Shown in pieces: positions 1-64,000 of a stretch of 64,000 bases of DNA. This stretch comes from Thermococcus sp. M39. Its GTDB lineage: Archaea; Methanobacteriota_B; Thermococci; Thermococcales; Thermococcaceae. A model generated the notes under the pieces. That model searched no databases. It was not told where the DNA came from and saw nothing but the letters and a program-made list of their open reading frames with translations. Made by a program: the position numbers and the translations under genes. Location of the stretch: NCBI RefSeq assembly GCF_012027325.1, contig NZ_SNUG01000001.1, forward strand, positions 1-64,000. The letters are read 5' to 3'. Every line of letters begins with the position of its first letter. Position 1 is the first letter of the stretch.

Positions 1-196
1 TCGCTTCAGTCCTCTTCCTATATAGCACCCCTCACTATATACTCATACTTAACTTATATAAACCTTTCTATTTTATAGTTTTTTATCTAGAGCAAATTTT
101 AATTTGAAATTAATAAAATATTAAACCTGGAAATTTTAGTTTTGTCAAGGAAAATGAATATTAATAAACGCTAATGGACACTTAGAATTTGGAAGG

Positions 197-499
197 TTAA
201 AGTACTCCGCTCAACAACTTTAGAATTGTCAGAGCACTGATTATTTGGAAAACGATCTTCAGCTTTTGACTTCCTATTTTTACAGCTGTCTTTGCGCCGA
301 ACCAAGAGCCTATCACAACTGGAACCAGAATTGGAACCGCTAGAGAATAGTCAACAACCCAACGGTCAAGGTTTTGAGGGTTGAGGAACTCTGCGATTAT
401 GTGAAAAGTAAAGAATTGGTAGTATTTTCTCGTGAAGAGCAGGATCAGATTGCCCAAGTGATTTTGAGACTGTGTGAGAGACTCTAGAACGGCGGGCAC
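197..499 (-). pseudogene. Truncated TauE/SafE-type membrane exporter, C-terminal remnant
   Basis: The last 60 or so residues (NPQNLDRWVVDYSLAVPIL, then VVIGSWFGAKTAVKIG and a final hydrophobic helix) look like the C-terminal repeat of TauE/SafE sulfite-exporter-like permeases, in which a GA(K/R) turn separates two helices. Only about 100 residues are open, against about 250 in the family, and the first 35 residues do not resemble a permease helix. No ribosome site precedes the ATG. I read it as the 3' remnant of a permease gene cut at its 5' side, next to the accessory genes that follow. Family assignment is by eye from a short stretch, so it is moderate. Confidence 0.45.
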
Positions 500-577
500 C
501 GTGAATTGACTTTGAGGTCAATTCCATAACAGGCCCTGAAAATGTCAGTAAGTTGGACCTTAAGGTCAATTCACTCG

Positions 578-603
578 GGTAGAAAATAAAAGAAAAAAGA
601 GAG
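578..603 (-). terminator. Oligo-T terminator after the 604-1113 gene
   Basis: Read on the minus strand, the stop codon is followed at once by CTCTCTTTTTTCTTTTATTTTC. A closely similar tract follows the stop of the 3349-4170 gene. T-rich tracts without a hairpin are the usual archaeal terminator. Confidence 0.5.
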
Positions 604-1113
604 TCACTCAAACCTCTCAAGGACTGTGAGCAATTTCTCCCTGTTCTCCCATGCCTTAAATGCGCTTGGGTATATCAAGTTCGTCACTTCTATGAATCCC
701 GCGCTTGCAGTTGCCCAGAGATCCGCCGCTATCCCTGTGAGCTCTTCGACTCTAAACGATAGTGGGGGGAAGCTGGCGTTCTTGAACTCGTTTTTGAGGT
801 TTTCCAGCCTTTTCAATGCTTCCTCTTCTCCCATCTCTTTGAGTATTTGGGCTAGACGTTCTAGGATTTCCTCGATGGTTGCGTATACCAGTACGTGGAG
901 ATATGGGCACAAGTCACGGGTTAGGACTCCTAGCCTTCGTTTGGCTTCGCTCTTGACGTCTTCACTCTCGCCCTTGAGAACTACGTCCACAACCTTCGAA
1001 AGCACCTTCTCGCTGTCGCATAGTTCTTGCATGAGCCTTAGCGTTGCTGCCGCCCCGAGGGTTTCTCTTGGTGTAATCCTTACGGGGGTGGATGGGGCAA
1101 CGCACGCCTCCAT
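604..1113 (-). CDS. Unknown 169-aa protein of the integrated replicon
   Basis: I do not recognise this protein. It appears largely alpha-helical, with charged helices in the middle (EEILERLAQILKEMGEEEAL) and no signal peptide or membrane segment. The ATG at 1113 is chosen over the GTG at 1128 because GAGGTGG lies 6 nt upstream and a TATA box (1150-1157) is placed to start transcription about 15 nt before it. The gene lies on the minus strand like the unknown pair at 3349-4994, with the same promoter-leader spacing and the same kind of T-rich 3' tract. This suggests a common origin in the replicon that carries the primase and helicase. The IS607-type element lies just upstream of its promoter. 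Confidence 0.7.
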   Translation of the reverse strand: MEACVAPSTPVRITPRETLGAAATLRLMQELCDSEKVLSKVVDVVLKGESEDVKSEAKRRLGVLTRDLCPYLHVLVYATIEEILERLAQILKEMGEEEALKRLENLKNEFKNASFPPLSFRVEELTGIAADLWATASAGFIEVTNLIYPSAFKAWENREKLLTVLERFE

Positions 1114-1147
1114 ACCAAACCACCTCACGACGTAATAACGCGGAACC

Positions 1148-1160
1148 GGTATTTATACCC
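1148..1160 (-). promoter_or_regulatory. TATA box of the 604-1113 gene
   Basis: On the minus strand GGGTATAAATACC is centred about 40 nt before the chosen ATG, giving a leader of about 15 nt that contains GAGGTGG. A near copy (CGATGGGCATAAATACC) occurs on the minus strand at 5196-5213. An imperfect inverted repeat (GCAT..TAGTA / TACTA..ATGC, 1170-1195) lies just upstream and could be an operator. Confidence 0.55.
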
Positions 1161-1284
1161 ATCGGTCGGCATGTAGTAATATGCGCTACTAATGCTTGTT
1201 TTAAATGAATCATCTGTGTTCATTTGTGTTGATTGATGATTGTTTGAAGAAGCAGGCTGTTCTCTGGGTAGTGGCTATCGAAAC

Positions 1285-1293
1285 ATATAAATA
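1285..1293 (+). promoter_or_regulatory. TATA box of the IS607 resolvase, leaderless start
   Basis: ATATAAATA is centred about 29 nt before the GTG at 1318. Transcription would therefore begin almost at the start codon, and no ribosome site precedes it, so the mRNA is probably leaderless. Confidence 0.5.
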
Positions 1294-1317
1294 CTTTTGT
1301 TGCATACCGCCCTATAG

Positions 1318-1947
1318 GTGGCAAGTGTGCCTAAGTATTACAAGGCTTCTGAAGTTGCGGAACTCCTCAACTACAACAAGACTACAATAATCCGCTGGAT
1401 AAAGGCAGGAAAGATCAAGGGGCAGAAAATAGGCCGGGACTGGCGTATTCCAGAAGATGAAGTGAAGAGACTGCTTGGAGAAAAGGCCGAAGTAACTCGG
1501 GCAGTTCTTTATGCGAGAGTCTCGGGAAGAGACCAGAAAGAAGACTTGGAAACACAACTCAAACTCCTTGAACAGTATGCAGTTGGCAAGGGTTATCAGA
1601 TTGTCGAAGAAATAAAAGAAATTGCATCTGGGCTCAACGAAAACAGGAAAGGGCTCAAGAAACTCATCAAGCTTGCAAGAGAGAAGAAATTTGACGTCCT
1701 AATAATCACATATCCAGACCGGTTGACAAGATTCGGCTTCAAGTACCTTGAAGAGTTATTTTCGGCCTATGATGTGAGAATAGAAACAGTCTTCACCAAG
1801 GACAAAACCCCAAAAGAAGAACTCGTTGAAGACTTGATGACAATAATTACAAGCTTTGCGGGAAGGCTTTATGGATTGAGAAGCCACAAGAACAGGAAGT
1901 TCGTTCAGGAATTCAAAAAACTCCTTAGGGAGGTCGAAAAGGAATGA
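1318..1947 (+). CDS. tnpA: IS607-family serine recombinase (TnpA)
   Basis: A 209-aa transposase of the serine resolvase family. Residues 5-55 form a MerR-like helix-turn-helix (YYKASEVAELLNYNKTTIIRWI) that binds element ends. From about residue 60 comes the catalytic domain, with AVLYARVSGRDQ holding the nucleophilic serine, followed by the resolvase motif TYPDRLTRFG. Length and order are normal for IS607 transposases, and nothing is visibly broken. The start is a GTG at 1318, with a second GTG at 1327 as an alternative; neither has a ribosome site. The stop overlaps the tnpB start by ATGA. It should cut and join DNA with little target preference, moving the element by a circular intermediate, as known for the family. 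Confidence 0.85.
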   Translation: MASVPKYYKASEVAELLNYNKTTIIRWIKAGKIKGQKIGRDWRIPEDEVKRLLGEKAEVTRAVLYARVSGRDQKEDLETQLKLLEQYAVGKGYQIVEEIKEIASGLNENRKGLKKLIKLAREKKFDVLIITYPDRLTRFGFKYLEELFSAYDVRIETVFTKDKTPKEELVEDLMTIITSFAGRLYGLRSHKNRKFVQEFKKLLREVEKE

Positions 1948-3253
1948 TAACACTCACCAGAACCGTCAAGCTCGAAAGTTATCCCTAACAAGGGAAAAGT
2001 TCAGCAAACTAGTTGAAGTTTATTCTGAATACAAGCTAATTCTCCTTGAACTCCTTGATTATGCTTTTGAAAACAAAGTCAAAAGCCACGTCAAGCTCAG
2101 AAAAGCCCTCTACGAGAAGTTGAAAGAAGAATATCCAAAACTGCCGACTCATTACATTTACACGGCCTGTCAGGATGCTGTAACGCGGATGAAGAGCCTT
2201 CTCGAACACAAAAAGAAGGGAAAGGCAGAGACTGAAAAACCAGAGGTTAGAAAAGTCTCGATTTGGTTGGATGACGTTCTCTGGGATTACAAACGCTTCC
2301 CACAATTCACAGAGCGAGGTGATGGGTTGAGGACACTAATCGTCAGAGTTTCCACCAAGAATGGGCGGATTACAATTCCATTCAAACCGCACAAGCTTTT
2401 CTTCCACTATTTGGACAGCGGTTGGAAGCTCAAGGCTAATGTCAAACTCCAGATGGATTTTGAGAGGAAAGCCGTTTATGCTTTTCTCACCTTCCAGAAG
2501 ACTGTCAGAGTTCCAGAACTAACTGGAAAATACCTCGCAATAGACTATAACTTGAATAACATTACAACAGCGGCACAAGATTTCGTACTTCAAATAAAAA
2601 CAAACCTTGGGAGACAGGTCGAGGTTTATTCTGAAGTTTATCGAAAAATTCAGACAAGACATCTTGTTGGCTGGAGGAGGAAAACCCTCTCAAAGAAAGG
2701 AAAAAAGCTTCTTTCAAAGTTTGGTTCGAGGAGGAAGAACAGAAGGCTCGATGTTCAGAGAAAGCTTGCCAAGAAGCTTGTCGAGGTTGCAGGGAAGTAT
2801 GGATTGACAATCGCGGTTGAGGATTTGGGCAGAAACTTCAATCAGAGGATTACAAGAAAGAAGAAGGGCAAGAAAATTAGGAACAAGCTTCACAACATTT
2901 CTGCCAATGGGTTTTTGAAAGCTCTCGAGGAAAAGGCGTTAGAATTTGGTGTACCACTCGTGAAAGTGAACCCTGCATTCACTTCACAGGTTTGTCCTAG
3001 TTGTGGTGCTTTTCGTGTGAAGCCTGATGAGGACGCTCTGCGTCAGAGGGTTTTCAAGTGTCCAATTTGTGGTTTCGAGGCTGATAGGGATTTTGTTGCT
3101 GTCCAAAACCTTTTGGGGCTGTTTCCGTTCAGCCCAAAGGCTCATGAGTCACCAGTTGAGGACTCGGTGAGTCCTGTGATGCTGGTGGTTGAGGCCAACC
3201 TCCTGCACCACAAGAACGCATTAATAGTAATTGCTCAAGAACTGCAACAATAG
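1944..3253 (+). pseudogene. tnpB: IS607 TnpB (RNA-guided nuclease family) with a one-base frameshift
   Basis: The true start is the ATG at 1944, overlapping the tnpA stop. It encodes a normal TnpB N-terminus (MITLTRTVKLESYP) and then hits TAA at 1986. Losing one base in the CCC run at 1983-1985 explains this: reading on in the other frame gives LTREKFSKLVEVYSEYK and a continuous TnpB to 3253. The RuvC-like residues are present: Asp in AIDYNLNN, Glu in VEDLGRN and Asp in ADRDFVAV. A zinc finger (CPSC and CPIC) is also present. An open frame remains from the ATG at 2120, which would lack about 58 N-terminal residues. Either a sequencing error or a recent inactivation fits. TnpB proteins are known RNA-guided nucleases. 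Confidence 0.75.
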
Positions 3254-3270
3254 TAGGTGCAGGAGGAAAC
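3187..3270 (+). ncRNA. Candidate omegaRNA 3' stem at the end of IS607 tnpB
   Basis: A perfect 11-bp inverted repeat, CCTCCTGCACC (3199-3209) and GGTGCAGGAGG (3256-3266), straddles the tnpB stop codon with 46 nt between. A small hairpin GGTTGAGGCCAACC (3187-3200) adjoins it. The other TnpB in this window has the same arrangement with different sequence. omegaRNAs and the overlapping sense transcripts of archaeal tnpB genes come from this position, so this is a plausible guide-RNA scaffold; that is inference. Confidence 0.4.
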
Positions 3271-3327
3271 GGTTTATTTCCATTGAGAGAAGACATCGGA
3301 ACATCCTGACGCATCCACGAGGAAGGA

Positions 3328-3348
3328 TAAATTAGAAAAAGAAAAGAG
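3328..3348 (-). terminator. Oligo-T terminator after the 3349-4170 gene
   Basis: On the minus strand the stop is followed by CTCTTTTCTTTTTCTAATTT, nearly the same tract as after the 604-1113 gene. Confidence 0.5.
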
Positions 3349-4170
3349 TCACTCTGTGCCAAATAAGATTTCAAGGGCTTCTATGGTCTGTAGTGCCTTC
3401 TTGACGTCATTCAAATTCTGCAAATCTGTGGCACACCTGTACTTTCCAGTAGTCATTCCCCATACCTCCTCTAGTTGTGCGATTCTGTATAGCACTCTCA
3501 GAATGGCATTTTCAGTCATCAAGTCTATTTTCTTGAATTTCATGAGGGCCACTGTTGACTCCCCCTGCAAGTTCCTCTCAGTGAAGTACTCCACCATCTC
3601 TTGAACCCATTCGTTGTTCCACGCTAAAGCGCTCGTCAGTAGCTTCTTGAACTCCAGCGTAGAGCCAAGGAAATCCTTGGGGATAAGTATCAAATCTGCA
3701 TCCTTCCCAACGCGCAGTTTAGTCCTTTTCCACCCGCATATGAACACTGTGCCATTATGCTCATACAGGTAAATCATCTCACCATCCCATGATACTATAA
3801 ACCACCGCACTTCCCAATCGTCGAAAAAGTATGGCAACGCCCACCCATAGAACGGATAAACGAATGCGCTGCATTCTTCTGGAATTAGCGTCTTGTAAAA
3901 TCTGCACATCTCCCTGTCGTCTCTCGCATCATAAGGCTCCGTTGCCCTCCTTATCTTTTCTAGTAGTTCCTCACCACTCACCTTTTCCCTCCACTCACTG
4001 AAAACTTGATACGCACGGCGTACCTCTAGAAACCTTTTAACTGCCCCTAAAATGTAGCCATATGTCTCGTCGTCCCCGTATATCCACCTGACGGCTTTTG
4101 CAATTAAGGGAAGTTTGTCTCTAATGAATTCATAGAGCTCCTCTTCGCTCTTGAAAATTATGCCTGTCAT
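3349..4170 (-). CDS. Unknown replicon protein, second member of a tandem paralogous pair
   Basis: A 273-aa protein of unrecognised family. It is clearly related to the product of 4167-4994. Both begin with a segment of pattern F-K-(S/T)-E-E-E-L..FI..LPLI.KA.RWIY.D..TY. Both end with pattern (R/L).VLYR...L......TGKY.C..D...V..AL..IE.LE.LFG, and both share a middle helix pattern (L.W/LNN.W..E....F..R). The two otherwise differ strongly. The N- and C-terminal regions look helical, and a beta-rich segment (WFIVSWDGEMIYLY) lies in the centre. No membrane segment or signal peptide is seen. The ATG is preceded by GGGGGTGAGAG and overlaps the stop of the upstream gene by ATGA, so the two are co-translated. 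Confidence 0.75.
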   Translation of the reverse strand: MTGIIFKSEEELYEFIRDKLPLIAKAVRWIYGDDETYGYILGAVKRFLEVRRAYQVFSEWREKVSGEELLEKIRRATEPYDARDDREMCRFYKTLIPEECSAFVYPFYGWALPYFFDDWEVRWFIVSWDGEMIYLYEHNGTVFICGWKRTKLRVGKDADLILIPKDFLGSTLEFKKLLTSALAWNNEWVQEMVEYFTERNLQGESTVALMKFKKIDLMTENAILRVLYRIAQLEEVWGMTTGKYRCATDLQNLNDVKKALQTIEALEILFGTE

Positions 4171-4994
4171 TCTCTCACCCCCTCGACTTGTCCGAATAGG
4201 AATTCGAGCAGTTCAATTGCATCCAAAGCATCTCTCACGACTTTTCTGTCGATGCTGCATTTTTTGCACTCGTACTTACCCGTGATGGCCCTCATTGCCC
4301 CCAGCAGTATGTTCAATCTGTACAGTACTACCACAACGCTCTGCTCCTCCTCCCACCTCAGTTTTGACGTTGGTAAGTTTATGGGGATTCCCCTGCTTTC
4401 GAAATAGCCCTTGATTTCATCAATCCACTTGTTGTTCAAGTCCAGAAGCTCGACCAGTGTTCTCTTGAAGACTGGCAATGCCCTAATGAACAGCGCGGGG
4501 ATGTGCACTATCGCCGACTTTTTAACAAGTGAGGTGTAACGTAGTGATACTTCGTAGCCGTCTTCTTTGACTTTGAACAGACCGTCGTACTCCTCGTCCC
4601 ACTCTGTAAAGCTATATACGGCTGTGTGGTGGTAAAGTATGCGGCGGTACATGCCTGCTGTGAATGGAGAGTAGTACTCGTCCGGTATCATGATCTCGGC
4701 CCTTGCATCAAATGCCCACGTGGCTTCCACATGGAATTTGTGGTACTCTGACTCCTCGTTTTCAACGATACGTGCCAGCTCTTTATCGCTGACGCGTCCT
4801 TTGTTGTCCTTGAATGCATAGTATGCATACCACGCGCTGACGAATTTTGAGAATGCTGCAGACACATGCTCGTAGGTTTTTGTGTCGGCATATATCCACC
4901 TTATGGCTTTGTCTATCAGCGGTAAGTTCTTCTCGATGAAGTCCGTGAGCTCCTCCTCGGTCTTGAATACAACCTTAGCCTCGGCCCCCACCAT
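4167..4994 (-). CDS. Unknown replicon protein, first member of a tandem paralogous pair
   Basis: A 275-aa paralogue of the downstream gene, sharing N-terminal and C-terminal blocks (FKTEEELTDFIEKNLPLI; AITGKYECKKCS). I chose the ATG at 4994 rather than 5024. A GGGTGG site lies 6 nt before it, the TATA box at 5029-5038 would give a leader of about 13 nt, and the protein then begins at the same point as its paralogue. The C-terminal block has a CKKC pair where the paralogue has only one Cys, so metal binding is unlikely to be conserved. The function is unknown. Tandem, overlapping, diverged copies suggest the two proteins act as a hetero-oligomer, which is inference. Confidence 0.75.
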   Translation of the reverse strand: MVGAEAKVVFKTEEELTDFIEKNLPLIDKAIRWIYADTKTYEHVSAAFSKFVSAWYAYYAFKDNKGRVSDKELARIVENEESEYHKFHVEATWAFDARAEIMIPDEYYSPFTAGMYRRILYHHTAVYSFTEWDEEYDGLFKVKEDGYEVSLRYTSLVKKSAIVHIPALFIRALPVFKRTLVELLDLNNKWIDEIKGYFESRGIPINLPTSKLRWEEEQSVVVVLYRLNILLGAMRAITGKYECKKCSIDRKVVRDALDAIELLEFLFGQVEGVRE

Positions 4995-5027
4995 CTCGTA
5001 CCACCCAGGAGAGTAATAACACATGAG

Positions 5028-5038
5028 GGTTTATAAGC
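5028..5038 (-). promoter_or_regulatory. TATA box of the paralogous pair operon
   Basis: Minus-strand GCTTATAAACC is centred about 40 nt upstream of the ATG at 4994, the same spacing as for the 604-1113 gene. The 5039-5235 interval contains no convincing gene. It does hold a second minus-strand TATA-like site at 5196-5213 (CGATGGGCATAAATACC) with no good ORF behind it. Confidence 0.5.
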
Positions 5039-5235
5039 ATTACGATCGGGGGTAGTGATTATTTATGAACTCTTATTATTTGTTTCGAGATACTGGTATC
5101 GGGGAGTGTGGGGGCAGCATGATTCACACTCTTATGGACTTACCAACAAAACAGTTTTCATCTTGCATGCAAACTTCTGTTTGTAATTATGTGAAAGGGT
5201 ATTTATGCCCATCGATGGTTTCAAAATGTTCTATG

Positions 5236-5259
5236 AACAAAAAAGAGTAAAGAAAAGCC
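5236..5259 (-). terminator. T-rich terminator after the 5260-5685 gene
   Basis: Minus-strand sequence after the stop reads AGGCTTTTCTTTACTCTTTTTTG, a typical archaeal T-tract. Confidence 0.45.
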
Positions 5260-5685
5260 TTAGATGAGCTCTGCTATCATCATAAAGAGCTTTCTCGTTT
5301 TTTCTGGCGTGTAGGTGATCCAAGAATCATTTACTTCAACTAGCTGGATTTCTGCGAACCTCTCTACAACTTTCTTAACTTCCAGCCACTTTTCGTTGAA
5401 GTTAGAGCCGTTCTCAGCAGATTTTACGTTCAACCGCTGAAGAATATCCCTGACGTTTGTTCCCCCTTCCACGAGTTCTTTGAGCTCTTCTTCAAGCTCC
5501 TTGTCACCGCTCAGGTAAATTGCAAGCTCTATTAGCTCTAGCAGATGTATCTCTCGTTTTTTCATTAGAAGCCTGTGAAGGGTTATTGCCAGAGGCTGAA
5601 GCTTCTTCGGCATCAGCAGTTCGCTCAGCTCTGTGAGGGCCTCTTGTGGAAATAAGGGAATCTTCAACGGCACGACCACCGTCAT
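5260..5685 (-). CDS. Unknown 141-aa replicon protein, divergent from the primase
   Basis: I do not recognise this protein. It is predicted mostly helical, with a Leu-rich central part (HLLELIELAIYLSGDKELEEEL) and a C-terminal end that could be a winged-helix wing (VEVNDSWITYTPEKTRK). A DNA-binding regulator is possible but not shown. The start at 5685 is favoured because GAGGTGAGG precedes it; an ATG at 5712 in the same frame has no ribosome site but would suit a promoter shared with the primase. The gene is divergent from the primase gene with about 100 bp between, a common place for a replicon regulator. That role is inference. Confidence 0.6.
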   Translation of the reverse strand: MTVVVPLKIPLFPQEALTELSELLMPKKLQPLAITLHRLLMKKREIHLLELIELAIYLSGDKELEEELKELVEGGTNVRDILQRLNVKSAENGSNFNEKWLEVKKVVERFAEIQLVEVNDSWITYTPEKTRKLFMMIAELI

Positions 5686-5710
5686 TCTCCTCACCTCATT
5701 ATATACTATC

Positions 5711-5753
5711 ATTTATAGTAATATAGTTCTAACGATCCGTTATGCTTAAATAC
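5711..5753. promoter_or_regulatory. Divergent promoter region between unknown gene and primase
   Basis: Plus-strand CTTAAATAC (5745-5753) sits about 39 nt before the primase GTG and gives a leader of about 13 nt containing GGTGGTGAG. Minus-strand TATA-like sequences at 5711-5726 (ATAAAT and TATATTA) suit the divergent gene. Confidence 0.5.
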
Positions 5754-5787
5754 CCGTTACTCATTACGATGGTAATGGTGGTGAGAT

Positions 5788-8721
5788 GTGATCACGGGCG
5801 AGAAGGAGAAGCTCCTGAAGATCATCTTCGAGAGCTTTTATGTTGAGGGGGATGTTATTGAGCTTAGAGTCTTTCAAGTCCGGCATAACAAGAAAACATA
5901 CGCTAGAAGCACAGCGGAATATTTTGTATTTCCAAGGGACTTTGAAAAATTAATTGAGGTTGCGAACAGGTGGGAGCAGAGGATCAGGAGCGGAAAAACG
6001 CCGTGGAGTGGAGTTTACTTCGGCGTTCACCCAAGGAAAGCAGAGGTGTTGCAGAAACAAGCCGAGAAAAAGGAGAAAAGAGGATATTACTTTGCAAGAG
6101 ATGAAGATGTTGAGAGGTTCAACGTAATCTATGTTGACATGGACTTATTCAGGGATGTAAGTGAGGATGAGGCAATTACCCTAACAATAGGTGACAAAGA
6201 GATTATACTGAGTAGGGACTGGCTATTGAAACATAAGGAAGAGGCTGAGGCCTTCAAGAAGAAATTTGCCGAAAAATTAGTCGAAAAAATTGAGGAGGAT
6301 CTTGGGTTTGCTCCCTTCCTCGTTGCTGACTCGGGCTTCGGTCTGCACTTGTACTTCAAGCTCTCCCAGCCAGTTAGCGATCACTCCACATATGTATCAT
6401 ATTTCAATATTATAAGAGAATATCTCGTTGATTTATTTGCAGAACTCCTCGGCGATAGAGGTCTTGCTGAGGAAATCATCGACAGCAAAGTTTACAATGC
6501 ACAGAGGGTTTCCAGGCTCCCATTCAGCGTAAACAGCAAAAAAGCGTTTGTATTCACCAAAGAAGGTGTTAAGTTTTACCCGGAGAATTTGCTGGACGTT
6601 GAGGTGATCTTTTTCGATGAAAGCAACATTGTCAAGGACGAACAGCTCGAAGAGCTTATCAAAAAGAAGGAAAAGGCAAAAAGCGCAAAGAAAAAAATAG
6701 CAGCAAATGTTGAACTCGGTGATGAACTACATTACAAGGACGAGTGGGAGCGCTACATCAAGAAGCACGGGCTTGAAGAGGTGATCAAGCAAGCTGACTT
6801 GAGCAATACTTTTGAGATTGAGAGCAAAGAAAGCTTAGATACGCTAACGAAACACCTTCTCAAGTTCTTCTGGAAGGGAAAGAGAAATGAGTTCTTCCTC
6901 AAGATGCCGGCATTTCTGCTGACAAGGGGTGTTGGTGCCGAAACCATCATCAAAATTTTTGATAGAATACTCTACCTCACGCGGGAAGTTTTGGATCTTG
7001 ATGAAGACGACATAGGCAACAGGGTGAATGCAGTAATCTCCACTATTAAGAACTATTACAAGACAAAAGCGAGTGAGGGACATACGGAAAGCACAAAAAA
7101 GCTTAAGTTTGGCTGGAAGAGCTACTTCTTCAAAATTGACAAGGAAAATCCTCCCTCAGGACCACTAGAGGAAACGCTCAAAGCTTTGGAGCTCCAAGAT
7201 TCAATAGTTAAGCATATGATGGACTATTTTGACGGCATAGACGATGAAACTTTCACGGAACTTTTTGGTCAATCAAAGGAGGAAATTCTGGGAGTCAGCG
7301 TTGAGAACCTCAAAAAACTTTACCGCGATGACCCTGAAAGGGCGAAAGAAATTGTCAAGGAGTTCATAATTGGAATCCTCAGGGCAATGAATTTGGAAAT
7401 AAGACTGCTGAGGAAGTACGCGAGGAAGGTTTTGAGGACTTCTAAGGGCGAGGTGAGGGTAAACAGGGAAAACAAGAAAGAGAAAAAGAGGGGGAGGCCT
7501 TCAAAGGAGGAAATTGCACTAGAACAGTTAAGAGAACTCAGCAAAGATGAAATTCTAGTAAATGTTGTCAATACAAATGTTGAGGAGATAGAGAACGTCC
7601 ACAGGTTTGTTCTTGAGGCCATTCTTGCCCTGCCTAATATAGGGGACTATGAAACCATAAAGGAAGTTATAAAGAAAATCGAGGAAGCTCTGCTCAGGTA
7701 TTACAGGGAGCTTGAAAAAGAAGCCATTCTGGAGATAATCAAGCTCAAAGAAGTGAAGGTTCAAGAAGGGACAAAATTAAGGCTACTGATAAAGCTAATT
7801 GGCAATTTTGATGTCGAGCTGAGTTACAAAGTTGGAAGCAAAGGCATCACAGCAGTGCCAATAATGAGTGAAGAGAAGCCCACAGGTCTATTCGAAGTCA
7901 AGAAGATAGAGGACATCGTTGACATGTATTCTCAGCTGAATACAGCGTTCTACGAGGCAATAGGGAAGCCTCTGTATTTGGGCAAGGACAAAATACGTGA
8001 AATCGTCGCAGAAATGCTTTCAATAGACGAGCTCGACGTTCTTCTCAAGTACAACGAAATGTTCAAGGCAGTCTGTTCGAGCTACTACTTCTACATCTAC
8101 AACGCCCTCAGAAAGTTCACTGAGGAGCTTGCAAAGAAGGCGATCACGAAAGAAGAGAATGAACTCAAGGAAATCAAGGCAACGTTCATCAACTTCATAG
8201 ACATCGTTGAGAAATACAAAGGCGATAAGATTAGGGCCACGGATGCAATAACCATCCTCGAGAGGGACGGAAAGAGGATAATGATAATCCCAACCACCCT
8301 TTTGAAGTCATTCGTTGAAAGTACGAAAACCCTGAAAAAGCTGAAGGCCTTCTGGAGGGACAAGAAGTTTCTGCTGAAAGACGTTGCCGTTACGGAGAAT
8401 ACTGCGGTAAGCAGGAAGAAGATAACGGTTTACCACTTGGACTATGAAAGGGTTAGGGAGTTCTACTTCAAAGAAACTGGAGTGGACTTAGAAGAGCAAC
8501 TGCAAGAGTATGTCGAAGAAAGCTGGGATGAGGGATATATCAGAACGATCAAGGATCTGATTCTCAGCGAACTCTATCAGAAAGGTTCTCTCAGCCTTGA
8601 CGAGCTCAGAATGCGCATTGGCTACGAGGAACTGCTCGAGAAGGCTGTGAGGCAGCTTGTAGCCGAAGGATTCGTGGAAGTGAGGGACAACAAGCTCTAC
8701 TTGAAGGAGGTGACTGTATGA
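5788..8721 (+). CDS. Archaeo-eukaryotic-type primase (prim-pol) of a pTN2-like replicon
   Basis: A 977-aa replication protein. The N-terminal third carries the primase signature. VIYVDMD has the metal-binding Asp 117 and Asp 119, SGFGLHLYF (182-190) is the sxH motif with His 187, and the third acidic position is near IIDSKVYNAQRVSRLPFSVN, whose Arg residues recall the RLP-N motif of plasmid primases. The long remainder is helical, with charged linkers (KKEKKRGRPSKEE) and a C-terminal winged helix (about 925-975). The start is GTG at 5788, forced because the nearby ATG at 5786 reads straight into TGA. Its stop overlaps the helicase ATG by ATGA. It should prime and perhaps extend DNA at a plasmid origin. 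From memory it resembles the large primase of plasmid pTN2. Confidence 0.75.
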   Translation: MITGEKEKLLKIIFESFYVEGDVIELRVFQVRHNKKTYARSTAEYFVFPRDFEKLIEVANRWEQRIRSGKTPWSGVYFGVHPRKAEVLQKQAEKKEKRGYYFARDEDVERFNVIYVDMDLFRDVSEDEAITLTIGDKEIILSRDWLLKHKEEAEAFKKKFAEKLVEKIEEDLGFAPFLVADSGFGLHLYFKLSQPVSDHSTYVSYFNIIREYLVDLFAELLGDRGLAEEIIDSKVYNAQRVSRLPFSVNSKKAFVFTKEGVKFYPENLLDVEVIFFDESNIVKDEQLEELIKKKEKAKSAKKKIAANVELGDELHYKDEWERYIKKHGLEEVIKQADLSNTFEIESKESLDTLTKHLLKFFWKGKRNEFFLKMPAFLLTRGVGAETIIKIFDRILYLTREVLDLDEDDIGNRVNAVISTIKNYYKTKASEGHTESTKKLKFGWKSYFFKIDKENPPSGPLEETLKALELQDSIVKHMMDYFDGIDDETFTELFGQSKEEILGVSVENLKKLYRDDPERAKEIVKEFIIGILRAMNLEIRLLRKYARKVLRTSKGEVRVNRENKKEKKRGRPSKEEIALEQLRELSKDEILVNVVNTNVEEIENVHRFVLEAILALPNIGDYETIKEVIKKIEEALLRYYRELEKEAILEIIKLKEVKVQEGTKLRLLIKLIGNFDVELSYKVGSKGITAVPIMSEEKPTGLFEVKKIEDIVDMYSQLNTAFYEAIGKPLYLGKDKIREIVAEMLSIDELDVLLKYNEMFKAVCSSYYFYIYNALRKFTEELAKKAITKEENELKEIKATFINFIDIVEKYKGDKIRATDAITILERDGKRIMIIPTTLLKSFVESTKTLKKLKAFWRDKKFLLKDVAVTENTAVSRKKITVYHLDYERVREFYFKETGVDLEEQLQEYVEESWDEGYIRTIKDLILSELYQKGSLSLDELRMRIGYEELLEKAVRQLVAEGFVEVRDNKLYLKEVTV

Positions 8722-10766
8722 GAAAGATTGCAGTGATCGGTCCTCCGGGAACAGGAAAAACGAGCCACCTGCTTTCAATTATCAAATACCTTACAAACAC
8801 GAACTTGACGAAAGAAGATGAGCAGATGGCTCAAAAGATATTAAGGGACAGCGGAGAGCTCAGGGGTAAATACAGGCGGGAGAACATACTATTCCTCACT
8901 TTTACGACATCGGCACAAAATGAAGCCATCAAGAGAATCACTGGGAATAATAATTACACGGTTAGGGACAGCAGGAGGGGCTGGGCAAAGCAGATAAGGA
9001 CTGTCCATTCTCTCTGCTGGACGTTAATAAAGGAAGGCAACCAGAAGAAGCTTGAGATGGCAGAAACAGAATACGAAAGAGTGTACTTTGCGAGGGAAGC
9101 CTCCATGCTCTCCAAAACAGGGAGTTTGTTTGGAAAGCTTAGCCCAATCGCAAAATTCTGCAAGGAGAAAGGCATTCCCTACGATCGCAGAGGAGAAAAG
9201 CAAGAGCTGGGCAATCTCTTTGAGACAATTTACACCTATGCTGTGAACTCGATAACAGAAATTTATAAGAGTAGGCTGTGCATTGGTGATGCAGTGAAGG
9301 TTGACGCCCTGATAGAAACGCTCCAAGAACTTGCAAAAGACAACCCCGAGTTCAAGTACATAAAAAGGGAATACATCCCAATCCTGCAGGCTTTGATCAA
9401 GAAATACACCGAGTGGAAGGTCAAAAACGAGGTGATTGACTACCCAGACACAATACTGAGGGCATTCCTTGAGGGCTACGCTTTGGAAGACAGCGAAACG
9501 TTCAGAAACGTCAGGGTTATGATAATTGATGAAGCCCAAGATTTGTCAAGGCTGCAGTGGGCGCTCGTAAGACAGCTGATTGGAACTGCCGATCTAGACC
9601 TTGTAATTGTCGCAGGAGATCCCTTACAGAGCATTTATTCCTTCCAGGCCGCTGATTTTTACGACTTCATACACTTTATACTTGATGCGGAAAAACACGT
9701 TCTGGATGAGTCTTACAGGCTGACTGAAGAGATACAAAAGGCGAGCTTAACCTTGGTCGCGGAGCAAATTAGATTCCTTAGAGAGGTTGGCATACACTAC
9801 AAGTTCAAAGCTAGGGGGAGGGGCGGGAAGGTTAAGAAGATTGAAGTATTAGGTGAAGGGGAAGAAGTCATCAGGGAAATCGTTGAGGCGATAAGCGGTG
9901 AAGTTGTTTCTCACATTGATAGCGGGAAGACAGTCTTCATCTTGACTAGGACGAATGATGTTGCGAGGAGGATTGAGAAAGAATTCTACCGGCTGGGCAT
10001 TACCGTGAAGAAGATAAAGAACGCGAAGAGTCTCTATGAAGAAATAGAGGACATCATCAGGATTGCCGATGCCATCAAGAACTTCGAGAATTACTCTTTT
10101 GATGAGCGGGTTGAGCTGTTGGATTACGACAGCATTAAGAGGTTCCTCAGCTTTACGGTATTTGCAGACCTGCTCAAGAAGGAAGACATCGAAAAGAAGG
10201 AAGAAAACAGAAAGCACGTATTGAACCTTTTCATCTCGGCAGTAGAAAGGCACAGCGTGAATTTTTCTGCCATTGAACTGGTGTTTGCACCGGTCCACTT
10301 GGACTATCAGGAGCAGGATGCAGTAAAGAAGGTTCTCGCGGTGACTCCGAAGAATATAGTTGCCCTGCTGAAGGACTTTCTCGAAAATCCCTACCATTAC
10401 ATAGACTTCTCCCGAGTTAGTGCTAAGATAGGAAAAGAGCCGGCCGAACTGATGAGGGATTACGTGGAGGGCAAGTTCAAGATCATCCTGACAACTGATA
10501 GACTTTTTGTGGACACTATGCACGCTTCGAAAGGTTCTGAAGCGGATGTCGTCTTTGTAATAGATTACGTGAATCCTATCAAGCTTGTGAAGGCGTTTGC
10601 CGACTTTGAGCTAAGAAGAGAGGAGGAGAGGGTGTATTACGTTGCAATGACGAGGGCAAGGGAGAAACTTGTTATAGTGACAACAGGCCCGGAGACGAGC
10701 TTTTTGAATCGTGCAAGCTTTGTCCTGTCGGAATCCTCATCACAACTCGCAAAGGCTGAAGCTTAG
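8718..10766 (+). CDS. SF1 (UvrD/Rep-like) DNA helicase of the replicon
   Basis: A 682-aa superfamily 1 helicase. In order it has Walker A GPPGTGKTS (8-16), motif Ia-like FLTFTTSAQNEA, Walker B with MIIDEAQDLSRLQW, motif III AGDPLQSIYSF, then motifs V and VI as MHASKGSEADVV and YVAMTRAREKLV. All catalytic motifs are intact, and the length is normal for UvrD/Rep proteins. The gene overlaps the primase stop by 4 nt, so the two are made together as a replication unit. The last 23 codons are repeated as a diverged fossil at 12584-12652. A T-tract terminator is not obvious; a solo IS-end hairpin follows at 10856. A chromosomal repair role is possible, but the pairing with a primase favours plasmid replication. 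Confidence 0.9.
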   Translation: MRKIAVIGPPGTGKTSHLLSIIKYLTNTNLTKEDEQMAQKILRDSGELRGKYRRENILFLTFTTSAQNEAIKRITGNNNYTVRDSRRGWAKQIRTVHSLCWTLIKEGNQKKLEMAETEYERVYFAREASMLSKTGSLFGKLSPIAKFCKEKGIPYDRRGEKQELGNLFETIYTYAVNSITEIYKSRLCIGDAVKVDALIETLQELAKDNPEFKYIKREYIPILQALIKKYTEWKVKNEVIDYPDTILRAFLEGYALEDSETFRNVRVMIIDEAQDLSRLQWALVRQLIGTADLDLVIVAGDPLQSIYSFQAADFYDFIHFILDAEKHVLDESYRLTEEIQKASLTLVAEQIRFLREVGIHYKFKARGRGGKVKKIEVLGEGEEVIREIVEAISGEVVSHIDSGKTVFILTRTNDVARRIEKEFYRLGITVKKIKNAKSLYEEIEDIIRIADAIKNFENYSFDERVELLDYDSIKRFLSFTVFADLLKKEDIEKKEENRKHVLNLFISAVERHSVNFSAIELVFAPVHLDYQEQDAVKKVLAVTPKNIVALLKDFLENPYHYIDFSRVSAKIGKEPAELMRDYVEGKFKIILTTDRLFVDTMHASKGSEADVVFVIDYVNPIKLVKAFADFELRREEERVYYVAMTRAREKLVIVTTGPETSFLNRASFVLSESSSQLAKAEA

Positions 10767-10855
10767 CTGCGAAGCAGGGGAGGATGTTCACTTAATGAAA
10801 TTTAGCTAATAATGTCGAGAGGTATGTATTTCTCTATTACTACCTGAAAGCCTCG

Positions 10856-10890
10856 CTCTTTAAGGCAAGGAGGAGGTCAGTAGAAATAAG
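10856..10890 (+). repeat. Solo IS200/IS605-type right-end hairpin, degenerate
   Basis: GAAAGCCTCGCTCTTTAAGG followed by CAAGGAGGAGGTCAG matches the motif at 13181-13215 and, inverted, at 46048-46080. Such hairpins are typical of IS200/IS605-family right ends. No transposase adjoins it. The rest of the 10767-10963 interval shows no gene; it starts with a TGCGAAGC piece like the left arm of the 12655 stem-loop. Confidence 0.5.
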
Positions 10891-10963
10891 TGGAGGGAAA
10901 TTGAAAAGATAAAAAGCCAGATTGTGTCTATAACTTTATCTTAATGGCATCTAAGCTACTTAG

Positions 10964-12157
10964 CTAATCCTTACAAAACTTCTTAATGTTAATTTCTTTG
11001 GCCGCTGTTTCATAAACAGCGTTTATTAATCTGTAACCTCCTTTTTCTTGTCTGATTACAATAAAAAACTCTTTGCTTAGCACCTCTAGGACCTCCTGCA
11101 CTGAGCCATCCCCAAGCCCTGTAGATTTGGCAATGTAACTCCAGTTTGTAGGTCCTTGAGAGAGGGATGCAATAACCTTAGCGTATGTGCATGGACTTTT
11201 TCGGGACTTAATAATATTCTCAAGCTCGGCGCGAGCTTTTTCAACAGCATCACCAATTGCTTCTTCAATTGCCTTTTCAACAGAGTAGTTGTAGGGAGGA
11301 CAGCGATAATTGGCATATGTAGAGATTATACCTGGAATTCCTCCAAGCTTCTCGTAAACTTTTGAAGCCTCCCACGCAAGCTCAAGATCATTAGGTACTG
11401 TGAACTTTTGGGGATATACTTTCCTACACATAATGTACCCGTTTTGTAGGTAGAGGAGCACATCTCTCTCATCCCACGGCCAAAGGTAAACCTTACGTGG
11501 GTTACGGTAATACATTCTTGCTTGACGACCTCTTGAGAGGAGTTCCTTGACAACGCCGGAAAATGAACCTGTGAAAATGAATCTAACATCTTCTCGCTCG
11601 TTAAGTGCTCTCCAAAGACCCTCTTGAAACTTCTTTCTCTGCTTCATCTCTTGGACCTCATCAAAGATGACCAAGGCATTATCAGGGAGAAGCAAGACAA
11701 GCTGTGAAAAGTCTTCCGGTAACTTGTCCATTAGGTTATCAGAAGCCGTGGATAAACCAAGTTGTAATCTGAAAAATTCCAACCATGGAGCTTTTGGAAA
11801 TTTGGGCGCTATGATAACACTTACATTTCTTATTGACTTTGTTTTCTTCCCTGAAAGCCTGCTGTAAAGGGATACAATTGCCCCTTTCATGTGTTTTGAT
11901 AAATTCTTCATGTCCTTGATACCTGCAAGATTAAGATAAACTGCGACAGTTGAATTGTCCAGTGAATAAGCTTTCCCCAGACATTTTGCTAAGCTTGTTT
12001 TACCAATTGCGCGAGGGCCGAGGATAACAATATCCTGCCCTCTTTTAAGAAGCTCGAGGGAATCATAGAATGCTTTTTTATGGCCTTTGCCATGAAGTTT
12101 GCTTGGGTCTGAAAATGGTTTGCTAGGGAAGAATCCACTTGTTGATTGCCCGTTCAT
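10964..12157 (-). CDS. AAA-type archaeal ATPase with C-terminal winged helix
   Basis: A 397-aa ATPase of the archaeal ATPase_2 / STAND-like type. Walker A is GPRAIGKTS (47-55), Walker B is ALVIFDEVQ (about 161-169), and a sensor strand FIFTGSF follows. Residues from about 300 look like a winged helix (SYIAKSTGLGDGSVQEVLEVL). The ATG at 12157 is chosen because GGAGGTTG precedes it and the TATA box at 12194-12206 gives a short leader; the longest frame starts at 12196 without a ribosome site. Members of this large archaeal family are common in mobile elements and have mostly unknown roles. It lies convergent to the helicase, between the intact helicase end and its fossil, and may belong to the inserted DNA. 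Confidence 0.75.
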   Translation of the reverse strand: MNGQSTSGFFPSKPFSDPSKLHGKGHKKAFYDSLELLKRGQDIVILGPRAIGKTSLAKCLGKAYSLDNSTVAVYLNLAGIKDMKNLSKHMKGAIVSLYSRLSGKKTKSIRNVSVIIAPKFPKAPWLEFFRLQLGLSTASDNLMDKLPEDFSQLVLLLPDNALVIFDEVQEMKQRKKFQEGLWRALNEREDVRFIFTGSFSGVVKELLSRGRQARMYYRNPRKVYLWPWDERDVLLYLQNGYIMCRKVYPQKFTVPNDLELAWEASKVYEKLGGIPGIISTYANYRCPPYNYSVEKAIEEAIGDAVEKARAELENIIKSRKSPCTYAKVIASLSQGPTNWSYIAKSTGLGDGSVQEVLEVLSKEFFIVIRQEKGGYRLINAVYETAAKEINIKKFCKD

Positions 12158-12193
12158 AACAGCACAACCTCCAAGTTTAGTTCTAAAGATGGA

Positions 12194-12256
12194 CATTATT
12201 TAAAAGTTTTGTCTGAATAATTATCGAAATAATAATTAATAATTTGAATAATCATC
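12194..12256 (-). promoter_or_regulatory. TATA box and two direct repeats upstream of the ATPase
   Basis: A minus-strand CTTTTAAATAATG TATA box (12194-12206) is preceded by two near-identical 12-mers, TGAATAATTATC (12214-12225) and TGAATAATCATC (12245-12256, plus-strand reading). They are 31 bp apart, about three helical turns, and could be a regulator's operators; this is inference. Confidence 0.35.
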
Positions 12257-12583
12257 AAAAACTATTCTATAATAGTTAAAATTGTTCAATTAAAAGCCAA
12301 TAATTCAGAAGCTCATTATTGGACAGTGTAATGTTTAAGAAAAAACTACTTTTATGGACGTTTTTATTAATTTTGCATAGAGTTATCCTTTTGAGGAGCA
12401 GAATCTATTATCCGTATCTTTGTATATCATTTTGTTCTCTTTTGCTTCAAAGCCTGAAAGCTATAATGTATGTTGATGTTGTGTGCTTGTCCAATCCTAA
12501 CTTTTTTGCAGTGCTTTTTGTTCCAGCAGGATAAATGATAAATTATAGCTTAGACGGAATGGGACGAGTTAGAATGTCTGAGC

Positions 12584-12652
12584 TACTTTCTGAATCGTGT
12601 GAACTTTGTCCTGCCGGAACCTTCACCACAACTCACCAAGGCTGAAGCTTAG
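12584..12652 (+). pseudogene. Fossil of a second helicase 3' end
   Basis: The frame reads YFLNRVNFVLPEPSPQLTKA then EA and stop. It aligns without gaps to the C-terminus of the 8718-10766 helicase (FLNRASFVLSESSSQLAKAEA, stop). The similarity continues into TGCGAAGC just after the stop and fades upstream of 12584. This shows directly that a related helicase gene, or a duplicated end of this one, once lay here. Confidence 0.7.
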
Positions 12653-12654
12653 TT

Positions 12655-12726
12655 GCGAAGCTACGAAGATGAACAATTGTATCCATTTGAGTATCAATGA
12701 ATAATTTTTGTCATTCGCAGCTTCGC
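12655..12726. repeat. Stem-loop element 1 after the helicase fossil
   Basis: GCGAAGCT (12655-12662) pairs perfectly with AGCTTCGC (12719-12726), and the flanking ACGAAGATGA / TCATTCGC extends the stem with a small bulge. The loop resembles that of the larger element at 13032-13154. The unit may be a replicon origin or terminator (inference). Confidence 0.5.
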
Positions 12727-12827
12727 ATCATTGGGAATGAAACTTCTGCCTCATCCAGATCCTAACGAAAAGGTTCTCTCGAAGGAAATTGATCATCAAA
12801 CCTTGAAAGCCTGAAAAGATTAGTATT

Positions 12828-12847
12828 CCCCCGAATCAGTTCGGGGG
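12828..12847. repeat. Perfect 8-bp GC-rich hairpin
   Basis: CCCCCGAATCAGTTCGGGGG folds into an 8-bp stem with a 4-nt loop. It lies in the gene-free 12653-13180 interval and could be an IS-end remnant or a terminator. Confidence 0.45.
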
Positions 12848-13031
12848 TACCCACAATGAGGAGGAGAAAGCTCAAGAGGGTGTTTCATTTTTTGATCAGA
12901 GGCCAAGGAAAAACAAAAAAGCTTATTTGGGCGTTCTAAGGAGTTAAGCAAGTTAACAAACGCTCTTCACTCCAAAAACTTCCCGGCAAGCTTTTCGATA
13001 TTTTAAAGTGAGCGGCTAGATGGAAATTTGC

Positions 13032-13154
13032 GAGAAATTTGTTGCGAAGATGCGAGGCTACGCTTTCACGAAGCTTGAATAAATGAATACATTTTGGACG
13101 TTAATGTTCAACAATAAGCACTCTCGCATCTTCGCTTCTTCGCAACAAATTCTC
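13032..13154. repeat. Stem-loop element 2, long inverted repeat
   Basis: The left arm 13032-13056 (from GAGAAATTTGTTGCGAAG to GATGCGAG) pairs with the right arm 13123-13154 (CTCGCATCTTCGC to CAACAAATTCTC), which carries an extra 7 nt. The loop between holds an AT-rich segment similar to that of element 1 (pattern ATACATTT..G...TTAATG). Apart from these repeats and the helicase fossil, the 12207-13180 stretch shows no supported gene. Confidence 0.55.
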
Positions 13155-13180
13155 TGTGATATTTTTGATATTTTTCTTCC

Positions 13181-13215
13181 GAAAACCTCGCCCTTTAGGG
13201 CGGGGAGGAGGTTAG
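13181..13215 (+). repeat. Solo IS200/IS605-type right-end hairpin
   Basis: GAAAACCTCGCCCTTTAGGG followed by CGGGGAGGAGGTTAG forms a strong hairpin (CCTCGCCCT with AGGGCGGGG) and ends in the typical GGTTAG/GGTCAG. No tnpA or tnpB adjoins it. The aglB promoter region starts right after it. Confidence 0.6.
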
Positions 13216-13311
13216 GTGTTTCAAGATTTAATTAGGATAACATTTTTAGGAGTGAGTTGCTTATTTAAAACAGCAATTGGTATTACAGCGATAATCCCAA
13301 GGTGGTATTTA

Positions 13312-15630
13312 ATGAAAAGATTTGAGAAAGTATTTGAGCCAAAAGTTGCACTGCCGTTGATAACATTAATTGCTGCAGTTTTCAGATTGATTCCATTGAG
13401 ATACAAGTATCTCTTTGGTTATGATCCTTATTTTCACCTAGCTTACATTGAGGAGAGTTTGAAAGCTGGGTACTGGTTGAAGTTTATTACTTTCGCAAAC
13501 GGTCCATGGGGTGCTAAAGTTTCTCATCCTCTTGGCTTGTATTTGGCTCCGTATTATGTTTATAAATTTCTCTCGGTATTTGGTGTTTCTCTTTATGATG
13601 CGTTCAGAATAACTCCAGTAATTTTTGGAGTTTTTACGATAGTTTTCTTTTATCTGGCTATGCTTAATTTCTACGGGAAAAGAGAGGCTTTCTTTTCGGC
13701 ACTTTTTCTTTCTGTAATGTTTGGACATGTTTTCAGGTCAATGGCAAACTACTACAGGGGAGACAACTACATGCTCTTCTGGTATTCAGTTGCTCTCTTT
13801 GGGATTTCATTAGCAGTTAAACATCAGCGAAGAAAATGGACATATAAAAGACTAATCTTTTATTTAATCCCAGCTTTCGGGAGCGGCTTAGCGTCAATAT
13901 TTTGGCAGGCATATTATCCGATTTTTGTTTTTTTATTGGCAAATGCATTTTTTATTGCACTCTGGGCTTTTTTATTTAGAAAGCAAAAATACTTCGTTGA
14001 TTCTATATTTTTGACAATTTCTACTGCTGCAGGAGTGTTAATCGCTGTAAAGCTTGGTGAATTGTATGGGTATGGTATGCTGTGGGACAGCGGGACATCT
14101 AGAAAGATTGCCAAGGATTTGGGGCTAACTTTAGGTAATATAAAAGACATCTATCTCTGGAGCCATCTTAGGGTTTTGGTTCCATTAGTGCTGGCAGTTA
14201 TCCTAATTTTGTTTGTTCTTAGCAGAATTAAAAGCCTTAAGTTTAGATTATTACTCCTTAGCCTAACTATTTTGGTTAGTGGGGTTGTACTTTTCAAGTT
14301 TCCAAACGAGTATGTCTTGCTATTGAAAGATATTTTAACGGGTTTTGGGATATTATTTAGAAGTAGAAATTACCCAAACCTTGAGATGCGTAAAGTTACT
14401 TTTTCTGATTTATTTGCAGCATATAATATTGTCACGTTTTTGGCTCCCTTCTATCTGTTAAGATTTAGAAAGCCAACTATTGCAGATTTTTTAAATCTTG
14501 GATTAATATTTCCAAGCTTGATCATGATCTACTACTGGACGCGCTTCCTCTTTATTGGCTCGATGGCTGTTGCATTAATGGGAGGTGTTGGATTAATTGC
14601 ATTGTATGATACTTTAGCAACAAGCTTTGAGCCTAGCAGAAGAAAAATGACTGCATTAGGTATTATTTTCTTGGTTTTAATACCTATTACTGCGGGAATT
14701 TTAGGATTTGAGAGAACGTACAAAGAGAGACCGTTTATGAATAAACACTGGGAGGATGCCTTGGTTTATCTTAAGAAAAACTCTAACGAAAATGACGTTG
14801 CTTTAGCCTGGTGGGATTACGGACATTGGATAAGTTACTATGCAAGGAGAGCTCCAGTAGCCCAGGGAGGTGTAAATTCCTTTGTTGCTAGATATTTCCT
14901 TGGACAAGTTGACGACAATCAACTAATGGATAGAGGAGCTGATTATATTATTGTATCTTATGACACAGCAATGAAATTTGGGGCAATTCTAGATACTGCT
15001 AAGGCTGAAAAGAAAGGACATTTTCTAGTGGCCTTACCTTTGACTTCAAGAATTGGTGCTCTAGTATTTGAGCGGGGAGAATATAAAATCGTTGCAAGGC
15101 CTGGAGATACGTGGGAAATTTTAATCCGCAGCAGAAATGCAGTTTTTTCACCTAAAGAGGCATTTTTGGAGTACAAAAAGAACATAACAAAGCTGAAACT
15201 CGAAGGGAAAAAAGTGGCGAATGCATATGTTTACATTAATTTAAACTATGGCTATGCGGTTTTAATGACTGAAAAAACATTCAACACAACTTTAGCTAAA
15301 TTCTTGTTTACGAACGAGTATTCCAAGGACTACAAACCAATTTACTCTGACGGAGGATATATTAAAATCTTCAAATTTATACATCCAAACATTGAGATAA
15401 AAAGAGAGAATTCCACTATTCGTTTTGAAGTAAATGGAGGCAATGAAGAGTACACCCTCTGCATCTCTGGATTTTATGAAAATGGTACAAAAATTTTCAA
15501 TGAATGTGATCCTATAAGCAAAAATAACGTACTTCTTCTTGAACTGAAAATTCCCGAGATTAAGGTTATTAGATACACTCTTCGTGAGAAGAAGAGGGTT
15601 CTAGATGCTGGAGTTTTTAGAGTCAGTTAG
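13312..15630 (+). CDS. aglB: AglB/STT3 oligosaccharyltransferase
   Basis: A 772-aa membrane enzyme that moves a lipid-linked oligosaccharide onto Asn in surface proteins outside the membrane. The first external loop has the metal-binding GYDPYFH (Asp 38), a second acidic site is YYRGDNYMLFWY (about 148), and the hallmark WWDYG is at about 500-504. About a dozen membrane helices precede residue 450, and the rest is a globular extracytoplasmic domain. The start is the ATG at 13312, with AGGTGG 6 nt upstream, not the longer GTG frame from 13216. Length fits the shorter archaeal AglB form. It opens the glycan island, next to dTDP-rhamnose genes, suggesting rhamnose-containing glycans (inference). 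Confidence 0.9.
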   Translation: MKRFEKVFEPKVALPLITLIAAVFRLIPLRYKYLFGYDPYFHLAYIEESLKAGYWLKFITFANGPWGAKVSHPLGLYLAPYYVYKFLSVFGVSLYDAFRITPVIFGVFTIVFFYLAMLNFYGKREAFFSALFLSVMFGHVFRSMANYYRGDNYMLFWYSVALFGISLAVKHQRRKWTYKRLIFYLIPAFGSGLASIFWQAYYPIFVFLLANAFFIALWAFLFRKQKYFVDSIFLTISTAAGVLIAVKLGELYGYGMLWDSGTSRKIAKDLGLTLGNIKDIYLWSHLRVLVPLVLAVILILFVLSRIKSLKFRLLLLSLTILVSGVVLFKFPNEYVLLLKDILTGFGILFRSRNYPNLEMRKVTFSDLFAAYNIVTFLAPFYLLRFRKPTIADFLNLGLIFPSLIMIYYWTRFLFIGSMAVALMGGVGLIALYDTLATSFEPSRRKMTALGIIFLVLIPITAGILGFERTYKERPFMNKHWEDALVYLKKNSNENDVALAWWDYGHWISYYARRAPVAQGGVNSFVARYFLGQVDDNQLMDRGADYIIVSYDTAMKFGAILDTAKAEKKGHFLVALPLTSRIGALVFERGEYKIVARPGDTWEILIRSRNAVFSPKEAFLEYKKNITKLKLEGKKVANAYVYINLNYGYAVLMTEKTFNTTLAKFLFTNEYSKDYKPIYSDGGYIKIFKFIHPNIEIKRENSTIRFEVNGGNEEYTLCISGFYENGTKIFNECDPISKNNVLLLELKIPEIKVIRYTLREKKRVLDAGVFRVS

Positions 15631-15688
15631 ATTAATTAGTAATAACCTTTTTAATTGTGTAGAGTATTACAATAAAGAGGTGTACCTC

Positions 15689-16747
15689 ATGAAGGCGTTA
15701 ATACTTTCTGGTGGACACGGAACTAGGTTGAGGCCTTTGACTTATTCTCAGCAGAAGCAACTGATTCCTGTTGCTAATAAACCGGTTCTCTTCTATGCTA
15801 TTGAGGATGTCATAGAGGCAGGGATTCATGATATTGGAATCATTGTTGGGCCCAACAAGGATCAAGTGATTGAAACTGTAAAAAGCGTCGATTGGGATGC
15901 AGATATTGAATTCATTTATCAGGGAGAGCCGAAAGGTCTTGCACATGCGATAAAAGTTGCGAGGGATTACCTCGGTGATGATGATTTTGTGATGTATCTT
16001 GGTGATAACATCCTTAGGGAAGGCATCGTAAGGCATTTGGAGCATTTTAAAAAGGGCAATTTTGATGCGAGCATCTTGCTCTGTGAGGTTGACAACCCCC
16101 AAAGGTTTGGTGTGGCTGAGCTTAGTGAAGATGGGAAGACGATAAAACGCTTAATAGAAAAGCCAAAAGTTCCCCCGAGCAATTTGGCCTTAGTGGGAAT
16201 TTACTTCTTCAAACCAGTAGTTCATGAAGCAGTTGACAACATAAAACCCTCATGGAGAAATGAGCTTGAAATTACAGATGCAATTCAATGGTTAATTGAT
16301 CACGGCTACAAAGTGGGGTGGACAAAAGTTGAGCACTGGTGGAAAGATACAGGAAAGCCCGAGGACATTTTGGATGCAAACAGATTGATTTTGGATGACA
16401 TCGAGAGGGACATAAGAGTAGAAACTAAGGCAAGAATCATTGGAAGAGTGATTATTGAGGAAGGACCTGAGATTGATGAGAATACCGTTATCAAAGGCCC
16501 AGCGATAATTGGAAAGAACTGTAAGCTCAAAAACGCTTACATTGGGCCTTACACGAGTATAGGCGACAACTGTATAATTGAAAACACAGAGATTGAAGAT
16601 TCTGTGATTTTAGAGGGAGCCGAGATTAGATGCGGCGGAAGGATAGTTGAAAGCTTAATTGGGAGAAATGTGAAGATTTTAGAGCAGAACAATCACCCGA
16701 TTGGAAGAAGATTAATAATTGGAGACAATTCACAACTGACGCTTTGA
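15689..16747 (+). CDS. rmlA: Glucose-1-phosphate thymidylyltransferase, long archaeal form
   Basis: Makes dTDP-glucose from dTTP and glucose 1-phosphate, the first step to dTDP-rhamnose. At the N-terminus ALILSGGHGTRLRPLT is the nucleotide-binding signature, and further on IEKPKVPPSN and the sugar-binding VGIYFFKP are seen. After residue 240, hexapeptide repeats (IGRVIIEEGPEIDENTVI, IIGKNCKLKNAYIGPYTSIG) form a left-handed beta-helix, so this is the long type of 352 aa. The ATG at 15689 is preceded by GAGGTG; the longer frame overlapping aglB lacks support. It is followed by rmlB after 9 nt, in one operon. Confidence 0.9.
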   Translation: MKALILSGGHGTRLRPLTYSQQKQLIPVANKPVLFYAIEDVIEAGIHDIGIIVGPNKDQVIETVKSVDWDADIEFIYQGEPKGLAHAIKVARDYLGDDDFVMYLGDNILREGIVRHLEHFKKGNFDASILLCEVDNPQRFGVAELSEDGKTIKRLIEKPKVPPSNLALVGIYFFKPVVHEAVDNIKPSWRNELEITDAIQWLIDHGYKVGWTKVEHWWKDTGKPEDILDANRLILDDIERDIRVETKARIIGRVIIEEGPEIDENTVIKGPAIIGKNCKLKNAYIGPYTSIGDNCIIENTEIEDSVILEGAEIRCGGRIVESLIGRNVKILEQNNHPIGRRLIIGDNSQLTL

Positions 16748-16756
16748 GGTGAAAGC

Positions 16757-18844
16757 ATGAAAATATTGGTAACTGGTGGTGCAGGATTCATTGGGAGCAA
16801 TTTCATACATTACATTTTAGAAAAGCACGAGGACTGGGAAGTAATAAATTTAGACAAGCTTGGCTACGGTTCAAACTTGGCAAATTTGAAAGATATTGAA
16901 GGCGATGAAAGATACACATTCGTTAAGGGAGATATAAACGATTTTGAGCTTGTCAAGGAGATTATAAAGAAGGTTGATGCTGTTGTGAACTTCGCTGCTG
17001 AGAGTGTTGCAGAAAATGAGTTTGTAGCAATTCATAGGCATGGTAGAATTAGACTTGTTACTTTTGGAGAGTTATTTGAAGAGCTTAGCAAGACTAACAA
17101 AGTAATAAAAGATGGGAAACATGAGATAATTGACGTTTCAGGGAAGAATATCAAGGTGTTGTCATTCTATAACGGTTATGGGGCATGGTTTCCCTTGAAG
17201 AAGGTTATCAGACACTACTACAAAGGAAGACTTCTTTGCTTACGTCAAAAATGGGGAGAAATTTATGTTACTCCAAATCACTCTGTGTATGATGTGTTTG
17301 GGAACCTTGTTAGTGCAGAATCGAATCCTGAGCTTTTGGCAATTAGGAGGATAAACTATTATCCCCACGAACATAAGTTCAAGAGCCATATCTCAGCTCG
17401 TGCTGAGGGAAATGGACACTTAAGGGTAACTCTTGACAAAGTGTATACTGGGAAGAAACTAGAAGCCCTCCTAAGACTGCTCGCTGCTTATATTTCAGAG
17501 GGAAACGCAACCTACAACAAGGCAAATGGGTCATATTCTGTGGTTATAAACAACAGAGACAAAGATTGGCTGAAGCTATTGGCTGAAGATTATATGCTAA
17601 TTTCGAATGGCTCATATTCAATCACAAAACGAAAGGATACTGTTTATCAGTTGGAACTAAAGAGCAAAGAATTTTATCAAATGTGTATAAACCTATGTGG
17701 CAAGAGTGCTCCAGAAAAAAGACTTCCAGATTTTATTTATGGTTTAGATAGAAAATACCAGATGCTATTCTGGGAAACGTTATTGAAAGGAGATGGGACA
17801 TATAGAAAGTGGTCAAGGGACAAAACGGCTGAATACACAACGGTTTCAAGGAGATTAGCGGCAGGTTTGGGTTTGCTCTTGGCGTTGATGGGTATTGATT
17901 ATACCTATTATATAAGTAAACCAAGAAGAGGGAACTACACCTCCTACACGATTAGAACAAGGCTGTTTTATAATGTTTCCACTGGAAAGAGGGAATTAAT
18001 TGAGGTTGAGTACGAGGGTTATGTGTATGACTTAGAAGTTGAGAAGTCCCATAATTTCATCGCCGGTGTTGGAAATATAGTAGCCCACAACACTCATGTG
18101 GATAGAAGCATCTCAAGCCCTTATGCATTTATTGAGAGCAACGTTCTGGGTGTTTACACCGTTTTGGAGGCTATAAGGAAGGAAAACCCGGAGATAAATG
18201 CTGTTTTTGTCTCGACAGATGAGGTATACGGAGATATAATCGAAGGTTCCTTTACTGAAGACGATAGATTAATGCCCTCTTCTCCATATTCGGCAAGCAA
18301 AGTTGCAGGTGATATGTTAGTTTTGGGCTACGCAAGAACTTATAATCTGAATGCTTCGATAACAAGATGCACTAACAACTACGGCCCTTACCAGTTCCCT
18401 GAAAAGCTCATCCCGAAAACAATAATCAGAGCAAGCATGGATCTTAAAATACCAATTTACGGCACAGGCCAAAACGTTAGGGACTGGCTTTACGTTTTGG
18501 ATCACTGTGAGGCAGTTGAGCTTGTCTTAGAAAAAGGCGAGAAGAGAGAAGTTTACAACATTTCAGCTGGAGAAGAGAAGACCAACCTCGAAGTCGTGAA
18601 AACCATCTTAAGGCTTATGGGCAAGGATGAGGATTTAATAGAGTTCGTTGAAGACAGGCCGGGACATGATATACGGTATAGCCTTGATTCAACTAAGATT
18701 AGGGAACAGCTTGGCTGGAAGCCAAAGCACAAGTTCGAAGAAGGAATCAAAAAGACAGTTGAGTGGTATCTGAGCAATGAGTGGTGGAGGCCGTTAGTTA
18801 ATGAGAAAGTTCTCCATCCAACGCCGTGGAAGCTGAGGTGGTAG
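16757..18844 (+). CDS. rmlB: dTDP-glucose 4,6-dehydratase interrupted by an intein
   Basis: The host enzyme turns dTDP-glucose into dTDP-4-keto-6-deoxyglucose. The 695-aa frame is twice the family length because residues 83-445 are an intein. Joined exteins give 332 aa, normal for RmlB: NAD-binding GGAGFIGSN (7-15), the junction AAE|THVDRSI, then STDEVYGD and the catalytic YSASK with Tyr and Lys. The splice point lies inside the conserved AAETHVDRSI helix near the active site, a typical intein position. The ATG at 16757 follows GGTGAAAG, 9 nt after rmlA. Without splicing the enzyme would be dead, so splicing is needed for dTDP-rhamnose synthesis. Confidence 0.92.
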   Translation: MKILVTGGAGFIGSNFIHYILEKHEDWEVINLDKLGYGSNLANLKDIEGDERYTFVKGDINDFELVKEIIKKVDAVVNFAAESVAENEFVAIHRHGRIRLVTFGELFEELSKTNKVIKDGKHEIIDVSGKNIKVLSFYNGYGAWFPLKKVIRHYYKGRLLCLRQKWGEIYVTPNHSVYDVFGNLVSAESNPELLAIRRINYYPHEHKFKSHISARAEGNGHLRVTLDKVYTGKKLEALLRLLAAYISEGNATYNKANGSYSVVINNRDKDWLKLLAEDYMLISNGSYSITKRKDTVYQLELKSKEFYQMCINLCGKSAPEKRLPDFIYGLDRKYQMLFWETLLKGDGTYRKWSRDKTAEYTTVSRRLAAGLGLLLALMGIDYTYYISKPRRGNYTSYTIRTRLFYNVSTGKRELIEVEYEGYVYDLEVEKSHNFIAGVGNIVAHNTHVDRSISSPYAFIESNVLGVYTVLEAIRKENPEINAVFVSTDEVYGDIIEGSFTEDDRLMPSSPYSASKVAGDMLVLGYARTYNLNASITRCTNNYGPYQFPEKLIPKTIIRASMDLKIPIYGTGQNVRDWLYVLDHCEAVELVLEKGEKREVYNISAGEEKTNLEVVKTILRLMGKDEDLIEFVEDRPGHDIRYSLDSTKIREQLGWKPKHKFEEGIKKTVEWYLSNEWWRPLVNEKVLHPTPWKLRW
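17003..18091 (+). other. Intein with LAGLIDADG homing endonuclease in rmlB
   Basis: A 363-aa intein, Ser at its first position and ending His-Asn before Thr of the C-extein. The splicing blocks are visible: block B VTPNHSVYD with Thr and His (about intein residues 90-93), block F EYEGYVYDLEVEKSHNFIAG, and block G NIVAHN. The endonuclease carries two LAGLIDADG-type helices, LLAAYISEGN (near residue 240 of the full frame) and FWETLLKGDGTY (near 345), with acidic residues Glu and Asp in the expected places. Both activities look intact. It would make a double cut at intein-free rmlB alleles and so spread by homing. Confidence 0.92.
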
Positions 18845-18890
18845 GAAAGTTTTTATCAATCTCAGCCAAACCAATGTAAGGGGTAGTGGC

Positions 18891-19082
18891 ATGAAGACTA
18901 AGTACAAAAAGATTGAATTTGAGGTTAAAATTCCTGACGATGTGAATATTGAGGAAATTAGGGAAAGTCTTAAACGCATTATTTTAAGATACCTGAAAGA
19001 AGAGGGATTAAGCGAGAAGGAGCTTGAAAAAGTAAGGATAAACATCAAGCTGGTGGAAGGGAATGAAGAACCTGAAAGTTGA
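18891..19082 (+). CDS. Small 63-aa protein upstream of the VapBC-like pair
   Basis: The protein is short and highly charged, with an amphipathic pattern (IEEIRESLKRIILRYLKEEG). ATG follows GGGGTAGTGGC. It overlaps the next small gene by 20 nt, so it is probably co-translated with the toxin-antitoxin genes. I do not recognise its family; it resembles antitoxin-like proteins in size and charge only. It lies between rmlB and rmlC in the same orientation. Confidence 0.55.
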   Translation: MKTKYKKIEFEVKIPDDVNIEEIRESLKRIILRYLKEEGLSEKELEKVRINIKLVEGNEEPES

Positions 19083-19263
19083 AATTATCCTTCCTGGTAG
19101 AGTAAAAAAGAGAAAAGTTGGTAAAAAGATAAAGGAATACATTGAAGCTGTTAAAGCCGCAGAGAGGCTGAACAAACTTCTCGATGAGGTGGATCTGGAT
19201 GAAATCGAAAAAGAAGTCGAGGACTTCAGGAAAAAGTTCAAGTTCAGAGGTTCTTCTCATTGA
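19063..19263 (+). CDS. Probable VapB-like antitoxin
   Basis: A 66-aa, Lys- and Glu-rich protein with a basic N-terminus (ILPGRVKKRKVGKK) and a long helix ending in acidic residues (LDEVDLDEIEKEVEDF). This is the layout of an antitoxin with a toxin-wrapping C-terminal helix. GGTGG lies before the ATG. Its 3' part overlaps the start of the PIN toxin by about 65 nt in another frame. The assignment rests mainly on the neighbour. Confidence 0.6.
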   Translation: MKNLKVEIILPGRVKKRKVGKKIKEYIEAVKAAERLNKLLDEVDLDEIEKEVEDFRKKFKFRGSSH

Positions 19264-19615
19264 CACCTCAGTTTTAATTGACCACTTCAAAAAGAGGACA
19301 CATTTAGAGCTCTGGGGAAATGCTATTTCGACGGTCACTCTTTTGGAGTTTTTAAGAGGTGTACCGGGCGAAGAAAGGCGTAAAGCGTTTCTCAGGGAGC
19401 TGCGGAAGCTGTTTAAAATAGAAGAGATTGATGATCCTGTTGTTTTAACGTACTGTAAATTATACCGAGCCTTGAAGCGTAATGGTGAGCTGATTGAAGA
19501 CGCTGATCTTTTGATTGCCGCTACTGCAATCGCTAAAGGTTACACTTTGTGGACTAAAAACATAAGGCATTTTGAACGTTTAGAAAAGTTTGGTTTAAAA
19601 CTTTTTAAAGGATAA
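19199..19615 (+). CDS. vapC: VapC-like PIN-domain toxin
   Basis: A PIN ribonuclease of the toxin type. LLIDTSVLIDHF holds the first Asp, STVTLLEFLRG the Glu, EDADLLIAATAIAKG two further acidic residues, and LWTKNIRHFERL the C-terminal end. All metal-binding positions are present. The ATG at 19199 is preferred because GAGGTGG lies before it; the frame also has an ATG at 19184. It overlaps the antitoxin gene. Such toxins cleave RNA when the antitoxin is lost. The pair is placed within the rml operon, between rmlB and rmlC, only 10 nt before the rmlC start. Confidence 0.8.
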   Translation: MKSKKKSRTSGKSSSSEVLLIDTSVLIDHFKKRTHLELWGNAISTVTLLEFLRGVPGEERRKAFLRELRKLFKIEEIDDPVVLTYCKLYRALKRNGELIEDADLLIAATAIAKGYTLWTKNIRHFERLEKFGLKLFKG

Positions 19616-19625
19616 GGTGGTAGCA

Positions 19626-20183
19626 ATGCCGTTCGAATTCAAAAGGTTGGAAATTCCCGATGTGATTTTAATTAAGCCTAAGGTCTTTGAAGACGAGCGT
19701 GGATTCTTTATGGAGACTTACAAAAAGCCTGACTTTGAAAAAGCTGGAATAAAGGGAGAATTTGTTCAGGATAACCACTCAAAGTCTAAGTATGGTGTTC
19801 TTAGAGGTTTGCACTTTCAGAAGGAGCCTTATGCTCAGGCAAAAATAGTAAGATGTATAAGGGGAGTTATCTATGATGTTGCCGTCGATTTAAGGAAAAA
19901 TTCACCAACATTTGGGAAATACGTAGGAGTTATTCTTTCAGAATTCAATAAATATCAGCTTTACATCCCGAGGGGCTTCGCTCATGGGTTTGTTGTTCTG
20001 AGTGATGTTGCTGAAGTTGTTTATAAGGTGGATAACGTTTATGCTCCGGATTATGAAGGGGGCTTAATATGGAACGACCCGGATGTTAATATTCAGTGGC
20101 CCATTGAGAATCCGATAGTCTCGAAGAAAGATCAAAAACTGCCAACTTTGAGAGAGTTAATTGAGAAGAATGAGCTGTTTTAG
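19626..20183 (+). CDS. rmlC: dTDP-4-dehydrorhamnose 3,5-epimerase
   Basis: Epimerises dTDP-4-keto-6-deoxyglucose at C3 and C5. The cupin fold is shown by KVFEDERGFFMETYK, then VQDNHSKSKYGVLRGLHFQ with the active-site His, YDVAVDLRKNSPTFG with the catalytic Asp partner, and YIPRGFAHGFVVLSD. The length of 185 aa is normal. The ATG at 19626 is preceded by AAGGTGG; a GTG at 19617 lies inside that site. It is followed by rmlD after 10 nt. Confidence 0.92.
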   Translation: MPFEFKRLEIPDVILIKPKVFEDERGFFMETYKKPDFEKAGIKGEFVQDNHSKSKYGVLRGLHFQKEPYAQAKIVRCIRGVIYDVAVDLRKNSPTFGKYVGVILSEFNKYQLYIPRGFAHGFVVLSDVAEVVYKVDNVYAPDYEGGLIWNDPDVNIQWPIENPIVSKKDQKLPTLRELIEKNELF

Positions 20184-20193
20184 GTGATTCAAT

Positions 20194-21045
20194 ATGAAGG
20201 TTGCAATAATTGGAGCAAACGGCCAGTTAGGGACGGATTTAGTTGAAGTCTTTGGGGAAGAAGCAATTCCTTTGACTCATAAAGATTTAGATGTTACTGA
20301 TTTTGAAAGTTTGAAGATTTTGAAAGAACTTAAGCCCGATGTGATAATTAATACAGCCGCGTATGTTAGAGTTGATGATGCTGAACTTTATCCAGAGAAA
20401 GCATTTGCTGTGAATGCAATCGGAGCACTGAATGTCGCAAAAATAGCCAATGGGATTGGTGCTGTTAATGTTTACATCAGCACAGATTACGTTTTTGATG
20501 GAACTAAGGGGGAGCCTTACACTGAGGATGATCTTCCGAATCCGCTGAATGTTTACGGACTGAGCAAATATGCTGGGGAGATTTTCACGAGGAATTATTC
20601 TCCAAAGCACTACATCATCAGGGTTGCCAGTCTTTATGGAAAAGCCGGGGCGAGCGGGAAGGGAGGAAACTTCGTCGAGTGGGTCATCGAGAAGGCGAAG
20701 CGCGGGGAAGAGCTTAAAATTGTGGATGATCAATTTATGAGCCCAACTTATACCAAGGATGTCGCCAGAACTTTGAGAGAGTTTTTAAAGCTGAAGCCAG
20801 AGTTCGGAGTTTACCACATGGTGAACGGAGGATATTGTTCTTGGTATGAATTTACAAGAGCAATATTTGAGATTTTAGGATGGGAGGTTGAAGTGAAGCC
20901 AATAAAATCAAGTGAGCTGAAGAGACTGGCAAAGAGGCCGAGGTTTTCAGCATTGAAGAATGAAAAGCTGGAAAAAATTGGGCTGAAGATGAAACATTGG
21001 AGAGAAGCTTTGGGAGAGTATTTGAAGGAGAAAAGGTATCTCTAG
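20194..21045 (+). CDS. rmlD: dTDP-4-dehydrorhamnose reductase
   Basis: Last step to dTDP-L-rhamnose, an NAD(P)H-dependent reduction. A short-chain-reductase-type Rossmann fold starts with IIGANGQLGTDL. The segment STDYVFDG carries the catalytic Ser/Thr, and NVYGLSKYAGE carries the Tyr and Lys of YxxxK. The 283-aa length is standard. It is the last gene of the rml operon, with the hairpins at 21061-21114 downstream. Confidence 0.92.
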   Translation: MKVAIIGANGQLGTDLVEVFGEEAIPLTHKDLDVTDFESLKILKELKPDVIINTAAYVRVDDAELYPEKAFAVNAIGALNVAKIANGIGAVNVYISTDYVFDGTKGEPYTEDDLPNPLNVYGLSKYAGEIFTRNYSPKHYIIRVASLYGKAGASGKGGNFVEWVIEKAKRGEELKIVDDQFMSPTYTKDVARTLREFLKLKPEFGVYHMVNGGYCSWYEFTRAIFEILGWEVEVKPIKSSELKRLAKRPRFSALKNEKLEKIGLKMKHWREALGEYLKEKRYL

Positions 21046-21060
21046 ATGCCTTTGGATGAA

Positions 21061-21114
21061 GGGGCTTCGCCCCTTGAACCCCATTTTATTTTTCTACTTC
21101 GGCGCTTCGCGCCG
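21061..21114 (+). terminator. Two TTCG-loop hairpins after rmlD
   Basis: GGGGCTTCGCCCC (21061-21073) and CGGCGCTTCGCGCCG (21100-21114) are perfect small hairpins with TTCG loops. Between them lies a T-rich tract (TTTTATTTTTCT). They likely end the rml transcript or stabilise its 3' end. Confidence 0.5.
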
Positions 21115-21231
21115 CATAATTAAGAGAAAACCAAACTAAAAACTATAAGTGAGAGGAACTTCACTCCCCAAAACTAAAAAGTAAAAAAAGTTATAGATAA
21201 CAGCACTTATGAGTGAACGGAGGAAGTATCT

Positions 21232-21620
21232 ATGTGTGATGTTGAAAAGTTAATATCCATTGGCGAAAACGAAGAGATAGAATTCAAGGAAAACTTTGAC
21301 TTTAACGGGATAATGGAAACAGTAATCTGCCGGAGCCCAAGTTTGAGGAAGTCTTTGGAGGATTTCAGGTCACATTTTATAAGGATATTTACACTGAAGA
21401 GCATTTGAGGGAGTTAGGATTAAACGACAGACAGATTAGAGCGGTACTTTATGTGAAGGAGAAAGGGAAGATTACGAATAAAGAGTATCAGGAGCTGTTT
21501 AAGGTTTCGAGAATAACGGCTACAAGGGATTTAAGTGAACTTGTTGAGAAGGGTATTTTGATGAGAGTTGGAAGAGGCAAAAGAGGAATAAAATATGTGA
21601 TTCAAATGATGCAAAAATGA
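21232..21620 (+). pseudogene. Schlafen/AlbA_2-type regulator with internal deletion
   Basis: The first 33 codons (LISIGENEEIEFKENFDF) match the start of AlbA_2-domain proteins, where E-x-E-F-K is the hallmark. The frame then shifts at about 21331. In another frame follows the C-terminal end of the same family: PEPKFEEVFGGFQVTFYKD, then the winged helix LNDRQIRAVLYVKEKGKI to RVGRGKRGIKYV. The few hundred residues usually between are gone, so this is a deletion remnant. CGGAGGAAG precedes the ATG. The C-terminal half is open from 21405. Confidence 0.65.
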
Positions 21621-21650
21621 AGCAAGAATGATGCAAAAGATGCAAAAAAA

Positions 21651-21690
21651 GGTGAACCTTATGAGTGAAGCAAGTCAAGCTCCGCAAAAT
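21651..21690 (+). pseudogene. Fossil of a flippase gene start
   Basis: GGTGAACCTTATGAGTGAAG and the next 20 nt are nearly the same as the ribosome site and first codons of the flippase at 23352-23391 (MSEASQAPQ versus MSETSQALQ). The similarity stops soon after 21690, just before the promoter of the regulator/nucleotidyltransferase cassette. Confidence 0.65.
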
Positions 21691-21711
21691 CTGTCCAGAA
21701 AACCAAAAGTG

Positions 21712-21724
21712 TTATATATAATAC
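21712..21724 (+). promoter_or_regulatory. TATA box of the regulator/nucleotidyltransferase pair
   Basis: TTATATATAATAC is centred about 26 nt before the ATG at 21741, and no ribosome site is present, so the transcript is probably leaderless. Confidence 0.55.
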
Positions 21725-21740
21725 TTTCTAATTTTTAGAC

Positions 21741-22685
21741 ATGAAAGCCCTATCGAAAATGGAGGTTAGAGTACTTTTGAAACTTAGGGGGGAAAGGAGC
21801 GTAAGTGAGCTGGCTGATGAACTGGGCTTGTCACTCTCTCGAACCTCGGCCCTTGTAGCATCCCTTGAAAGAAAGGGTTTGATAAAGACTGAAAAAAGAG
21901 GCAGGCATAGAATAGTATCGTTAAGTGATGCAAAAGCCGCAGAGCTTTTTAAAAGATTAGTTTCCAAGTTCGGTCATATGCATCTTGAGGAAATCCTGAG
22001 CGGGAAGAATCTCCCCCTTCTTGCAGTTCTCACAACTGCCCCTTTAAGTGCCCATGAGCTCTGCATAAAGAGCAACCTTTCAAGAAGCACTTTCCACCAC
22101 GTAATTAACAAGCTCTCTAATTACGGTATCATTGGGAAGAAAGATGAAAAGTATTTTCTAGTGGAGAGATATAGGTTGTTTCATGAGTTTGCTGAGGAAT
22201 TTTATGAGTTGCAAAATTCTATCAAGGCAAGGGAGTTCTCTGAGGATTCCGCTGTAGTGTGGAGCGGAGTTGGGGAGTTCATTCTATCAACGGAAGAGTA
22301 CAGGGGGAAAGATGTTGGTAACTTTCATCTAACTGGGGTTGAGAGGTTCAGCGATTTTGGGATGGAGCTTATTGGGACTGGGCGATACCACTACTATTAT
22401 TCTGATAAGGCAAAGGAGCTTTCCTTGGAAGAGATTGTTGTGCATGCGCTGCTCATTGATTTTAATCCCAGGACAATTCTATATTCAATCGCCCTCTTGC
22501 TGAGACATAAGGACAAAATAAATCGAAAGAAGCTTTTTAATCTTGGTAGAAAATACGATGTCAGCGTGAGCGAATTGTTGAAATACCTCAAGGGCAAAGA
22601 GGTTAAAAGATACCCCTATCCCTCTATGGAGGAAGTGAGAGAAATCTTCAAAATGTACTTTGGTGAAGGGAAGTGGGTGCAGTAA
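21741..22685 (+). CDS. Two-winged-helix regulator, likely antitoxin of an NTase pair
   Basis: A 314-aa protein. Residues about 5-70 form a MarR-like winged helix (RSVSELADELGLSLSRTSAL), a second HTH follows at about 95-145 (APLSAHELCIKSNLSRSTFH), and the C-terminal 160 residues are of unknown fold. It overlaps the nucleotidyltransferase gene by 13 nt. That order, a DNA-binding protein before an NTase, is like AbiEi-AbiEii type IV toxin-antitoxin pairs, though the sequences differ from the clear AbiE pair at 59839-61384. A plain transcription regulator is the alternative. Confidence 0.65.
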   Translation: MKALSKMEVRVLLKLRGERSVSELADELGLSLSRTSALVASLERKGLIKTEKRGRHRIVSLSDAKAAELFKRLVSKFGHMHLEEILSGKNLPLLAVLTTAPLSAHELCIKSNLSRSTFHHVINKLSNYGIIGKKDEKYFLVERYRLFHEFAEEFYELQNSIKAREFSEDSAVVWSGVGEFILSTEEYRGKDVGNFHLTGVERFSDFGMELIGTGRYHYYYSDKAKELSLEEIVVHALLIDFNPRTILYSIALLLRHKDKINRKKLFNLGRKYDVSVSELLKYLKGKEVKRYPYPSMEEVREIFKMYFGEGKWVQ

Positions 22686-23371
22686 CTAGGGAAATGATAA
22701 TAGCTGAATTTCACCTGCTGGAGGAGAAGGCAAAGCTGCTTAACCTTGAACCAATAAGAGTTTATCTTATCGGCGGCGGGAATATGGCTCTCAGAGGGCT
22801 TAAAAGTGCGACAAAGGATATTGACATCGTGGTAACAAACAGGGGGCAATCTTCTCTTCTGGAGGCTCTTCTGGAAACTCCTGTACCAAAACTTCCAGTC
22901 TATTTGAGGCAGTACCGTTCTCAATGGGACTACGATCTGGGGATGAGTGTTAGATATATTCATCCCTTACATGGATTTAATCTCGATGTTTTCGTGAAGA
23001 GAGTTCTCAACAAGCTGCACCTATCCGGAGACATTGTTTCAAGGGCTGAAGTTCCTGAAGGTTTTGAATCTCACGAGTTCTTTGAAGTTTATCTTGTTTC
23101 AAAAGAGGATATTTTCCTGTTTAAAAGTGTGACTTCGATGGAGAGAGTTAGGGACGTTGAGGATTTGATTGCACTTGTTGAAACCGGGCTGGACTATGAG
23201 ATAGTCATTCAGGAGATTGAGAACCAGCTCTCAAAGGATGAATCACTTAGGCATATAATTCCGTTAATGATGCACCGTGTTGACCTTTTAATGCAACAGA
23301 TTGGAGCTGTAAAAGGACTTATGCATCTCAAAGAATATTTGAGGGAGATATGTGGTGAACTTTATGAGTGA
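22673..23371 (+). CDS. Nucleotidyltransferase-fold protein, putative toxin
   Basis: A 232-aa protein with the polymerase-beta nucleotidyltransferase signature. YLIGGGNMALRGLKSATKDID gives GG..A..G and the D-x-D pair, and HGFNLDVFVKRV supplies the third acidic residue. Proteins of this kind include stand-alone and AbiEii-like NTases that modify RNA or tRNA. The GTG at 22673 follows GGTGAAGG and overlaps the regulator gene; its 3' end overlaps the flippase start at 23364 by 8 nt. Residues 125-232 are helical and unrecognised. The role as toxin is inferred from gene order. Confidence 0.65.
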   Translation: MGAVTREMIIAEFHLLEEKAKLLNLEPIRVYLIGGGNMALRGLKSATKDIDIVVTNRGQSSLLEALLETPVPKLPVYLRQYRSQWDYDLGMSVRYIHPLHGFNLDVFVKRVLNKLHLSGDIVSRAEVPEGFESHEFFEVYLVSKEDIFLFKSVTSMERVRDVEDLIALVETGLDYEIVIQEIENQLSKDESLRHIIPLMMHRVDLLMQQIGAVKGLMHLKEYLREICGELYE

Positions 23372-24893
23372 GACAAGTCAAGCCCTGCAGAAGATTGCAA
23401 GAGGAACGGGGATTGTTTTTGCTGGAATAATAATTTCAATGCTCTTTGGGTTTTTAAGCAGGACAATTATAGCCAGGTATTTTTCCGCTGGGGAGTATGG
23501 TGTTTTTAATCTGGCTTTGACCGTTTTGAGCATCGCTCTTGTAGTAGTTACATTGGGGTTTTCGAATTCTCTTCCTAGAGAAATCGCCTTTTATAAAGAA
23601 AGAGAGCCTTCGAGAGTTAGGGATTTGATTTCAACGGCTTTAATAATTGTAGCAGTGAACAGCATAATTTGGACAATAGTTTTAATTCTTGAAGCAGAGA
23701 ACATTTCCCAAGTTTTCAATGAAGAAAGATTAGTTTACGCTCTAAAAATAGTGGCTTTTGCACTGCCGTTTTCTGCTTTGACTGGAATGATAATTTCAAT
23801 CTCCCAAGGTTTTGGTAGAGTTAGAGAAAAGGTCTATTTTCAGAATATACTTTATCCTATATTGTGGTTAATACTCGTTTTATCTTTGGCTATCTTTAAC
23901 CTTCCGTTTGCTTCCATATTTTATGTTTATCTCTTGGCTCAATCTCTGAAATTTTTTGCTTTATTCTTCGAAGTTTACAGAATTAAACTCTTTGAGCTTA
24001 AGTTTTCTTTTGATTTAAAGCTTGGAAAAGAATTAATTATCTTTTCTCTCCCGCTCATGTTTGTTGGGATACTGAATTTTTTAATGACATGGACGGATAC
24101 GCTGATGCTTGGTTATTATAAATCTTCCAAAGTAGTCGGCCTTTACAATGCTGCTTCTCCTTTAGCAAGACTAATACCCATATTCTTGAATTCAGCTGCG
24201 TTTCTTTATCCTCCTATTGTATCCCGGCTTTATGCTCAGGGCAAGATAAATGAAATGAAAAGGACTTATCAAATTCTCACAAAGTGGATATTTTTGTTAA
24301 CGCTCCCAATCTTCAGCGTGATGTTTCTCTTCCCCGAGGCTACTATATTATTCATTTTTGGAGAAAAATATGTTTCAGCGGCTCCAGCGCTTCAAATTCT
24401 GGCTCTGGGATTCATGTTCCACACTTTTTTGGGTCTTAATGGACTGACTTTAGTTGTCATTGGGCAGCCAAAGCTGAACATGATTGGGGATACGTTTGCA
24501 GTTATTTCCAATGTCGTGCTGAACGTTCTTTTAATACCAAGGTATGGAATAGTTGGAGCGGCTATAGCTACGGCTGTTTCCTATTTTGTTGCTAATGTGT
24601 TTAGGTCTTTTTGGCTTTATCAAAAGACGAAGATTCATCCTTTCAGTTGGAATTATGTAAAGCCTTTAGTTATTAGTTTTGTGCTTTTGGGATTAATTCA
24701 GAGCTTGCACTTGAGAGTATCAAGCATATGGTATGCGATTCCAATTTTAGTTGTATTCTTGGCAGTTTATTTCTTCTTAGTGCTCTTAAGTAGGAGTGTG
24801 GATAAAGAAGATGTTGAGCTGTTTTTAGCGATAGAGAGAAAGTTAGGGATAGATTTAGGAATAATAAAGAAAATTTTAAAGAGATTTGTTTAG
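23364..24893 (+). CDS. Wzx-type polysaccharide flippase
   Basis: A 509-aa membrane protein of the MOP superfamily (RfbX/Wzx type) with about 14 hydrophobic helices. The N-terminus ARGTGIVFAGIIISMLFGF is typical, as are the internal TWTDTLMLGYYKSSKVVGLYN and the C-terminal AAIATAVSYFVANVFRS motifs. It should move lipid-linked glycans across the membrane. The ATG at 23364 follows GGTGA; the GTG at 23352 lies inside the ribosome site. Pieces of related flippases survive at 21651-21690 (5' end) and 46085-46130 (internal), and a second complete one is at 47719. Confidence 0.85.
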   Translation: MSETSQALQKIARGTGIVFAGIIISMLFGFLSRTIIARYFSAGEYGVFNLALTVLSIALVVVTLGFSNSLPREIAFYKEREPSRVRDLISTALIIVAVNSIIWTIVLILEAENISQVFNEERLVYALKIVAFALPFSALTGMIISISQGFGRVREKVYFQNILYPILWLILVLSLAIFNLPFASIFYVYLLAQSLKFFALFFEVYRIKLFELKFSFDLKLGKELIIFSLPLMFVGILNFLMTWTDTLMLGYYKSSKVVGLYNAASPLARLIPIFLNSAAFLYPPIVSRLYAQGKINEMKRTYQILTKWIFLLTLPIFSVMFLFPEATILFIFGEKYVSAAPALQILALGFMFHTFLGLNGLTLVVIGQPKLNMIGDTFAVISNVVLNVLLIPRYGIVGAAIATAVSYFVANVFRSFWLYQKTKIHPFSWNYVKPLVISFVLLGLIQSLHLRVSSIWYAIPILVVFLAVYFFLVLLSRSVDKEDVELFLAIERKLGIDLGIIKKILKRFV

Positions 24894-26332
24894 ATTTTTC
24901 CTTTAAGCTTTAGGTTTTTGATTGCTTTTTTGAGCTTTTCATCTTCTTGTTTTTTCTTATAGTAGCTTGGATCAACGTATTTTGGCTTTCTTTTAGCAAA
25001 TTCTGAGTCTTCTTCAAAAATTTCCATTAAAACTCTCCCGTCCATATCGTTTGGAATTGGCAAGCCGAAGATGTGGAGGATTGTTGGAGCTATGTCGTAT
25101 ATTTTGGCGTTTTCTATTTTGTAGCCTTTTTTAATTCCCGGGCCATAAGCAAGGAAAATACCATCTAACCTGTGATTTCCACGTATATCTTTTGATTCTG
25201 TTATTATTTCTCTATTTCCAATATTTGGATTTATATCCTGTACACCCTCATCAGTAGGTACTATTACTAAATCTGGAAGATTATCCCATAAAGTGGCTCC
25301 TGGATATACTTCTTCTTTTTTGAAAATTTGTATGTTTAGTTTTTTCCCCTTATATTCTAGGTTTCTTATCTTTTCAATAATTTCTTCTCGTATCTTATCA
25401 TATTCATCGGGGTCTACAATTCCATTTGGGTCCCTTCCTTTGACATTTAAGTAAATGTCTCCAAGAACAGCGTATGCAAAGGCTTTTGTGTTGTCCCAAT
25501 CTATGTCCATTTTTTCAAAACTTATAGGCGATGCTTTTTCCTTCAAGCGTTTGGCTATAATATTTGGCAATAATTTGATGAATGCTCTAGCTAGTGGCAA
25601 TAATTTGCCTTTTCTCATAAGAGTAAACAGATTAAATGTTGTTGCCTGTTTGTTGCCTTTCTTTAATTTTAGATAGCCCTCTTTTATAAGAAATTCATTT
25701 ATGTTAAGTGTATATTTAACAGGTCCGAATCCATGATCTGAAACTAAAAAAACTATAGTCTCTTTATCTATCGTGTCGAGTACTTTTTTCAATTTTTTAT
25801 CTATCTTTTTATAATGTTCAAGTAAGACCTTATCATCCCAGTACTTGTGCTGGATTCTATCTGTAGTTACAAATACGATAAACCCAAAATCCCATTCACA
25901 TTTTTTCAGTAGATATGTAAAAGCTAAAAAATGAGTCTCCAACAATTTATCACAACGTTTTAAGTATTCCTCATCTTTAGGACCACCAATTATTTGACCT
26001 TTCTCAAAATCAACATCAAAAATATCTACCTCATATCCATTACAATGCTCATTCAGTTCATTAATGAGATTAGTTGGATACGTGATACGCTCCTTATCCA
26101 AGTAAAGCCAGCCAGCAATCATGCATCCATTAATTTTTTGAGCTACATAGATATTCGGCAAATTAGCTACAATAACACTATGACCAGAATCAGAAAGGAG
26201 ATTCCATATCATTTTTTGCCGTTTGTGCTTAAGGTTATGAGGGACGAATTTGTAGCCGTCTTTTACCATAAATGTAGCGAAACCTAGTTTCTTAGGATTC
26301 TTTCCAGTACTCATGGATTCCCACGCAGGAAT
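24890..26332 (-). pseudogene. Alkaline-phosphatase-superfamily phosphodiesterase, 3' part of a split gene
   Basis: The protein from IPAWESMSTGKNPKKLGF onward is a type I phosphodiesterase/nucleotide pyrophosphatase-like protein, with FLVSDHGFGP (metal Asp-His) and GNHRLDGIFLAYGPG (metal His). The first metal Asp and the nucleophile position just before IPAW are missing. They lie in a fragment 1 kb upstream (27350-27508) that ends PPVT, exactly where this part begins. A glycosyltransferase fragment separates the two parts. The open frame from 26350 reads the first five codons from that fragment (WEDLK). The encoded protein should be inactive. The last 4 nt overlap the flippase stop, convergent. 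Confidence 0.75.
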
Positions 26333-27320
26333 CTTCAAATCTTCCCACAAATTTTATATTTTTCTTATTTTTTATTTTTTCCAAAAGCTCTTTAACATAC
26401 TTTGAACTTGAGTTATAATTACCATAAATCCTTAGCTCCGCTTTATCCTCTGGTACATACATAAAAGCATCAATTAGAACATGAACACCCTTATGCTTGG
26501 CTATCCCACCAACAAATCCAAAAATAATTTTGTCAGTACCCTTATCCTTTTTCTTAAACTCCTTAAATACTTCTAAGTTATATCCATTTTCGGAGTATAT
26601 TACCTTATCTTTCGGAACTCCATATCCTGTGAATACTTCTCTTAAAAATTTTGAAGGAACTATTATTTTATTCACTTTTAGGAGGAGAGATTTCATGTGA
26701 TTTTCTCTTTCTTTAAATTTCTCTGGTGAATTAAAAGCTCTTAAAATAAATTGCAAAGGTTTCTCAGTTAAAGCTTTGGGAATATAGTAGCGATTTAATG
26801 CCCCAGAGAGAGTTTTGGATTGCTTCTTGATCCAGCATGCACTACATTTATTTGGTTCCGAACCTTCGCAAATCGTGTAATCATATCTAAGCAACTGAAT
26901 ATTCGGACACATAAACCAATAATCGTGTAACGTAAGAACACTTGGAATGTTAAATTTTTTGGCGACATTAATTAAAGTAGCGGATAGTCCTATTAAATGC
27001 TCAAAATGAATTATGTCTGGATTTATTTCTTTAAGAAGCCTCCTAAATATTTCTTCAACATTTTTGTTCATGTAAGTGTTTTCAAAAAATAGCAAGTTCC
27101 AAAGTCTTTTTACTTTGTTATTTGGTATTTTTACTTCGTGAATAATGAGACTTTCTCGTTCAAACGAATTTAGGCTGATTCTCTTAACATTATCAAATGC
27201 GGGATAAAATATGTGGACTTCATGCCTTTTAGCTAGCTCTTTCGATAGGTAGTATGTATAAATCTCAGTGCCTGCTCTCTGCTTTGGGGGAAATCCATGA
27301 ACAACTTGAAGGATCCTCAT
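26292..27320 (-). pseudogene. GT4 family glycosyltransferase, truncated C-terminus
   Basis: A glycosyltransferase of the GT-B fold. The N-terminal donor-side glycine motif is in PPKQRAGTEIYTYYLSKEL, the linker has IIVPSKFLREVF, and the C-domain starts GFVGGIAKHKGVHVLIDAF. The authentic sequence stops at KNIKFVGRF. The last 15 or so residues come from the phosphodiesterase gene read out of frame. The E-x7-E motif and final helices, about 60 residues, are missing, so donor binding should fail. ATG follows GGAGGAGT. The whole fragment, with 41 nt of upstream DNA (26333-27361), sits inside the phosphodiesterase gene. Confidence 0.75.
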
Positions 27321-27349
27321 TGTTTACTCCTCCATTTACAACTGACTGG

Positions 27350-27508
27350 CTAAGTGCCTCCAGTTACTGGTGGGACTGTGGATTCCAAAGTTCTATAACC
27401 CCCATTCTCAACTAACTTCTTAATATTGGGGGCTTTTCTTCTTTGATTAGAGGCATTAGGACATCCCAATTTGTCCCATCTAGGCTTACTATTTAGGAGT
27501 TTGTGCAT
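27350..27508 (-). pseudogene. 5' part of the split phosphodiesterase gene, frameshifted
   Basis: An AAGGTGAG site and ATG at 27508 open a 52-codon frame. The middle, in another frame, reads VSLDGTNWDVLMPLIKEEKP, the N-terminal metal-binding D-G of the alkaline phosphatase superfamily. The original frame then resumes as PNIKKLVENGGYRTLEST and VPPVT. Two compensating one-base changes are therefore present. PPVT joins perfectly to IPAWESM at 26332. The rest of the 27321-27587 interval holds only promoters. Confidence 0.7.
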
Positions 27509-27587
27509 TTGAACTCACCTTGTTGATATTTACTTAAACAGATAAGCTTTTTAAGATTTTGGCTTAAAATCAAATAGGGAGCTGATT

Positions 27588-28643
27588 ATGAGTTATCCAA
27601 GAGTTTCAATTATCATTTTAAACTGGAATGGATGGAAAGATACGATTGAGTGTCTAGAATCTATTTATAAAATCACATATCCTAATTATGATATTATTGT
27701 GGTAGATAATGGGTCAAGAGATGATTCTGTTCGGAGGATTAAAGAATATGCTGAAGGCAAAGTTGAGGTTAATTCAAAATTTTTTAAGTATAATCCTGTT
27801 AACAAGCCGATTAAGGTTTTTGAAATTAGTGAAGATGAGGCTAGACAAGGACAGTTCAACAGGCCCTTCTATGAGAAGTATGACGTTAACAGAAGAATGA
27901 TTTTGATTAAAAACAAGGATAATTATGGTTTTGCTGGCGGGAATAATATTGGGATGAGGTTTGCCTTGAGTGTTTTGAATCCAGATTACATTTTGCTCTT
28001 GAATAATGATACTGTTGTAGATCCAAATTTCCTAACTGAATTAGTTAAAGTTGCGGAGAGTGACGATAAGATTGGAATTGTGGGGCCGAAGATTTACTAC
28101 TACGATTATAACGGGAGGAGTGATGTAATAAGCTTTACTGGAGCAGATATAATTCTCTGGAAAGGAATTGAAAAGCGTTATGGGTATGGAGAGATTGACA
28201 ATGGACAATGGGACAAACATATGAGTGTTGATAAGGTTGAGGGCTCTTGTATGGTAATTAAAAGAACAGTTTTTCAAAAAGTTGGGTTTTTAGACGAGAA
28301 CTTTTTTGCCTATTGGGAAGAAACAGATTTATGTTTTAGGGCTAAAAAGAGGGAATTTGAGACAATTTATATTCCAAAAGCAAGAATATGGCATAAAGAA
28401 TCGGCTTCTTTTAAAAAATATGTTATTTCTTCATTAAGGGTCTATTTAATGACCAGAAATATGATATGGTTTATAATGAAAAATGCCACTAAAAGTGAGA
28501 AAATAGCGTTTCTCTTGTATTTTGTCATCATAGGTTTTTGGCGTAATTTAGGGAATTTATTAGTTGTTAATAGGTCTATTGATGCTTCTTTAGCTTTTAT
28601 TAAAGGGACATATCACGGAATAGTAGAATTAATGGATGACTAA
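27588..28643 (+). CDS. GT2 family glycosyltransferase (rhamnosyltransferase-like)
   Basis: A 351-aa GT-A enzyme. SIIILNWNGWKDTIECLESI opens the fold, VDNGSRDDS the nucleotide site, LLNNDTVVDPNFL the DxD-type metal site, and DENFFAYWEETDLCFRAKK the E-D motif typical of rhamnosyl/other hexosyl transferases. A hydrophobic patch near 295-315 could touch the membrane. ATG follows GGGAGC, with CTTTTTAAGA as a possible TATA box at 27547. It converges with the gene at 28629, overlapping by 15 nt. Confidence 0.85.
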   Translation: MSYPRVSIIILNWNGWKDTIECLESIYKITYPNYDIIVVDNGSRDDSVRRIKEYAEGKVEVNSKFFKYNPVNKPIKVFEISEDEARQGQFNRPFYEKYDVNRRMILIKNKDNYGFAGGNNIGMRFALSVLNPDYILLLNNDTVVDPNFLTELVKVAESDDKIGIVGPKIYYYDYNGRSDVISFTGADIILWKGIEKRYGYGEIDNGQWDKHMSVDKVEGSCMVIKRTVFQKVGFLDENFFAYWEETDLCFRAKKREFETIYIPKARIWHKESASFKKYVISSLRVYLMTRNMIWFIMKNATKSEKIAFLLYFVIIGFWRNLGNLLVVNRSIDASLAFIKGTYHGIVELMDD

Positions 28644-29795
28644 GTTTTTTATATAATTTTGAAATTGTTCTCCAATTTTGCCCCAATTATACTTTTTCTC
28701 TGCTAGTTTTCTTGCATTATACCCTAATTTTTTTCTTATCTTTGGGTTCTCGATTAAGTATTCTAGTGCTTCTATGAATTTTTCATTTACACCCTCTACG
28801 ATAATAGCGTGTTTTCCATTAATCGCTTCAATTCCTTCAATTCCTTTCTTGGTTGTAACTATTGGTAAGCCGACTGACATATAATCAAGTATTTTTAAGC
28901 GTGTTCCACTTCCATGAACTAAAGGTACAATTGCAATATGTGCAGTTACTAAAAATGCTCTTAAATCAGTTACGTATCCTAATGCTATAATATTTTTCTT
29001 TTTATTTTTTGATATTCCACTACCTGCTATTAAAAATTTAACATTTTTTAATTTTTCAAATTTAGGGGCTATATATGTTAAGATATAATACAAAGCTTCT
29101 TTATTGAATGAATATAAGAAAGAACCGTGAAATATAATGTTAATACATTTTGGATCTTTTTTTTCAATTTCAGAACTTTTTTTGAATACGTGCACCCCAG
29201 AGGGTATTACAAAAACTTTTTCCGGATTAACTTTATACCTTTTGACAAACTTTTTCTTATCTTTACTGTTTGTACAAATTATATAGTCAGCAAATCTAAC
29301 TGCAAAAACTTCAAAAAATTTTCCAAGATAATGAGCTATGACTTCTTTTAGGTTATTTGAACTTTTGAGCATAGATTCCGCTACTTCTGCCTCCACATTA
29401 TGGGCATCATATATAACTTTAGTATTCTTCTTGTTAAATATATTAAGAAGAAGTTTTGCAGAAAAAATTCCATATGGAAATGAGATTTGTATTATATCAG
29501 GATTTTCCGATTTTAATAACTTGCTTAATGTTATTAGATAGCTTAAATTCATGTCTAAAAATTCTCGGCCTATAGTAGTCCCTAAAAATTTAGTTTTAAA
29601 AAATTTTAAAGTTGAGACATTGGGAAACTCCCCTAGTTTCCCTTTTTCCTCATTATAAAAAATATCTGAAACTAAAATAACAGCATTATCCACAAATTTT
29701 AGGATTTCTTGTGCTAAGTTATGAACCCTAGTCCCTCCCCCACCCTTAGGGTTAGAAAGTATCTCTGTACTAGGAGATATCAGGAATACCTTCAT
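28629..29795 (-). CDS. GT4-like glycosyltransferase
   Basis: A 388-aa GT-B enzyme. The N-terminal glycine loop is NPKGGGGTRVHNLAQEIL, the acceptor side has VIYDAHNVEAEVAESM, and the donor-side end is HGSGTRLKILDYMSVGLPIVTTKKGIEGI. The start is the ATG at 29795 after AAGGTGA, rather than the GTG three codons upstream that lies inside this site. It is the last gene of a minus-strand run of glycan genes that begins at 37209 and uses short spacers or overlaps, so one operon is likely. The sugar is unknown. Confidence 0.85.
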   Translation of the reverse strand: MKVFLISPSTEILSNPKGGGGTRVHNLAQEILKFVDNAVILVSDIFYNEEKGKLGEFPNVSTLKFFKTKFLGTTIGREFLDMNLSYLITLSKLLKSENPDIIQISFPYGIFSAKLLLNIFNKKNTKVIYDAHNVEAEVAESMLKSSNNLKEVIAHYLGKFFEVFAVRFADYIICTNSKDKKKFVKRYKVNPEKVFVIPSGVHVFKKSSEIEKKDPKCINIIFHGSFLYSFNKEALYYILTYIAPKFEKLKNVKFLIAGSGISKNKKKNIIALGYVTDLRAFLVTAHIAIVPLVHGSGTRLKILDYMSVGLPIVTTKKGIEGIEAINGKHAIIVEGVNEKFIEALEYLIENPKIRKKLGYNARKLAEKKYNWGKIGEQFQNYIKNLVIH

Positions 29796-29812
29796 GAATT
29801 TCACCTTAATAA

Positions 29813-30652
29813 CTATTTTTCTCTTACTATTTCAAAAAGGCCAACAATAGTCCCATATAACAATGCAACACCCCAAACCAAATAATAAGGAATGCACTTT
29901 ATACATTTCCTGCACCTAAATGCTTGGAAAATTCCATAAGCCATTATCCCAAAAGGAACAAGCAGTAATTTCCAAGCTTTATGTTTGACCATAGCCCTTG
30001 CATTTCCTTTTCCATACCAAATTCTTTGCTTTACAAAATCCTTAAATGATGCTCGATGATAATGAAAAGCCACTTCTTTTGAGACTCCAAATTTATGTTC
30101 CTTTCCAACCCTACTCCAAAATTCTGTATCTTCAGCAGCATATTTCATAAATGGATCAAAACGATACTTTAAAACAATATTTCGTTTTACAACACACACA
30201 ATAGTTCCAATGTACCTCCTCTCTCCGGGTTCGTTAAATTTGGTTTTTAAATGCATATCCTCACAATATTCCCATATCGTTTTGTTTTTTCTTGGATTTA
30301 TTAATTGTGCGTGTATTGCAACCCAATTATTTTTTTCCATTTCTTCGACCATTCTAATTAGCAGGTTTTCTTTTGGAAGTTCTGTATCTGAGTCTATATA
30401 TGCAATATACTCCCCTTTAGCTTTTTCAGCCCCAAGCTGTCTTGCATATGCCAGACCTTTTCCATTATCTGAATATATTTTATCTGCATATTTTTTTGCT
30501 ATTTCGACCGTTTTATCTGTGGAATTTCCATCAACGACTATTATTTCTAAAACTCCTTTTTGCTTTTTTACTGACCTTAGAGCCCTTTCTATTTCTTTCT
30601 CTCTATTTTTTACACACATAACAACAGAAATTTGTGTTTTTCTGAAATTCAT
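29813..30652 (-). CDS. GT2 glycosyltransferase with C-terminal membrane segment
   Basis: A 279-aa GT-A enzyme with SVVMCVKNREKEIERALRSV, VVDGNSTDKTVEIA and the metal site YIDSDTELPKEN. YAAEDTEFWSRV corresponds to the E-D catalytic region. The C-terminus has a basic Cys-containing piece (RCRKCIKCIPYYLVWG) and a hydrophobic helix that should attach it to the membrane. ATG at 30652 follows GAGTGA. It lies between two other glycan genes with short spacers. Confidence 0.82.
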   Translation of the reverse strand: MNFRKTQISVVMCVKNREKEIERALRSVKKQKGVLEIIVVDGNSTDKTVEIAKKYADKIYSDNGKGLAYARQLGAEKAKGEYIAYIDSDTELPKENLLIRMVEEMEKNNWVAIHAQLINPRKNKTIWEYCEDMHLKTKFNEPGERRYIGTIVCVVKRNIVLKYRFDPFMKYAAEDTEFWSRVGKEHKFGVSKEVAFHYHRASFKDFVKQRIWYGKGNARAMVKHKAWKLLLVPFGIMAYGIFQAFRCRKCIKCIPYYLVWGVALLYGTIVGLFEIVREK

Positions 30653-30663
30653 TGCAATCACTC

Positions 30664-31587
30664 TTATTTTGTTTTATGTAATCTGTTTATTGCTTGTTTT
30701 ATTTTTAATTCTTCAGGTTTCTTGAGTTTCTTATCATTTTCATCAACTACAAGCCAAGGAACTTTTATTAAAGGTTCTATCCTGACTCCATTATAATGAC
30801 CATACACTCTAATTGGAATCAAAGGATGCAATTTTTCTCCAAATGCCTCTCCATGATCTGCAGTGACTACTGTTGTCCCAGGAAGTATATCTATAAGGTT
30901 TTCTACGTAATCTAAGGCTAAACTTAAGTTTTCTTTGTAACCTTTTATTACGTCCTCGAAAGATACAACTCCTGCTTTCATAAGAGACCATATGGTCACA
31001 TCCTGCCAGACACTTTTTCCTTCCAACGTAGCTTTTCTTTGATGTTTTATTCCTGTATCTCCTCTAACTTTTAAGGTTATGAAAGGATAATGTGGTTGCA
31101 TAAAGTGTATTATAAACCTTTTATCAGGATACCTAACCAAAGCGTCCAATGTGTATTCATACATAGTTGATGGTAGGACTGTATTATACTCTTCATTCCA
31201 TCCATCCTTCCAGACTGAAATTATCTTATAAAAGTTTCCTTTCAATAAAAGATCAACATATGGGTTTGCAGTAATATAAACTATGTCATCAAATTTTCCA
31301 TTTCCAAAATTTTCAGTAAGAAATTCAGGTGTTCCAGAACCCCGAGATATCCTATATGTTAATTTGCCCTTCATATTCCTTTTTTCGAATTCTTCCTTGA
31401 AACTGTCATATCTACATGCGTCTAGGATAATCAGGTTATCCCATTCCTCTTCCACTACGAACACACCTGTATTTCGTGGATAAATAATTTTTGCTAAATA
31501 ATATATGAGCACATCTTCCCAAAACTGCTTAGTTCTTAAATTTCTCCAATTTTTTCTAAACCTTATAATCTTTGATTTTATGTCCAT
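30664..31587 (-). CDS. Sulfatase/phosphoglycerol-transferase-like protein
   Basis: A 307-aa protein of the alkaline phosphatase superfamily, sulfatase side. NLIILDACRYDSF gives the first metal Asp, TTVVTADHGEAFGE the Asp-His pair, and GHYNGVRIEPLIKVPWLVV the last His. HFMQPHYPF is another family motif. There is no signal peptide, but the basic N-terminus is followed by a short hydrophobic part. Such archaeal proteins sit in glycan clusters and may add or remove phosphate-linked groups. ATG at 31587 follows GGTGA; the frame open to 31629 has no such site. Confidence 0.75.
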   Translation of the reverse strand: MDIKSKIIRFRKNWRNLRTKQFWEDVLIYYLAKIIYPRNTGVFVVEEEWDNLIILDACRYDSFKEEFEKRNMKGKLTYRISRGSGTPEFLTENFGNGKFDDIVYITANPYVDLLLKGNFYKIISVWKDGWNEEYNTVLPSTMYEYTLDALVRYPDKRFIIHFMQPHYPFITLKVRGDTGIKHQRKATLEGKSVWQDVTIWSLMKAGVVSFEDVIKGYKENLSLALDYVENLIDILPGTTVVTADHGEAFGEKLHPLIPIRVYGHYNGVRIEPLIKVPWLVVDENDKKLKKPEELKIKQAINRLHKTK

Positions 31588-31591
31588 AATA

Positions 31592-33271
31592 TCACCCACC
31601 ATAATATATCTCAAATTTGCTTGGAACATTCATATAATAGTTGTCTGAACAATATATCTTTGAACTTTTAATTTTTATATCTATTATGTTTAAATCTTTT
31701 CCAGTAAAGAATTTATTGCCTTCAATCCTTCTTGAAGACAGTATTATAATATTATCTTTGGCATTTTCTAAGTTCAACGAACCTATTGGCAAAATATATT
31801 GCCATTTCTTTGTTAAGTATTTAATATCCCATAAAGCATCTGGAATTGTGTAAAATTTTGACTGAATATTTGCCGAGGTATAAAAAATTCCAGTAACTTC
31901 ATTAGGTTCAACATAATCATAAGTCATATTACCGTATGTGCATAATATACTGAGATACGAGAAAACAAATAACGTTACGATAAGTGCTCTTCTAAATTTT
32001 GCATTTTTAAGAGCCAATGTTACAAAAATTACTAAGATATATCTAATTACTCCAAAAAGTCTTGCTGCTATTTCTCCGCTATATGCCCCAACTATTGCCG
32101 GCACTGCAAGGCTGTATGAGACAAATAGTAACAATAAAAGTATCACTAATATATCAACTTTTCCTGTCTTAAAAAATCTTTTTAAAGATTCAGCGAGAAC
32201 AATCAGCATTCCTACTAAACTAATTCCAATTATTGAATACATAAAGTACATTTTTAGCCCCAATACTTTTGCATGTGGAGTTACACCACTTTGAGCAACT
32301 GCAGTCCATTTTTCTACAGATTCCGTTGCTTTTAGCAGACATATTAAATCGTTTAACCTCTGTTTAAACAGATTAATCGAATACATATGTCCGAATAACC
32401 AGTAGAATTGGAAAATTACAAAAAGCAATAAAAGGAGTACACTTATTTCTTGAAATCTTTTGTTCTTGATAATAAACATTGATAGAATTAAGAAATCTAT
32501 TATTGTGACCATCCAAAAAATACTTGTCAAAAAATGTGTGAAAACTAAGATTCCTGTCAGTAGCATCAGTATAACCCCAAACTTCAAAAAATTTTCATTT
32601 TTTTTCAAGTAGCATATTCTAAACAAAATGTAGATACCAATCATCTCTATTAAGAACGCCAATCCACCCGGAGCAAACCAATTAAACCCGTAAAAGCTTA
32701 TAATAAAAAACATAGTCCCTAAAATTGCATGGCTTGTGTTGTTTGTGAGCCCTCTTATTAATAAATATATTAGTGGAACAATAATTAGATAGCGTAAAAC
32801 TGGAAGCGTGAGTAAAATATAAACTCCAAGCTTAGTAACTATTTCCAATACTGCTCCTAAAAACATAGCTCCAGGCCAAGTTTGGTAGCCTAGGCCTAGG
32901 TTTTCTGGATTTATATGACCTGTGTGAATAATATAGTCAATATGACCATAAATTCTATATACAAATGGGAATATCGGAAGCTTTGCGAATATCTGAGGAA
33001 TAAAAAAGATCAGTACTAGGTAGCAGATCCCAATGTAAGCGTACTTATAAGTCTTTCTATTTTGCAATCCTATGAAAATTGCTAGCAGAATAAGAGTTAT
33101 AGAAAAGAGACCTGCAATACCATATGAATAAATGGCTCCATACTCTCCAATTTCTAGCTCTCCAGTTAGTAGAGTGTAGTTGATTAATATTATTGCAATT
33201 ATGATAAATAATTTTAAAGGTATCGTATCTATCCTAAAAGAGGTACTAACGGCTTTTGTTGTAGTTTTCAT
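31592..33271 (-). CDS. Polytopic membrane protein, possible GT-C or polymerase role
   Basis: A 559-aa protein with about 12 hydrophobic helices followed by a C-terminal soluble part of about 110 residues (from NEVTGIFYTSANIQSKF). The first outer loop has YRIYGHIDYIIHTGHIN, at the place where GT-C enzymes carry their acidic catalytic residues. This suggests a membrane glycosyltransferase or a polymerase-like protein, but the family is not recognised. ATG at 33271 follows GGTGA, and the frame overlaps the next gene by 26 nt. Confidence 0.7.
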   Translation of the reverse strand: MKTTTKAVSTSFRIDTIPLKLFIIIAIILINYTLLTGELEIGEYGAIYSYGIAGLFSITLILLAIFIGLQNRKTYKYAYIGICYLVLIFFIPQIFAKLPIFPFVYRIYGHIDYIIHTGHINPENLGLGYQTWPGAMFLGAVLEIVTKLGVYILLTLPVLRYLIIVPLIYLLIRGLTNNTSHAILGTMFFIISFYGFNWFAPGGLAFLIEMIGIYILFRICYLKKNENFLKFGVILMLLTGILVFTHFLTSIFWMVTIIDFLILSMFIIKNKRFQEISVLLLLLFVIFQFYWLFGHMYSINLFKQRLNDLICLLKATESVEKWTAVAQSGVTPHAKVLGLKMYFMYSIIGISLVGMLIVLAESLKRFFKTGKVDILVILLLLLFVSYSLAVPAIVGAYSGEIAARLFGVIRYILVIFVTLALKNAKFRRALIVTLFVFSYLSILCTYGNMTYDYVEPNEVTGIFYTSANIQSKFYTIPDALWDIKYLTKKWQYILPIGSLNLENAKDNIIILSSRRIEGNKFFTGKDLNIIDIKIKSSKIYCSDNYYMNVPSKFEIYYGG

Positions 33272-34355
33272 ATACATCACCATGTATTCCAGCTAATCCC
33301 TCTATTATTGCTTTTATCTGCCTTGCTCCTTCTCTAGGTTTCGTAAATAGTGTTGGAATCCTACTCACTAGCAATCCAAAAGTCGCCCATAAATGAGCCA
33401 TTTTATTTCCTTTAATTCTAGCAATGTATTTTGTACTAATCACTAATGCTTTAAGTCTTGTAGCGTAGTCAATTCTATTTCTTGTGAGTGCTCGTAAATG
33501 TATTAACTTAGCTTCTGACGTGAGGTATATTTTATATTTTTTAGAAACTCTAGTTGCCCATTCTAGATCTTCATTTAATGCGTAGCTATGGATTTTTTCT
33601 AATTCTTCATTGAACCTGAATTCTTCAAAAACTTTTCTTCTTGCAGCAAAGTTGTTCCCCTGAATCCATTCTACTTCTATCAATCCACCGTTCTCCTGTA
33701 TCTTCTGTATCTCTGGAAATTCACTTCTGTACCCTGAAGGCAATATCTTTCCATACACTGGAAATTCCCACATAAAAATAGTTTTAAAGGCATTTCGGAG
33801 ACATTTTAAAAAATGCCATAAATACAGTCGGAGCATATTACGCTGCAATATAGTGATACTTTTTTCTGGGCATCTCCTCTGTATCTCTGCAAATACTAGC
33901 TTAGTAAATTCAGAATTCCTGTTTTCCCAAAGATACAAGATATCCCCTTTTTTTGCAATCCACGGCGTAACTAAATCAACAATATCAAAAGTGTATCCAG
34001 TCACTATACTAATATGTGGATTCTCAGCGAAAATTTTTTCAACGTTCTCAATATAATCGCTAGGTAGTATCACGTCATCATCGAGAAATACTAACACTTC
34101 ACCTTCACTTATAGAAGCCCCAACATTCCTTGACTTTGAAGTGCCTCCGTCAACAAATACATATTTTAGCTTAAATCTAAACATATTCTTATCGAGATTT
34201 TCCAAAAATTTTCTAGTCAACGAATCAGCATTGTGTCCGACTATTACAACTTCGTCAGGAAGTCTCCTCTGGTTATTTATGTTATCTAGCAACTGCTTTA
34301 AGTAAGGCACCCTGTTTCTAGTAGGAATTATTGCCGAAATCTTTAGTCGGTTCAT
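33246..34355 (-). CDS. GT2 glycosyltransferase
   Basis: A 369-aa GT-A enzyme. SAIIPTRNRVPYLKQLLDNI opens it, the metal site is LVFLDDDVILPSDY, and NEDLEWATRVSKKYKIYL is the acidic catalytic segment. The centre (residues about 180-220) has a hydrophobic/basic stretch that could bind the membrane. ATG at 34355 follows GAGATGAGG. The 5' end overlaps the Alg14-Alg13-like gene by 38 nt. Confidence 0.82.
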   Translation of the reverse strand: MNRLKISAIIPTRNRVPYLKQLLDNINNQRRLPDEVVIVGHNADSLTRKFLENLDKNMFRFKLKYVFVDGGTSKSRNVGASISEGEVLVFLDDDVILPSDYIENVEKIFAENPHISIVTGYTFDIVDLVTPWIAKKGDILYLWENRNSEFTKLVFAEIQRRCPEKSITILQRNMLRLYLWHFLKCLRNAFKTIFMWEFPVYGKILPSGYRSEFPEIQKIQENGGLIEVEWIQGNNFAARRKVFEEFRFNEELEKIHSYALNEDLEWATRVSKKYKIYLTSEAKLIHLRALTRNRIDYATRLKALVISTKYIARIKGNKMAHLWATFGLLVSRIPTLFTKPREGARQIKAIIEGLAGIHGDVYENYNKSR

Positions 34356-35322
34356 CGGCCTCATCTCCTATAATTTCTTTTAAAAAATTAACGAGCCTCC
34401 GATTAACTATAACTGAAGGCACATATTTTTGTTTAGGGGTTGAAATCAACTGGACCAGTAACTCTTCAAGTTCCCTTTCGGTCGTTGCAAAGCGCACTAA
34501 CTCTAATTCTTCAAGTTTCTGTGAAAAGGTCAGCTGGTGATCATTTACAACTTCCCCGAATTTGTTTAACCTAGGGAAAGCCAAAACAAGGCTTCCCCAA
34601 GCCAACGCATCTACTAAACTTATAGCCCCCTGGGCTATAGTGATTTTTGATTCTCTTATTATCTCCTGGATGGTATCATAACTAGCAAAGTCGAAGTATT
34701 CTGAACTTTTTGGCTTATATGGGGTGTTTCCAAGTTGAATTATTGTTTTGTAATTATTAATTTTTTTGGCAAACGTATCCATAATCTTCACTAGTCTTTC
34801 AAAGCCTAGGTAATGAGTTCCAGTTATTACGAAAATTTGGTTCCTCTTTTCTTTTAAATTAGCTTTCTTTTTAATTCTTTTAAACAACCCGCCAACATAC
34901 TTAGCTTTTTTCCCATACTGCTGAAGCATTTCAGGCCATAAAACAAAGAAATAATCTGAAATAGGATAAACAAGTTTGCCAGTTATAGTTGGCTCATCAA
35001 CCCTAGTATAACACTCTATAAAGATAGTTTTTATTCCTAAAATTTTTCCTAAATAGAAAAATGGAATTGCTATTTCAGCTCCATTACTAACCATCACATC
35101 CGGCTTCTCTTTTGCTATAATTTTTATTATCTTCGGTAAATTTATTATAACTTTAAGAGGATTCTCCCCAAAGTTTGGAAACAAGTATTTCCTATAGGGC
35201 AACGCTTTTGTCCTCGGATGATCATAGGTTATGAAAAACACCTCGTGTCCTTTAAACGCATCCATTAGGTAAAGCATTTCCGTAAGATGTCCACCATGAG
35301 AACAAACTAAAGCTATCTTCAT
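34318..35322 (-). CDS. Alg14-Alg13-like (PssD-PssE-like) fusion glycosyltransferase
   Basis: A 334-aa protein with two parts. Residues 1-155 match the membrane-anchor subunit PssD/Alg14: ALVCSHGGHLTEML at the start, then VMVSNGAEIAIPFF and IFIECYTRVDEPTITGKL. Residues about 160-334 match the catalytic subunit PssE/Alg13: IFVITGTHYLGFERLVKIMD, TIIQLGNTPYKP, and the donor-binding AQGAISLVDALAWGSLVLAFPR. In most bacteria and in yeast these are separate chains that form one enzyme adding a sugar from a UDP donor to a lipid-linked sugar. Here one frame encodes both. The ATG at 35322 overlaps the next upstream gene by 4 nt. Confidence 0.8.
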   Translation of the reverse strand: MKIALVCSHGGHLTEMLYLMDAFKGHEVFFITYDHPRTKALPYRKYLFPNFGENPLKVIINLPKIIKIIAKEKPDVMVSNGAEIAIPFFYLGKILGIKTIFIECYTRVDEPTITGKLVYPISDYFFVLWPEMLQQYGKKAKYVGGLFKRIKKKANLKEKRNQIFVITGTHYLGFERLVKIMDTFAKKINNYKTIIQLGNTPYKPKSSEYFDFASYDTIQEIIRESKITIAQGAISLVDALAWGSLVLAFPRLNKFGEVVNDHQLTFSQKLEELELVRFATTERELEELLVQLISTPKQKYVPSVIVNRRLVNFLKEIIGDEADEPTKDFGNNSY

Positions 35323-36317
35323 CTCACTATCACCCTATAATTTATCCAATAAACAAAGTTTGCAATCTTTTTTATAACCCTATCAACAGCACTGTAGCTC
35401 AACTGCTCCTCTGGGATCTTCCAGTCCAAGCTTTTTAATAGTTTTTTTCTATCGCAATTTATTTTTTCAACTTTTGTTGTAATTCCATCTTTTAACCCTT
35501 TAATTTTAAATCTAACTCCTTCAAACCCATTTAAAAGTGAGTAACCCCAGGTTAGTATTTCAGTTGCCAGTAATGAGGGAAGCATTAGTAAAAGTTCCTT
35601 CCAGCTTAGGTACTTCCTTAAAATTATATACCTTCCTTTCTCCAAATGATAAATCTTCTTTGGGGGAACTTTAAGCTCATAATCATGATATACTATTGAA
35701 GTTGGCACATACAAAATCTTAAATCCCTTGGCATGAGCCCTCCAGGAAAATTCAGCATCTTCATTGTAAGCAAAGAAATTTTCATCAAAACCTCCAAGCT
35801 CTAAATAGTCCTCCCTTCTCATAGCAAAGCAAGCCCCAGATAAACCGCTCAAGTATTCAAATTTATCAAACTTTTCAGGACTTTCATTTAGACCTCTGGT
35901 AAAGGTTAACCCAGTAAAGTGATCTATATTCCCACAAGTGTTTATTTTAGAGCCATCGTAAGTCAAAATCTTTGGAGTGGTGATCAATTTTTCTTCCTTT
36001 TCTAAAGGCTTTAAAAGCTCTTCAAGCCAGTTTTTCTCAACTTTTGTGTCAGGGTTCAAGATAACAACATAATCTCCCTTTGCATGTTTAACCCCTAAGT
36101 TGTTCCCCCCACCATAGCCTAAATTTCTTGGACTTTTAAGCAGCTTAACTTGAGGAAATTCTTTTTCAATTAGCTCTACCGTTCCATCAGTAGAACCGTT
36201 ATCGACTACAATGACTTCTAAGGGGTTATTTATAAAAACAGACTTTAAACAATTTTCCATGTATTCTATGTGATTGTATGTAACTATAATCACACTTGCC
36301 TTATTTGAGAGAGACAT
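35319..36317 (-). CDS. GT2 family glycosyltransferase (rhamnosyltransferase-like)
   Basis: A 332-aa GT-A enzyme: SVIIVTYNHIEYMENCLKSV, VVDNGSTDGTVELIEKEFP, metal site ILNPDTKVEKNW, and catalytic DENFFAYNEDAEFSWRAH. The pattern N-Y-G-G-G-N (RNLGYGGGNNLG) is typical of rhamnosyl and related transferases, which suits the nearby dTDP-rhamnose genes. ATG at 36317 follows GAGGT within a short 4-nt spacer after the next gene. Confidence 0.85.
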   Translation of the reverse strand: MSLSNKASVIIVTYNHIEYMENCLKSVFINNPLEVIVVDNGSTDGTVELIEKEFPQVKLLKSPRNLGYGGGNNLGVKHAKGDYVVILNPDTKVEKNWLEELLKPLEKEEKLITTPKILTYDGSKINTCGNIDHFTGLTFTRGLNESPEKFDKFEYLSGLSGACFAMRREDYLELGGFDENFFAYNEDAEFSWRAHAKGFKILYVPTSIVYHDYELKVPPKKIYHLEKGRYIILRKYLSWKELLLMLPSLLATEILTWGYSLLNGFEGVRFKIKGLKDGITTKVEKINCDRKKLLKSLDWKIPEEQLSYSAVDRVIKKIANFVYWINYRVIVR

Positions 36318-36321
36318 AAAT

Positions 36322-37209
36322 TTACCTCCCCTTAATCATCTGAGTTAAAGCATTCAACGTCAGCCCGGCAACGAACAGCTGAATTCCAATTATAGCAAAA
36401 ATCCCAGCTCCAATGGCTTGGGTTAGATAAATTTCCCCACCTTGGGTGTAATACGGTTTCAAAGCCCAATACGCTAATATCCCGGAAGCAATAAACGATA
36501 AAAGGCTCAAAACTCCAAACAGTAAAAGAGGCCTCTTATACCCAATCAATCCAACAATCTTTGCCAAAACTCCAACTCCATGAGCTATTGGATGCTTCTT
36601 ATGCTTATTCGGCACGTCATACCTAACATTTATTGGAACCTCCCTAATCCTCAGGCCCTTCTCAGATAGCCGAGCAATCATCTCGCTCTCGACATTATAT
36701 CCAGCAGAGCTTAAATCCAAGCTTTCCAAAGCTCTCCTATTTAAAGCCCTAAATCCACTCTGAGAATCTGTAATCTTAACGTTAGATGCAACGTTTGTTG
36801 TCATGTTTAAAACCCAGAGTCCAAGCCTTCTGTACAATGGAATATTTTTGTAAGCACTATTCAAGTATCTCGAACCAATAACTAAATCAGCCTCATCTTC
36901 TAAAATTGGCTTCAACAAAAGAGGTATCTCCTCTGGATTGTGCTGACCGTCGGCATCGATGCAAACGACAACATCGTAGTCCTTGCTTAATGCATACTTA
37001 AAAGCAGTTTTCAGAGCTTTTCCTTTCCCTTTATTTCTTTTGTGCCTAACAACAATAGCCCCGGCATTTTGGGCAATCTCAGAGGTTCTGTCTTTACTTC
37101 CATCGTCAACAACGAGAACATCCCCATACTTTTTAGAAAGCGAGACCACTGAGCCTATTGTTATCTCTTCATTGTACGCTGGAATGGCTATCAGGATATT
37201 AGAACCCAT
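36322..37209 (-). CDS. Dolichyl-phosphate sugar synthase-like GT2 with two C-terminal membrane helices
   Basis: A 295-aa GT-A enzyme of the DPM1/DPG-synthase type, which makes a polyprenyl-phosphate sugar donor on the inner face. ILIAIPAYNEEITIGSVV, VVDDGSKDRTSEIA and VVCIDADGQHNPEEIP give the nucleotide and metal sites. RKDSQSGFR-like DSQSGFRALNRRAL and the basic VRYDVPNKHKKHP follow. The C-terminal 65 residues form two membrane helices. ATG at 37209 follows GGTGATTTTC. This is the first gene of the minus-strand glycan operon, with no gene for 245 bp upstream. Confidence 0.85.
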   Translation of the reverse strand: MGSNILIAIPAYNEEITIGSVVSLSKKYGDVLVVDDGSKDRTSEIAQNAGAIVVRHKRNKGKGKALKTAFKYALSKDYDVVVCIDADGQHNPEEIPLLLKPILEDEADLVIGSRYLNSAYKNIPLYRRLGLWVLNMTTNVASNVKITDSQSGFRALNRRALESLDLSSAGYNVESEMIARLSEKGLRIREVPINVRYDVPNKHKKHPIAHGVGVLAKIVGLIGYKRPLLLFGVLSLLSFIASGILAYWALKPYYTQGGEIYLTQAIGAGIFAIIGIQLFVAGLTLNALTQMIKGR

Positions 37210-37454
37210 GAAAATCACCTTTTACAATCGCTATTAGTTTAAGTTTATTACTCTATGATTTCCTAATTCTATTTACCATAGAATAGATTATAATCACAAT
37301 GTTAATTATTAATGACCTAAATGTTGTTTATAGACTTTCTCCTTTTTAAGATTTTCTCAATACGCAAATAGTAATATTCCAATAACGCCATCATTTAGTT
37401 TATAAAGCAAGAGGTATCAAACACACAAACAATTGCATCAAATCCAGAGCAGCA
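37210..37454. other. Intergenic interval, no gene seen
   Basis: AT-rich DNA between two minus-strand operons. It should hold the promoter of the glycan operon starting at 37209 and the terminator of the MoxR/DUF58 operon. No repeat or RNA gene was recognised. Confidence 0.5.
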
Positions 37455-38006
37455 CTACAAAATTCTCTCCCTTTTTACTTCCCTCTTAGCTAAGAGCGAA
37501 AAGGCAATGAGTGAGATGCTTGCCAAAACAACCACCTGGCCCGTGTAGTCATTCCTAAAGTAACCTCTAAAGAGGTACAGAAAAGCCAAGGTTAGGCCAA
37601 CTGTCCCCAAAGAATAAACCAGCTCTTTTCTCCCAAACTCGCTGTAAAATCTAAGCACTAAAGCTACCACAACCAGGAGCATGAACGCGTATTCATAGAG
37701 GTAGCTTAAAGCCAAAGCTAGTGAGAATAAAACTCCCCTCTCATTGAAATCAATAAATCCATCCCTCAAAATTGAGTCCAGAACTAAGAGGTGGGGAATT
37801 GCAATTGCAAAGACTGCCAAAATGCCGTTGTCAGAGAAGAGGGTATTAACGTTAAAGATGTATCCAATCGCCAAAGCGTAAGCGAAGAACCCAAATAGTG
37901 CCAAATCTTTATTGTAACGCTTTAGGATGTAAATTACTGGGAGTAAAGCGGGCAGATAAAAGCCTGCCAGTGCACCGCCAACTATTGCCGCTGTTAGGGC
38001 TATCAT
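37455..38006 (-). CDS. Integral membrane protein of the MoxR/DUF58 operon
   Basis: A 183-aa protein made almost entirely of hydrophobic segments, about five to six helices, starting LTAAIVGGALAGFYLPALLP. No catalytic motif is seen. Its start overlaps the DUF58 stop by 4 nt, so it is co-translated with that gene. The family is not recognised. Confidence 0.7.
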   Translation of the reverse strand: MIALTAAIVGGALAGFYLPALLPVIYILKRYNKDLALFGFFAYALAIGYIFNVNTLFSDNGILAVFAIAIPHLLVLDSILRDGFIDFNERGVLFSLALALSYLYEYAFMLLVVVALVLRFYSEFGRKELVYSLGTVGLTLAFLYLFRGYFRNDYTGQVVVLASISLIAFSLLAKREVKRERIL

Positions 38007-39316
38007 CTCATTGCCTCCACGACCTCTCTAATTAAATCAGCCGGCCCAACCTCTATAACCGGAACCAAAACGTTCATCTTCCTAATGAGCTCTTCCCTCT
38101 CAACATAGTGCTTGTATATTGTGGGAATGTTTTCTCGGTTTAAGTCCTTTAAATCCAAAAATAGGATTGGATTAATGGAGATAACTATGCTTGGACTCTT
38201 GTTTTTCTTCAAGTTTTCAATCACAACGGCCAGTTCCTTTGGTCTTAGGGCAATGTCAGTAACTATTATTGCAAAACTCCCAAAGGGAATTGAAGAAGAT
38301 GCCTCAATTATTCCGCTGTAGTAGCTTTTCCTGCCCTTCAAGAACGGCATAACCTTTCTCAAAAACTCACTTCTTCCCCTTGAAGAGAACTTTGGAACTT
38401 TAAGAGAGGGGATGCCTTTAAGTGGAGAAATCTTTAGTGCATTGAGCAGATTGTTCACCTGTTCCTTCGTTCCAGTTGCTCTTACAAACTTCAAAACTCT
38501 CACGTCATCAAACAAAACTAGCCCAACCCTGCAGTTTTTGGAAAGCAGATAATAGCCAATCTGGGAGATTAGAAGGCTCAAATAGTCAACTTTGGACTTC
38601 TTAAGCTCTCTCCTCATTTCTTTGCTCCCATCGACTAAAAGGTAAATGTCCCCCTTAAACTCCCTCAAAAATTCCCTAACGATGAGTTCTCCCAATCTGG
38701 CAGTTGCCTTCCAGTCTATATGCCTTGTATCATCTCCAGGCTGGAATTCTCTAAGTCCGTGAATCTCAACACTTTCCATTCCCGTGTGAAGTTGAGTCAA
38801 AGCCTTTTCAGCTAATCTAACATTTCTGTCAACTTTGCTTGCCTCTTTTATGCTCTCAACCGAAGGGTAAACATCAACTGTAAACTCCCCCTCAGCCCTG
38901 AACTCTTCATAATATAAATCCCTCAAATCTTTAACCTTTAAAAGGGATCCTTTGATTTTGAAGCTTCCCTTCTTCCTGGGTCTTAAAAAATACTCCACCC
39001 TTTTCTCTTCGTTGGGATTCAAAAACACTTCAACACTTTCGCTTTCAAAGTCTGGATTATCTTCAATAACCTTAACTTTCAGTGGGATTTTTGAATTGTT
39101 CTTAACGATGAGGAGGGCCTTTAAAGGCTTTCCCTCAACCGTTCTGCTCTCGCTTAAAACCCTCCTCCCATAAACTCTAGGACTAAAGGACAACCTCAGA
39201 TTTGCAATGTACAGGATTATCCCTAATCCAAGAAGAGCTGGAACTACATTCACGAACAAAAACCCCTGAATGAAAAGCAGAGAAGCCAAGATAAAAAGCA
39301 GATCTTCCCTTTCCAT
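38003..39316 (-). CDS. DUF58 / von Willebrand-A-like protein, MoxR partner
   Basis: A 437-aa protein. Two N-terminal membrane helices (LLFILASLLFIQGFLFVNVVP) are followed by a beta-rich domain. Then comes the DUF58 signature LREFQPGDDTRHIDWKATAR and a von Willebrand-A-like part (IYLLVDGSKEMRREL, with D-x-S). These proteins pair with MoxR AAA ATPases and are thought to help assemble membrane or surface complexes. ATG at 39316 follows GGGGTGA; the longer frame overlaps the moxR gene without a ribosome site. Confidence 0.88.
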   Translation of the reverse strand: MEREDLLFILASLLFIQGFLFVNVVPALLGLGIILYIANLRLSFSPRVYGRRVLSESRTVEGKPLKALLIVKNNSKIPLKVKVIEDNPDFESESVEVFLNPNEEKRVEYFLRPRKKGSFKIKGSLLKVKDLRDLYYEEFRAEGEFTVDVYPSVESIKEASKVDRNVRLAEKALTQLHTGMESVEIHGLREFQPGDDTRHIDWKATARLGELIVREFLREFKGDIYLLVDGSKEMRRELKKSKVDYLSLLISQIGYYLLSKNCRVGLVLFDDVRVLKFVRATGTKEQVNNLLNALKISPLKGIPSLKVPKFSSRGRSEFLRKVMPFLKGRKSYYSGIIEASSSIPFGSFAIIVTDIALRPKELAVVIENLKKNKSPSIVISINPILFLDLKDLNRENIPTIYKHYVEREELIRKMNVLVPVIEVGPADLIREVVEAMR

Positions 39317-39320
39317 CAAT

Positions 39321-40253
39321 TCACCCCTTAGGCACTTCAACTTCCTCAAGAACTTCCCTTATAACATGCTCTGGTTTAACTCCATCAAGCTCGTACTCTG
39401 CTTTAACCTTAATGCGGTGCATGAGAACTGGAACTGCCATCTCCTTCACATCGTCCGGGATTACATACCTCCTTCCCCTTAAGAACGCCAAAGCCTTTGA
39501 TGCGTAGAGCAAATGCTCAGCTACTCTCGGTGATGCTCCATAGACCAGCTTTTCGCTGACTCTGGTTTTTGCAACTATCTCATATATGTAGTGGAGTATT
39601 TCATCGCTCACGTGAACCTTTTTCGCTTCATCCATCATCTTTAATAGAACCTGCGACGTGAAAATCATTCTAGCTTCGCTGAAGTCGCCCAAATGCTTCC
39701 TCTTCAGCATTAAAATTTCTTCCTCTCTGCTTGGATATTCCACGTTAATTTTGAGCATAAATCTATCAAGCTGAGCCTCTGGCAGCTCGTAAACTCCCTC
39801 GTGCTCAATTGGGTTTTTTGTGGCTATGACCAGGAAAGGCTGGGGCAATTTAAATGAAACACCTTCAATCGTAACCTGACCTTCCTGCATTGCCTCTAGC
39901 AGGGCTGATTGCGTTTTGGGCTGTGCCCTGTTTATCTCATCAGCCAGAACAACGTTGGCAAATATAGGGCCCTTGCGTATTTTAAACTCTCCGCTCTTCT
40001 GGTCAAAGAAAATTCCGCCAATTATATCAGCTGGCATTAAGTCTGGAGTTAGCTGAATTCTTGAAAACTTCAGTCCAAGTGTATTTGCGAAGTTTTTCGC
40101 TATGGTTGTTTTAGCAATTCCGGGGACTCCCTCAAGCAATACATGACCGTTTGAAAGCAGAGCAACTGCTAAAAGCTCAATTACCTCTCTCTTCCCAACC
40201 ACAGCTTTGCTCATTTCATTTTCAAGCTTTTCTAAGAACTCTCTTCCGTCCAT
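39321..40253 (-). CDS. MoxR-family AAA ATPase
   Basis: A 310-aa AAA+ chaperone-like ATPase. Walker A EGVPGIAKTT (41-50) and Walker B VVLADEINRAQPKTQ are present. LLEAMQEGQVTIEG is the MoxR hallmark, FLVIATKNPIEHEGVYELPEA sensor 1, and LPEAQLDRFMLKI the arginine finger region. The length is typical. ATG at 40253 follows AGGTGG. Neighbours are DUF58 downstream and DUF4350 upstream, the common MoxR gene set. Confidence 0.92.
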   Translation of the reverse strand: MDGREFLEKLENEMSKAVVGKREVIELLAVALLSNGHVLLEGVPGIAKTTIAKNFANTLGLKFSRIQLTPDLMPADIIGGIFFDQKSGEFKIRKGPIFANVVLADEINRAQPKTQSALLEAMQEGQVTIEGVSFKLPQPFLVIATKNPIEHEGVYELPEAQLDRFMLKINVEYPSREEEILMLKRKHLGDFSEARMIFTSQVLLKMMDEAKKVHVSDEILHYIYEIVAKTRVSEKLVYGASPRVAEHLLYASKALAFLRGRRYVIPDDVKEMAVPVLMHRIKVKAEYELDGVKPEHVIREVLEEVEVPKG

Positions 40254-41307
40254 ACCTACCACCTAACTTTGAGCCCCTTTCAATTTCTTCAATCATCTTC
40301 TTTAACTTTTCTAAATCCAAGTTGTGCTCATTTGCAACCTCAGCTAATATATCCTCAAGAGTTTCCCCTTTTCTCCAAAATCTTCCAACAAAATGCCCGA
40401 TCTTTCCTAATCCTCTTGAAATTAAGCCGCTCTCCACCACAAAGGCCAAAATCGTAAATAGCAAAAACACTTCAAAGGCCATCTCCCTAGTTAAATTCCT
40501 GTGTATGTAGATTACCCCTGTTATGTATGGGTTGAAGTCCGGATGATGAGCTTCATCAAAGTAGAAAATCTCCCCGCCGATGTAATCTAAAAGGTTGTCA
40601 ATGAACTTAGAGTTGTCGTCGTACATTTCATTTATCAAAATGTCAGGATCAGAGAGGACTATTATTCTGCCGTTGGAATACTTGAACTCAGCCAGAATCG
40701 GATACATCCCCTGATGATAGTTAATCATTGCAACTCTGCTTGCGTAGATCTCCCCCTCCTTTATGATTAGTGCAGATGGAACATTCAACACTAGCTTATT
40801 AACTCCATCTCCAAGTATGGGATCCTCTATTCTTGTAACAACAATCAGCTTATCGCTGCGTTCATAAAACAGATCATTCAGGGGGTATTTTGATATTCTA
40901 ACCGGTATGTTAAGCCTGGTCAGAATCTCATTTCCAGTGCCAAAATCATCTGCAATAAAGACTGTGTTCCCATTTTCCAAGAACTTCTTTATCTCAGCTA
41001 TCTCATAATCAGAAAAAGTGACGTTGGGGCCGATTATGAGCAAAACCCCACTTTTGTTTGAGAGGCCAATTGTGTTGTACGGGAGGAAAATCGGGGATAA
41101 TCCTTCATAAGTAGTTGGAACTGAACCTAGAGGTCTTATTTCTCCCCCTCTCTCATAAATTCTCTGAACAAACTTTGAACAGCCGTTCCAATCGCTGTTG
41201 AACATGCTATAGTCTGCCGAACTCTTGAGAACAGGAACACTAACCGGTAATATTAGGAACATTATCCCAAGGAATGCCATTGCGCCATATTTCACATATC
41301 TATGCAT
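40222..41307 (-). CDS. DUF4350-type membrane protein
   Basis: A 361-aa protein with an N-terminal membrane helix (FLGIMFLILPVSVPVL) and a second near residue 300 (VFLLFTILAFVVESGLI). Between lies an external domain resembling DUF4350, a GATase-like fold (VLLIIGPNVTFSDYEIAEIK, NTVFIADDFGTG). The cytoplasmic tail has the helical EDILAEVANEHNLDLEKL. ATG at 41307 follows GGAGGTCCTGGG; the 5' end overlaps the upstream gene by 8 nt and the 3' end overlaps moxR by 32 nt. Confidence 0.78.
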   Translation of the reverse strand: MHRYVKYGAMAFLGIMFLILPVSVPVLKSSADYSMFNSDWNGCSKFVQRIYERGGEIRPLGSVPTTYEGLSPIFLPYNTIGLSNKSGVLLIIGPNVTFSDYEIAEIKKFLENGNTVFIADDFGTGNEILTRLNIPVRISKYPLNDLFYERSDKLIVVTRIEDPILGDGVNKLVLNVPSALIIKEGEIYASRVAMINYHQGMYPILAEFKYSNGRIIVLSDPDILINEMYDDNSKFIDNLLDYIGGEIFYFDEAHHPDFNPYITGVIYIHRNLTREMAFEVFLLFTILAFVVESGLISRGLGKIGHFVGRFWRKGETLEDILAEVANEHNLDLEKLKKMIEEIERGSKLGGRYGRKRVLRKA

Positions 41308-43183
41308 AACCCAGGACCTCCAAAATTCTCTCCATTCTGGCAAAGAACTCCTTTCTCTCAACTTCACTAAGTTCAACTCCACCGTAAACTGCCTTCTCGT
41401 GGAGCTCAGTTACAACTTTTAAATCTCCATAAAATTCTGCATCCTTCAAAGCCTTAAGAACTTCCCTAGGCGTTAAGCTCTTCCTTAAATTAAATGCTGA
41501 TGCCAACTCCTCAAACAACATCTTATAGGCTTCTTTAACATCTTTTGGGAGCTCAGGTTTTTGCTTAATGATCTCTATAAATTCTTCCTCGCTTATTCCC
41601 TGGGCTTCTTCAATTTCCCTCTCTCCCAACATCTTAGGCAGCTTAAGTTTTTCCCTTTTCCAGTAAAGCAGAGAGCCTAAAAGGACCGCTATAAGGAAAA
41701 TAACCATGAGATTTGACCTCATTTTTGCAGGCTTCTCAACAACTAGAATTGTAACTATGTTTGACTTTGCCTCCTGATGGAGCTCATCTCCAGCATAGAA
41801 AGCGTATATGCTGTACGTGCCGAGTGAGCTAAAGTTTAGATTAAGCTCAAAGGTCTCATTCGCCTCAACGACTTTATACAACCTCCTGTTCATGTAAATC
41901 TCAATTGGTGAGGCATGTTTTAGTCCAGTTATTACTCCCTTAACCTTAACGTTTTCACCCAAAAATACCTTATTCTTCTCCGGGTCAAGAACTATGTTTA
42001 CAGGATACTTTGAAAAGACAATCTCAACAGTTTTGTTTGTCCCTTCATGAATCTCATCGCCATAAAAAACCACATTGACTTTTTCTTTCTTTGCAGAATC
42101 AGAGTAGAACTCCCTAAAGAACTCTCCTCGTTCATTTGTTGTTGCTTCACTTGAATTGACGTAAACCTTAACATTTTGGAGAGGCTTCTTGTAGTAATCA
42201 ACCAGTGTTCCTCTAACTGTAAGCTTTCTTCCTATAAGCTCTTCAAACGTTGAATCCATTATAAACCGAGTTGGTATCTTTCTGACCCTCACAATGACTA
42301 CGTTTGACATTCTTCTCGTGCCGTTAATCTCTTGAGTTGCATAAACTTTGTATTCTTTAAGCTCATTAAAGGAGTAGCTCATAGAAAAGCTCCCATCCTT
42401 CGCAGTCTTCACTTGATACATCTTTGTTATGATTCTACTTTCATTCTCAAAGTACTCAATGGATATCCAAACTGTACCAGGATTGCTTGTATGTCCGTAA
42501 ATCAAAACTTTATCAAAGAGGATTGGATTTCTATTGGAAACATCGATCCAGAGATGCCTCTGAACTGCAGCATTTAGGCTCATCTCCTTTGAAATTTCCT
42601 CAACTGTGGAAAGATAACTGCTGATTTTCTTTTCCATTTCTTCCATCCACTTCCTTATTGGGGTTGTGTTGAATTTAAGGATATGAGTCCCGTTTTTGAG
42701 CTCTATGTTATCTATGGCATCTAAATCCGAATACATTTCCTTTAGCGTCTTGTTCATAGCTATAATTTTCAGATTAGCCTCCCTAAAGAGTTCTTCATCA
42801 GGGGAGTTTTCCAAATCTCTGATAACATTCTGCAGCTCGTAATTTGTCTGCCCTAAAAAGAGGAGCTTTTTTGAGAACTGATAGAAGGGCTCAACAACGT
42901 ACCTAGCTTTAGTCTCAATCCCCCGAGATTGGTAGTAGATTGCCTCATCTCTAGTGAGCTCAAGCCTATCAAAGGTTATCTTTGAGAGATTCAAATAGTA
43001 ATCATTATCCTCGACCATGTATTTTAAGGTGTATGCAAACTCCTGAATAAACAGATCGAAATAGAAATACATAAACTGATCATTCTCCTCAACTTCACTC
43101 ACCTTTACGTGCTTAACTTGAGCATGCACCGATGAGAATGTGAGCATTATAATCAGCAGAGCAATCAGCTTTGAACGTTTTTT
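41300..43183 (-). CDS. Secreted/membrane protein with Ig-like repeats and DUF4129-type tail
   Basis: A 627-aa protein. A signal peptide (LIALLIIMLTFSSVHA) leads to a helical external domain, then two or three Ig-like repeats (YKKPLQNVKVYVNSSEATTN). A membrane helix LMVIFLIAVLLGSLLYW lies near residue 535, and a cytoplasmic DUF4129-like tail (EAYKMLFEELASAFNLRKSL) follows. It is the first gene of the MoxR operon. ATG at 43183 is preceded by TTGAGGATC, and the TATA box at 43219 gives a leader of about 14 nt. Confidence 0.75.
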   Translation of the reverse strand, partial: KKRSKLIALLIIMLTFSSVHAQVKHVKVSEVEENDQFMYFYFDLFIQEFAYTLKYMVEDNDYYLNLSKITFDRLELTRDEAIYYQSRGIETKARYVVEPFYQFSKKLLFLGQTNYELQNVIRDLENSPDEELFREANLKIIAMNKTLKEMYSDLDAIDNIELKNGTHILKFNTTPIRKWMEEMEKKISSYLSTVEEISKEMSLNAAVQRHLWIDVSNRNPILFDKVLIYGHTSNPGTVWISIEYFENESRIITKMYQVKTAKDGSFSMSYSFNELKEYKVYATQEINGTRRMSNVVIVRVRKIPTRFIMDSTFEELIGRKLTVRGTLVDYYKKPLQNVKVYVNSSEATTNERGEFFREFYSDSAKKEKVNVVFYGDEIHEGTNKTVEIVFSKYPVNIVLDPEKNKVFLGENVKVKGVITGLKHASPIEIYMNRRLYKVVEANETFELNLNFSSLGTYSIYAFYAGDELHQEAKSNIVTILVVEKPAKMRSNLMVIFLIAVLLGSLLYWKREKLKLPKMLGEREIEEAQGISEEEFIEIIKQKPELPKDVKEAYKMLFEELASAFNLRKSLTPREVLKALKDAEFYGDLKVVTELHEKAVYGGVELSEVERKEFFARMERILEVLGYA

Positions 43184-43218
43184 CATGATCCTCAAACTAT
43201 TATCCACAAGGAAAATCC

Positions 43219-43230
43219 TTATAAAATTAA
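43219..43230. promoter_or_regulatory. Bidirectional TATA box between the MoxR operon and DUF1616 genes
   Basis: TTATAAAATTAA on the plus strand is centred 26 nt before the ATG at 43250 (a leaderless start). Read on the minus strand it is TTAATTTTATAA, which would begin the 43183 transcript about 14 nt before its ATG. A single AT-rich site may therefore serve both directions. Confidence 0.5.
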
Positions 43231-43249
43231 CCATTGTTAAACTTTAATC

Positions 43250-44017
43250 ATGTCGAAGATAAAATTCGTTACGGGAGGATTGTTGATAATTTTAGGCTCC
43301 GTCTTAACATATTATGGTGGAATTGTGTCCAACCCGAGGTATATAAATTTTGGAATAGCGGGAATATTTTTAGGACTTGTCGTCATTTCCTTGGTTCCCT
43401 CGAAGTTTGTAAGATACGAAACATTTGAGGCTATGGTAAAGCCCTACTTAGACTTTTCAAAAAATTTTATATCCAATCTTGCCCTTGAAGGAAAAGCAGT
43501 TTATATTCCTCCTTATGAAAATCTTCCAAAGGGCGGAACGTTTATTTCTCTGAAAGAGGATTTTGATTTGGATTTAGGGAGGCTGGATGAAGAGACTGTT
43601 TTCTTAACAAACGTGAGCAGAGAAAAGGAAATGGGACTTCTAATCACCCCCCCGCTGGGGTATGATTTAGCGAAGAAGTTTGAGGAATACAGCGAAATTG
43701 ATTTGCAGAACACAGAAATTAACCTTGCAATAACCTCAGCTTCATCAGTTCTCAAAACTCTCGATTTAGTCGGAGGAATTGATTTTGAAGAAAATAATGA
43801 GGAGATAGTTCTCTACATTGAGAACATAAAGCCAGAATTTTGTAGGGAAGTTAAGAATGAGACTTGCGAAAAATTAGCCTGTCCGATATGTTCCTCAATC
43901 CTCTTCGCAATTGCCAAATCCCAAAATGAGCTTATAAAAATTGAAAGCATTAAAAAGTACAAGGACTACACTGAAGTGAGAGTTAGACGGCTTGGAGGAG
44001 TGGAGAAATGGATGTAG
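43250..44017 (+). CDS. Membrane-anchored protein with conserved Cys pairs
   Basis: A 255-aa protein: two N-terminal membrane helices (GGLLIILGSVLTYYGG and FGIAGIFLGLVVISLV), then a soluble domain ending with four Cys (FCREVKNETCEKLACPIC), perhaps a metal or disulfide site. The family is not recognised. Leaderless start, no ribosome site. It is divergent from the MoxR operon and precedes the small membrane protein and DUF1616 gene with overlaps or a 9-nt spacer. Confidence 0.7.
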   Translation: MSKIKFVTGGLLIILGSVLTYYGGIVSNPRYINFGIAGIFLGLVVISLVPSKFVRYETFEAMVKPYLDFSKNFISNLALEGKAVYIPPYENLPKGGTFISLKEDFDLDLGRLDEETVFLTNVSREKEMGLLITPPLGYDLAKKFEEYSEIDLQNTEINLAITSASSVLKTLDLVGGIDFEENNEEIVLYIENIKPEFCREVKNETCEKLACPICSSILFAIAKSQNELIKIESIKKYKDYTEVRVRRLGGVEKWM

Positions 44018-44250
44018 ATTCTGCTATAATTCTCTTCCTAGCAATTTGGGCGATTTTAGATGCTTTACTGGTTCATTCTCTGGATGTATTCCTCACAATA
44101 CTTTTAATTGGAACTCTAATAGCTCTTGAGCTAGGGGAATTCTTCATGAGAAAAGAGAGCAAAGATGCTTTAAAGTCAGTTGCATATCTTTTACTGATGA
44201 TTTTCGCCGTAATAGTGATAAAAAAGGTTGCAGAAGTGCTTCAGAGCTGA
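44008..44250 (+). CDS. Small two- to three-helix membrane protein
   Basis: 80 aa, nearly all hydrophobic (IILFLAIWAILDALLVHSL, then LTILLIGTLIALELG). GGAGGAGTGGAGAA precedes the ATG, which overlaps the upstream gene by 10 nt. The function is unknown. Confidence 0.65.
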   Translation: MDVDSAIILFLAIWAILDALLVHSLDVFLTILLIGTLIALELGEFFMRKESKDALKSVAYLLLMIFAVIVIKKVAEVLQS

Positions 44251-44259
44251 GGTGAGAGC

Positions 44260-45240
44260 ATGAAGAAGTACTGGGATTTAATAACGATAATAGCTTTATC
44301 ACTCCTCCTTGATTTCTTAATCTTTTACTATCCCGAGAGCCTAGCCAGAAAAGCTCTTGGCTTAGCTTTTGTCCTCTTCTTTCCGGGATATGTTTTCATA
44401 ACCGCTCTCTTTCCCAAGAAAAAGGAGCTTGACAACCTTGAAAGGCTAGCTTTGAGCTTTGGGCTGAGCATAGCAATAGTTCCCTTAATAGGTTTGGGAT
44501 TAAATTACACACCATGGGGGATTCGTTTGATCCCAATTTTAGTGAGCTTAACAGTCTTCAACGCGATCGTTGGAATTATTGCCATTTACAGAAGGGCAAA
44601 AGCTAGGGAACCCTGGATCCCGTGGATTGACATTGAAAAGCTCAAAGAAGAACTTGAATGGGATAAGGCGAGCAAGTTGGATAAAGCACTAACAGTAATT
44701 TTAATCATTGCAATCTTCTCCTCAATTGCAACTTTAGCTTATGTCATAACTCATCCCAAGCCAGGAGAAAAGTTCACCGAATTTTACATCTTGGGACCAA
44801 ATGGAAAAGCAGCCGATTATCCAACTGAATTAAAGGTTGGCGAGGAAGGAAGGGTAATTTTGGGAATAGCTAACCACGAGTACAGAAACGTCACATACTA
44901 TGTTGAAGTCTGGCTTGTGAACCTAACTTACGACTTTGAGACAAACACAACTCACATTTACAACATGTACCTGATGGATCGCTTTAACGTTAATCTGCCG
45001 CATAAGCCAATAGATATAGAAGGCAACTGGACGCCTCAGTGGGAAACGAACTATACGTTCAGCATTGATAAGCCTGGAAAATGGCAGCTCTGGTTCTTAC
45101 TTTTCAAAGATGGGGAGCCTCCACTTCCAGAACCAATAAACGGAGATTATGCACAAACTAACGCAACCCAGAGAATCTTGGATGCTATTGATGGGAAGAT
45201 ATTAAGCTTAAAGCTTAATATTGAAGTTAGGAAGATCTAA
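44260..45240 (+). CDS. DUF1616 membrane protein
   Basis: A 326-aa protein. Four to five membrane helices with FVLFFPGYVFITALFPKK and ERLALSFGLSIAIVPLIGL, the typical DUF1616 start, lead to an external Ig-like domain (ITHPKPGEKFTEFYILGPNG; RVILGIANHEYRNVTYYVEV). Such archaeal proteins are often near glycan or surface genes. ATG after GGTGAGAGC, 9 nt behind the small gene. Confidence 0.85.
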   Translation: MKKYWDLITIIALSLLLDFLIFYYPESLARKALGLAFVLFFPGYVFITALFPKKKELDNLERLALSFGLSIAIVPLIGLGLNYTPWGIRLIPILVSLTVFNAIVGIIAIYRRAKAREPWIPWIDIEKLKEELEWDKASKLDKALTVILIIAIFSSIATLAYVITHPKPGEKFTEFYILGPNGKAADYPTELKVGEEGRVILGIANHEYRNVTYYVEVWLVNLTYDFETNTTHIYNMYLMDRFNVNLPHKPIDIEGNWTPQWETNYTFSIDKPGKWQLWFLLFKDGEPPLPEPINGDYAQTNATQRILDAIDGKILSLKLNIEVRKI

Positions 45241-45250
45241 ATCAGCCTTC

Positions 45251-45308
45251 TTGTCTCAAAGTGAAAATAACTTAACCTCGGTGCTATAACATGCGAGGCA
45301 AAGAGGAG
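45251..45308 (+). repeat. 58-bp repeat with imperfect terminal inverted repeats, copy 1
   Basis: It starts TTGTCTCAAAGTGAAAATAA and ends GCGAGGCAAAGAGGAG, and is closely matched by 47593-47648. The ends are inverted repeats. It lies 10 nt after the DUF1616 stop, and its right end borders the truncated AbrB gene. Confidence 0.7.
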
Positions 45309-45394
45309 ATTATTTGCTTATTTGAGTACTTAGGGGCCCACCTTTTGCGCCACTCTTTTGGCAGAACGATTCTCCCCTGACTATCAATCTTCAT
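45284..45394 (-). pseudogene. Truncated AbrB/SpoVT-type antitoxin
   Basis: The ATG at 45394 opens MKIDSQGRIVLPKEWRKRW, a clear AbrB-like N-terminus, but after about 22 codons similarity ends. The frame runs through the repeat to a stop at 45284, giving 36 aa against about 80-90 normal. A TATA-like TATATAAG precedes it. Its other half and toxin are not present here. Confidence 0.6.
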
Positions 45395-45455
45395 CTTATA
45401 TATCTAAACTAAAAGTTTAAGAGGTTGTGAGTTTAAGAGTGGAATGGTGAGCTGT

Positions 45456-45737
45456 ATGGCTGTTAAGAGTGCGGATCGGAAAGTATTCGAGTCAATTGTG
45501 GACGGTCTTGCTAAAGCCATAAAAGAGAAACCAGAGGATGTCATCTGGTTTTTCCAAGTTAGAGAGTTAATGAATGAGATGGATAAGCCAATGAGCGATG
45601 AAAGAGCTTGGAAGATTATTATAAAGGACAAAAAGTCCGCTAAAATAAGTACTGAGGAACTTCTTGAAACTGCAAGAAGAGAGTTGAGAAAATTTAGGAG
45701 GATTGAGGCTAAGCTTAAGAAGCTTGGAGTGGTTTAA
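45456..45737 (+). CDS. Probable antitoxin of a PIN pair
   Basis: A 93-aa helical protein (KVFESIVDGLAKAIKEKPED; ELLETARRELRKFRRIEAKL) that ends 1 nt before the PIN toxin start. ATG at 45456 follows GGTGAGCTGT. Antitoxin assignment rests on the neighbour. It is intact although its toxin is not. Confidence 0.6.
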   Translation: MAVKSADRKVFESIVDGLAKAIKEKPEDVIWFFQVRELMNEMDKPMSDERAWKIIIKDKKSAKISTEELLETARRELRKFRRIEAKLKKLGVV

Positions 45738-45738
45738 A

Positions 45739-46068
45739 TTGCCTAAGCTCAAGGTTGTTTTGGATACGTCTATTTTAATCAGTGCTTTAAAATCGAGAGA
45801 TATTAAGCGGAGTCCTTCTTGGAAGATTTTACAACTTCTTAGTGATGACAAGCTGATCAATTATGGTTCTAAGGAGACCATTGAAGAGATGAAAGAAACT
45901 CTTGCAATTGTTGGTCTGCTTGTTGGAAAACCTGAAAAAGCCAAAGCTATTTATCATTTGGTTTTGAATCATACTAAGCGAGTTTCTCCAAGAGTTCAAT
46001 TTGAAGAAGATAGAGAACTTGTTAAGCTGGTTGGTCATGCTGATGATCTGACCTCCTCCCCGCCCTGA
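45739..46068 (+). pseudogene. PIN-domain toxin cut by an IS-end hairpin
   Basis: TTG at 45739 with GGAGTGG before it opens LKVVLDTSILISALKSRD, the PIN start with its first Asp. Later YGSKETIEEMKETLA gives the Glu, and KLVGHADD the second Asp. Immediately after HADD the sequence becomes the IS right end (46048-46080) and the frame stops. The final strand and helices, about 35 residues, are lost. Confidence 0.7.
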
Positions 46069-46080
46069 AGGGCGAGGCTT
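46048..46080 (-). repeat. Solo IS200/IS605-type right-end hairpin, minus orientation
   Basis: The inverse sequence GAAAGCCTCGCCCTTCAGGG with CGGGGAGGAGGTCA matches the copy at 13181. Its outer end (TGACC) faces the PIN gene it truncated. What should be the inner side holds a flippase fossil instead of transposon genes, which implies a later deletion. Confidence 0.65.
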
Positions 46081-46084
46081 TCAA

Positions 46085-46130
46085 AATTCTCTTCCTAGGG
46101 AAGTTGCATTTTATAGGAAGAAAGAGCCGT
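46085..46130 (+). pseudogene. Internal fragment of a Wzx flippase gene
   Basis: It reads NSLPREVAFYRKKEP, matching NSLPREIAFYKEREP of the flippase at 23364-24893. About 46 nt survive, between the IS end and the TnpB element. Confidence 0.65.
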
Positions 46131-46192
46131 TGCTAACTGTTCTTGTTTTTGTGAAGGTTTATAGAAAATTGTGGATTTTTGTGGATCGAAAA

Positions 46193-46202
46193 CTATAAAA
46201 AC
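46193..46202 (+). promoter_or_regulatory. TATA box of the small gene and tnpB
   Basis: CTATAAAAAC lies about 37 nt before the ATG at 46235, leaving a leader of about 11 nt with GGTGAC. Confidence 0.45.
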
Positions 46203-46234
46203 TATAGTTTTGTATAATTGTTATGGTGACGGTT

Positions 46235-46366
46235 ATGGAGGAAAAGACTACCATTCAAGTGTCAAAGAAGTTGAGGGATAAACTCAAAGAGCTCGGTAAA
46301 AAAGGTGAAACATATGAGGAAATCATCTGGAGGCTCGTCGAGCACTATGAAAAGGGCAAAAAATGA
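46235..46366 (+). CDS. Small 43-aa protein before tnpB, antitoxin-like
   Basis: It starts MEEKTTIQVSKKLRDKLKEL and continues GKKGETYEEIIWRLVEHYEK. This resembles small ribbon-helix-helix or antitoxin-like proteins with a TTIQVS strand followed by helices. ATG at 46235 follows GGTGACGG; an in-frame ATG at 46223 has no site. It overlaps the tnpB start by 20 nt. Such small partners next to tnpB could regulate it (inference). Confidence 0.6.
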   Translation: MEEKTTIQVSKKLRDKLKELGKKGETYEEIIWRLVEHYEKGKK

Positions 46367-47579
46367 AACCGTTGTTAGAGCATACTCAATTCCACTCCAA
46401 GCTGACGAGACTATTCTAGAGTTTATTGAGGAATATCATAGGATGGCAAAGGTAGTTCTTCAAGAAATTCTCAATGCTGGGAAGTTCACGAAGGTTGAGA
46501 GGAAAGAATTGCGTGATAACCTCCTCAAGGATTGGAGTTATGCTGCTCACTATGTTGATTCGGCAATAAACCAAATGCTTGGGCTTGTAAAATCCTACAG
46601 GCGGAAACTCAAGAAGGGCAAGAAAGTCCGAAAGCCAAGGCTACGTAAAAAATTCGTTTACGTGAAGTCAACACTCTTTACTCTCAAAGGCTCCACGCTG
46701 AAGATAACAATAATCCCAAGAAAACACTATCTGGAAATAAACCTCACAAATTATCTCTTCATCCTGCCATTTTTGAAAGAAATTTGGGCGGGAAGACTAA
46801 AACTCGGCGGGTTATTCTTGTTTCCTAACAAACTCGTCCTCAACTTTGTAAAAACCGTAGAATACCTCGAGCCAAGGGACTGGATGAGTGTGGACATAAA
46901 CTTGACAAACGTTACTGTTCTTGCCGGATTGACAGTTTACAGATTCGACACTCGTGAATTATACCACATTCATCGAGTTTACGAGGAGAAGAGGCAGAAG
47001 ATTCAGAAAATTTCAGCATGGAACAAAAGGTTGAGCGAAGAACTGCTGAAAAAGTACTCAAGCCGGGAAAGGAACAGGGCAAAAGACTTCTTGCACAAGT
47101 TGGCGAATAAAATCGTTGAAATTGCTAGGGAGAAACAGGTGGGTATAATCCTTGAGGACTTGAATGGCATAAAGGAGAGGGTTTTGAAGGGTTCAAAGAG
47201 TTCGAACAGGAAGCTTTCCAAGTGGAATGCTCGTGAGCTGCAAAGGCTAATCGAGTACAAAGCCAAATGGCTTGGTGTTCCTGTTGTTTACGTTAATCCG
47301 AAAAATTCTTCAAAAACGTGCCCCGTATGCGGGGGTTGGTTAATACCCCAAGAGGGGCGGTTAATGAAGTGTTCTTGTGGTTTTGTTGAGGATAGGGATT
47401 TTATTGCTGTGTTGAACCTTCGGATGTGGGGCTCAGGGGTTACCCCGAAAGGGTTAGAGGTTTCGAGGGCTTCAACGCCCAATGAAGGGCCAATGAAGAC
47501 CAACCCCTACGGGATAATGGCAATAGAAAAACAAAGAATTGGGATAAAATTCTATGAAATTACACTAACTTCCCCGTAG
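46347..47579 (+). CDS. tnpB: TnpB, intact, without tnpA
   Basis: A 410-aa RNA-guided nuclease of the IS200/IS605/IS607 families. The RuvC-like residues are Asp 183 (SVDINLTN), Glu 270 (ILEDLNGI) and Asp 349 (EDRDFIAV). The zinc finger is CPVC with CSC (Cys 325, 328, 342, 344). The frame is unbroken. The ATG at 46347 encodes MKRAKNETVVRAYSIPL, a normal start; the longer frame from 46305 runs within the small upstream gene. No transposase gene adjoins, so the element would need a tnpA elsewhere to move. Upstream DNA is debris of PIN and flippase genes. Confidence 0.9.
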   Translation: MKRAKNETVVRAYSIPLQADETILEFIEEYHRMAKVVLQEILNAGKFTKVERKELRDNLLKDWSYAAHYVDSAINQMLGLVKSYRRKLKKGKKVRKPRLRKKFVYVKSTLFTLKGSTLKITIIPRKHYLEINLTNYLFILPFLKEIWAGRLKLGGLFLFPNKLVLNFVKTVEYLEPRDWMSVDINLTNVTVLAGLTVYRFDTRELYHIHRVYEEKRQKIQKISAWNKRLSEELLKKYSSRERNRAKDFLHKLANKIVEIAREKQVGIILEDLNGIKERVLKGSKSSNRKLSKWNARELQRLIEYKAKWLGVPVVYVNPKNSSKTCPVCGGWLIPQEGRLMKCSCGFVEDRDFIAVLNLRMWGSGVTPKGLEVSRASTPNEGPMKTNPYGIMAIEKQRIGIKFYEITLTSP

Positions 47580-47585
47580 GGGGAA
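47490..47585 (+). ncRNA. Candidate omegaRNA 3' stem at the end of the second tnpB
   Basis: A perfect 10-bp inverted repeat, CCCCTACGGG (47504-47513) and CCCGTAGGGG (47573-47582), spans the stop codon with a 59-nt gap, as in the IS607 tnpB but with different bases. This is where tnpB guide RNA is known to be made. Guide sequence would lie just after about 47585. Confidence 0.4.
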
Positions 47586-47592
47586 CCCCTCT

Positions 47593-47648
47593 TTGTCTCA
47601 AAGTGAAAATAATCTATCTCAGAGCTATAACATACGAGACAAAGAGAG
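47593..47648 (+). repeat. 56-bp repeat with terminal inverted repeats, copy 2
   Basis: CTTTGTCTC at the left and GAGACAAAG at the right are perfect inverted ends (47591-47599 and 47635-47643). The first 20 nt are the same as copy 1 at 45251. It follows the tnpB end directly and precedes the flippase TATA box (47655-47663). Confidence 0.7.
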
Positions 47649-47718
47649 ACTAACTTTATAAATCAGGCTACCCTCAAATAAAGAATGATAGTATAGACAC
47701 CTCCGAGGGGTTGAAACA

Positions 47719-48966
47719 ATGAATTCACTAAAAACCGTAATATCTAAACACGGTCTCTTCAGGGATACGTTTATCATGATGGTTGCAGTAACACTTTCAA
47801 ATTTCTTCAATTATCTCTATCAGCTCTCCATGGGGAGGCTATTGACTCCGGTAGAGTATGGAGAGCTTTTTAGTTTACTCTCACTTCTCTATATATTTTC
47901 AATGTTTTCAATGACAATCAATACTTCTATGACAAAGTTTACAGCGGCATATAAAGCCAAAGGTGAACTTGGAAAAGTTAAAACCCTCCTCATACAAGGA
48001 ACTAAGAAGCTCACACTAATGGGAACTGCCATTTATCTAACCGTTGTACTCACATCCCCTTTCATTGCTAAGTTCCTTAATATGAATACGCCTACTCCTA
48101 TTTTACTCCTTTTTGCATCAATACCTTTTGGTTTTTTGCTACCGCTTTATCAGGGGATTTTAAGAGGACTACAAAGATTTGAACTATTAGGAGTTAGTTT
48201 GTCTTCATGGTCTTTCTTTAAGCTTTTCTTTGGAGTTGCACTGGTTTTGTTGGGTTTTGGAGTTTTAGGAGGGCTTTCTGGAGTCTTCTTAGCTCATGTA
48301 TTGGGAGTTTTTATTACTGTAATTTTCCTTAGAGATATTTTTACTAGCAAAGCAGACGGTGAAAAAATTGAGTTACGTGCTCTTTTAAATTATAGTGGGA
48401 TGGCATTTCTTGCAATATTCGCTTATACAACAATGTGGAACATTGATGTTATTTTAGTTAAGCATTATCTCTCTCCTTTAGAAGCTGGGCAGTATTCTGC
48501 TATCTCTGTGTTGGGGAAAATCGTTTTGTTTGCTCCTGCTGCCGTTGGCATGGTGATATTTCCAAAAGCTGCTGAGATGCATGAGAAAGGGGAAGAGCAT
48601 TTTCACGTATTGCTAAAGGGATTAGCGTTGACGCTTTTGATTTCTGGCGGGATAGTTTTAGCCTATGCTTTGTTTCCGGAGTTTGTTATTAAGTTCATTT
48701 ACGGGGAGAAGTACCTCAGTGTTGCACCGTATTTGTGGAGGTATGGCTTGGCGATGATGTTCTTTTCATTGGCAAGTGTAATGGTTAATTATTCTTTATC
48801 CATAAACAAAACAAATATTTCTTTCTATCTATTAGGACTGCTCGCAACTGAGATAGTTCTGTTGTCTCTTGGCAGTAAGAACATTCCTACAATAATAAAT
48901 ATGTTAACTGGAGTAAGCATTTTAATGGTAATTGTGCTGTTTATATATATTGGGAGGCAAAAGTAA
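47719..48966 (+). CDS. Wzx-type flippase, first gene of the second glycan operon
   Basis: A 415-aa membrane protein of the MOP superfamily with about 12 helices, starting DTFIMMVAVTLSNFFNYLYQLSMGRLLTP without a signal peptide. The charged loop MWNIDVILVKHYLSPLEAGQY is the family's central motif. It should flip lipid-linked glycans. It is shorter than the 509-aa flippase at 23364. The start follows GAGGGGTTG, and a TATA box is at 47655-47663. It overlaps the next gene by 1 nt, so the operon runs on. Confidence 0.82.
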   Translation: MNSLKTVISKHGLFRDTFIMMVAVTLSNFFNYLYQLSMGRLLTPVEYGELFSLLSLLYIFSMFSMTINTSMTKFTAAYKAKGELGKVKTLLIQGTKKLTLMGTAIYLTVVLTSPFIAKFLNMNTPTPILLLFASIPFGFLLPLYQGILRGLQRFELLGVSLSSWSFFKLFFGVALVLLGFGVLGGLSGVFLAHVLGVFITVIFLRDIFTSKADGEKIELRALLNYSGMAFLAIFAYTTMWNIDVILVKHYLSPLEAGQYSAISVLGKIVLFAPAAVGMVIFPKAAEMHEKGEEHFHVLLKGLALTLLISGGIVLAYALFPEFVIKFIYGEKYLSVAPYLWRYGLAMMFFSLASVMVNYSLSINKTNISFYLLGLLATEIVLLSLGSKNIPTIINMLTGVSILMVIVLFIYIGRQK

Positions 48967-49691
48967 TGCCTACAATATCAGTGCTAATGCCTGCATACAA
49001 TGAAGGAAAAAACTTGGAAAAAGCAGTTAGAGAAACGATGAAAGAGTTAAAGGGATTGGACTATGAAATAATCATAATCAACGATGGCTCTAGGGATAAT
49101 ACACTGCAGGTAGCAAAAGAACTCTGTGAATCATTTAGAGATGTCAGGTTAGTAAGCTACTCTAAGAACAGGGGAAAGGGGTATGCCCTGAAAAAGGGCT
49201 TTGAGAAGAGTAGGGGTGAGATAATCGTATTCTTCGATGCGGATTTGGATATCCCTCCTTTTCAAATAAGAAGGTTCTTGAAAACCCTTCAAAATGGGTA
49301 TGATGTTGTCATAGGCTCGAAATATCTCCCGGGAGCAAGAGTTAGGTATTCCAAAAAAAGAAGGTTGTTCAGCATTTGGTATAGAACACTGGTTAAAATG
49401 TTGCTCAAGTTAGATGTCAGTGATACTCAAGTTGGACTTAAAGTGTTTAGGAGGGAGGTATTAGAGAAAGCGTTTTCCAAGATTTTGGTCAAAAAATACG
49501 CTTTCGATGTGGAACTTTTGACCGTGATAAATATGTATGGGTACAAGATTTATGAACTGCCAATTAAAATTGAACATAAAAGTTTTGATTCCTCTATAGA
49601 TTATAGAGCAATAACAAGAATGTTCATAGATACTATGGCAATATTTTACAGGAAAAACATTTTGCATTACTATAACGGTGATAATAAATGA
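48966..49691 (+). CDS. Dolichyl-phosphate-sugar synthase-like GT2
   Basis: A 241-aa GT-A enzyme. SVLMPAYNEGKNLEKAVRET, IINDGSRDNTLQVAKEL and the metal site VFFDADLDIPPFQ fit the AglJ/DPM1 group that loads a sugar onto a polyprenyl phosphate. DTQVGLKVFRREVL is another family motif. It has no membrane helices at the C-terminus, unlike the one at 36322. It overlaps its neighbours by 1 and 4 nt. Confidence 0.85.
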   Translation: MPTISVLMPAYNEGKNLEKAVRETMKELKGLDYEIIIINDGSRDNTLQVAKELCESFRDVRLVSYSKNRGKGYALKKGFEKSRGEIIVFFDADLDIPPFQIRRFLKTLQNGYDVVIGSKYLPGARVRYSKKRRLFSIWYRTLVKMLLKLDVSDTQVGLKVFRREVLEKAFSKILVKKYAFDVELLTVINMYGYKIYELPIKIEHKSFDSSIDYRAITRMFIDTMAIFYRKNILHYYNGDNK

Positions 49692-50776
49692 GAATCCTTT
49701 GGCTTAACTGGAAGGACATAAAGCATCCAGAGGCTGGAGGGGCTGAAGTTTACACTCACGAAATCGCGAAAAGGCTAGTTAAGAAGGGTCATGAAATTAC
49801 GCTTTTTACCTCATATTTCGATGGAGCTGAAAAGAAAGAAGAAATTGATGGAATTGAAGTAATCAGGGGAGGAAAGATAGTTGGCATCTTTGACACTGTC
49901 TATTCACATGCAAAGAGATTTTACAAGGAGAATAAAAACGATTTTGATATAGTAATTGACGAAATAAATACTCGACCATTCTTAACCCCAAAATACGTTG
50001 ATAAGCCAATAATCGCGTTAATACACCAATTAGCAGTTGAGTTTTGGGATTATAAAACCCCATTTCCGGTTAATCTTATTGGGAAGCACTTTTTGGAGCC
50101 CTATTGGCTAAAGCATTATGTGAACATAAAAACGATAACTGTCTCTGAATCTACAAAGGAGGATTTGGAAAGGTTAGGGTTTAAAGATGTTGAGATAGTT
50201 TATAATGGTTTGGATGGGAACATCTTAGAGGAAGTTCCTAGAAAAGAAGATGAATTTACGGCTATATTTGTTGGCAGGTTAACCCCAACCAAAAAGCCTG
50301 AAGATGCTATAATGGCGTTTAAAATGTTTGATAAGGGCAAACTCTGGGTCGTTGGGAGAGGAGAGCTTATAGAAAAGCTTAAAAATCAGTACAATTACGA
50401 TAATATTGAGTTTAAAGGCTTCGTGCCCGAAAGAGAAAAGATTGAGCTCATGAAAAGAGCTCATGTGTTATTAGTCCCCGGAATAAGAGAAGGCTGGGGG
50501 AGAGTTGTAATTGAAGCCAATGCCCTAGGAACTCCCGTGATTGGATATAACGTTCCTGGGCTGAGGGATTCAATAAAGCACAACTACAACGGTTTGCTAT
50601 GTGAGCCCACTCCTAAGGCTATGAGCGAAGCGCTTGAAGAATTGTATGAAGATGAAGAGCTTAGGAAAAGATTAAGTGAAAACGCTTTGGAATGGGCTAA
50701 AAGGTTTAATTGGGATGAGAGCGCGGAGAGGTTTGAGAGGATATTGAGGGGTGTAACAGATGGCAGGAACACATGA
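49688..50776 (+). CDS. GT4 family glycosyltransferase
   Basis: A 362-aa GT-B enzyme. HPEAGGAEVYTHEIAKRL is the N-terminal glycine loop, FVGRLTPTKKPEDAIMAF starts the donor domain, and REGWGRVVIEANALGTPV is the E-x7-E donor site, intact. The length is normal. The 3' end overlaps the small gene at 50760 by 17 nt. Confidence 0.88.
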   Translation: MRILWLNWKDIKHPEAGGAEVYTHEIAKRLVKKGHEITLFTSYFDGAEKKEEIDGIEVIRGGKIVGIFDTVYSHAKRFYKENKNDFDIVIDEINTRPFLTPKYVDKPIIALIHQLAVEFWDYKTPFPVNLIGKHFLEPYWLKHYVNIKTITVSESTKEDLERLGFKDVEIVYNGLDGNILEEVPRKEDEFTAIFVGRLTPTKKPEDAIMAFKMFDKGKLWVVGRGELIEKLKNQYNYDNIEFKGFVPEREKIELMKRAHVLLVPGIREGWGRVVIEANALGTPVIGYNVPGLRDSIKHNYNGLLCEPTPKAMSEALEELYEDEELRKRLSENALEWAKRFNWDESAERFERILRGVTDGRNT

Positions 50777-51125
50777 AACCATTGAGGTGATTAAAGGAAT
50801 TATTCACATCCTTGAGCAAGCAAAGATGCCCTCTGGTATACATATTGAGAACTCTAGGGATGTTACGGTAGAGGGTAATATTCTGATAAACTGTGGTATT
50901 GAGGTCAAGAATTCAGAGAAAGTTGAGGTCTTTGCAAATAGAGTGGATGATAAAACACGAGGAGAAGTTATAGAGTTACTCTACGATCTTATTGCTCTAC
51001 TAAAGTATCAACCACGAGATAGAAGCAAAATAAAAGAAGTATTAAGCAAAATTAAGCAAATTGCCGAGCCCGTTTATTATGCACTAATCTCTGTTAGCAC
51101 CTTAAAAGACATCATGGGGTTGTAA
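50760..51125 (+). CDS. Unknown 121-aa protein with a short beta-helix-like stretch
   Basis: I do not recognise the family. An N-terminal helix precedes IHIENSRDVTVEGNILINCG and IEVKNSEKVEVFANRVDDK, two or three short turns of the N-S-x-x-V-x-V-x-x-N kind seen in parallel beta-helices. A helical C-terminal half follows (EVIELLYDLIALLKYQ). It has no membrane part. The gene is embedded and overlapping between glycosyltransferase genes, so a helper role in the same pathway is possible. Confidence 0.6.
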   Translation: MAGTHETIEVIKGIIHILEQAKMPSGIHIENSRDVTVEGNILINCGIEVKNSEKVEVFANRVDDKTRGEVIELLYDLIALLKYQPRDRSKIKEVLSKIKQIAEPVYYALISVSTLKDIMGL

Positions 51126-51126
51126 T

Positions 51127-51951
51127 ATGAACGGGCAACCTTTGGTTTCAGTGATTATTCCAACATATAATTCGGAAAAAACTATTGGAAGATGTTTGGA
51201 ATCCATTAAAAACCAGACTTACAAGAACATAGAGATTATTGTTGTTGATAGTTTTTCGCAAGATAAAACAGTTGAGATATGTAAAAAATACAATGCAAAA
51301 GTTATCCAAATCAAGAGCGAGAGGACAAAAGCGAAGAATGTGGGGTTAAAGGATGCGAATGGGAAGTATGTTCTATTTATTGATTCCGACATGGAATTAA
51401 CTTCGAATGTTATAGAGGAGTGTGTTATACTGATTGAATCAGATCCTAAAATTGGTGGCATAATAATCCCCGAACGCTCTGTCGGTAATAGTTATTGGGT
51501 CAAGGTTAGAGATTTTGAAAGAAGTTTTTATGCTGGGACTGAGATAGAGTCTGCACGGTTTTTCAGAAAAGATTTGGCTTTACAAGTTGGTGGTTTTGAT
51601 GAAGACGTTGTGTTCTTTGAAGAGTCTACACTCCCTCAGAAGATTGAGAAACTTGGATATGATGTAAAGACGAGAATCTCATCTTACATCCTTCATCACG
51701 AGGAAAACTTCTCGTTATTAAAATGGCTTAAAAAGAAATATTATTATGGAAAGACAGCTAAAATGTACAAAGCAAAATATAGAGGATATGGAAGCAAACA
51801 GATAAGCTTGTTTTACAGATTTGGATTGTTTTTTAAGAGGAAGAGATTTTGGAGTAAGCCACATTTGGCTTTTGGTGTAATTGTTTTAAAGGGATTGGAG
51901 TATTTAGCGGCAGGACTTGGTTATATTGTTGGAGGTGTTAAAAATGGATAA
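51127..51951 (+). CDS. GT2 glycosyltransferase
   Basis: A 274-aa GT-A enzyme: SVIIPTYNSEKTIGRCLESI, VVDSFSQDKTVEICKKY, metal site FIDSDMELTSN, and catalytic FDEDVVFFEESTLPQKI. A C-terminal hydrophobic stretch (LAFGVIVLKGLEYLAAGLGY) may bind the membrane. Start right after the small gene's stop; the 3' end overlaps the next start by 8 nt. Confidence 0.84.
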   Translation: MNGQPLVSVIIPTYNSEKTIGRCLESIKNQTYKNIEIIVVDSFSQDKTVEICKKYNAKVIQIKSERTKAKNVGLKDANGKYVLFIDSDMELTSNVIEECVILIESDPKIGGIIIPERSVGNSYWVKVRDFERSFYAGTEIESARFFRKDLALQVGGFDEDVVFFEESTLPQKIEKLGYDVKTRISSYILHHEENFSLLKWLKKKYYYGKTAKMYKAKYRGYGSKQISLFYRFGLFFKRKRFWSKPHLAFGVIVLKGLEYLAAGLGYIVGGVKNG

Positions 51952-53023
51952 CAAAAAATATCTGCCAAAAGTGTCCATAATAATAGTCAATTTAAACGGT
52001 AAAAAATGGCTAGAAAAGTGTATTCCAAGTGTTCTCCAAAGTGATTATCCCAGAGACAAAATGGAAATAATATTGGTAGATAATGGATCAACTGATGGAA
52101 GCGCTGATTTTGCAAGGAGTTTACTCCAAAAAGAGCAGATTAACTTCAAAATAATCGAAAATAATGAAAATAAGGGATGGTCTCCAGCTAACAACCAAGG
52201 AGCTAGAGTAGCAACTGGTGAAATACTCTTGTTTTTAAGCAATGACATGGAAGTTGACAAAAACTGGATTAAAGAAATAGTCAAAATATTCTCTTTAGAC
52301 CCGAAGGCTGGAGTGGTTCAATGTAACTCTATCTCTATGTGGGATAGAAAAACACTGGACTCTGGCATGAACTACCTTGATAGATTTGGATTTGCTTATA
52401 GCTATGCTCCTCAAGAAAATCCTTGGAAGGTGTTCTTTGCTGAGGGCATGGCTTTTGCAATGAGAAAGGATGTCTTTGATGAAATTGGGGGTTTTGATGA
52501 GTACTACTTCATGGAATACGATGACATGGATCTATGCTGGAGAGCTCGTTTAGCTGGTTATGAAGTTTATTTTGCTCCAAAGTCTATTGTTTATCATGCA
52601 AGGGGAGGAACAGTAGGAGGAACGTACTTTAAGCGCAAACTCAGAAACATAACCCAGTATGTGAGGAACCATTATGTTACTTTAATAAAGAATTATGAAT
52701 TAAAAAACTTGATTCCCGCTCTGATCGTAGTTACGGTTATTCAAATTGGGAAAATAACATACTTTTTAATCAAAAGAGAATTTAGACTAGCAAAAGCTAC
52801 CATTTCTGGGATTTTCCAAGTTATAAAAGATATAAAGCTGATACTTAAAAAGAGGAAAGAAGTCCAAAAGAACATCAGAAAGGTTTCTGACAAGAAAATT
52901 ATGGAATATATGCATCCATTCAAACCATCGTTACAATACAAATTTATTGTTTTACAAAAAGAAGGAAAGAAGTTTATTATACATTCAAAGCCACCAAAAG
53001 GGGAATGGGAGATGAGAGTATGA
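51944..53023 (+). CDS. GT2 family glycosyltransferase (rhamnosyltransferase-like)
   Basis: A 359-aa GT-A enzyme: SIIIVNLNGKKWLEKCIPSV, VDNGSTDGSADFARSLL, metal site FLSNDMEVDKNW, and catalytic YYFMEYDDMDLCWRAR. A hydrophobic helix at about 235-260 (IPALIVVTVIQIGKITYFLI) anchors it. The ATG at 51944 follows GGAGGTG; the frame open from 51917 overlaps the previous gene without a site. Confidence 0.86.
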   Translation: MDNKKYLPKVSIIIVNLNGKKWLEKCIPSVLQSDYPRDKMEIILVDNGSTDGSADFARSLLQKEQINFKIIENNENKGWSPANNQGARVATGEILLFLSNDMEVDKNWIKEIVKIFSLDPKAGVVQCNSISMWDRKTLDSGMNYLDRFGFAYSYAPQENPWKVFFAEGMAFAMRKDVFDEIGGFDEYYFMEYDDMDLCWRARLAGYEVYFAPKSIVYHARGGTVGGTYFKRKLRNITQYVRNHYVTLIKNYELKNLIPALIVVTVIQIGKITYFLIKREFRLAKATISGIFQVIKDIKLILKKRKEVQKNIRKVSDKKIMEYMHPFKPSLQYKFIVLQKEGKKFIIHSKPPKGEWEMRV

Positions 53024-53781
53024 AAAAGATTAAAGTAGGTGTTATCCCTGCAGCTGGGAAAGGAAATCGAATATCTGAGTTGCCATTAACAAGAATTTTG
53101 CCCAAACCAATGTTACCAATTCTTAATAGACCAATCCTAGAGTATGTAATCGAAAATATGAAAAAAGTTGGAGTTGAGACAGTATATATGATTGTGGGAC
53201 ATAAAAAGGAGCTAATAAAAGAGTATTTTAGAGATGGGAGTGAGTGGAATGTTGATATATCCTATATTGAGCAGAAAGAACTGAAAGGTATTGCACATGC
53301 AGTCGGATTGACTAGGGAGTACATAGATGAACCCTTCATGGTGATACTAGGGGATGATTTAACGATTACGGATTCATTTAATAATTTTGTAGAGATATTC
53401 TGGAAAACGGGGGCATATGTAGTAGAAGGAGTTGTATCAGAGAATAGCCTTGAAGTTTTAAAAAGAACATGCTATGTTCTATTAGATAACAACAATAAAA
53501 TCATTGAGATTGTAGAAAAACCCACCCAACCCAAATCTAACTTGCGTGGAATAGGTGTGTATCTATTTGATCCTATAGTTTTTGAATACATTGATAGAAC
53601 ACCAATTTCTGCAAAGAGAGGCGAAAAAGAGATTACTGATACTATAGGATTAATGGCAAAAGATGGAAAAGCCTATGGGGCAATAATAAATGGGGTTAAT
53701 ATAAATATCAACACACTTGATGATCTAATGTCGGCAATTAGGATACTTCTTAAAATAGATACGGAGAGTGATATCTTATGA
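53020..53781 (+). CDS. Sugar-1-phosphate nucleotidyltransferase
   Basis: A 253-aa enzyme of the glucose-1-phosphate nucleotidyltransferase fold, lacking the beta-helix tail found in RmlA of this window. Signature GVIPAAGKGNRISELPLTRI, then LPKPMLPILNRPILEYV, and the metal site VILGDDLTITD. The product would be an NDP-sugar; base and sugar are not told by eye. GGGAGATGAG precedes the ATG at 53020, and it overlaps the preceding gene by 4 nt. Confidence 0.82.
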   Translation: MKKIKVGVIPAAGKGNRISELPLTRILPKPMLPILNRPILEYVIENMKKVGVETVYMIVGHKKELIKEYFRDGSEWNVDISYIEQKELKGIAHAVGLTREYIDEPFMVILGDDLTITDSFNNFVEIFWKTGAYVVEGVVSENSLEVLKRTCYVLLDNNNKIIEIVEKPTQPKSNLRGIGVYLFDPIVFEYIDRTPISAKRGEKEITDTIGLMAKDGKAYGAIINGVNININTLDDLMSAIRILLKIDTESDIL

Positions 53782-55202
53782 AAGTGATGGTTTTTGGCAT
53801 CGATGGTATGTCTCCAGATGTATTAAAAAAAGTTATTGATTATCTTGAGTTGCCTCACTTAAGAAAGATTATCAAGGATGGTATAGTCGCTTCTACTGAA
53901 ACAGTTTTCCCTCCTTCTTCAGCTCCTGCTTGGACTAGTTTATTTACAGGAACCACCCCAGAGGCTCATGGAGTATTTGACTTTTTTGATACTTTTCTAC
54001 TTCGGAAAGGAATATTTTCAATTGATAGGACATTATCCAGTGTCAATTTGTGGAATAAAACTGTTTGGGCAAAAGCATCTCTACTAAAAAAACGTGTACT
54101 ATGTGTTGGGGTTCCAGTGTTTTATCCTGCTCATAAAGTAAATGGGATCTACATAGCAGGTGAACTTCTAACCCCCCAAATAGATAGAAAAGCTGTATAT
54201 CCAGTAGATGTCTATAAACTGGTTAAAGATTTTGGTTATGAAAAATCATTTAATGAAATGCACGATGCTATTGCTAGAATTTCTACAACAAAGCTATATG
54301 GCACTAGGTATGAAATATTCTCATTGATTGAAGATATTACAAATAATGAAAAAATAAAATTCGACATTTTCCGAACATTATTTGAACAAAATGAGTATGA
54401 TTTATCAATATTTGTAACAACCGCTTATGATTATATTTCCCATTACTTTTTAGATGAGTCAAATATTGGACAAACTGCAAAAGTTATGAAGCCATACTTT
54501 AATGCATTGGATAACTTTGCAAAATACATAATCTCCAATTTGGATGATGATTCTATACTATTTGTGGTGTCTGATCATGGTATGCATACAATATACCGTG
54601 TCTTTTTAATAAATAACTGGTTAAGAATGAAAAAATTATTAATACCTAGGGAGTATCATATAAAAAATTTAAACATAACTCATTTTCAAAAGAAGGCATT
54701 ACATATTTTAGTTAAATTTAGCAGATATTTACATTTAGACAACGTGCTTAGAAAATATGTCGAATCAAAGATCAAAAATATGGGTAGAGCTAAAAGCTTT
54801 GTAGATGCAATAGACATTGAGAATTCGCTAGGATATTGTTTATCTTACTCATCTTATGGCATTTTCTTAAAACAAAAAAAGATTAAGCAAAGATTAATGA
54901 CTGAGTTAAAAAGCTTAAAAGATGATAATTACAATAATAAAATATTTAATAATGTATGGTCATATACATCTTCTGAAAAAGCCCCTGATATAATCCTAAT
55001 GCCTAATAAGGGCTATACAATATCTCCTTTGTTACTGAAAGGTGAGAATATATTAGTGGACTCTAATAAGATAAGCGTCAAAGTTGCAGACCATACAGTA
55101 GATGCAACGTTTATAGCATATCCACGAGACCAATATTCCGGATATTTGCCTAAGAATATAACTGATATACATGACATAATTTTAGAAAATCTACAAAAGT
55201 GA
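53778..55202 (+). CDS. Alkaline-phosphatase-superfamily phosphodiesterase
   Basis: A 474-aa protein with the full metal set: FGIDGMSPDVL (Asp), a Ser or Thr nucleophile near PPSSAPAWTSLFTG, FVVSDHGMHTIYR (Asp-His) and VADHTVDATFIAY (His). Members cleave phosphodiesters or transfer phosphate-linked groups. It is complete, unlike the split homologue at 24890-27508. It overlaps the nucleotidyltransferase gene by 4 nt, so they are co-translated. Confidence 0.82.
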   Translation: MKVMVFGIDGMSPDVLKKVIDYLELPHLRKIIKDGIVASTETVFPPSSAPAWTSLFTGTTPEAHGVFDFFDTFLLRKGIFSIDRTLSSVNLWNKTVWAKASLLKKRVLCVGVPVFYPAHKVNGIYIAGELLTPQIDRKAVYPVDVYKLVKDFGYEKSFNEMHDAIARISTTKLYGTRYEIFSLIEDITNNEKIKFDIFRTLFEQNEYDLSIFVTTAYDYISHYFLDESNIGQTAKVMKPYFNALDNFAKYIISNLDDDSILFVVSDHGMHTIYRVFLINNWLRMKKLLIPREYHIKNLNITHFQKKALHILVKFSRYLHLDNVLRKYVESKIKNMGRAKSFVDAIDIENSLGYCLSYSSYGIFLKQKKIKQRLMTELKSLKDDNYNNKIFNNVWSYTSSEKAPDIILMPNKGYTISPLLLKGENILVDSNKISVKVADHTVDATFIAYPRDQYSGYLPKNITDIHDIILENLQK

Positions 55203-55208
55203 TGGTTA

Positions 55209-58200
55209 ATGGTAAACAAAACTAAATCAATTATACCGATTGGTTTAATTGGTTTTATGCTTGGAGCAGTTGTAGGTCTTGTTTCGTTAAGACATTTTAT
55301 ATTCTCAAAAGGATTGGCAATATGGCAAGATTTACATTGGGTATATCATTCGCAATTGTATTCAAAATATTTGTGGGATGAATATACTCAAACATTTATT
55401 ATACCTAACCATTTAATTGGCAAATATTGGTTATATCTCTTTCCACCAGAACTTAGTGAAAGGTTACTATTTATTGTGTTATTTGGTATTTCAGGATTCT
55501 CTATGTTCTACACAATGTACAAATTAACAGACGATTTCATTGCAAGCTTAATATCAACGATATTTTTTGTGATAAACCCTGTAGTAGCTATACGTTTGGG
55601 GCATTGGCTCTTGTTATGGTATTATTCTTTTCTCCCTATACTATTTTATTCTTCTTTACGTGCATTTAATGAAGTATCTAGACTTGACTCACTATTTATT
55701 TCAAAAATTTTGAAAATATCTCTACCGATTTCGCTAATTCTTTTTTTGATGTCCCCCTCAGTTAGATTGCCTTATTATTTTCCAATTATCTTTCTAGCTT
55801 TTGTTATCTGTTTGTCTCAACCTTATAAAGAGAATTTGAAAAAGTTCACATTTTTAGTACTTATGATAGGTTTACTATATATTTTTCTATCTTTAGTATG
55901 GTTACTTCCATTAATTTTTGCTAAATCCTTAACTCCTAGTAATTATGTAGTTACAAGTGAAGTGTTAAGAATGTTAAGTAGAAATTCGGGAATTCTAAAA
56001 GTCATCACTTTACAATCTTTCTGGGCAGATAATTGGTTCAGAGAAATATTTAACATATCAGGAGTTTTTTATACTACATGGATATTAGTTCTCTGTAATA
56101 TTTCCTGTCTAGTGTTTTTATCATTATTGATATATAGGAAAGAGGAATTAAGAGAACTAAAAGAAAACGCTAAATTAATTTTAGTTTTGACATCATATTT
56201 GTTAGTATTAATTTTTTTAGCTAAAGGAACCCAGCCCCCATTCGGAGAATTTTATGAGTGGTTAATTTTCAAGTCACCAATATTATCAAAATTTGGATGG
56301 CAATTTAGAGGTCCTAATAAATGGAATCTCTTAATTATGTTTATATATTCACTTCTAATCGGTCTGACTATAAATACTGTAAATATTATACTAGATAAAT
56401 ACAAAAATCAAAGAAAAATACCTAGATATTACAAGCAAATTTTTATTCTAGTATTATTAAGTATACCGTTAATAGCAGGATACCCTTTACTTACTGGTGA
56501 TCTCAATGGCAAACTAAAACCTCAACCTGTTCCTGAAGAGTATATCCAATTAGATCAATGGCTAGAGAACCAATATACCACTTATTTCAAAGTCGTTATG
56601 TATCCTAATATCCCTCCTTGGGGAACAATAATACCAACAATCAAATATAACGAGTACTGGAGGTTTTCTATAGATTCATTATTAAACAACAAGACAACCA
56701 ATTTTGGTACACTATTGAATCCTTGGAGTGTGAGGTATATAATTGTTAGAACAGCACCTTCGAAAAGTGAAGCCGAGCTTGATGCTATTTTGAATTTGTT
56801 TAAGGAAAGTAGACAAGTTATAACTGCTTTAAAAAATCAAGATGATGTAGCATTTATCAAGAACGTTGGTAGTTTATATGTATTTGAAAATTTGGAGTAT
56901 TCTCCTCAAATAACAATACCAAATATGGTTATAGGAATTGATGATGGGTTAGATACCATTAACTCACTTTCTCACATAGGGATAATGAATAAGAACTTTA
57001 CATCTGTGCAAGTTTTATCTCAAAGCATTAATAATTTTATGAGAGAATTTAACATTTCCAACATATTAGTATTTCCAGGTAGTAACATTCTATTCCCTCT
57101 TAATAGTGAGACAAAGGTAATAACTCCATTCCATGCTACTATCCATCATAGTCCTGCAGAGATGTGGTCTAAAGCTGCAACCAATGATCCTCTTCATGGT
57201 GATTGGCATCCATATTTAAAGAATCTCGGAATGGAAAATTGGCAGTTTGATTATGGGAAGGGCTTAGTGTTTACATGGGCATTAAGAGAAATTCCCAAAG
57301 ATTTAACTCCAAAATCCTCAGATTTAATTGCTTTTTGGAATTTTAGTAACAAGAAAGAGTTCAATGACTGGAAAAATATGACACCTGAAAAGCAGTTTAA
57401 CGCAATTCAGGAACTAAAACTTGATAATAACTCGCTCCAAGTGTTATTATGGAATTCAACATGGGGATGGAAGACAATAAAATCACCTTTAATTGAAGTA
57501 GAGCCAGAGCATGTTTATCGTTTTGAACTTAAGATCAAAGGTTATAATGCCCATAAAGTACACATAAAAATAGCCGAATTTGACAAGAATAACAAATATT
57601 TATCAACCAAATATATCACCGGAGTTGGAGATGGAACTTTTGACTGGAAAACTGTAACCTTTGATTACCAGCCTGAAAATGAAAACACCAAGTATCTCCA
57701 ACTCCAAATATGGCATGGTCATGAAACAGATAAACCACTGCCCAATATAATCTGGGTAGATGATGTGAGAGTTTATGACATAACAAACTACACTAAGCCA
57801 GTCACCCTTGAAATCCCCTTCAAAGTCGATAAAACTGACAATTACAAGCTTTTCATTCGCTACTTTAAGAACCAGAAAGGTGGAGCAATAAGAGTTTACC
57901 TAGATGGGACTCCAATTTATATCAAGACCAAAGACCAACTCAACAAATTCGTTTGGGAAGATCTAGGCACATTCAAGCTTGAAAAAGGGGAACACAAAAT
58001 AGTTCTTGAGAACGTTAGAGGTTTCAATGCAGTTAATTTATTTGCATTAGTGCCGGAGAACGAATATTATAACGCAAAGGAAGAAGTTGGAAGGTTATTG
58101 CAGAACAAGACCATAATCTATCTATTTGAAGCGGAATCCGACTTATACAGGGAAAAAGCCGAGGTCATAAAAGACTTCAATGCAAGCAATGGAGAAGCTG

Positions 58201-58895
58201 TAAAATTCAAAGATAAAGGAAAAGCATGGCAAAATGTGGAAATCGTGAAGAATAGTACCTATAAACTTGCATTAAAAGGGGCAGGTACATTTAATGTATC
58301 CATAGGGAACTACAGCTATATTTTGACCTTAAATAATCTAACATTCAAATACACCCCAATGTTCTACTTGAGAAATGGAGAGTACAAATTAAAAATTATC
58401 TCCTTATCAAAGAATGCTATCTTAGATGTCGTCTGGCTCTACTCAACAAACAACAACGAAACACTTGAAGAACTCTTCCAAGTCAAGGAAAAGCCAGCCC
58501 AAGTCCAAAACTGCACAAAAATCAACCCAACCCTCTGGAAGGTCGAAGTCAATGCAACAAAGCCCTTCATGTTAACCTTCGCCGAATCCTATGACCCGCT
58601 GTGGGAAGCTAGGGTTTACAAAGATGGTAAATTAATAGAAAAAGTCTCTCCAGTTCCCGTCTATGGAGTAATCAACGGCTTCTGGGTCAACCAGACCGGA
58701 GACCTTGAAATAGTCTTAAGATACACTCCTCAGGACTGGTTCGAGAGGGGATTAATAATCTCCTTAACAACCTTCATCTTAAGCCTCTCCTACATCTTCT
58801 ACGACTGGAGGAGAGAGAAGGGCGATAAATGGGCTAAGAAATTGGAAGAGAAGTTCAGAAGGATAATTAGTAGAGTCAAGATAAAGGGGCATTAA
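55209..58895 (+). CDS. Large membrane protein with extracellular carbohydrate-binding-like domains
   Basis: A 1228-aa protein. About 12 hydrophobic helices fill the first 430 residues (from IGLIGFMLGAVVGLVSLRHF), with an outer loop WQDLHWVYHSQLYSKYL where GT-C enzymes place acidic residues. The long outside part has a jelly-roll module of CBM4/9 type (about 730-860; WVDDVRVYDI at its end), then a second beta-sandwich near 870-960 with VYLDGTPIYIKTKD. The last helix (LIISLTTFILSLSYIFY) is at about 1180. It may add or polymerise sugars while holding the glycan; the reaction is unproven. ATG after a short spacer from the phosphodiesterase. Confidence 0.75.
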   Translation: MVNKTKSIIPIGLIGFMLGAVVGLVSLRHFIFSKGLAIWQDLHWVYHSQLYSKYLWDEYTQTFIIPNHLIGKYWLYLFPPELSERLLFIVLFGISGFSMFYTMYKLTDDFIASLISTIFFVINPVVAIRLGHWLLLWYYSFLPILFYSSLRAFNEVSRLDSLFISKILKISLPISLILFLMSPSVRLPYYFPIIFLAFVICLSQPYKENLKKFTFLVLMIGLLYIFLSLVWLLPLIFAKSLTPSNYVVTSEVLRMLSRNSGILKVITLQSFWADNWFREIFNISGVFYTTWILVLCNISCLVFLSLLIYRKEELRELKENAKLILVLTSYLLVLIFLAKGTQPPFGEFYEWLIFKSPILSKFGWQFRGPNKWNLLIMFIYSLLIGLTINTVNIILDKYKNQRKIPRYYKQIFILVLLSIPLIAGYPLLTGDLNGKLKPQPVPEEYIQLDQWLENQYTTYFKVVMYPNIPPWGTIIPTIKYNEYWRFSIDSLLNNKTTNFGTLLNPWSVRYIIVRTAPSKSEAELDAILNLFKESRQVITALKNQDDVAFIKNVGSLYVFENLEYSPQITIPNMVIGIDDGLDTINSLSHIGIMNKNFTSVQVLSQSINNFMREFNISNILVFPGSNILFPLNSETKVITPFHATIHHSPAEMWSKAATNDPLHGDWHPYLKNLGMENWQFDYGKGLVFTWALREIPKDLTPKSSDLIAFWNFSNKKEFNDWKNMTPEKQFNAIQELKLDNNSLQVLLWNSTWGWKTIKSPLIEVEPEHVYRFELKIKGYNAHKVHIKIAEFDKNNKYLSTKYITGVGDGTFDWKTVTFDYQPENENTKYLQLQIWHGHETDKPLPNIIWVDDVRVYDITNYTKPVTLEIPFKVDKTDNYKLFIRYFKNQKGGAIRVYLDGTPIYIKTKDQLNKFVWEDLGTFKLEKGEHKIVLENVRGFNAVNLFALVPENEYYNAKEEVGRLLQNKTIIYLFEAESDLYREKAEVIKDFNASNGEAVKFKDKGKAWQNVEIVKNSTYKLALKGAGTFNVSIGNYSYILTLNNLTFKYTPMFYLRNGEYKLKIISLSKNAILDVVWLYSTNNNETLEELFQVKEKPAQVQNCTKINPTLWKVEVNATKPFMLTFAESYDPLWEARVYKDGKLIEKVSPVPVYGVINGFWVNQTGDLEIVLRYTPQDWFERGLIISLTTFILSLSYIFYDWRREKGDKWAKKLEEKFRRIISRVKIKGH

Positions 58896-58929
58896 CCTCC
58901 TAACTAGGAAAAAAGCTTCCTTCAATTTT

Positions 58930-59352
58930 TTATTCTTTTTGTAATAGTTCTTTTATGGCTTTTTCAATTTTCCAGACCTCAATTAAACCTTCTTTGCCAA
59001 TCTTTTCAAAGTGCTTATCGTTAGTTATGATAACAGCCCTGGTTTTGAGGCAGGTAGCGGCGTGAACAGCATCAGCAACTTGGTTTAGAGGGAAGTACTT
59101 CAAACACTTAAGAACTTCCTCCCTTGAGGGATTCACGATTTTAGTCCTTTTTCTTAGAAACTCGAAGAAATCCATTGCATTAAGTGCTTCGGCATACTTC
59201 TTATACTCAGCAAGGAGGACATCATTCCCAACAAGCTCATAATCCGAAGTAAGCAGATAAAGGAGCAGATCCGTTGTTTTTGTCCAGCCCTTTTTTACTG
59301 CAGCAATGAAAACGTTAGTATCAATCAGAAATCTTGTATTTTTCTTTGGCAA
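58930..59352 (-). CDS. vapC: VapC-like PIN toxin
   Basis: A 140-aa PIN ribonuclease: FLIDTNVFIAAVKKG (Asp), NDVLLAEYKKYAEAL (Glu), VADAVHAATCLKTRA (Asp) and IITNDKHFEKIG (Asp). All positions are kept. The start is TTG at 59352, read as Met, with GAGGGGA before it. It overlaps the AbrB antitoxin gene by 32 nt. The pair lies downstream of, and convergent with, the large membrane protein gene. Confidence 0.82.
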   Translation of the reverse strand: MPKKNTRFLIDTNVFIAAVKKGWTKTTDLLLYLLTSDYELVGNDVLLAEYKKYAEALNAMDFFEFLRKRTKIVNPSREEVLKCLKYFPLNQVADAVHAATCLKTRAVIITNDKHFEKIGKEGLIEVWKIEKAIKELLQKE

Positions 59353-59593
59353 CTCTATTCCCCTCTTCCTCTGTTTCCTTTTCTAGCTTGTCAATATCTA
59401 CCTTCTTTGCCTTTGCTATGAGCTCTTGGAGCATCTGCTTCACATTAAAACGCTTTAATATTATTGTTTCATTGTCAATTTCTGTTACCAAGAACTCTTC
59501 CCCCTTCTTAATCTTCAGCTTTCTCCTAATATCTTTTGGGAGCAAAATCCTACCCTTTTCATCAACCCTAGTAATTCCCACTTTTCCCACCAA
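59321..59593 (-). CDS. vapB: AbrB/SpoVT-type antitoxin
   Basis: A 90-aa antitoxin. The swapped-hairpin AbrB domain is VGKVGITRVDEKGRILLPKD followed by IRRKLKIKKGEEF, and the charged C-terminal helix (KAKKVDIDKLEKETEEEG) should cover the PIN toxin. It binds its own promoter in known pairs. The first codon lies 46 nt from a TATTTAAAGA-like site (minus strand, about 59612). Confidence 0.82.
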   Translation of the reverse strand: MVGKVGITRVDEKGRILLPKDIRRKLKIKKGEEFLVTEIDNETIILKRFNVKQMLQELIAKAKKVDIDKLEKETEEEGNRVAKEKYKISD

Positions 59594-59783
59594 TCCAACT
59601 TTTTGACAAACAGTATTTAAAGATTTCTCAAGTGATTACTGTTATAATAAGATCTATAAAATGTAACAAATTATTACTAATCAATAGTCTAGTGAATCTT
59701 TTCATCTTAGAATTTTTACATCTTATGACAAGGTGAAGCTTCTACGTTTGAGGTTAAGAAGGTTAATTCGAGAACTTAAGGAA

Positions 59784-59834
59784 GTTATTTATGTAACAAC
59801 CATTAACTTTTTTAAGGATTGTTACATAAATAAC
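59784..59834. promoter_or_regulatory. Operator: perfect 16-bp inverted repeat around the AbiE promoter
   Basis: GTTATTTATGTAACAA (59784-59799) and TTGTTACATAAATAAC (59819-59834) are exact inverted copies 19 nt apart. A TATA-like CTTTTTTAAGG (59807-59817) lies between, and the right arm ends 4 nt before the antitoxin ATG, which seems leaderless. AbiEi antitoxins are known to bind inverted repeats in their promoter, so this is very probably the autoregulation site. Confidence 0.75.
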
Positions 59835-59838
59835 AACC

Positions 59839-60468
59839 ATGAAAAAGCTAATCAAATACATACTTTCCGAATTTGGTGGAAAAGTCGCGAGGAAGGAAGA
59901 AATAGAAGAGGTATGTGAAAGGTTTAAGGCAGATGTTGACAAGACAATAAACTTCATGATATCCTACGGATATCTCGTGAGGATTTTAAGAGGTCTCTAC
60001 TATGTCAAAACTCTCGAAGAGTTCAAGCTCAAAAAGAGCATTGATACACTCAGGTTAATTTCTCTCGGCATGGATAAGCTGGGAATAGATTGGTATTTTG
60101 GTTTGTACACTGCTCTGAGGCTTAATGGAGTTACTCATGAATATTTCCCAACAATTTTCGTTTTGAGTGATGCTATCTACAGACCAAGACCAATAAACAT
60201 TAATGGAGAAAATGTCAAATTCATTAAGCTCAAGAAGAGCCTTTTTGGATTTGGGGTAATTGAAAAAAATGGAATAAAATTTTCTGACCTTGAGAAAACG
60301 ATACTCGACATAATCTACATCTCCAGATACAGGTCTGTTCCAGAGGAGAGAATTATTTCAGTGGTTGATGAATATAGGACTAAGATTAAAAAAAGAAAAA
60401 TTGCGGAATATTTAAAGTTCTACCCAAAGAGTGTTAGAGAGGTTGCTAAAAATGCCGGAGTTGTCTGA
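59839..60468 (+). CDS. abiEi: AbiEi-family antitoxin and autorepressor
   Basis: A 209-aa protein of the type IV system AbiE. The N-terminal winged helix is GGKVARKEEIEEVCERFKAD, with the wing LVRILRGLYYVKT. The C-terminal part has GIDWYFGLYTALRLNG and DLEKTILDIIYISRYRSVP, the AbiEi hallmark. It should silence its own promoter and counter the AbiEii nucleotidyltransferase without direct binding. It overlaps the toxin gene by 17 nt. Confidence 0.82.
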   Translation: MKKLIKYILSEFGGKVARKEEIEEVCERFKADVDKTINFMISYGYLVRILRGLYYVKTLEEFKLKKSIDTLRLISLGMDKLGIDWYFGLYTALRLNGVTHEYFPTIFVLSDAIYRPRPININGENVKFIKLKKSLFGFGVIEKNGIKFSDLEKTILDIIYISRYRSVPEERIISVVDEYRTKIKKRKIAEYLKFYPKSVREVAKNAGVV

Positions 60469-61384
60469 GTTTGTCGAATTTGTGGTGGAGAAGTCCAATA
60501 TTAGGAACTCTTCACTTGTAAAAAGGGACATTTTGATCCATAGAATCCTGAAGGATATCTTTTCTTCTTCTCTTAGGGATAGCTATTTGTTCAAAGGAGG
60601 AAGTTGTCTGGTTAAATGCTACTTAGGCTATTACCGTTTTAGCGTTGATCTTGACTTTACATGGAGAGATCAAAGCACATGGAAAAATCTTGGAAAAAAG
60701 AGGTTGAGAAAGGAGTTACTTAAGGAGACTGGGAAATTTGGCTCTGTTCTTGAATTAACTGCAAAAGAAATTGATGTAGATTTCAAAAACGATGTTAAAA
60801 ACAAAAATTACATTGAATTTGGTGCTGGAAGTAAGATGGTAACATTTAAATTATGGGATAGGGATGAGCTCATAAAAGTTCAAGTTAATTTCGTTGAAAA
60901 GCTCTTTTTTGAGCCTAAACCTGTTATGGCAAGAACACTTATTGACAATGCTGAAATTACAGATGAGGAAATAGCTTATTTCAAAGACTTTTTAAAGTTC
61001 TATACTCCAGTAAAAGTTCTAGCTTACAGCAAAGAAGAGATTCTCTGTGAAAAAGTTAGGGCAATTCTCACAAGACGTACACAGAAAATCCGTGACTTTT
61101 ATGATGTTTTTATGCTTGAAAAGGAGGGATTAAGAGCAGAGGCGTTTAAGGACGAAATCATTAAGAAAACAAAAGAAGTGATGCGGTATAAAAAGTACAG
61201 GGAGAATCTTAACAGAAACGTAAAATATTTAAGCATTGAAGAAACCCTTGAAAATCCTTTTGAAAGAGAGATGTTCATTGTTAAACCACCATCAGAATTC
61301 TATCGGTTTCTTAATAGGTTTTCAGAGTTGCTAAAAGATATAGGGGAATATATTTTGCAACTGGAGGAGAGAGAAGGGCGATAG
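60452..61384 (+). CDS. abiEii: AbiEii-family nucleotidyltransferase toxin
   Basis: A 310-aa toxin of the polymerase-beta fold. YLFKGGSCLVKCYLGYYRFS with VDLDFTW gives the GGS and D-x-D motifs, VQVNFVEKLFFEPKP the third acidic region (weak), and EEILCEKVRAILTRRTQKIRD with FYDVF the C-terminal signature. All are as in AbiEii/AbiGii proteins, which modify tRNA or bind GTP. ATG at 60452 follows GAGAGGTTG; the frame open from 60431 overlaps further without a site. Both genes look intact. Confidence 0.85.
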   Translation: MPELSEFVEFVVEKSNIRNSSLVKRDILIHRILKDIFSSSLRDSYLFKGGSCLVKCYLGYYRFSVDLDFTWRDQSTWKNLGKKRLRKELLKETGKFGSVLELTAKEIDVDFKNDVKNKNYIEFGAGSKMVTFKLWDRDELIKVQVNFVEKLFFEPKPVMARTLIDNAEITDEEIAYFKDFLKFYTPVKVLAYSKEEILCEKVRAILTRRTQKIRDFYDVFMLEKEGLRAEAFKDEIIKKTKEVMRYKKYRENLNRNVKYLSIEETLENPFEREMFIVKPPSEFYRFLNRFSELLKDIGEYILQLEEREGR

Positions 61385-61666
61385 GTGAGTTAAGCATTTG
61401 GGGAAGAAATTTAGAAAAATTAGAGAGGGAGCTAAGAATACTAGTTAAATCATTTTAACCAAAACGGTTATATTTCAGTTAACTCAAATTAACTAGTGAT
61501 AATAAACCAAATCTCGGCCTTTAGAGTGGGGAGGAGATAGATTTCCAGATAAAAATATTGCAGTCGAGTCGGTTATGGAAACAAAGGAATGAAGAGGTTA
61601 AGAAAAGGTTCCCAAGGAGTGGTTTATGCTGATAATCTGAGCTCTCTACGGAAGAGGTGACTCACA
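61385..61666. other. Gene-free interval with a degenerate IS-end hairpin
   Basis: AAATCTCGGCCTTTAGAGTG followed by GGGAGGAGATAG at 61508-61540 is a worn copy of the IS right-end motif seen at 13181. The first 70 nt can be read as an open fragment (LSIWGRNLEKLERELRIL) without a start, perhaps an antitoxin remnant. Otherwise nothing is seen but the ribosome site GAAGAGGTGACTC before 61667. Confidence 0.4.
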
Positions 61667-63022
61667 ATGAAAAAGCTAATCCCTCTAATGCTCATCGCTA
61701 TGCTCTTCACTTTCGCTTTAGCTCAAGAGGAATGGCAGGGTAATGGGATTAATATAGAGCACAACGGCACTGTTCTAAAAGCAACATCCACGAGGGAGGG
61801 CTTTAACACCCTAATCTCTCCACAAGTTCCAATAAATACAACCCTAAAATACTCCTTCTCGATAAAGGGCGAAAATACCAACGGAGTTTTAGCGGAGATT
61901 GCTTATTTTAATGAAAATAAAACTTTCATATTTGCTAAGAACGTTACGTTCATAGGAAAAGGCTCTTTTGAGTGGAAAAATGTAGAGATAACGGCCATAC
62001 CCTTTAAAGAAGCTAACTTTTCTTCCTTGGTGATTATAATAAACGGAACTGGGATGGTTTACCTTGATAACTTCACCGTTAGTGAGGTCAAGCCGATAGA
62101 AAAACCAAAGATAGAGAGCACGACCCAAACTAAAACAGAACCACCAAAAGAAACAGAAACTCCAGCTACTCAAGAAATCAAAAAAGAGACCTTGACAAAT
62201 GAAACAGAAAACCCCCAAAAGCTTCTAATTGACGATGAAGACATTAAAATCGAAATCTTTCTAAACAAAACCTATCACCCAGGAGACACAATTAAAGCAG
62301 ACTTTTACATAACCAATAAAAAGGGAGTAATAAACGAAATAGATATAAAGCTTGAAGTTTACTACTTCGGAATTAAGGTTTTCTCCTATGAACATCCTTC
62401 TTGGCGTGAATACAGCGAAGGAAAGACAATTCATATCTTCCAGGAGTCTAAGCTCCCAATAATAACTCCCCCTGGAAAATACACCTTAAAGTTCTACATA
62501 ACACCAGTAGGCAGAGAAACGAAAGAGATAAGCACATCAATAACCGTAAAGCCCAATGCAAAGTGGTTTTTGTTCGTTATAACTGTGATAGCTCTCTTTT
62601 CGGGAATAGTGCTTCTAGTTAAAGAATACTGGAAGTGGATAGCTAAAACATACAAAGAATTTTCAATTGGACAAAAATTTGTGTTCTTCGCCATAATAGG
62701 GTTAATAATAGCGGCAGTTATCTTAGCGCTTGGGGCTGAAAACTACGCCAATGATGTTGCCATTGCAGTCTATTACCTCCTCGTTATTGGTGTCCTAAAT
62801 GAATGGATTGAATATTTAGAGCCCAAATGGGATAGAAACGATGTAAGAGAAGTTGCTAGTATTTACCTGCTCGCCCTTTTGATGTATCTGTCAAAAGACA
62901 CCTTTACAGTTTATCCAGCAATAGCAATCTTTGTCCTCGGAACAATTACTGGAATATTAAAACTAAAACCAAAGGGCAAAAATATCAAAGAAAATGAGAA
63001 AACATTGAGGAAATTGAGATAA
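61667..63022 (+). CDS. Surface protein with CBM-like and Ig-like domains and membrane helices
   Basis: A 451-aa protein. A signal peptide (IPLMLIAMLFTFALAQ) leads to a jelly-roll domain, residues 20-145, with VLAEIAYFNENKTF and GMVYLDNFTVSEV, similar in layout to the CBM-like module of the 1228-aa protein. A Thr/Glu/Pro-rich linker (145-190) with likely glycosylation sites comes next, then an Ig-like domain (190-300), and about four membrane helices to the end. It could be a substrate of the glycan pathway or a binding protein for it. Confidence 0.72.
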   Translation: MKKLIPLMLIAMLFTFALAQEEWQGNGINIEHNGTVLKATSTREGFNTLISPQVPINTTLKYSFSIKGENTNGVLAEIAYFNENKTFIFAKNVTFIGKGSFEWKNVEITAIPFKEANFSSLVIIINGTGMVYLDNFTVSEVKPIEKPKIESTTQTKTEPPKETETPATQEIKKETLTNETENPQKLLIDDEDIKIEIFLNKTYHPGDTIKADFYITNKKGVINEIDIKLEVYYFGIKVFSYEHPSWREYSEGKTIHIFQESKLPIITPPGKYTLKFYITPVGRETKEISTSITVKPNAKWFLFVITVIALFSGIVLLVKEYWKWIAKTYKEFSIGQKFVFFAIIGLIIAAVILALGAENYANDVAIAVYYLLVIGVLNEWIEYLEPKWDRNDVREVASIYLLALLMYLSKDTFTVYPAIAIFVLGTITGILKLKPKGKNIKENEKTLRKLR

Positions 63023-63063
63023 TTTTAAATCTCCTGAGAGTTCAATGACTACTGGTGGTGAGA

Positions 63064-63255
63064 GTGGAAGAGATTGAATATGTATATGGAAAAAATGGAA
63101 AGATTAAGGCTGTTATGGTTCCTATAGATCTCTGGGAGAAGATCAAAGCAAAGTTTTTTGATCCTTCTGGGTTTAGAGGGATATATAAAGATTTAAAGGT
63201 TGACTTTGAGAGGGAGCTCAGGGAGCTGAGAAAGGAATGGGAAAGGGATATTTAA
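63064..63255 (+). CDS. VapB-like antitoxin
   Basis: A 63-aa antitoxin with a short beta-hairpin start (EEIEYVYGKNGKIKAVMVP), then IDLWEKIKAKFF and an acidic C-terminal helix (FERELRELRKEWERD). GTG at 63064 after GGTGGTGA is the preferred start; GTG codons at 63055 and 63058 are alternatives. It overlaps the broken toxin start by 19 nt. Confidence 0.65.
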   Translation: MEEIEYVYGKNGKIKAVMVPIDLWEKIKAKFFDPSGFRGIYKDLKVDFERELRELRKEWERDI

Positions 63256-63353
63256 TCGATACAAACATTCTGATATACTACTTGGCTGATGCTATCCCAG
63301 AGGAAGAAATTAACAAAGTGGAGGAAATTCTTAAAACCCGGGGAAACAAATAA
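63237..63353 (+). pseudogene. VapC PIN toxin truncated after 38 residues
   Basis: ATG at 63237 opens MGKGYLIDTNILIYYLAD, a clear PIN start. After AIPEEEINKVEEILKTRGNK the frame ends, about 90 residues short. The later acidic residues are missing, and the downstream DNA goes directly into the next gene, so a deletion joined the two. Confidence 0.75.
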
Positions 63354-63370
63354 AACAGGGGTAAAACCAA

Positions 63371-64000
63371 ATGGAAGATAAGAATAAATTAATCTTGCTC
63401 TGGCTCACCATGATCTTTGTTCCTCTATTCACCTTAAGACTCTTTCAAGATGAGATGCTGTATCTAAACATGTCCAGAAAAGCCCTCCAATTTGAATTTC
63501 TGCCTAGGTCTTCGCTTGTTTTTATCTTAACCTCTCCATTTATGGCATTTAACAATGTTGATTTCAGAGTTTTCCTCCCAAGGATTGCAACATCATTAAT
63601 AACTCTCTTGGACTTGATTCTGATTTACAACATAGCCAAAAGGTATTATGGAAAAAAAGCGGGATTCTTAAGCTCTCTAATGTTCTTATTCTCATTTGTT
63701 GCTTTAAGGTATGGTGCAAGATACACTTTAGAGCCTTGGGGAACTTTCTTTATTCTCCTAGCAGTTTATTACTTCGATGAAAAGCCCTTATTATCAGCCC
63801 TCTCTATTGGCTTGGCATTTTGTGCAAGGGAAACTTGGCTGACAACGTATCCTTTCTTCTTAGTGTACGCATGGAAAAAGAACAGAAAAGAGTTTTCGAA
63901 GGTTCTAATAGTCTCAGCAGCTCCGGTAATTTTAAATTTCTTGTTCATGGCTTCAATTAGCTTATACAGAAGCCCACTGGGTTACAATACGAGGGACGCT
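63371..64000 (+). CDS. GT39-like membrane glycosyltransferase, partial (cut by window end)
   Basis: 210 codons open to the last base. The N-terminus has a membrane helix, then LFQDEMLYLNMSRKAL with the acidic pair (D-E) in the first outer loop, as in ArnT/PMT-like GT-C enzymes. VDFRVFLPRIATSLITLLDL follows, then FARETW-like AFCARETWLTTYPFF. Several hydrophobic helices are present. Such enzymes take sugar from a polyprenyl phosphate on the outer face. The start ATG has only a weak ribosome site (ACAGGGG). Confidence 0.75.
   Translation, partial: MEDKNKLILLWLTMIFVPLFTLRLFQDEMLYLNMSRKALQFEFLPRSSLVFILTSPFMAFNNVDFRVFLPRIATSLITLLDLILIYNIAKRYYGKKAGFLSSLMFLFSFVALRYGARYTLEPWGTFFILLAVYYFDEKPLLSALSIGLAFCARETWLTTYPFFLVYAWKKNRKEFSKVLIVSAAPVILNFLFMASISLYRSPLGYNTRDA

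Follow-up and report, generated by a model that had tools for sequence, protein, structure and literature searches.

A homing-type intein in rmlB of Thermococcus sp. M39, an unusual and apparently unreported host gene

The window analysed here, a stretch of 64,000 nucleotides from Thermococcus sp. M39 (assembly GCF_012027325.1, contig NZ_SNUG01000001.1, positions 1 to 64,000), harbors a dTDP-rhamnose gene set made up of rmlA, rmlB and, completing it, rmlC and rmlD. The rmlB reading frame contains an in-frame intein. The features of the locus are as follows.

15605..16747, + strand: rmlA, glucose-1-phosphate thymidylyltransferase, upstream of rmlB (Pfam NTP_transferase, 5.5e-54)
16757-18844, + strand: rmlB open reading frame, 695 aa, no internal stop
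16757..17002, + strand: N-extein, RmlB residues 1-82, ending ...VVNFAAE (TIGR01181 and Epimerase matches; aligned with empty alleles)
17003..18091, + strand: RmlB-a intein, 363 aa, Ser1-Asn363, residues 83-445 of the reading frame (Pfam and NCBIfam profiles, alignments, model and Foldseek)
17003..17368, + strand: N-terminal splicing (HINT) half, residues 1-~122, including block A, SVAENEF (alignments and model)
17270-17281, + strand: codons of block B, TPNH, T90-H93
17450..17956, + strand: LAGLIDADG homing endonuclease, residues ~150-318 (Pfam LAGLIDADG_3; alignment with PI-PkoII and with PolB inteins; I-DmoI fold match)
17498-17500, + strand: codon of E166, the acidic residue of block C, intact
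17792-17794, + strand: codon of D264, the acidic residue of block E, intact
17993..18091, + strand: C-terminal splicing half, residues 331-363, with blocks F and G (YDLEVEKSHNFIAG ... GNIVAHN; TIGR01443, 1.9e-8; alignment and model)
18092..18094, + strand: +1 residue Thr (ACT), compared with empty alleles
18092..18844, + strand: C-extein, RmlB residues 83-332, THVDRSI... and stop (TIGR01181)
19617-20183, + strand: rmlC (Pfam dTDP_sugar_isom, 3.8e-76)
20194-21045, + strand: rmlD (Pfam RmlD_sub_bind, 1.7e-88)

An 804-aa open reading frame further upstream has no Pfam match and carries a WWDYG motif, which we take to be that of STT3/AglB oligosaccharyltransferases. Between rmlB and rmlC lies a gene for a PIN-domain (VapC-like) protein (19184-19615), preceded by small open reading frames that may include an antitoxin; a related rml/glycan cluster on another contig of the assembly (C13) likewise has a PIN-like gene. 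The genome is probably rich in inteins, with 14 LAGLIDADG_3 matches in several long open reading frames on contigs C1, C2 and C3.

Profile searches and alignments agree on the nature and the limits of the rmlB insert. Residues 83-445 match Pfam Intein_splicing (2.8e-11) and LAGLIDADG_3 (6.6e-8) as well as the NCBIfam models intein_Nterm and intein_Cterm, all above curated cut-offs, and the two flanks taken together match TIGR01181, dTDP-glucose 4,6-dehydratase, at 3.7e-149. The first-pass annotation of a full intein with endonuclease within RmlB is thus confirmed, and so, as a prediction, is its spliced product, as the joined flanks give 332 residues that align end to end with an intein-free RmlB of the same assembly. 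At both ends the boundaries agree with the ~30 empty rmlB alleles compared. The insertion point, AAE|THVDRSI, lies within the conserved motif AAE(S/T)HVDRSI; its exact place had been given correctly, whereas the idea of a site near the active site needs qualification. The catalytic residues of RmlB are [ST]DE...Yx3K (PMC8987622), and the RmlB-a site is located off these residues, in a conserved motif.

The insert combines the sequence and fold features of a class 1 intein. Ser1, block B (T90-P-N-H93, corresponding to TxxH) and the terminal pair H362-N363, i.e. the penultimate histidine and the terminal asparagine, are invariant in all five copies found, and to these are added Thr+1, a HINT fold in the model and an in-frame position between rejoinable flanks. 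Two LAGLIDADG motifs with one acidic residue each (E166, D264) are present in four copies, the exception being that of a metagenome-assembled genome (MAG) described below. An AlphaFold2 model of the intein based on 17 sequences reached a pLDDT of 82.6 and a pTM of 0.84; an earlier one from five close sequences (pLDDT 45.6) was discarded. In a Foldseek search of the PDB the best matches of the model were 2cw7 (E 3.5e-21), then TliVMA, PhoVMA, PI-PfuI and PI-SceI, and its endonuclease part matched the fold of I-DmoI.

The closest known structure, 2cw7, is that of the Thermococcus PolB intein PI-PkoII/PI-TkoII, which is also the best PDB match by sequence (E 2.2e-24). It likewise combines HINT with a two-motif LAGLIDADG endonuclease whose acidic residues are Glu (block C) and Asp (block E), a pair that the aligned PolB inteins also have, and both inteins end in AHN. 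PI-PkoII, however, resides in another host gene and is larger (537 aa); a segment of ~120-140 aa separates HINT from endonuclease there and is missing from RmlB-a. PolB inteins of that kind are ~32-35% identical to RmlB-a. The TliVMA and PhoVMA inteins, both composed of HINT and endonuclease, resemble RmlB-a in overall fold (TM 0.72 and 0.67, respectively) and PhoVMA also in size (376 aa). Unlike RmlB-a, they are inserted in the P-loop of the V-ATPase A subunit (VMA-b site) and possess an accessory domain (PMC8966425). The nearest functional precedent is the intein in UDP-glucose 6-dehydrogenase ('udp') of halobacteria and methanogens (PMC4071816); this is also a sugar-nucleotide enzyme but a different one, and its intein is hence not an allele of the RmlB-a site.

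The distribution of RmlB-a is patchy. The same intein occupies the same site in four of 94 Thermococcaceae genomes (G000, which is the assembly of the window, G001, G015 and G028), which fall in three genus groups; rmlB was detected at E <= 1e-60 in 42 of the 94. It was absent from the 115 other genomes searched in the Thermococcus phylum. A fifth copy, 78% identical and at the same site, is located in the own rml cluster of a Nitrososphaeria MAG (L009, JALTTZ010000057); a sample of 398 genomes from that phylum yielded no other full-length match. We considered a mis-binned contig and rejected it; the tetranucleotide profile of the contig resembles those of the other contigs of its bin (0.87-0.91) more closely than that of the window (0.65), and the RmlB it encodes falls outside Thermococcaceae in the tree. 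In this copy (L009:6001-7092) valine replaces the glutamate of block C (E166V) while the splicing motifs are intact, and its endonuclease is probably dead.

On a tree of 46 RmlB sequences from which the intein had been removed, every inteined allele has empty alleles from its own group as neighbors, so that five changes are needed, and a single clade of inteined host genes was rejected (p-AU 2.2e-6). Every inteined pair shows a higher protein identity in the intein than in the extein (for example 95.6 versus 92.5, 86.8 versus 79.8, 78.2 versus 66.3). For the closest pair, G000 and G001, intein dS is 0.23 and host dS 0.84; dS is at or close to saturation in the remaining pairs, for which the argument rests on protein identity and on dN, which is lower in the intein each time. 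Because the inteined hosts do not form one clade and the intein has accumulated far less divergence than its host, it moves horizontally. It has passed from species to species and, it seems, from one archaeal phylum to another. Both of its domains are under purifying selection. In the closest pair dN/dS is 0.028/0.24 for the endonuclease and 0.010/0.21 for the splicing part, low values which, where measurable, indicate that both parts have stayed functional.

All five inteined alleles have threonine at position +1, as opposed to one of 30 empty Thermococcaceae alleles, the other 29 having serine; in the phylum of the Nitrososphaeria MAG most empty alleles examined have threonine. Either the intein needs threonine, or the codon arrived with it from a threonine-bearing donor. 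This pattern is the sole remaining hint of co-conversion, as differences around the insertion site were not clearly lower beside the intein. As a separate observation, a patch of ~130 nucleotides (18145-18275), which begins ~54 nucleotides past the intein, shares no more than 79% identity with any rmlB compared. Its identity to the copy on C13 is 73%, compared with 90% in DNA (95.5% in protein) for the whole gene, and it looks like a conversion from an unsampled donor.

Taking these data together we propose, with high confidence, that rmlB contains a class 1 intein within which a probably working LAGLIDADG homing endonuclease is nested. Translation of rmlB would yield a 695-aa precursor in which an N-to-O acyl shift, aided by the histidine of TPNH, moves the N-extein onto Ser1. 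The chain would then be handed on to Thr+1, Asn363, which adjoins His362, would cyclize, and an O-to-N shift would link ...AAE with THVDRSI... to give the 332-aa RmlB. Freed or still within the precursor, the intein would cleave empty rmlB alleles near the insertion point, and repair of the break from the inteined copy would allow it to spread. Searches of phage and plasmid sequences and of IMG/VR returned no carrier of the intein.

An intein that is spliced but no longer mobile, its endonuclease decaying and its distribution reflecting old transfers and losses, is the strongest competing explanation, though in our view an unlikely one. It would accommodate the E166V copy, as at least one endonuclease then looks dead, and the empty rmlB that remains uncut in the same assembly. 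That allele has several mismatches at the insertion site; either the enzyme does not cut it, or the enzyme is inactive, or the contig stems from another strain. On the other hand, all four Thermococcaceae copies retain E166 and D264, dN/dS of the endonuclease amounts to ~0.05-0.12 where dS is measurable, and the intein dS between G000 and G001, lying far under that of the host, argues for recent movement.

Ordinary recombination moving the gene or the cluster could mimic part of the spread, and the variable glycan clusters that house the host genes, two related ones of which occur in this assembly, would offer an opportunity for it. That transfer of whole rml/glycan clusters without endonuclease homing spread the intein is nevertheless improbable, and clearly more so than loss of mobility. 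Inteined exteins group with the empty alleles of their own kin rather than with one another. In each pair, moreover, the intein has diverged less than the extein, so it travelled apart from most of the host gene; the extein dS of G000 and G001 already speaks against such transfer. Finally, the idea that the insert reflects a fused protein or faulty assembly is refuted for practical purposes, as five separate genomes, three of them assembled in one or two contigs, carry this insert in frame and with every splicing motif, and nothing was found in its support. We thus favor a mobile, homing intein over these explanations.

The assembly contains a second, intein-free rmlB (G000:C13:13257-14258, L059), 95.5% identical in protein and located in the related rml/glycan cluster. 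It may be a paralog or belong to a contig of another strain; the contamination estimate of the assembly is 1.5%. Because this gene is present, splicing is not necessarily required for RmlB supply here, unless C13 comes from another, co-resident strain, and the earlier proposal that sugar-nucleotide supply hinges on splicing is unsupported for this genome. G001, G015 and G028 have no TIGR01181 match besides the inteined gene, and there such a dependence may exist.

A screen for long open frames among the RmlB matches revealed a second insertion site, VHIS|TDEVYGD, between a conserved serine and threonine. Inteins of 505-518 aa (RmlB-b) occupy it in four genomes, two from Thermococcaceae (G075, G059) and two from the phylum of the Nitrososphaeria MAG (G365, G913); the loci are L120:790-3309, L121:3-2438, L122:780-3350 and L126 (reading frame of 856 aa). 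They share with RmlB-a the host protein and both phylum-level groups but differ from it in site and larger size, interrupt the catalytic [ST]DE motif (as defined in PMC8987622) and are only 27-28% identical to the intein of the window. Since this second, unrelated site exists, RmlB is a repeated intein target. Other inteins came to light as well. One, in an archaeal phosphoglucosamine mutase (GlmM; L073:772-3462), has the serine of TASHNP as its +1 residue and represents another case in sugar-precursor metabolism; two more, from genomes that belong to the same phylum as the Nitrososphaeria MAG, interrupt V-ATPase subunit B (L069:619-3153) and an anaerobic ribonucleotide reductase (L070:175-3696).

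We found no entry for an RmlB intein or its insertion site in open papers, NCBIfam or the PDB, with intein databases, UniProt and subscription papers lying outside the search; NCBIfam includes dedicated models for Tes and GyrA with inteins, but the scan showed none for RmlB. Within these sources nothing contradicts the suggestion of a new insertion site in the first-pass annotation, and RmlB appears to be a new host gene, with two new sites, that harbors elements of a familiar type. What we describe is a real feature of an ordinary sort: an intein of the homing type whose host is unusual and, as it seems, unreported. As a long shot, RmlB might be hit repeatedly in hyperthermophilic archaea because of its place in exchangeable surface-glycan clusters; cuts made by the endonuclease might provoke recombination that swaps neighboring glycan genes, the intein thus driving glycan diversity, or splicing might gate rhamnose supply by temperature.

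Our analysis adds an intein host gene outside replication, with two separate insertion sites and a distribution extending into a second archaeal phylum. RmlB-a is probably a heat-adapted Ser1/Thr+1 intein devoid of a large accessory domain, and its inteined and empty alleles of known relatedness constitute a clean natural test set for homing in hyperthermophiles. Where the inteined rmlB is the only copy, synthesis of surface sugars would need protein splicing.
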